Source of the DNA: Gammaproteobacteria bacterium UBA7376
GTDB taxonomy: Bacteria; Pseudomonadota; Gammaproteobacteria; Pseudomonadales; Azotimanducaceae
Length of the DNA stretch: 18,588 nucleotides
Assembly: GCA_002470275.1 (NCBI GenBank)
Contig: DKNY01000015.1
Span: 92,354 to 110,941, forward strand
Reading direction: 5' to 3'
This document shows, piece by piece, positions 1 through 18,588 of this stretch (position 1 is the first letter of the stretch; every line of letters starts with the position of its first letter). A program made the translations under genes and the position numbers. A model generated the notes under the pieces. It ran no database searches. It saw only the letters and a list, made by a program, of their open reading frames with translations, and was not told the DNA's origin.

Positions 1-44
1 TAGAGAGCGGTTAGAGAACGGCTAGAGAACGAGCAGACAACGGG
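1..44. repeat. Short tandem repeat, 11-bp unit, about 4 copies
   Basis: Consecutive 11-base units begin at 1, 12, 23 and 34: TAGAGAGCGGT, TAGAGAACGGC, TAGAGAACGAG and the more divergent CAGACAACGGG. The array runs into the window edge, so its true length is unknown. An 11-base unit would shift the reading frame at every copy, so it is probably non-coding. It lies upstream of recA. No function is assigned. Confidence 0.6.
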
Positions 45-113
45 GAAATGAACGGCGGGGCGCATGCCAGGGAAGACCCAGGGAGGCGCCTCCGAGAAAA
101 GAGTTAGATCAGG

Positions 114-138
114 GCCCTCTTTCGGGGTGATTTTTTTT
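114..138 (+). terminator. Possible intrinsic terminator upstream of recA
   Basis: A short stem pairs 114-118 with 124-128 around a 5-base loop and includes two G-U pairs. Three bases later there is a run of eight T (131-138). The stem is weak, so this may end an upstream transcript or simply be AT-rich leader sequence. A separate 12-base palindrome, GGAGGCGCCTCC, lies at 82-93. Confidence 0.3.
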
Positions 139-185
139 ATCAGTGTGGGGAATAATGCATGGGTAACAAGGCAAAGGACAGGACG

Positions 186-1253
186 ATGGCAGATGCAAAT
201 CCAGAAAAGGATCGAGCGCTAACCGCGGCATTGGCTCAAATCGAGCGTCAGTTCGGCAAGGGCTCAATGATGCGCCTGGGTGATCGCGAACTGGTGACGA
301 TTCCAGCCATTTCCACGGGTTCCCTCGGTCTCGATATCGCGCTAGGAATAGGGGGGCTGCCTAAGGGGCGCGTGGTGGAAATTTATGGACCTGAATCCAG
401 CGGTAAGACAACCCTTACCCTGCAGGTTATCGCCGAGGCGCAAAAGGCCGGCGGCACCTGTGCCTTCATCGACGCTGAGCATGCGCTCGATCCCCTTTAC
501 GCTCAAGCTCTGGGCGTCGACACCGACGAGCTGCTGGTTTCCCAGCCGGATACGGGAGAACAGGCTCTGGAAATTTGCGACATGCTGGTTCGGTCAGCGG
601 CGGTTGACGTCGTCATCATCGACTCAGTGGCTGCGCTAACGCCTAAGGCGGAAATTGAAGGAGATATGGGCGATACCCACGTTGGGCTTCAGGCCAGATT
701 GATGAGCCAAGCGTTGCGCAAGATGACGGGGAATATAAAGCAGTCCAATACTTTGGTGATCTTCATTAACCAGATTCGCATGAAGATCGGGGTGATGTTT
801 GGTTCGCCCGAGACCACCACGGGCGGTAATGCTTTGAAGTTTTACTCTTCGGTACGCCTGGATATCCGTCGTATCGGGGCGGTGAAAAATGGCGATGAGG
901 TTGTGGGTAACGAAACGCGCGTTAAGGTCGTCAAGAATAAGGTGGCACCACCCTTTAGGCAGACGGAGTTTCAGATTCTATATGGCGAGGGCATTCACCA
1001 GACGGGAGAAATATTAGAGCTCGGCGTACAGCAGGGGATTATCGAGAAATCGGGCGCCTGGTATGCCTATAGCGGTGAGAGGATCGGGCAGGGTCGAAAA
1101 AATGCAGCCGAGTTCTTGGATGCGAATCTCGAGATGAAGCATGAAATAGAGACCCGCATTCGTCGTGAGCTCATGCCCGCGCTGCATGGAGAAGACGAAG
1201 GCGCGGAAGTGCTGATACCCGATCCCAACAAAGACAGCTTGGGTTCTGATTAA
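186..1253 (+). CDS. recA: RecA recombinase
   Basis: RecA is the ATP-dependent DNA strand-exchange protein of homologous recombination and the co-protease that triggers LexA cleavage. From the ATG at 186 the protein has 355 residues, close to the usual ~353. The Walker A motif GPESSGKT lies at residues 68-75, and the conserved stretch after the Walker B strand ([19 protein letters not shown]) and the loop containing [16 protein letters not shown] are present. The frame is open back to 159. I chose 186 because the protein then begins [16 protein letters not shown] like typical RecA, and AGGA (175-178) sits 7 bases upstream. No canonical gammaproteobacterial LexA box (CTGT-N8-ACAG) is visible in the 185 bases upstream. 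recX follows after 3 bases. Confidence 0.98.
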
Positions 1254-1256
1254 GTT

Positions 1257-1850
1257 TTGTCACCTGAGGGCGAAACAGCGTTTATAGGGGATGCGGAAGA
1301 AGCCGCACGGGTGGGCCGAGCTGCCTACGTCGCAGGCATCAGACTGCTGGCAAGGCGCGAGCATAGTGTTGCGGAGATGGCCACTAAGCTCGGGCGGTCC
1401 TTTCCAGCCCCCACCGTAGAGGCCACGGTCGAAAATCTGCAGGCAGAGGGGGTATTGAGTGATGCGCGCTTCGCTGAGGCCTTATGCCGTTCGCGGATAG
1501 CTCGTGGCTATGGGCCTGGCTATATCACGCAGGAGCTGAGGCAAAAGGGCGTCGGGCGCGACACCTATGCCGGCCTATTGGATTACGATGACGATCATTG
1601 GCTCGCGCTGGCGAGCCAACTTGTTCAAAGAAAATACCCTGAGATTAATTCGAGTCATTCAACGCTAGGGGGCGGTCTGGGGGCTCGGCAAGACGATGAG
1701 TCAAGGGGCGAGAGGGAAGGGTTTGCGCTCAACGAGGAAGAGCCGCACACACGGGAGATTTCCATCGAACAACGCCAAAAACTATCCAGGTTTCTGGCTC
1801 GCCGAGGGTTCAGCGCGGGGATTATCTCAAAAGTGCAAAGGGCGCTCTGA
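1257..1850 (+). CDS. recX: RecX, regulator of RecA
   Basis: RecX binds the RecA filament and limits its ATPase and strand-exchange activity. The family signature is present: an N-terminal AAYVAGIRLLARREHSVAEM segment, the core LSDARFAEALCRSRIARGYGPGYITQELRQKGV, and a C-terminal repeat ending RFLARRGFSAGIISKVQRAL. It starts 3 bases after the recA stop and is probably co-transcribed and translationally coupled. The frame gives a TTG start at 1257. A GTG at 1311, just before the conserved region, is an alternative, so the start is uncertain. At 197 residues it is longer than E. coli RecX (~166). The extra length is mostly a polar Gly/Glu/Arg-rich stretch at about residues 128-165, inserted before the last helical repeat. 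Confidence 0.9.
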   Translation: MSPEGETAFIGDAEEAARVGRAAYVAGIRLLARREHSVAEMATKLGRSFPAPTVEATVENLQAEGVLSDARFAEALCRSRIARGYGPGYITQELRQKGVGRDTYAGLLDYDDDHWLALASQLVQRKYPEINSSHSTLGGGLGARQDDESRGEREGFALNEEEPHTREISIEQRQKLSRFLARRGFSAGIISKVQRAL

Positions 1851-1899
1851 TAAGGGGGGCTGCTGGGCGTCAGTGATGCCAATCGGCTAGCGCATCCCT

Positions 1900-1905
1900 T
1901 ATACT
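1900..1905 (+). promoter_or_regulatory. Possible -10 element of an alaS promoter
   Basis: TATACT at 1900-1905 lies 24 bases before the alaS ATG in the 79-base gap after recX. No convincing -35 element is seen at the right spacing, so this rests on the -10 hexamer alone. alaS may instead be read through from recA-recX. Confidence 0.25.
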
Positions 1906-1929
1906 GGTCTTTTTTGCCGTGGGAACGCT

Positions 1930-4557
1930 ATGAATACCGCTGCGCTGCGCGACGCCTTCCTTTCTTTCTATGAATCCAAGGGCCACAGGATCGTGCCCTC
2001 AAGTTCCTTGGTGCCCCAAGATGATCCCACGCTCCTGTTTACCAACGCGGGAATGAATCAGTTCAAGGATCCGCTCCTGGGCAAGACTAAGCCTGGATAC
2101 ACCAGAGCAACCACCGCTCAGCGCTGTGTCCGTGCGGGCGGCAAGCACAATGATCTGGAAAATGTTGGCTATACGGCAAGGCACCATACTTTTTTCGAGA
2201 TGATGGGGAATTTCTCCTTTGGCGATTACTTCAAGGAGGAAACCATTACCTGGGCCTGGGCGTTTGCCACGGAGGCGGTGGGCCTTTCTGCGGACCGCAT
2301 CTTGATTACCGTTCATCCCACTGACGATGAATCTCGGCGGATTTGGCGCGATAAAGTTGGGATAAGCAGCGATCGCATAATCGACCTAGAGGAAAATTTT
2401 TGGACCATGGGGGATACGGGTCCCTGCGGCCCCTGCACCGAACTCTTTTACGATCATGGTCCAGCGATCTCAGGAGGACCGCCCGGCTCCCCAGACGAGG
2501 ACGGGGATCGCTTCATCGAGTTTCAGAACCTAGTCTTCCCTCAGTTTGACCGTGCCCCCGACGGCAGCATGACCGAACTACCCCAGCCTGGGGTAGACAC
2601 GGGTATGGGCCTAGAGCGCATGGCGGCTATTCTTCAGGGGGTGCACAGCAACTATGAGATTGACCTGTTCCGGCGGCTTATGGTGGAGGCTGGGGGTTAT
2701 GCTGGCATCACTGATCCGGCTCAAATCTTGGCTACGGCTTCCCTAAGGGTTATCGCAGACCACATTCGCAGCAGCGCTTTTTTGATTGCTGACGGCATTC
2801 GTCCGGGCAACGAAGACCGCGCCTATGTACTCCGCCGAATTATTCGGCGCGGCTTGCGACATGGGCACAAGCTCAATATCCGCGAGCCTTTTTTCCACCG
2901 ATTGGTGTCTGTATTGGTGGGCGAGATGGGCGAGGCCTATCCAATTCTTGCAGAGCGCGAGGGCGATATCGTTTCTGCTTTGGCGGACGAAGAAGCGCGC
3001 TTCAGCGAGACGCTGGCCCAGGGTATGGCGCTGCTTAAGGGAGAGCTGGATCAAGTCCAGGGCGGTATTTTGCCAGGGGACGTGGCGTTTAAGCTCTACG
3101 ACACCTATGGTTTCCCGGTGGATCTAACGGCCGACGTCGCTCGAGAGCTAAATCTTGAGGTTGATCTGGAGGGGTTTGATGTCGCCATGGCGGCCCAGCG
3201 AGCCAGAGGGCGGGCGGCGACGAGCTTTAGCACAAGCCTGGGCCAAAAGATTAGCGTGAGCCAGAAAGTGGCTTTTTGCGGTTACGAACAGCTAGAGACT
3301 CAAGCACAGGTGCTCGCGCTCTTCGATGCAGACGGGGATAGCCTGGACAGCCTGGCGCCGGGGCAGCGGGGTGTGGTTGTGCTGGATCGCACTGCTTTTT
3401 ACGCCGAATCGGGTGGACAGGTCGGTGATACGGGCGCCATCCGGGCCGACGACCTGCAATTTGAGGTAGAGGACACCCAGGTAAGCGGTGAGCAGCATCT
3501 GCACATCGGCGTTTTGAGTGCGGGTTCCCTGACGGTGGGCGCTGGGGTCTCGGTTAGTGTGAACGACACCTGCAGAAGCATGACCCGAGCCAATCACTCC
3601 GCTACCCACCTTCTGCATGCGGCCCTTCGGGATCAGCTTGGACCGCATGTTCAACAAAAAGGTTCCTTGGTAAGCCACGAGAAATTGCGCTTCGACTTTG
3701 CGCATGACGGGGTCATTGATAAAGACCAACTTCAGGGCATAGAGAATCTCGTCAATGAACAAATTCGGCTGAACTCTCCTGTTGGCACCCAGCTCCTGGG
3801 GTTCGAGGAGGCAGTGGCCCAGGGGGCCATGGCGCTGTTCGGGGAAAAATACGGGGACCAGGTGAGGGTGCTCACCATGGGAGACGGATTTTCGGTAGAA
3901 CTCTGCGGCGGAACCCACGTACAGCAGACGGGTGATATTGGTTATTTCAAAATTCTATCGGAGACGGGGATTGCGGCAGGCATTCGTCGAGTCGAGGCGG
4001 TGACTGGCGTTGCTGCGGGGGCGGTGGTGCAAACGCTGCAGCAGCAGCTGCAGGACGTGAGTGACCTGCTCAAAGTGGGTTTAAATGACATTCCGCAGCG
4101 CATTCAACAACTGCTTGCGGACAACAAGACGCTGAGTCGAGAGGTAGACCAACTCGGGCAGCGGATTGCTGCAGCAGCCAGCTCCGACTTAGGTGCCCAA
4201 GTCGTTGAGATACGCGGCGTCCAGTTTCTTGGAGGCTGCCTCAAGGGCGATAATAAGGCGATGATGCAGACGCTTGATGGCTTGCGGTCGAAGCTTGAGA
4301 ACCCTCATATCGTCGTTCTGATGACGGAGGACAACGGAAAGGTCTCGGCCGTTGTGGCCGTGAGTGAGGCGCTTAGCGAATCCTGTTCAGCCGTGGATGT
4401 GCTGCAGCACGCGTCCTCCTTAATCGGCGCTAAGGGCGGTGGTCGACCAGACCTCGCTCGAGCGGGTGGCGGTACGGCGCCAGATCAAATGGAGGCAGCG
4501 CTCACCACAGCACAAGAAAGGGTAGCCAGCCTGCTGTCTCACGGCGGTCTGGACTGA
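1930..4557 (+). CDS. alaS: Alanyl-tRNA synthetase
   Basis: This enzyme charges tRNA-Ala with alanine and edits mischarged Ser- or Gly-tRNA-Ala. The 875 residues match the normal bacterial size (E. coli 876). The N-terminal class II catalytic domain contains FTNAGMNQFKD, RCVRAGGKHNDLENVG and the HHTFFEMMGNFSFGDYF segment. The editing domain carries the zinc-site residues H556/H560 (HSATH) and C659/H663 (CGGTH). The C-terminal oligomerisation and C-Ala domain ends with the Gly-rich GAKGGGRPDLARAGG. The ATG at 1930 has only a weak upstream GGGAA. Its stop overlaps the lysC start by one base (TGATG), so the two genes are translationally coupled. Confidence 0.98.
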   Translation: MNTAALRDAFLSFYESKGHRIVPSSSLVPQDDPTLLFTNAGMNQFKDPLLGKTKPGYTRATTAQRCVRAGGKHNDLENVGYTARHHTFFEMMGNFSFGDYFKEETITWAWAFATEAVGLSADRILITVHPTDDESRRIWRDKVGISSDRIIDLEENFWTMGDTGPCGPCTELFYDHGPAISGGPPGSPDEDGDRFIEFQNLVFPQFDRAPDGSMTELPQPGVDTGMGLERMAAILQGVHSNYEIDLFRRLMVEAGGYAGITDPAQILATASLRVIADHIRSSAFLIADGIRPGNEDRAYVLRRIIRRGLRHGHKLNIREPFFHRLVSVLVGEMGEAYPILAEREGDIVSALADEEARFSETLAQGMALLKGELDQVQGGILPGDVAFKLYDTYGFPVDLTADVARELNLEVDLEGFDVAMAAQRARGRAATSFSTSLGQKISVSQKVAFCGYEQLETQAQVLALFDADGDSLDSLAPGQRGVVVLDRTAFYAESGGQVGDTGAIRADDLQFEVEDTQVSGEQHLHIGVLSAGSLTVGAGVSVSVNDTCRSMTRANHSATHLLHAALRDQLGPHVQQKGSLVSHEKLRFDFAHDGVIDKDQLQGIENLVNEQIRLNSPVGTQLLGFEEAVAQGAMALFGEKYGDQVRVLTMGDGFSVELCGGTHVQQTGDIGYFKILSETGIAAGIRRVEAVTGVAAGAVVQTLQQQLQDVSDLLKVGLNDIPQRIQQLLADNKTLSREVDQLGQRIAAAASSDLGAQVVEIRGVQFLGGCLKGDNKAMMQTLDGLRSKLENPHIVVLMTEDNGKVSAVVAVSEALSESCSAVDVLQHASSLIGAKGGGRPDLARAGGGTAPDQMEAALTTAQERVASLLSHGGLD

Positions 4558-5789
4558 TGGGCCTGATTGTTCAGAAGTACGGGGGCACCAGCGTCGGCAG
4601 CGTACAAAAAATCCAAGCGGTGGCGGACCGCGTGGTTCGGTTTCGATCAGAGGGCCATCAAGTGCTCGTTGTTTTATCGGCCATGTCGGGAGAAACCAAT
4701 CGACTGCTTTCCATGGGGCGAGAGATCGGTGGTGAGACGGTCAGTAGGCGAGAAATGGATGTCCTGGCGGCCTCTGGAGAGCAGGTCAGCATCGCGTTGC
4801 TCAGTATGGCCCTTCAGCAACGCGGGCTTGGTGCTCGCTCCTTCCTCGCGAATCAAATTTCAATTCGGACGGATGGGGCTCATGGCAGAGCGCGGATCGA
4901 AAAAATTGAAACAGAAGGGATTAGGCAGTACCTAGAGGATGGCATCGTTCCCGTGGTGGCCGGATTTCAGGGAGTCAACGAAGCGGGGGACATTACGACC
5001 CTAGGCCGAGGTGGTTCTGATACATCGGCGGTAGCGCTCGCTGCGGCCTTGGAGGCCGATGAGTGCCAGATTTGCACAGACGTGGATGGGGTCTACACCA
5101 CAGATCCTCGAATCGTTGAGTCGGCGCGACGCCTCAGTCAAATAACTTTTGAGGAAATGCTTGAGCTAGCTAGCCTAGGCTCCAAGGTACTGCACCCACG
5201 GTCGGTTGAGTTTGCCGGGCGCTATCAAGTGCCGCTGCGGGTGATGTCGACCTTTGTTGAGGGGCCAGGCACCCTCATAACGATGGAGAGTGAAGAAATG
5301 GAACAACCCTTAGTGTCAGGCATTGCGCATACTGCAGATGAAGCCAAGATCACCGTTGCCGGCGTACCGGACCGTCCGGGTTCAGCCTCTAAAATTTTGG
5401 GTCCGGTGGCGGATGAAAACATTGAGGTGGATATGATCGTCCAAAATATAGGTGTCGACGGCCTCACCGACTTCACCTTTACGGTCAAGCGACAGGACTA
5501 TGACCAGGCCAAATCGCTGCTGGTCGGTATTGCTCAGGAGCTGGAAGCGGGCGAAGTAGTTGGAGACAAGGAAATAGCCAAGGTCTCCATCGTGGGCGTG
5601 GGTATGCGCTCTCATGCTGGCGTGGCGACGACCATGTTCGATTGCCTGGCTGCGGAGAACATCAATATTCAGATGATATCTACTTCTGAAATCAAGATAT
5701 CGGTCGTGATTGCAGAACGGTATCTTGAACTTGCCGTTCGCTCCCTACATAACGCATTTCAGCTGCAGGTGCCGGCGGAGGCGGAGTAG
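4557..5789 (+). CDS. lysC: Aspartate kinase, monofunctional, alpha subunit
   Basis: It phosphorylates aspartate, the first step of the lysine, threonine, methionine and diaminopimelate pathway. The protein has 410 residues. The kinase domain starts with KYGGTSVGS (residues 7-15) and contains LAASGEQVSIALL and the GRGGSDTSAVALAAAL nucleotide/substrate motif. Two C-terminal ACT regulatory domains follow from about residue 260 (ITVAGVPDRPG) and 345 (KVSIVGVGMRSHAGVA), which suggests feedback inhibition by lysine and/or threonine. It is coupled to alaS by a one-base overlap. In many gammaproteobacteria csrA follows lysC. Here the next gene is a convergent adenylate cyclase only 46 bases away, and no csrA is seen. 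Confidence 0.97.
   Translation: MGLIVQKYGGTSVGSVQKIQAVADRVVRFRSEGHQVLVVLSAMSGETNRLLSMGREIGGETVSRREMDVLAASGEQVSIALLSMALQQRGLGARSFLANQISIRTDGAHGRARIEKIETEGIRQYLEDGIVPVVAGFQGVNEAGDITTLGRGGSDTSAVALAAALEADECQICTDVDGVYTTDPRIVESARRLSQITFEEMLELASLGSKVLHPRSVEFAGRYQVPLRVMSTFVEGPGTLITMESEEMEQPLVSGIAHTADEAKITVAGVPDRPGSASKILGPVADENIEVDMIVQNIGVDGLTDFTFTVKRQDYDQAKSLLVGIAQELEAGEVVGDKEIAKVSIVGVGMRSHAGVATTMFDCLAAENINIQMISTSEIKISVVIAERYLELAVRSLHNAFQLQVPAEAE
5298..5789 (+). CDS. Aspartate kinase beta subunit from an internal start
   Basis: An in-frame ATG at 5298 (codon 248 of lysC) is preceded by GGAG at 5285-5288, 9 bases upstream. Translation from it would give a 163-residue protein starting MEQPLVSGIAHTADEAKITV that contains only the two ACT domains. 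In Corynebacterium and Bacillus aspartate kinases, a beta subunit is made from an in-frame internal start at the equivalent position and assembles with alpha as alpha2-beta2. The match in position and the ribosome-binding site support the same arrangement here. That it is actually used is inferred. Confidence 0.55.
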   Translation: MEQPLVSGIAHTADEAKITVAGVPDRPGSASKILGPVADENIEVDMIVQNIGVDGLTDFTFTVKRQDYDQAKSLLVGIAQELEAGEVVGDKEIAKVSIVGVGMRSHAGVATTMFDCLAAENINIQMISTSEIKISVVIAERYLELAVRSLHNAFQLQVPAEAE

Positions 5790-5835
5790 GCGTCCGACCG
5801 GTCAAGCCTCATTATTTCCAGTCCAGCCTGCGCGT

Positions 5836-7953
5836 TTAGTAGGACGTATCCGTCAGGAAATAGGTCCTGAGGCGACCAGCACCCTTAACCTCAATCTCGC
5901 CTCGGGTGACGATATCGAAGGGTTCAGTAAGCGTGTCGCGAAAACTTTCGGTGATTTGAATTTGGTTGGGAATCCCGGTGGATTCCATTCGACTGGCAAT
6001 GTTGACTGCATCCCCCCAAAGATCGTAGATGAATTTTGAGGTGCCGATAACCCCGGCGACTACGGGGCCGCTGTGGGCACCCACTCGGACTTTGATATTG
6101 GTTCTTCTCTCCTGGTTAAAGTCGGCGACGGTTCGCAGCATGCCAAGAGCAAGATCAGCAATGGGATCCGCATGCGCCTCCCGTTTGGTGGGCAGCCCAC
6201 AAACGGCCATGTAGGCATCACCAATGGTCTTGATTTTTTCCACCCCCAGGGCCAACGCTAACTTATCAAATCTGCCGAATAGATCGTCCAGGAGATCAAG
6301 CACCGCCATGGGGGGAATGCCTCGAGACATGGCGGTGAAACCAACGATGTCCGCGAAGAGGACGCTGGCCGCAGGATAGGCGTCTGCAATTCTGGCTTCA
6401 CCGCTCTTCAACCGCTCTGCAATCGGGGGTGGGAGTACGTTCAGCAACAGGCGATTGTTTTCCTCAACTTTATATTCAATGGTTTCTTTCTGTTCTTGGA
6501 GATTGACCGTCATTCTGTTGAATTGATCTGTGAGGAAGCCCAGCTCATCATTTGACTTAACGGGTAGCTGCACATTCTTTTCTCCCATACCCACGCGCTG
6601 GGCGGCTTCGGTCAGCCTGACGATTGGGCGTGTAAAGGATCGACTGAGTCTAATCGAAAGTAGCAGGACGGCGATGCCGATCAAAAAAGAGGAGAGCACC
6701 AGCTCCCGCCGCAGGGTCTTAATCGGCGCGAAGGCCTCGGCGGTATCCATTTCTGAGATCATTGCCCAGCGCAAGCTGCCGAATTTCACGGGTCGAAAGG
6801 AGCTGAGCACCTCTGCACCTCGGTAATCTTTAAAAATACCGGTATCGATCCCCCCCTGATTAACGGTCAGGCTGCCCGGCGTCTCGACCTTCTGCAGCAG
6901 GATCGTCGTATCGTGTTTCAGGATTTGATCGATCACTGCGCTCGGCGTGCCGAGGCTGGTCAGGGCGCGAATATAATTTTCTTTATCCTCAACGAGGAAA
7001 CGAGAGACGCTACGCATTTTTAGATCGTTGCCGACCAGATAGGTTTCGCCAGTTTTACCCAGACCGTCCTCCTGCCAGCCCTGGTTTCCCGTCATAATTT
7101 GATTAATCTTGTTGACGGAAATCTGAAAAATCAGAATGCCGATGACCTGGCCTTGATAGACGATAGGCGTGGAGATAAAGGCCTCAGGGTTACCGTAGGA
7201 CGGTGTGTAGGGAGAGAAGTCGACAAAGTGTACGGCAGCGGGATCGGTGCTGGCCTTGGCCCGTCTCATGGCCTCCGCGATGTTTGAATCACGGTGGGGT
7301 CCCGTTTTCAGGCTTGTTCCGAAGTCGGTTTCCTTGGAGACCGTATAGACGATGTGCTCAGAATCGACGTCCACTAAAAAAATGTCGTAATAGCCAAAGG
7401 CGTTACGGAAATTACGAATACTTGGGTGGTAGGCGGCATGCGTTTCGCTATAGGGACTGGCGTCCTCTGCAGCGATCTCCAGCCTGTCATGCTCAGGAAT
7501 GGGGTAGGGGTTCATAGCCAGGTAATGATGTTGAAGGTAGCGCCCACCGGGGCTGGTGGGCAGAAACGCCAGGTGATCCCCACCAGATGATGCACTGCCC
7601 CGATAGAGCATGAAAAAGTCTTCTCGGTAGAAGTCGGCCAGCTCTGCGGATACATCTGCTGGTCCCTGCTGGGCGCCGGCGTTGAGCTGTTCGAATGCAG
7701 CGCCGAAGTTAAGCATCGCTTCAGTGATCGTTTTGTCTTGAGAGAGGGTTCTTATTTGATGCTCAATGGTTAGAAGGTGATCTGATAGCTGGGAAGCCTT
7801 AGACGCATTGATTGAGGTCTGGTGAGCCAGCGTATTAGCCTCCAGGGCAGCTTTGCCGGCTCGATATCCAATCCACCCCAGGGTGGCGCTTATAACGAAG
7901 CAGATGAACAACAGTAAGCTGGTAACCTTGGCGCTGATATTCCACTTGAGCAC
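5836..7953 (-). CDS. Membrane adenylate cyclase, Cache-HAMP-class III cyclase
   Basis: A predicted receptor-type enzyme making cAMP from ATP in response to an extracytoplasmic signal; 705 residues. Order: transmembrane segment at about 9-31, a large periplasmic sensor (about 32-410, Cache-like by layout and the RSVSRFLVEDKENYIRAL segment), a second transmembrane segment at about 414-434, a HAMP linker (TRPIVRLTEAAQRVGMG), a short coiled coil, and a class III catalytic domain from about 525. Catalytic features are complete: metal-binding D535 (FADIVGFT) and D579 (KTIGDAY), plus the VNIASRM Asn/Arg pair. The adenine-selecting pair K575 and D644 (YDLWGD) favours adenylate over guanylate cyclase. 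The start is GTG with AGAGGA 8 bases upstream. It converges with lysC. The signal it senses is unknown. Confidence 0.9.
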   Translation of the reverse strand: MLKWNISAKVTSLLLFICFVISATLGWIGYRAGKAALEANTLAHQTSINASKASQLSDHLLTIEHQIRTLSQDKTITEAMLNFGAAFEQLNAGAQQGPADVSAELADFYREDFFMLYRGSASSGGDHLAFLPTSPGGRYLQHHYLAMNPYPIPEHDRLEIAAEDASPYSETHAAYHPSIRNFRNAFGYYDIFLVDVDSEHIVYTVSKETDFGTSLKTGPHRDSNIAEAMRRAKASTDPAAVHFVDFSPYTPSYGNPEAFISTPIVYQGQVIGILIFQISVNKINQIMTGNQGWQEDGLGKTGETYLVGNDLKMRSVSRFLVEDKENYIRALTSLGTPSAVIDQILKHDTTILLQKVETPGSLTVNQGGIDTGIFKDYRGAEVLSSFRPVKFGSLRWAMISEMDTAEAFAPIKTLRRELVLSSFLIGIAVLLLSIRLSRSFTRPIVRLTEAAQRVGMGEKNVQLPVKSNDELGFLTDQFNRMTVNLQEQKETIEYKVEENNRLLLNVLPPPIAERLKSGEARIADAYPAASVLFADIVGFTAMSRGIPPMAVLDLLDDLFGRFDKLALALGVEKIKTIGDAYMAVCGLPTKREAHADPIADLALGMLRTVADFNQERRTNIKVRVGAHSGPVVAGVIGTSKFIYDLWGDAVNIASRMESTGIPNQIQITESFRDTLTEPFDIVTRGEIEVKGAGRLRTYFLTDTSY

Positions 7954-8256
7954 GTGAACGGTCCTCTTTTTGTTCTTAAATTAGGGCGAGGCGCCCTGCC
8001 TTGGTTTAGCAATGGGCGGCGCAGTGGAATTTGTGCATTTTTGGTGGATGGGACGCGCCCTCTTTCCTACAGACGGTCCTATCTTCTTTATAAATGGTAG
8101 TTTTCCAGCAGACCCCTGGTCTTTGTGTCGGAATACACTGGCGGGAGGGGTTCCCGGTTAGGGGGCCAAGGAGGCCAGGTCGGCTCAGGGTGACTGCCAC
8201 ATATTCTCCGCGAGTCCTGGGTCAGTGCCAGGGGAAACAGGGTTCGGCAGCTGGGA
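7954..8256. other. Intergenic region with no gene seen
   Basis: These 303 bases lie between the start of the cyclase and the end of the prepilin peptidase, both on the minus strand. They should hold the cyclase promoter and the end of the peptidase transcript. Two small inverted repeats are visible: AGGGCG-AGG-CGCCCT at 7983-7997, in the cyclase leader, and AGACC-CCT-GGTCT at 8110-8122. Neither has a clear T-run. Open frames here show no recognisable protein. Confidence 0.6.
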
Positions 8257-9114
8257 CTAGAGGTAGAGAAAGAGGCGGATGGTCTCCGTTCCGCCCAGAA
8301 GGACCGCGAGTCCCCCCACGGCCAGAAACGGCCCAAAGGGGATGGGCGTATCCCGCTGCAGGGCCTTGACCAGCATCCCTCCGAGACCGAAGACAATGCC
8401 TGCACAGCAGGCGATTAAAATAATGGCGGGCAGTGCCTGCCATCCGAACCAGGCCCCCAGAGCGGCCAGCAGCTTGAAATCGCCGTGGCCCATACCCTCC
8501 TTGCCCGTGGCCAGTTTGAATAACCAATAACAGCCCCACAGCGTCGAATACCCAAATACAGCGCCCAGCACTGCATGTTCCAGGGTGACGAAGGTCGCAT
8601 CGATATTGATCAGCAGACCCAGCCACAGTAGGGGATAAACTAAGATATCCGGGAGAATGAGGTGTTGACTATCAATGGCGCTGAGCGCGATGAGAAGCCA
8701 GCAGGCAGAAAGTGCCCACAGCAGCGTCATGCTGGCTCCAAATTTAAGGGCTAAAACCGAGCCGGTGACGGCGGCCAACAGCTCGATAAGCGGATAGCGC
8801 CACGGAATCCGCTGTGCGCAGCAGTGACTGTATCCGCCCTGGAGCAGAAAGCTGATCAGGGGGATATTCCGGTAGGGCGGGATAGGTTGGCCACACATGG
8901 GGCAATGAGAGGCAGGCCGCATGATATTCAGGGCCGGGCCGTGAGGCGCCGGAGAGGTCCAAGGCTGTTCAAGCTCTGCGAACCACTCACGTTCTAGGAT
9001 TAGCGGAAGGCGATAAATCACCACATTCAAAAAACTGCCGACCATCAGGCTTAGCAAGCCGGTGAGCAGCACTAGAAGGCCGGGAGGCAGGGCCTCAAGT
9101 GTCTGTAGCGGCAA
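8257..9114 (-). CDS. pilD: Type IV prepilin peptidase / N-methyltransferase
   Basis: This inner-membrane aspartyl protease cleaves and N-methylates type IV pilins and type II secretion pseudopilins. It has 285 residues and about eight hydrophobic segments. The two catalytic aspartates are D148 (SAIDSQHLILPD) and D212 (GHGDFK), 64 residues apart as in the family. The N-terminal methyltransferase/zinc region has CPMC, but the usual second C-x-x-C reads SHCCAQ, so one Cys appears displaced or replaced by Ser. The start is TTG with AGGAG 6 bases upstream, and that ribosome-binding site overlaps the stop codon of the upstream copper regulator. The usual partners pilB, pilC and coaE are not adjacent. 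Confidence 0.93.
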   Translation of the reverse strand: MPLQTLEALPPGLLVLLTGLLSLMVGSFLNVVIYRLPLILEREWFAELEQPWTSPAPHGPALNIMRPASHCPMCGQPIPPYRNIPLISFLLQGGYSHCCAQRIPWRYPLIELLAAVTGSVLALKFGASMTLLWALSACWLLIALSAIDSQHLILPDILVYPLLWLGLLINIDATFVTLEHAVLGAVFGYSTLWGCYWLFKLATGKEGMGHGDFKLLAALGAWFGWQALPAIILIACCAGIVFGLGGMLVKALQRDTPIPFGPFLAVGGLAVLLGGTETIRLFLYL

Positions 9115-9123
9115 GTTGATCTC

Positions 9124-9570
9124 CTAAAGCTCGTCTTTGGACCTAGGGCGCCGTTGAGCCGTGTCGGCATCCTGATCGCCAGCCATGGCCGTTAAGATCG
9201 GACAGTCGGGCCGGTCATCGCCCGAACAGCGCTCTGCCAAGGCCTCAAGTTCTTGCTTGAGATCGGACAGTGTCGCCAGCCGCTGCTGCAAAAAATCCAC
9301 CTTGGCAAGGGCGAGTTTTTTGACCTCGCGACTGGGTCGTTGGCGGTTCTCGTATAGGTCTAAGAGTTCCCTGCATTCGTCCAAGGAAAAATTAAACTGT
9401 CTCGCTCGCTGAACAAAGGTCAACTTATGGCACGCCGTTGCATCGTACAGACGATAACCCGCTGGGGAACGGGCACTGGATCTCACTAGGCCGATTTCGT
9501 CGTAGTACCGTACCGTCTTTACCGGCAGTCCAGCGCTCAAGGCTGCTTCTCGTATGGTTTGCAATGCCAC
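9124..9570 (-). CDS. MerR-family regulator, CueR-like (Cu/Ag sensor)
   Basis: A DNA-binding activator predicted to sense monovalent copper or silver. From a GTG at 9570 the protein has 148 residues. It has a winged helix-turn-helix (TIREAALSAGLPVKTVRYYDEIGLV...GYRLYD), a long dimerisation helix, and a metal loop with C115 and C123 (CSGDDRPDC), matching the CueR Cys pair at 112/120. The frame is open to an ATG at 9645, but that start would run through the operator and into the divergent gene. The GTG has GGTGAG 6 bases upstream and gives the usual MerR N-terminus, so I prefer it. It is divergent from a copper-type promoter and co-oriented with pilD, 9 bases downstream. The binding sites CueR or a related HmrR/CopR would use look the same. 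Confidence 0.9.
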   Translation of the reverse strand: MALQTIREAALSAGLPVKTVRYYDEIGLVRSSARSPAGYRLYDATACHKLTFVQRARQFNFSLDECRELLDLYENRQRPSREVKKLALAKVDFLQQRLATLSDLKQELEALAERCSGDDRPDCPILTAMAGDQDADTAQRRPRSKDEL

Positions 9571-9589
9571 GGTTATCTCACCAATTTTC

Positions 9590-9620
9590 TTGACCTTCCC
9601 CTTACAGGAAGCTCTATAGT
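9590..9620 (+). promoter_or_regulatory. MerR/CueR-type promoter with 19-bp spacer and operator
   Basis: The -35 is TTGACC (9590-9595) and the -10 is TATAGT (9615-9620), separated by 19 bases, the over-long spacing typical of MerR-activated promoters. The spacer holds an imperfect inverted repeat, ACCTTCC at 9593-9599 and GGAAGCT at 9607-9613 (6 of 7 pairs), very close to known CueR operators upstream of copA. It drives the plus-strand DUF4396 and DUF411 genes. A transcription start about 7 bases past the -10 would fall at the start codon itself. Confidence 0.85.
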
Positions 9621-9626
9621 GCCGTG

Positions 9627-10088
9627 ATGAGCGAAACTTCTTCAACTGAAAAAACCACGCTGTTGGACTTGAATTGGCGTTGTGGGCCTACCTGGCGCCG
9701 AGCAAGCTACAACACGCTGTGGTGCCTGATGGGTTGCTCCATAGGCGATATGGGCACCATCCTGTATTTCCAGGTCAGCGGCATTGGCTGGCCTGTCTGG
9801 GCCATCATGTCGCTAGCCATTTTCAATGGGTTGCTCACCTCTATCGCCCTTGAAACGCTTATTTTGTCAAGACAAATGGCCTTGAGGTTAGCGTTCAAGA
9901 CCGCTATCGGCATGTCATTCATTTCCATGATCGCTATGGAGCTAGCAATGAACGTGGTAGATGTGGCGGTCACGGGCGGAGCCAAATTGACCCTTGAGGT
10001 CATTCCCATCATGTGGGCAGCAGGATTCCTGACGCCCTTACCCTACAACTACTGGCGGCTAAAGGCCCTGGGACGTGCCTGCCACTAA
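9627..10088 (+). CDS. DUF4396 membrane protein, copper-regulated
   Basis: A small integral membrane protein of 153 residues with four hydrophobic segments. I recognise the DUF4396 pattern: TWRRASYNTLWCLMGCSIGDMGTI near the start, a central MELAMNVVD, and a C-terminal LPYNYWRL. Function is not established. In other genomes such proteins are often near copper or heavy-metal genes, and here the CueR-type promoter implies metal-induced expression. The ATG at 9627 lies 7 bases past the -10; a GTG at 9624 is directly upstream. There is no room for a ribosome-binding site, so the mRNA is probably leaderless or nearly so. It forms an operon with the DUF411 gene 11 bases downstream. Confidence 0.75.
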   Translation: MSETSSTEKTTLLDLNWRCGPTWRRASYNTLWCLMGCSIGDMGTILYFQVSGIGWPVWAIMSLAIFNGLLTSIALETLILSRQMALRLAFKTAIGMSFISMIAMELAMNVVDVAVTGGAKLTLEVIPIMWAAGFLTPLPYNYWRLKALGRACH

Positions 10089-10099
10089 GGGATATTAAG

Positions 10100-10570
10100 A
10101 TGACACTAAATTTTTCACGCCGTCGGCTGCTGACTGTGGCAGCCGCCATGCCGGTGATCGCCGCGATCAGGCCGGGTTTGGCTGCTCCGAGCATGACCGT
10201 CTACCGAACGCCTACCTGCGGCTGCTGCCTGAAGTGGGTGGCGAGCATGCGCAGCGCGGGTCTTGGGGCATCGCTGGTCAATGTCGACCAATCGGAGCTG
10301 AATGAGATTAAGGCTAGTAATGGCATCACGTCCGGGCTGGCGAGCTGTCATACCGCTTTGGTGGATGGCTATGTTATTGAGGGCCATGTTCCTGCGGCCG
10401 ATATCCTTCGTCTTCTGGCAGAGCGTCCTGCTGCTCGGGGGCTGGCCGTGCCGGGCATGCCTATTGGATCACCTGGTATGGAGGTGGGTGACCGCCGTGA
10501 GCCCTTTGATACCTTGCTGGTGCAGGCTGACGGCCAGTCCAGCGTCTTCGCCGAGCATCACCGCCGTTAG
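10100..10570 (+). CDS. DUF411 exported metal-binding protein
   Basis: A 156-residue DUF411 protein. The N-terminus NFSRRRLLTVAAAMPVIAAI...LAA looks like a Tat-type or Sec signal sequence with an Ala-x-Ala-like cleavage site near residue 29, so the mature protein should be periplasmic. The defining metal motif TPTCGCC lies at residues 37-43, followed by SCHTALVDGYVIEGHVPA and the GLAVPGMPIGSPGME segment typical of the family. These proteins are widely linked with copper resistance and are probably copper binders or chaperones. The direct role is inferred. It lies 11 bases after the DUF4396 gene, under the same copper-type promoter. It converges with the beta-propeller gene, whose stop is 9 bases away. 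Confidence 0.87.
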   Translation: MTLNFSRRRLLTVAAAMPVIAAIRPGLAAPSMTVYRTPTCGCCLKWVASMRSAGLGASLVNVDQSELNEIKASNGITSGLASCHTALVDGYVIEGHVPAADILRLLAERPAARGLAVPGMPIGSPGMEVGDRREPFDTLLVQADGQSSVFAEHHRR

Positions 10571-10579
10571 GCGCGCCCT

Positions 10580-12037
10580 CTAGACCTGGTCGATATAGAC
10601 CGCGTACAGCCGCACATCCTCGGGCCTAAGGCCGCCAAAGTTAACGCGTACTCGAATTTGGCCGGTCACGTTCTCAACAAGCGCGTGGTTCTGCCAGGTC
10701 ATAGACTGAGAGAAGCCCGTTCCGTCAGGCCCTCGACTGGCGCTGTGGTCATAGCCAGAAATCACCTGGAACTCGCGGTCTAGAATTTCCACCGAGAGGG
10801 TGGAGTGCTCGTTAATGCCCGCTACATTCACGCTAATTCGAACGGCCTGGCCCTCCAAGTCTATGGGGGCAGACACGAAGTGCGAGGGCGAGCCAGCAGA
10901 CCGAGACCAGGCGCCGGTATCGAAGGGTGAAAAATAACTCAGCCGATCACGTGGCCAACTGGTGACTCGAACACCGTCGCTCGCTTCCTCGGGCCAGGGC
11001 GCGTACCAGAACAAGGTTTCGTCACCCACGTTTTCAAAAGCCTGGCCCTGAATGAGGGCGGGAAAATTGAGATCAAGGGAAGCGCGGCGTTTCTCTCCCC
11101 AGCTGTCCTCCGCAGCAGAGACCATGGGGAAATCCGGCACGGGCTCTTTGTAGTGCAGGGCATCGTTGCTCACGGCGAGGCCCAGATCCATGGTGAGCAT
11201 GCGTCGGTCATTGGACGGATGCCCATTCCACTTGCCATATAGACCGACGATCACATTGCCGCGATTCCAGAGCGCGGCGCCGAGGTGCACTTGTTCCCCG
11301 TCATTTTTGCCCGACACTGCGGACTTTGGTGAAAGATTGCTGCGTCGTAGACCGGCACAGGTAGCCTCCGACCAGTTTTCGAAGTCATAGGAAGCGGTTG
11401 TTGAGAGTTGTCGAATGCCCACACCATGTTTACCCCCCTGGCCGGCGAGATAGTAGCAGCCATCGATTTTCGCTCCCCCGCCCATTTCGAACCAGCCGCC
11501 TACGGGGTTGTTGGGGGACTCCTGCCAGCTGACCCCGTCGGCGCTGTAGGCTACGCTCAGACGTGACCCGTGCTTGCGTGTCTCCAAGGCCATCTTGAAA
11601 CGTCGAGTTGGGTCCGGGTCGTCAGGGTCATGGAAAATGATGCAGGCCTGGACATGCATGTCTTCACCCATGGCAACCAAATTGTTGTCTTTGCTGCCGT
11701 GATAGTTCACCAACCCCAAATTGGGCTTCTCCCACTCGCGCCCATCGAGACTCTTGGCGAAACAGACGCGCTGGTGCCACGGCTCGTCCGGCCCCTGTCC
11801 GAGGTACCACATCCAAAGTTCTCCCTCGACCTCAAGGACAGTGCCATAAAAGGCGATCCAAAGGCTGTCATGCGCGCCCGGCCCGCCCAAGGGCACGACG
11901 GGCTTGTTGCCATGACCGCCGATGCGGCCCTGAAGCGTGAGGCCCACACCGTGTTGGAACGGGATACTGAAGTCATCGAAGGGAAAGAGAACGACCTTGT
12001 CCAGGCTTTGGGCCGCACCGCCGTTGTAGATACGCAT
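10580..12037 (-). CDS. Beta-propeller glycosidase-like protein (GH32/43-like)
   Basis: A 485-residue protein that I recognise only at fold level. Repeated motifs resemble five-bladed propeller glycosidases and sialidase-like Asp-box proteins: SLWIAFYGTVLEVEGELWMWYLG, CFAKSLDGREWEKPNLGLV, VAYSADGVSWQESP and LAVSNDALHYKEPVPDF. The last ~120 residues look like a beta-sandwich (APIDLEGQAVRISVNVAG...). No signal peptide is seen, so it is probably cytoplasmic. Substrate and activity cannot be told; a GH32/GH43/GH117-type hydrolase is the closest guess. It starts with ATG and AAGGA nearby upstream. It lies 156 bases downstream of the MTHFR gene on the same strand and may share its transcript or have its own promoter. 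Confidence 0.6.
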   Translation of the reverse strand: MRIYNGGAAQSLDKVVLFPFDDFSIPFQHGVGLTLQGRIGGHGNKPVVPLGGPGAHDSLWIAFYGTVLEVEGELWMWYLGQGPDEPWHQRVCFAKSLDGREWEKPNLGLVNYHGSKDNNLVAMGEDMHVQACIIFHDPDDPDPTRRFKMALETRKHGSRLSVAYSADGVSWQESPNNPVGGWFEMGGGAKIDGCYYLAGQGGKHGVGIRQLSTTASYDFENWSEATCAGLRRSNLSPKSAVSGKNDGEQVHLGAALWNRGNVIVGLYGKWNGHPSNDRRMLTMDLGLAVSNDALHYKEPVPDFPMVSAAEDSWGEKRRASLDLNFPALIQGQAFENVGDETLFWYAPWPEEASDGVRVTSWPRDRLSYFSPFDTGAWSRSAGSPSHFVSAPIDLEGQAVRISVNVAGINEHSTLSVEILDREFQVISGYDHSASRGPDGTGFSQSMTWQNHALVENVTGQIRVRVNFGGLRPEDVRLYAVYIDQV

Positions 12038-12102
12038 GCTGTTTCCTTATTTTCGCGCCACAGGAGCAAATAAATAGCAGAGCAAACGCCCAACCCTCTT
12101 TG

Positions 12103-12113
12103 TCTGAATCAGA
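12103..12113. promoter_or_regulatory. Small inverted repeat upstream of the beta-propeller gene
   Basis: TCTGA-A-TCAGA is a perfect 11-base inverted repeat in the 156-base gap upstream of the beta-propeller gene. A second one, GTGCC-G-GGCAC, lies at about 12141-12151. Either could be a regulator site or part of an RNA hairpin ending the MTHFR transcript. No T-run follows, and no promoter could be fixed. Confidence 0.25.
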
Positions 12114-12193
12114 TTATCGCCTCTGGCTCGACTGTAAGATTGTGCCGGGCACCGTGAACGCCGCGAACGCAGCACCCCTCTCGCATCGCTGCA

Positions 12194-13057
12194 TTACGAC
12201 CTGAAACGAGCAATGATCCGCGCTGATCTCTTTTCACAATTTGGGCCCATCAGATGCACACCGCCAATTTCCGGTAGCTGCATGAGTTCGCCGATGAGTT
12301 CCTCGCAAATGGCTTCGCCCTCTCGCAGTGGCTCGTGGCTCTGCTCCAGTCTTTGGACAATGTCATCCGATATGTTGACCCCCCACAGGTTTTTGCGCAT
12401 CCAGTCCGCCTGTTTGGCGGAGGCCAGCGGGCCAAGGCCGACCAGCACTTTGCGGTCCTTAAAAGCCGGCGTCTCAGACAGCTTCTTTGCATAAGCTTTG
12501 ATGACGTCCAGATCAAAGCAGTACTGCGTTTGAACGAAACCGGCGCCATCTTCGATTTTTCGAAGCAAGCCGGCGGCCGCGTTCTCATTGTCGAGGTGTT
12601 GATAGATGTCGTCTGCTGCGCCCGGGTAGACCGTCTTGGCAGCCTTGATCGGCGTACCGTCGCTCAACGTCCCTTGGCTTAGGGTGTTGCACAGCTGAAT
12701 AAGGCCTGCACCGTTAAATTCATTGACAGCCTTGGGTCCGCCCTCTGGCGGTTGGTCCCCTGTGAGGCAAAGTACCTTGTTAACGCCAGCCGATAGGGCG
12801 CCAAGGAGTTCCGACTCGAGGGCAATGGCATTCCTGTCTCGCCCGGTGAGCTGCAGAATAACGTCAAGCCCTTTTCTGCGAATTTCGGCCGCAACGAGCA
12901 GGCTGCTGAGCCTGGTTTTGCTGTTTGGAGAATCCGTGACGTTGATCGCGTCGGCAACACCGACCAGGTCATCGACCCTGCCGGCACTGGCTGCTAAATC
13001 TGTGGAAACGTCCGGCGTGGTCTCCGCGGTAAAGAGGAAATTTTGAGATTCGAACAT
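12194..13057 (-). CDS. Methylenetetrahydrofolate reductase family protein
   Basis: A flavin-dependent TIM-barrel enzyme interconverting 5,10-methylene-THF and 5-methyl-THF; 287 residues, near the family's ~290. Seen motifs: the catalytic Glu region FTAETTP (E12), NVTDSP (40-44), QLTGRDRN (69-76), LTGDQPPEGG (98-107) and DGAGFVQTQYCFD, which corresponds to the substrate/FAD site. It starts 4 bases after the upstream methyltransferase gene, so the two are surely co-transcribed and probably coupled. Beside a methyl-THF-forming enzyme it is more likely to oxidise methyl-THF than to serve methionine synthesis, as proposed for metF-like genes near dmdA. It may therefore be a second MTHFR apart from the housekeeping metF. 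Confidence 0.9.
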   Translation of the reverse strand: MFESQNFLFTAETTPDVSTDLAASAGRVDDLVGVADAINVTDSPNSKTRLSSLLVAAEIRRKGLDVILQLTGRDRNAIALESELLGALSAGVNKVLCLTGDQPPEGGPKAVNEFNGAGLIQLCNTLSQGTLSDGTPIKAAKTVYPGAADDIYQHLDNENAAAGLLRKIEDGAGFVQTQYCFDLDVIKAYAKKLSETPAFKDRKVLVGLGPLASAKQADWMRKNLWGVNISDDIVQRLEQSHEPLREGEAICEELIGELMQLPEIGGVHLMGPNCEKRSARIIARFRS

Positions 13058-13061
13058 CGTG

Positions 13062-14180
13062 TTATCGCACCAATAATTTGTTTTTGTCGATGAAGGGAAG
13101 GTCTACCAGGCTGGCCTTGTAGAGACCGTCATCGGTTTCCACCTGGACTGCCGTGCCTGCGGTTGCTGTCGTGTTGAGTCTTGCGAAGCCTATGCCGCAC
13201 TGTAGTTCGTGAGAGTACGCCCCTGCGGTGACCTGTCCGGCAACGTCACCATTGGACCAGCGAATTTCGTTGCCTCGGGCCAAGGCGGCGTCCTCGCATT
13301 GAACGCCCAATAGTCGAATAGATTTGCGCTGGGTGGCCTCAAGTGCCTCGCGTCCAATGAAATCTGGCTTGTCCATGTGCACCAATCTGCCCAACCCAAG
13401 CTCGAAAGGGTTCATGCCTTGGTCAAAGTCGGTCCCATAGTCGAGAATGCCGGCCTCCAGCCTTCGGATATGCATAGAGGTGAGATCAGATGCGATGAGA
13501 CCAGCAGGGGCACCCTTGTCGAGCAGGTGCTCCCACAGGGCAACGCCGTCAAAGTCAGCGCCCTTTGAGTAAATTTCAAATCCACGTTCTCCAGTCCATC
13601 CAGATCTGGAGACGTAGCAGGGCACGCCATTTATGTCGGTCTCGCACATGGCGTAGTAAGAAAACTCGGTATCTGAAATGCCCGTGACGGCTTCAAGAAC
13701 CTGTAAAGACGTCGGACCTTGAATCTGAAGAACCCATGAATCGAAATCTTCAATGACCGCGTCATACTCACGGAGGTTGGCCGAGGCCCAGTTGAGGAAG
13801 TCGCCATCGGCTTGAACATAGATGTATTCATGTTCGTTCGGGCGCATGAGCACGCCGTCCATAACAACGCCACCCTCATGGTTGCAGGCAATAGCATACC
13901 CAGCACGACCCACGCGGATTTTACTGATCTGTCTCGTGAAGAGACGCTCCAGGAACAAAAGGCTGTCTTTGCCGGTAATTCTCAGGGGGGTTTCCGGCAC
14001 ATCGTATAGGCAGCAAGCCGTGCGAAGGGTTTCGTAGTGTTGCTTTGTATCGACGCCCGCGTCGAGGGGATAGAGTCGGTTATTGTAAATGCCGTACAGA
14101 ACGGTTCCCTGTTCGTTGCATTTGAAGAAGGGAGATTTTTTGAATCGATGATCGGAAATGGGCAGGGGCGAACGAGTCAT
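13062..14180 (-). CDS. GcvT/DmdA-like tetrahydrofolate-dependent methyltransferase
   Basis: A 372-residue member of the aminomethyltransferase (GcvT) superfamily. These enzymes move a methyl or aminomethyl group from a substrate to tetrahydrofolate. The GcvT_N fold has LYDVPETPLRITGKD, the conserved Asp D108 (GGVVMDGVL), and the SGWTGERGFEIY motif (193-204). The C-terminal beta-barrel ends SLVDLPFID, like DmdA. RRLEAGILDYGTDFDQGMNPFELGL matches the region before the C-terminal domain in both GcvT and DmdA. No gcvH or gcvP is adjacent, so this is not the glycine cleavage T-protein. The substrate could be dimethylsulfoniopropionate, dimethylglycine/sarcosine or another methyl donor; sequence alone does not decide. 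ATG start with AGAGG 6 bases upstream. It is divergent from the selenoprotein gene and heads an operon with MTHFR. Confidence 0.85.
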   Translation of the reverse strand: MTRSPLPISDHRFKKSPFFKCNEQGTVLYGIYNNRLYPLDAGVDTKQHYETLRTACCLYDVPETPLRITGKDSLLFLERLFTRQISKIRVGRAGYAIACNHEGGVVMDGVLMRPNEHEYIYVQADGDFLNWASANLREYDAVIEDFDSWVLQIQGPTSLQVLEAVTGISDTEFSYYAMCETDINGVPCYVSRSGWTGERGFEIYSKGADFDGVALWEHLLDKGAPAGLIASDLTSMHIRRLEAGILDYGTDFDQGMNPFELGLGRLVHMDKPDFIGREALEATQRKSIRLLGVQCEDAALARGNEIRWSNGDVAGQVTAGAYSHELQCGIGFARLNTTATAGTAVQVETDDGLYKASLVDLPFIDKNKLLVR

Positions 14181-14642
14181 GGCGGCCTCTAAGGCAATTA
14201 TTTTTTATGATTATCAACAAGCCTCCAGGCACGCTCGACAGAACGATTTCCGTCGGGTGCACGGCGGCCGGAATCGTCGCATTTTTGGGTTTTGAATAAA
14301 ACCCAGAGGGGCAATCTTCTTGACGATTTTATGTCAGGCGACCGGCGGCCAAACGACACCCTGGGCCTGCACGGCGGAGGCAGAATGCCAGTCATTGCTA
14401 AAAGCCGGGATAACGGTGAAGAGCGCCTGCCAGGGGCTTTAAAAGATAATTAAAACAGGGGTTTAAGCGATCGAGCGGCTTTGAGCGACAGGCAGGCTGC
14501 CTGTCGGACGGGTGGGCGAGGGCCATTGAGCCCACTTATGGGTGGTTTTGAGCCGAGGTCCAGTGCCAGCCCGAGACCTCGCATTGACTTGCTGAACAGC
14601 AATTGACAGTGTCCGTAGAGACCCACTCTGAAGGAACGGTGC
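14181..14642. other. Divergent intergenic region with several hairpins
   Basis: This 462-base region has no supported gene. It separates the methyltransferase from the divergent selenoprotein gene and must hold both promoters. Hairpin-forming repeats are frequent: GGGTTTT-GAAT-AAAACCC (14287-14304), a near-perfect CGACAGGCAG/CTGCCTGTCG (14486-14506), GAGGTC/GACCTC (14555-14580) and TTGCTG-AA-CAGCAA (14589-14602). GCACGGCGG also occurs twice, at about 14259 and 14370. The last three hairpins lie in the leader of the selenoprotein gene. I recognise no known riboswitch. AAGGA at 14631-14635 is the ribosome-binding site. Confidence 0.55.
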
Positions 14643-15815
14643 ATGTCTGTTTTCGGAAAAGACGAGGCGGCAATAGGGAAGTTTGCGGCGAGCCTGCCGC
14701 TTCCAGAATTCCCACCCTGTAGCTTCAACACACCCAAACCCCTGCATGCCGCGAAGGTCGCGATTGTCACGACAGCGGCGCTTCATCAAGAGGGGGGTGG
14801 TTTTGAACTGGGCGACAGCGACTACCACTATGAAACGCTGCCCAGCAGCGCACGAAACCTAAAGCTTGGGCACCACAGCGTAAATTTTGACAGAGGCGGT
14901 TTTGCCGCTGACATCAATGTTGTGTACCCCATCGACCGGCTCGAAGAATTGGCCGACAGTGGCGTTATCGGCGGCGTCTCGGAAAACCACTACGCTTTCG
15001 CGGGGAACCAGTCAGCCACCGTATCAGAAATTCGCCTGGATTCTGGTCCGCAATGCGCCCAAGCAATGCTCGAAGATGGTGTGGACATTGTCTTACTCAC
15101 AGGCACCTGACCTCTCTGTCCTCGTACCGTGTGTACGCTTGCCCATGTATTTGAAGCAGCAGGTCTGTCAACCATCGTCCTAACGCCCTTGCGTCCGGTG
15201 GCTGAGCGGATGGGTGTCCCAAGAACGCTTTATACGGATTTTCCCTTGGGACAATCTCTGGGAAAACCAAGGGATAAAGCCTTTCAGTCAGAGGTTTTGC
15301 TCGCCGCTTTTGATTTGCTAAAAGAGTCTGAGGGCCCGGTGATTCGAGATTTTCCCATTCGGATAAGTGCCACAGATAACGAGCCTTTGCAGTGTGCGCT
15401 TCCGCCACGAATGGATGCTGAACTGCCCCCGGCTGTAGATGAGGCCCAAGCACTAAAAGCCGCCTATGACCGCGCATTTGAAAAGAGCAACAAAACGTCA
15501 ATTGGCATGCGCATCAGCGCGGAGGAAGTGCCTGATGCCCTGGCAAAATTTGTAAAAATTGTAGAAGGTGAACACTGGGAAGACGTTGGCTTCACCGCTG
15601 AGTCCCTGTATGGAACGGCTCATGATGTTCGCTGCTATTATGAAGAGCTGGCCTGCGAGCTTGCTGAAGGCCCCATCGCGCCTTGGGCCACCGAGGAGTG
15701 GTTTTATGACCAAACCGAAGCAGGTGAGATTATTCTAAAGGCGCGACGAGTAATGCGAGACAAAGAGGTGGCGCAATCCGTCTGGTTTGGCTTGGCACCG
15801 GCGGGCAGAGCCTAA
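14643..15815 (+). CDS. PrdB/GrdB-like selenoprotein, TGA-encoded Sec at 156
   Basis: One continuous frame of 390 residues with a single in-frame TGA (15108-15110) at codon 156. Both sides fit one family, glycine/sarcosine/betaine/D-proline reductase selenoprotein B. Before the TGA there is VAIVTTAALHQEGGGFELGDSDYHYETLP and LEELADSGVIGGVSENHYAF. Across it the sequence reads VDIVLLTGT-U-PLCPRTV, where clostridial PrdB and GrdB carry the catalytic U-x-x-C. After it come FEAAGLSTIVLTPLRPVAERMGVPRTLYTDFPLG and LGKPRDKAFQSEVLLAAFDLL. The predicted redox pair is U156/C159. In PrdB, Sec also lies near residue 150; the extra ~150 C-terminal residues here are less familiar. Start ATG with AAGGA 7 bases upstream. 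Known relatives reductively cleave C-N bonds of amino acids or betaines; activity here is unknown. Confidence 0.88.
15108..15165 (+). promoter_or_regulatory. Candidate bacterial SECIS element
   Basis: Directly after the in-frame TGA, CGTAC (15123-15127) and GTACG (15133-15137) form a perfect 5-bp stem around the loop CGTGT. The loop G at 15129 lies 19 bases past the TGA, inside the 16-37 base window known for SelB-dependent bacterial SECIS hairpins, which need a G at the start of the apical loop. A longer closing stem, GACCT (15109-15113) with AGGTC (15161-15165), may pair the TGA region itself. The upper hairpin is seen directly; the lower pairing is speculative. Confidence 0.65.
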
Positions 15816-15879
15816 CGAGAGCGGGCGGTTCTGCCCCTAATGAGGTGAGGCACCCGCACATCAAGCGCTAACGATGCTG

Positions 15880-16614
15880 TTATTGGATGCGTCCGAATGG
15901 GTGTTCGTTGGCGAGCTTGCGCATTCTTGGTAAGCGATTCGCCAGTTTCAAGCGTCGTGTTTGAACGCCACTATGCAAGCGGGTTAGAACGGCTCTATGA
16001 GCAAAGACCCACGCTCGTATAAACCCGAGATAAAAAACGCCTGAGATGACTCTGGATTCGTGAGAAAACTGCGCGTCTAGAACCGCTGCGACAAGGCTGC
16101 CGAGACCTAACAAAGACAATAGAATGACCCGCCACTTGACGCCAAAGCGCCAGAGGACGGGCAAAATCAGAGGGAAGAGAATATAAAACTGCTCTTCGAC
16201 GGCGAGGCTCCAGGTATGGAGCAGCGGCTTGAGTTCCGCTCCAGTATCGAAGTATCCACTTTGTTGCCAGAGCAAAATATTAGAGGTAAGCGTTGCTGCG
16301 CCGGCCAGGCTTTCGCCGAAGCGCTTTAAATCATTTGGGATTAGCCATAACCAAGCGAACGGCGCACAGCAGGCCATTACGAGGAACAGGGCGGGCAGAA
16401 AACGTCTCGCGCGTGGTTCGTAAAGGTGGCGTAGGCGAAAAGCGCCCGCCGCCATTTCGGAGATGATGACGCCGGTGATTAAACAGCCGCTGATGACGAA
16501 AAAAACGTCGACGCCAACGAAACCGCCGCTGAACCAGTCAAATCCAGCATGGAAGAGCATCACCGGTAGCACGGCTAGGGCCCTCAGACCATCAACCTCC
16601 GGCCTGTAGGTCAT
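15880..16614 (-). pseudogene. Truncated acyltransferase-3 (OafA/YrhL-like) gene
   Basis: The N-terminal half of a membrane acyltransferase that would O-acetylate a surface polysaccharide. The family's start is intact: YRPEVDGLRALAVLPVMLFHAGF with the R-x10-H motif (R11, H22), then GGFVGVDVFFVISGCLI, FLPALFLVM and LHTWSLAVEEQFYILFPLIL. Full-length members have about 10 transmembrane helices and over 340 residues, often followed by an SGNH domain. This frame stops at 244. After FYLGFIRAW the sequence departs from the usual RAWELLIGALL and turns into a hydrophilic tail (GVQTRRLKLANRLPRMRKLAN), which suggests a frameshift plus loss of the 3' half. Only 64 bases separate it from the convergent selenoprotein gene. 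A functional short form cannot be excluded. Confidence 0.65.
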
Positions 16615-16723
16615 CGTTTAGCTTCTTTTTATATTTCTCCTCTCATTTTGACTCGCGGCTAGCCCAGCCGAAACCCCAATGACGGCGCACAAGCCCCGCC
16701 CTAGGCCCGGGCTGCGCGGTGTT

Positions 16724-16744
16724 TGGTTTAGCCTCAATAAACCA
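16724..16744. repeat. Inverted repeat between acyltransferase and methyltransferase
   Basis: TGGTTTA-GCCTCAA-TAAACCA forms a perfect 7-bp stem with a 7-base loop. It lies downstream of the minus-strand methyltransferase and upstream of the truncated acyltransferase. No T-run follows on either strand, so it is at best a weak or Rho-assisted terminator. The surrounding gap (16615-16836) shows no gene. Confidence 0.35.
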
Positions 16745-16836
16745 GCGGCTCAAGAATCCGTCTCAATGCGTGGCAGACCTTCTAAACCACCGAGTTAAAG
16801 GGAGAAACAACGGAGGAGAGGAGCTATTGCTGAGGT

Positions 16837-17805
16837 CTAGCAAATCATTTCAACAACAACAGCGTATGGCCCGGCCTTATTGTTGGCACCCAAAAAGTGC
16901 GCCTCACCTTCCTGCATGGAATGTGATTCAACAAAGTTCGAGAGCACCTGCCGCCAGTTGTTGGTGAAAGGCAGGCTAAAGTCTAATGTTTCATTCGTCA
17001 TTTCCAGCACCTTCTGATTGGCGTGAGCTTTGCCCAACGTTTGAATCAGACGGTCAGCATAAAGATCGGCAATCAGCACGCTGGTCGGCGCAGCACGCTG
17101 TTTAACCATCGCCAACGTTGCGGCGACCTGCTCAGCGGAAAGGTAAAGCGACACCCCCTCCCAAAGAAACAGCGTTTTGCGCGACGGGTCAAAACCAGCT
17201 TGTTCAAGTTTGCTGAGGAAATTGTCGATGCCGAAGTCAACGGGGACGAAGTTGACGTGCTCGCAGCGGATGTTGGCAGCTTCGATCATGGCGCGTTTGT
17301 GGTTCTGAACGGCGGCTTGGTCAACTTCGTAGAAGGTCACGCCGCTACGGGCCAGTTCGCCGTATGCGCGGGTATCGTATCCAGCGCCCATCAAGACAAA
17401 TTGGTCCACGTGGTCTATCGCGCGAGCAATGATGGAATCAAAGTGCACCGTCCGTGCAGCCACCAAGTCAGCGATGTTTTCATCGCCTGGTGTCGGTATT
17501 CGTGGATAGAGGAGGGCCTGGCCCGCGATACGCGACTGCAGCCACAGCGGCCACAGCACGAACCAAAGCCCGAGTTTCGACGTATTCGGCAGGACGGACA
17601 TCAGGGCATCAGTGGCAGCGTCCCGGCGCAGCCCGAACGCGTGCATAGTCCAGCGTCCGTTGATGATCTCAATGGCGGTTTGGGAAATACCAAGGCGCTT
17701 GCTGACGATTATTTGCCGATAGGCCGTCAGCAAAACACCGAATATCGCCAGCGGAATAAAGACAATCTGCAACGGTATGAAAATAGCGTAACTGAGGTGT
17801 TTCAT
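16837..17805 (-). CDS. SAM-dependent methyltransferase, LCM family (TIGR00027-like)
   Basis: A 322-residue class I methyltransferase of the leucine carboxyl methyltransferase-like superfamily. The SAM-binding core is FVLMGAGYDTRAYGEL (about residues 135-150), followed by TFYEVDQAAVQNHKR, where the acidic residue should bind the SAM ribose. Later come FVPVDF and the family motif LFLWEGVSLYLSAEQVAATL. Unlike most relatives, the N-terminus is strongly hydrophobic (about 7-29), with a second hydrophobic stretch near 78-95, so it may be membrane-anchored. The substrate is unknown; such proteins methylate carboxyl or hydroxyl groups of small molecules. ATG start; the upstream ribosome-binding site (GGCGGA) is modest. 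No functional link to the neighbours is evident. Confidence 0.85.
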   Translation of the reverse strand: MKHLSYAIFIPLQIVFIPLAIFGVLLTAYRQIIVSKRLGISQTAIEIINGRWTMHAFGLRRDAATDALMSVLPNTSKLGLWFVLWPLWLQSRIAGQALLYPRIPTPGDENIADLVAARTVHFDSIIARAIDHVDQFVLMGAGYDTRAYGELARSGVTFYEVDQAAVQNHKRAMIEAANIRCEHVNFVPVDFGIDNFLSKLEQAGFDPSRKTLFLWEGVSLYLSAEQVAATLAMVKQRAAPTSVLIADLYADRLIQTLGKAHANQKVLEMTNETLDFSLPFTNNWRQVLSNFVESHSMQEGEAHFLGANNKAGPYAVVVEMIC

Positions 17806-17841
17806 GGAATTCCGCCAAACTTTTGAACCTCAGCATATCAT

Positions 17842-18033
17842 CGAGCGCGCTTGCTGGGTGCTTGGGTCAGGGCCTGCGAGGCGGTGATTAACGGCACCCA
17901 TGCAAACCATGAGCGGCAGCGGTGGAGTAATCGGCATCGACCCAGCAGGAGAGATTGTGTATTCCTTCAATACCCCCGGCATGGATCGCGCCAGTATTGA
18001 TACAAACGACCAACTCGGCGTACGGATATTTCC
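17842..18033 (+). pseudogene. C-terminal remnant of an isoaspartyl peptidase/asparaginase
   Basis: From 17909 the plus strand encodes MSGSGGVIGIDPAGEIVYSF and then NTPGMDRASIDTNDQLGVRI, ending at a TAG (18031-18033). This resembles the extreme C-terminus of Ntn-type isoaspartyl peptidases (a GGVIA-D-x-G-x-I, PFNTEGM-R-G pattern). The probable preceding part, ALLGAWVRACEAVINGTHA, lies just upstream in another frame, implying a frameshift near 17905. The rest of the gene, including the catalytic Thr, is absent because the methyltransferase start is immediately to the left. It is a broken gene fragment. Confidence 0.5.
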
Positions 18034-18588
18034 TGAGCAGTAGTGTTATTGGCCTAGTTGACCGCAGGGCAGGGTACGCGGAAAAGCAGGGCGTGCTGCT
18101 TTTATGCAGCGAGTTTCTGCGCAGCAACCTTATTTCTGTGAATACCTGCTTATTTGGCAGCAACGCCAAAGCCCTGTGGGCTATGCACCAGGCTGATTAA
18201 AGCTGAGGTGCGCCCCGTTGTTGCCGCGTCGGGCACCGATTTGAAGTCGCCTACCGTTGTCCTCCTGTCCAGCCCGGCATCCTTGCCGTTGTCCGCCGCT
18301 AACCCACGAATAGTGACCGTTTGTCGACATGTCGTTTTTTTTCTGTGCTACAGGTTCAGAAAAGGTGTGATAGGCGGTGCTTTAGGAACAACGCTGAGAA
18401 AGGACGATGTCTAGAAAACGTTGGAGCAGTGACAAAAAGCGCAGTGATACAGGCTCAGCACGAAACGTCAGGTGTCTGCAGTGAAGTATCGCGGCCCCGT
18501 CTGTTCAGAGGGCTGGCCGCGAAACGAACTGAATCGGCGCTGGCACCTCAGGGCTTATTGCGGCCGCTAAGGGCTCGTCTGAAGTGGA
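18034..18588. other. Right-end region with no supported gene
   Basis: About 555 bases without a recognisable protein. Short open frames on both strands are not convincing. One 25-codon frame begins at an ATG at 18407 behind AAAGGA and encodes a basic peptide starting MSRKRWSSDKKR; it may be the degraded start of a lost gene. A palindrome, CGACATGTCG, followed by eight T lies near 18325-18342 but leaves no room for a proper loop. The region looks like eroding accessory DNA. Confidence 0.5.

Follow-up and report, generated by a model that had tools for sequence, protein, structure and literature searches.

The locus raises the question of whether an in-frame TGA is read as selenocysteine and, if so, what kind of enzyme the read-through product would be. 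We analyzed an 18,588-nt stretch of the draft genome of Gammaproteobacteria bacterium UBA7376, hereafter called the window. On its forward strand, a 390-codon frame (14643-15815) is interrupted solely by a TGA at 15108-15110. The open reading frames 14643-15110 and 15129-15815 share a common frame with this TGA as their only separator, and the read-through product of 390 aa places U156 within LLTGT-U-PLC-PRT. The initial annotation had described two frames in the same phase, with the TGA at the U of a U-x-x-C site, and the single 390-codon frame confirms this. It had also predicted that the gene would be mis-annotated as truncated genes. Consistent with this, many database homologs are 227-233 aa long and span solely the part after the TGA. 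The features of the locus are as follows:

14631..14635, + strand: AAGGA, probable ribosome-binding site 7 nt upstream of the ATG, read from the sequence.
14643..15815, + strand: PrdB-like selenoprotein gene, 390 aa if the TGA is selenocysteine (PF07355, 35.6 bits; TIGR04483, 131.7 bits).
14700..15338, + strand: PrdB-homologous core, approximately residues 20-232 (hhalign of profile A2 against Terrisporobacter PrdB, probability 99.9, E 2.1e-31).
15108..15110, + strand: TGA, very probable selenocysteine codon (U156), which opens U-P-L-C; 18 TGA and 5 TGT over 23 loci.
15117..15119, + strand: Cys159, which presumably acts as the resolving cysteine of UxxC; of 85 aligned proteins, 83 have Cys here (1 V, 1 X).
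15122..15138, + strand: putative bacterial SECIS hairpin, based on covariation; stem 15123-15127 with 15133-15137, loop 15128-15132.
15339..15812, + strand: residues 233-390, the C-terminal part of the long form, without a Pfam match and missing from PrdB of 237-241 aa.
15393..15395, + strand: Cys251, third cysteine of the long form, nearly invariant (Cys in 84 of 85).

The genetic code is not reassigned, since the selenoprotein gene is terminated by TAA and alaS in the same window ends with TGA as an ordinary stop. Both halves of the frame are under purifying selection. Compared with 20 relatives, pN/pS ranged over 0.155-0.259 in the part preceding the TGA and over 0.155-0.320 in the part following it, with pS near saturation. 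Within the window, no tRNA was detected by ARAGORN and no Rfam family at its gathering score.

The TGA at codon 156 very probably codes for selenocysteine, and this case draws its strength from the comparison among relatives. A scan of contigs uncovered 24 related loci, and the 23 that span the site carry either TGA (18) or TGT (5). The recurrence of TGA in 18 other loci speaks against a sequencing error. In the first protein search, 57 of 59 full-length rows (including the query, its Sec shown as Cys) had Cys at the site, with one G and one S; this count is biased because the protein database holds the non-TGA forms at full length. Alignment with Sec and Cys homologs, a check proposed in the initial annotation, was then available for a wider set, in which 81 of 85 proteins have Cys or Sec at the site and the rest have G (2), S (1), or L (1). 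These four homologs are a point against a Sec-based explanation, but relatives with such other sense codons are rare.

A SECIS hairpin, as expected of a bacterial selenoprotein gene, is conserved directly downstream of the TGA. The stem begins 12 nt downstream of the TGA, and its outermost pair (15122/15138) is unformed in the window. Across 34 TGA genes (35 rows, one entered twice; 33 distinct), the covariation score was 0.564, compared with 0.166 +/- 0.026 in shuffles, none of which (0 of 500) scored as high, and it was at most 0.168 when the hairpin was slid by 1 to 3 columns. Six of the seven pairs vary on both sides, a number also reached by 17 of 500 shuffles; the number of pair types was matched by 47 of 500, and the innermost pair is formed in 11 of 33. 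The window itself forms 5 contiguous pairs, as do only 1.2% of synonymous recodings (0.012). When contiguous stem length was tested in this way, with codon usage taken from only four window genes and two TGA rows with N omitted, 27 of 32 TGA genes fell below 0.05 while none of the five TGT genes did. The other five TGA genes were unremarkable, which counts against the hairpin.

The stem is interrupted in all five Cys forms. In two of them (L035 and L037), however, a single central mismatch leaves 6 of 7 pairs intact, more than the 5 of 7 in the window, which also counts against the hairpin; the other three TGT genes retain 3 or 4 pairs. Codon choice was compared in 16 of the 19 TGA forms from the window and the related loci, window included. 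Codons +5, +6, and +9, which are those forming the hairpin, are CGT, ACC, and ACG in 94-100% of these Sec forms; of 118 other codons with four-fold or higher degeneracy, not one reaches 90%. Among the five Cys forms, the commonest codon at these positions has a frequency of 0.4-0.8. Folded alone, the 46-nt stretch from the window had the stability of its shuffled versions (z = 0.06), a further point against; z ranged from -2.46 to +0.61 in five other TGA stretches and was 0.86 and -0.01 in two TGT stretches. The reading of the TGA as selenocysteine was therefore borne out by all comparative tests, though not by the fold energy of the window.

The host carries the genes for decoding such a codon. 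The initial annotation had asked for selA, selB, selC, and selD and taken their absence as grounds for rejecting its reading; all are present in the draft genome (2.58 Mb, 96.7% complete). The genes selA, selB, and the tRNA-Sec gene (anticodon UCA) lie together on one contig (C24), with the start of the selB frame overlapping the last 4 nt of the selA frame, and selD lies on another (C10). Among 293 genomes of the order, a relative was found in 9 at E 1e-20, and all 15 matches, including the window, contain exactly one TGA. We found selB in 9 of 9 genomes with a relative compared with 38 of 293 overall (hypergeometric 4e-9). This co-occurrence is not independent and represents about two lineages, because eight of the nine genomes come from a single family, and every one of its 12 sampled members has selB. 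A class-wide search at E 1e-60 matched only the window's own genome among 369.

The related loci carry mostly Gammaproteobacteria, Pseudomonadales, Porticoccaceae, or SAR92 labels, and we take them to be marine from isolate names and general knowledge. One lies in an assembly labeled Actinomycetota (L041, 8001-9140) and encodes a Sec form that shares 49% identity with the window protein, so Gammaproteobacteria may not be the only group with the long form. The PF07355 profile was positive in 7 of the 9 genomes with a relative. Another PrdB-like frame with an in-frame TGA lies in the window's own genome, on contig C65 at 28563-28946 (L050, 1096-1977, - strand); it has 293 aa, UPVC, and its own SECIS-like hairpin. 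This paralog is near an EamA transporter gene and a ferritin-like gene. A genome of the same genus (G039) contains four TGA-containing relatives. Eleven shorter paralogs are 288-343 aa long, and six of them have a C-terminal CxxC between U+124 and U+144.

To which family the protein belongs can be narrowed by profile scores. The TIGR04483 (PrdB) profile matches residues 28-228 with E 2.8e-38, but its 131.7 bits miss the cut-off of 300. The PF07355 (GRDB) match passes (35.6 bits, gathering cut-off 22, E 8.6e-9), and that to TIGR01918, the selenoprotein B subfamily, misses its cut-off (52.9 bits, cut-off 65.45). The homology claimed when the protein was called a PrdB/GrdB-like reductase therefore stands, while the curated cut-offs for PrdB and selenoprotein B are not reached. 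Judged by these scores, "PrdB/GrdB-like" is right and "a PrdB" would be wrong.

The core tree agrees in separating the window from PrdB. A branch with support 99/97 parts the window and the long forms from clostridial PrdB and the 11 shorter TGA paralogs; the tree is midpoint-rooted, and the tree program flags the join of PrdB and the long forms as a meeting point of long branches. It excludes GrdB (rows GrdB_L091 and GrdB_L089, the latter a very long branch), and the TGA paralogs L068-L070 take a different position in the first tree. The window pairs with a Cys protein, P0002, as its sister row (97/86). A further 12 Cys rows group together as a clade nested in the gammaproteobacterial set, and at least three changes between Sec and Cys labels are forced. 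D83, R84, D90, and E267 are found in 85 of 85 proteins and H116 in 84 of 85, and such conservation suggests that these residues may line a substrate pocket. Beyond residue 232 there is no Pfam match, and the conserved positions there are chiefly C251 (84/85) and E267 (85/85). The search against solved structures gave no significant match. An Asp/Glu-racemase-like fold was considered and rejected (hhalign of A2 against E. coli YgeA, probability 0.3%; the single sequence makes this a weak test).

PrdB and GrdB act with partner proteins. PF09338 (PrdA/GrdE) was found in none of the nine genomes of the order with a relative, the window's own draft included, and was positive in both clostridial control records. 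PF04723 (GrdA) was likewise found in none of the nine, and was positive in one of the two controls (W01). The absence of grdA and prdA noted in the initial annotation thus holds genome-wide in the draft, as judged by profile searches for the GrdA and the PrdA/GrdE families. Because these families were not found, the known D-proline/glycine reductase complex is probably not present. It would be unusual for a relative of PrdB and GrdB to act entirely alone, and this counts against our main reading.

A conserved operon partner was also sought among the neighbors and rejected: for the MTHFR-like and GcvT-like neighbors in the window, the stretches retrieved around the 24 related loci contain no homolog (35% identity, E 1e-12). 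The MTHFR-like and GcvT/DmdA-like genes adjoin each other upstream of the selenoprotein gene and are divergent from it (12194-14180, - strand); the pair suggests methyl-group transfer to folate. Downstream lies an acyltransferase-3 gene (15880-16614, - strand), with a homolog downstream of the Sec relative L041 only (10123-12102), possibly by chance. Farther away, the window encodes a protein with an adenylate/guanylate cyclase catalytic domain and HAMP (5836-7953, - strand), with a dCache match below its cut-off.

The neighbors at related loci vary and include an AMP-binding ligase, SDR, Rieske dioxygenase, TauD, GST, sulfatase, and symporters, in a scan that covered 45 different neighbor proteins as a subset. 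From these assignments, the neighborhoods would seem to serve mostly small-molecule catabolism, with no convergence on one substrate. Two genomes of the window's genus have a TauD-family dioxygenase gene that follows a TGA-containing PrdB-like paralog with hardly any gap (L068, 2302-3150; L069, 7230-8084), and the two genes likely form an operon; the TauD Pfam match was made on the L068 copy, and the L069 copy is in the same cluster. In another family, a Sec homolog of 43% identity is followed, in the same direction, by two consecutive genes for proteins with GST N-terminal domains (L067, 3528-5858).

We propose that SelB and tRNA-Sec, acting at the SECIS hairpin, insert selenocysteine at the UGA of codon 156, and that the product would most likely be a soluble thiol-dependent reductase. 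The Sec156 selenolate would attack a polarized center of a small organic substrate, such as a C-N, C-O, C-S, or C-halogen bond. Cys159 would then resolve the selenium adduct to an Se-S bond, which the thioredoxin/glutathione pool may re-reduce, perhaps through Cys251. In GrdB chemistry, the selenolate attacks a polarized carbon. The attack step is supported by a published precedent, the proposal that in the GrdB-like FarB the Sec residue attacks the C-F bond in monofluoroacetate (PMC10838667). Taken together, a genuine selenoprotein that is a stand-alone long-form relative of the D-proline/glycine reductase selenoprotein subunit and works as such a reductase is the reading that we consider probable.

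A true stop codon, or a sequencing or assembly error, would make the locus a pseudogene or two genes, and the draft state of the sequence and the ordinary energy of the window hairpin would allow for this. It is nevertheless very unlikely because of the conservation of the TGA (18 of 23 other loci have it at this codon), the covariation of the hairpin, and the purifying selection on both halves; the complete sel set also argues against it. Clear PrdB homology over residues 28-228, in a family whose known members work in complexes, could instead point to a D-proline/glycine-type reductase subunit with an unrecognized pyruvoyl or Schiff-base partner encoded elsewhere. We hold this to be improbable: PF09338 and PF04723 were found in none of the nine genomes with a relative (the window's own being a 96.7% complete draft), the TIGR04483 cut-off was missed, the site is UPxC and not UGTC, and the window lies across the 99/97 branch from PrdB, where long branches are flagged.

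It is also rather unlikely that the protein is a selenium-based thiol oxidoreductase or peroxidase, using a glutaredoxin-like UPxC site on disulfides or peroxides and no carbon substrate. U-P-x-C after a hydrophobic run does resemble the CPYC of glutaredoxin, the third Cys is nearly invariant, and the two GST-domain genes after the homolog in L067 would fit such a role. However, the glutaredoxin matches are weak, local, and not significant (E 0.58-0.76), and D83, R84, D90, E267, and H116 would rather indicate a substrate pocket. The stand-alone reductase can be extended to a wider picture, to which we give about an even chance. In it, a non-clostridial family of selenol reductases would have left the PrdA/GrdA complex to act alone. 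The family would combine UPxC with a new C-terminal region and a distant, nearly invariant Cys, would have undergone repeated Sec/Cys exchange, and would have diversified into up to four Sec paralogs in one genome for different small-molecule substrates.

PrdB-type proteins are among the commoner selenoproteins of two marine metagenome surveys, which in their available text give them the clostridial function only. The failure to find the clostridial partner families here argues against that function. With clean Sec/Cys pairs at hand, the benefit of selenium becomes testable, and reading through the TGA corrects an annotation error that recurs in databases. Among the matches listed, titles and abstract openings reported no function for the marine PrdB form, in a literature scope with subscription journals mostly outside it. 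PrdB is classed as a D-proline reductase (PMC9312934, PMC13188914), and proline reductase selenoproteins are known outside clostridia, as Anaeromyxobacter and Geobacter are listed among their hosts (PMC1794560).

Compared with PrdB (TIGR04483), 216 columns of the window protein align with PrdB residues 8-227 of 241, with Sec in the same column and the second Cys three positions on. The two clostridial PrdB proteins are 241 and 237 aa long with UGTC, whereas the window protein has 390 aa and UPLC, and in Terrisporobacter prdA lies one gene upstream of prdB. The window protein shares PF07355 and a Sec followed by Cys with FarB and with GrdB/GrdF/GrdH, the selenoprotein B of glycine, sarcosine, and betaine reductase, but matches PF07355 positions 201-347 only, and GrdA- and GrdE-family genes were not found in its draft genome. 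The selenolate attack at a substrate carbon that has been proposed for GrdB and FarB would be common to both.

The window protein belongs to a kind of selenoprotein that is already published, as marine PrdB-type UxxC proteins have been in print since 2005. The statement in the initial annotation that PrdB-like selenoproteins occur in marine metagenomes is upheld by the 42 PrdB Sec genes of the Sargasso Sea set of 2005 (PMC1088965) and by the Global Ocean Sampling set of 2008, with 235 Sec and 110 Cys forms, motif UxxC, and pfam07355 (PMC2398784). Compared by domain and motif, these resemble the window protein in UxxC, the in-frame TGA, their origin in ocean samples, and, for the latter set, pfam07355. 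They differ in being treated as proline reductase, and the available text of both reports makes no mention of a long form, missing partners, or within-genome paralogs (PMC1088965, PMC2398784). The details that are new here are the nearly invariant C251, the C-terminal region without a Pfam match, and the four TGA-containing relatives in one genome.
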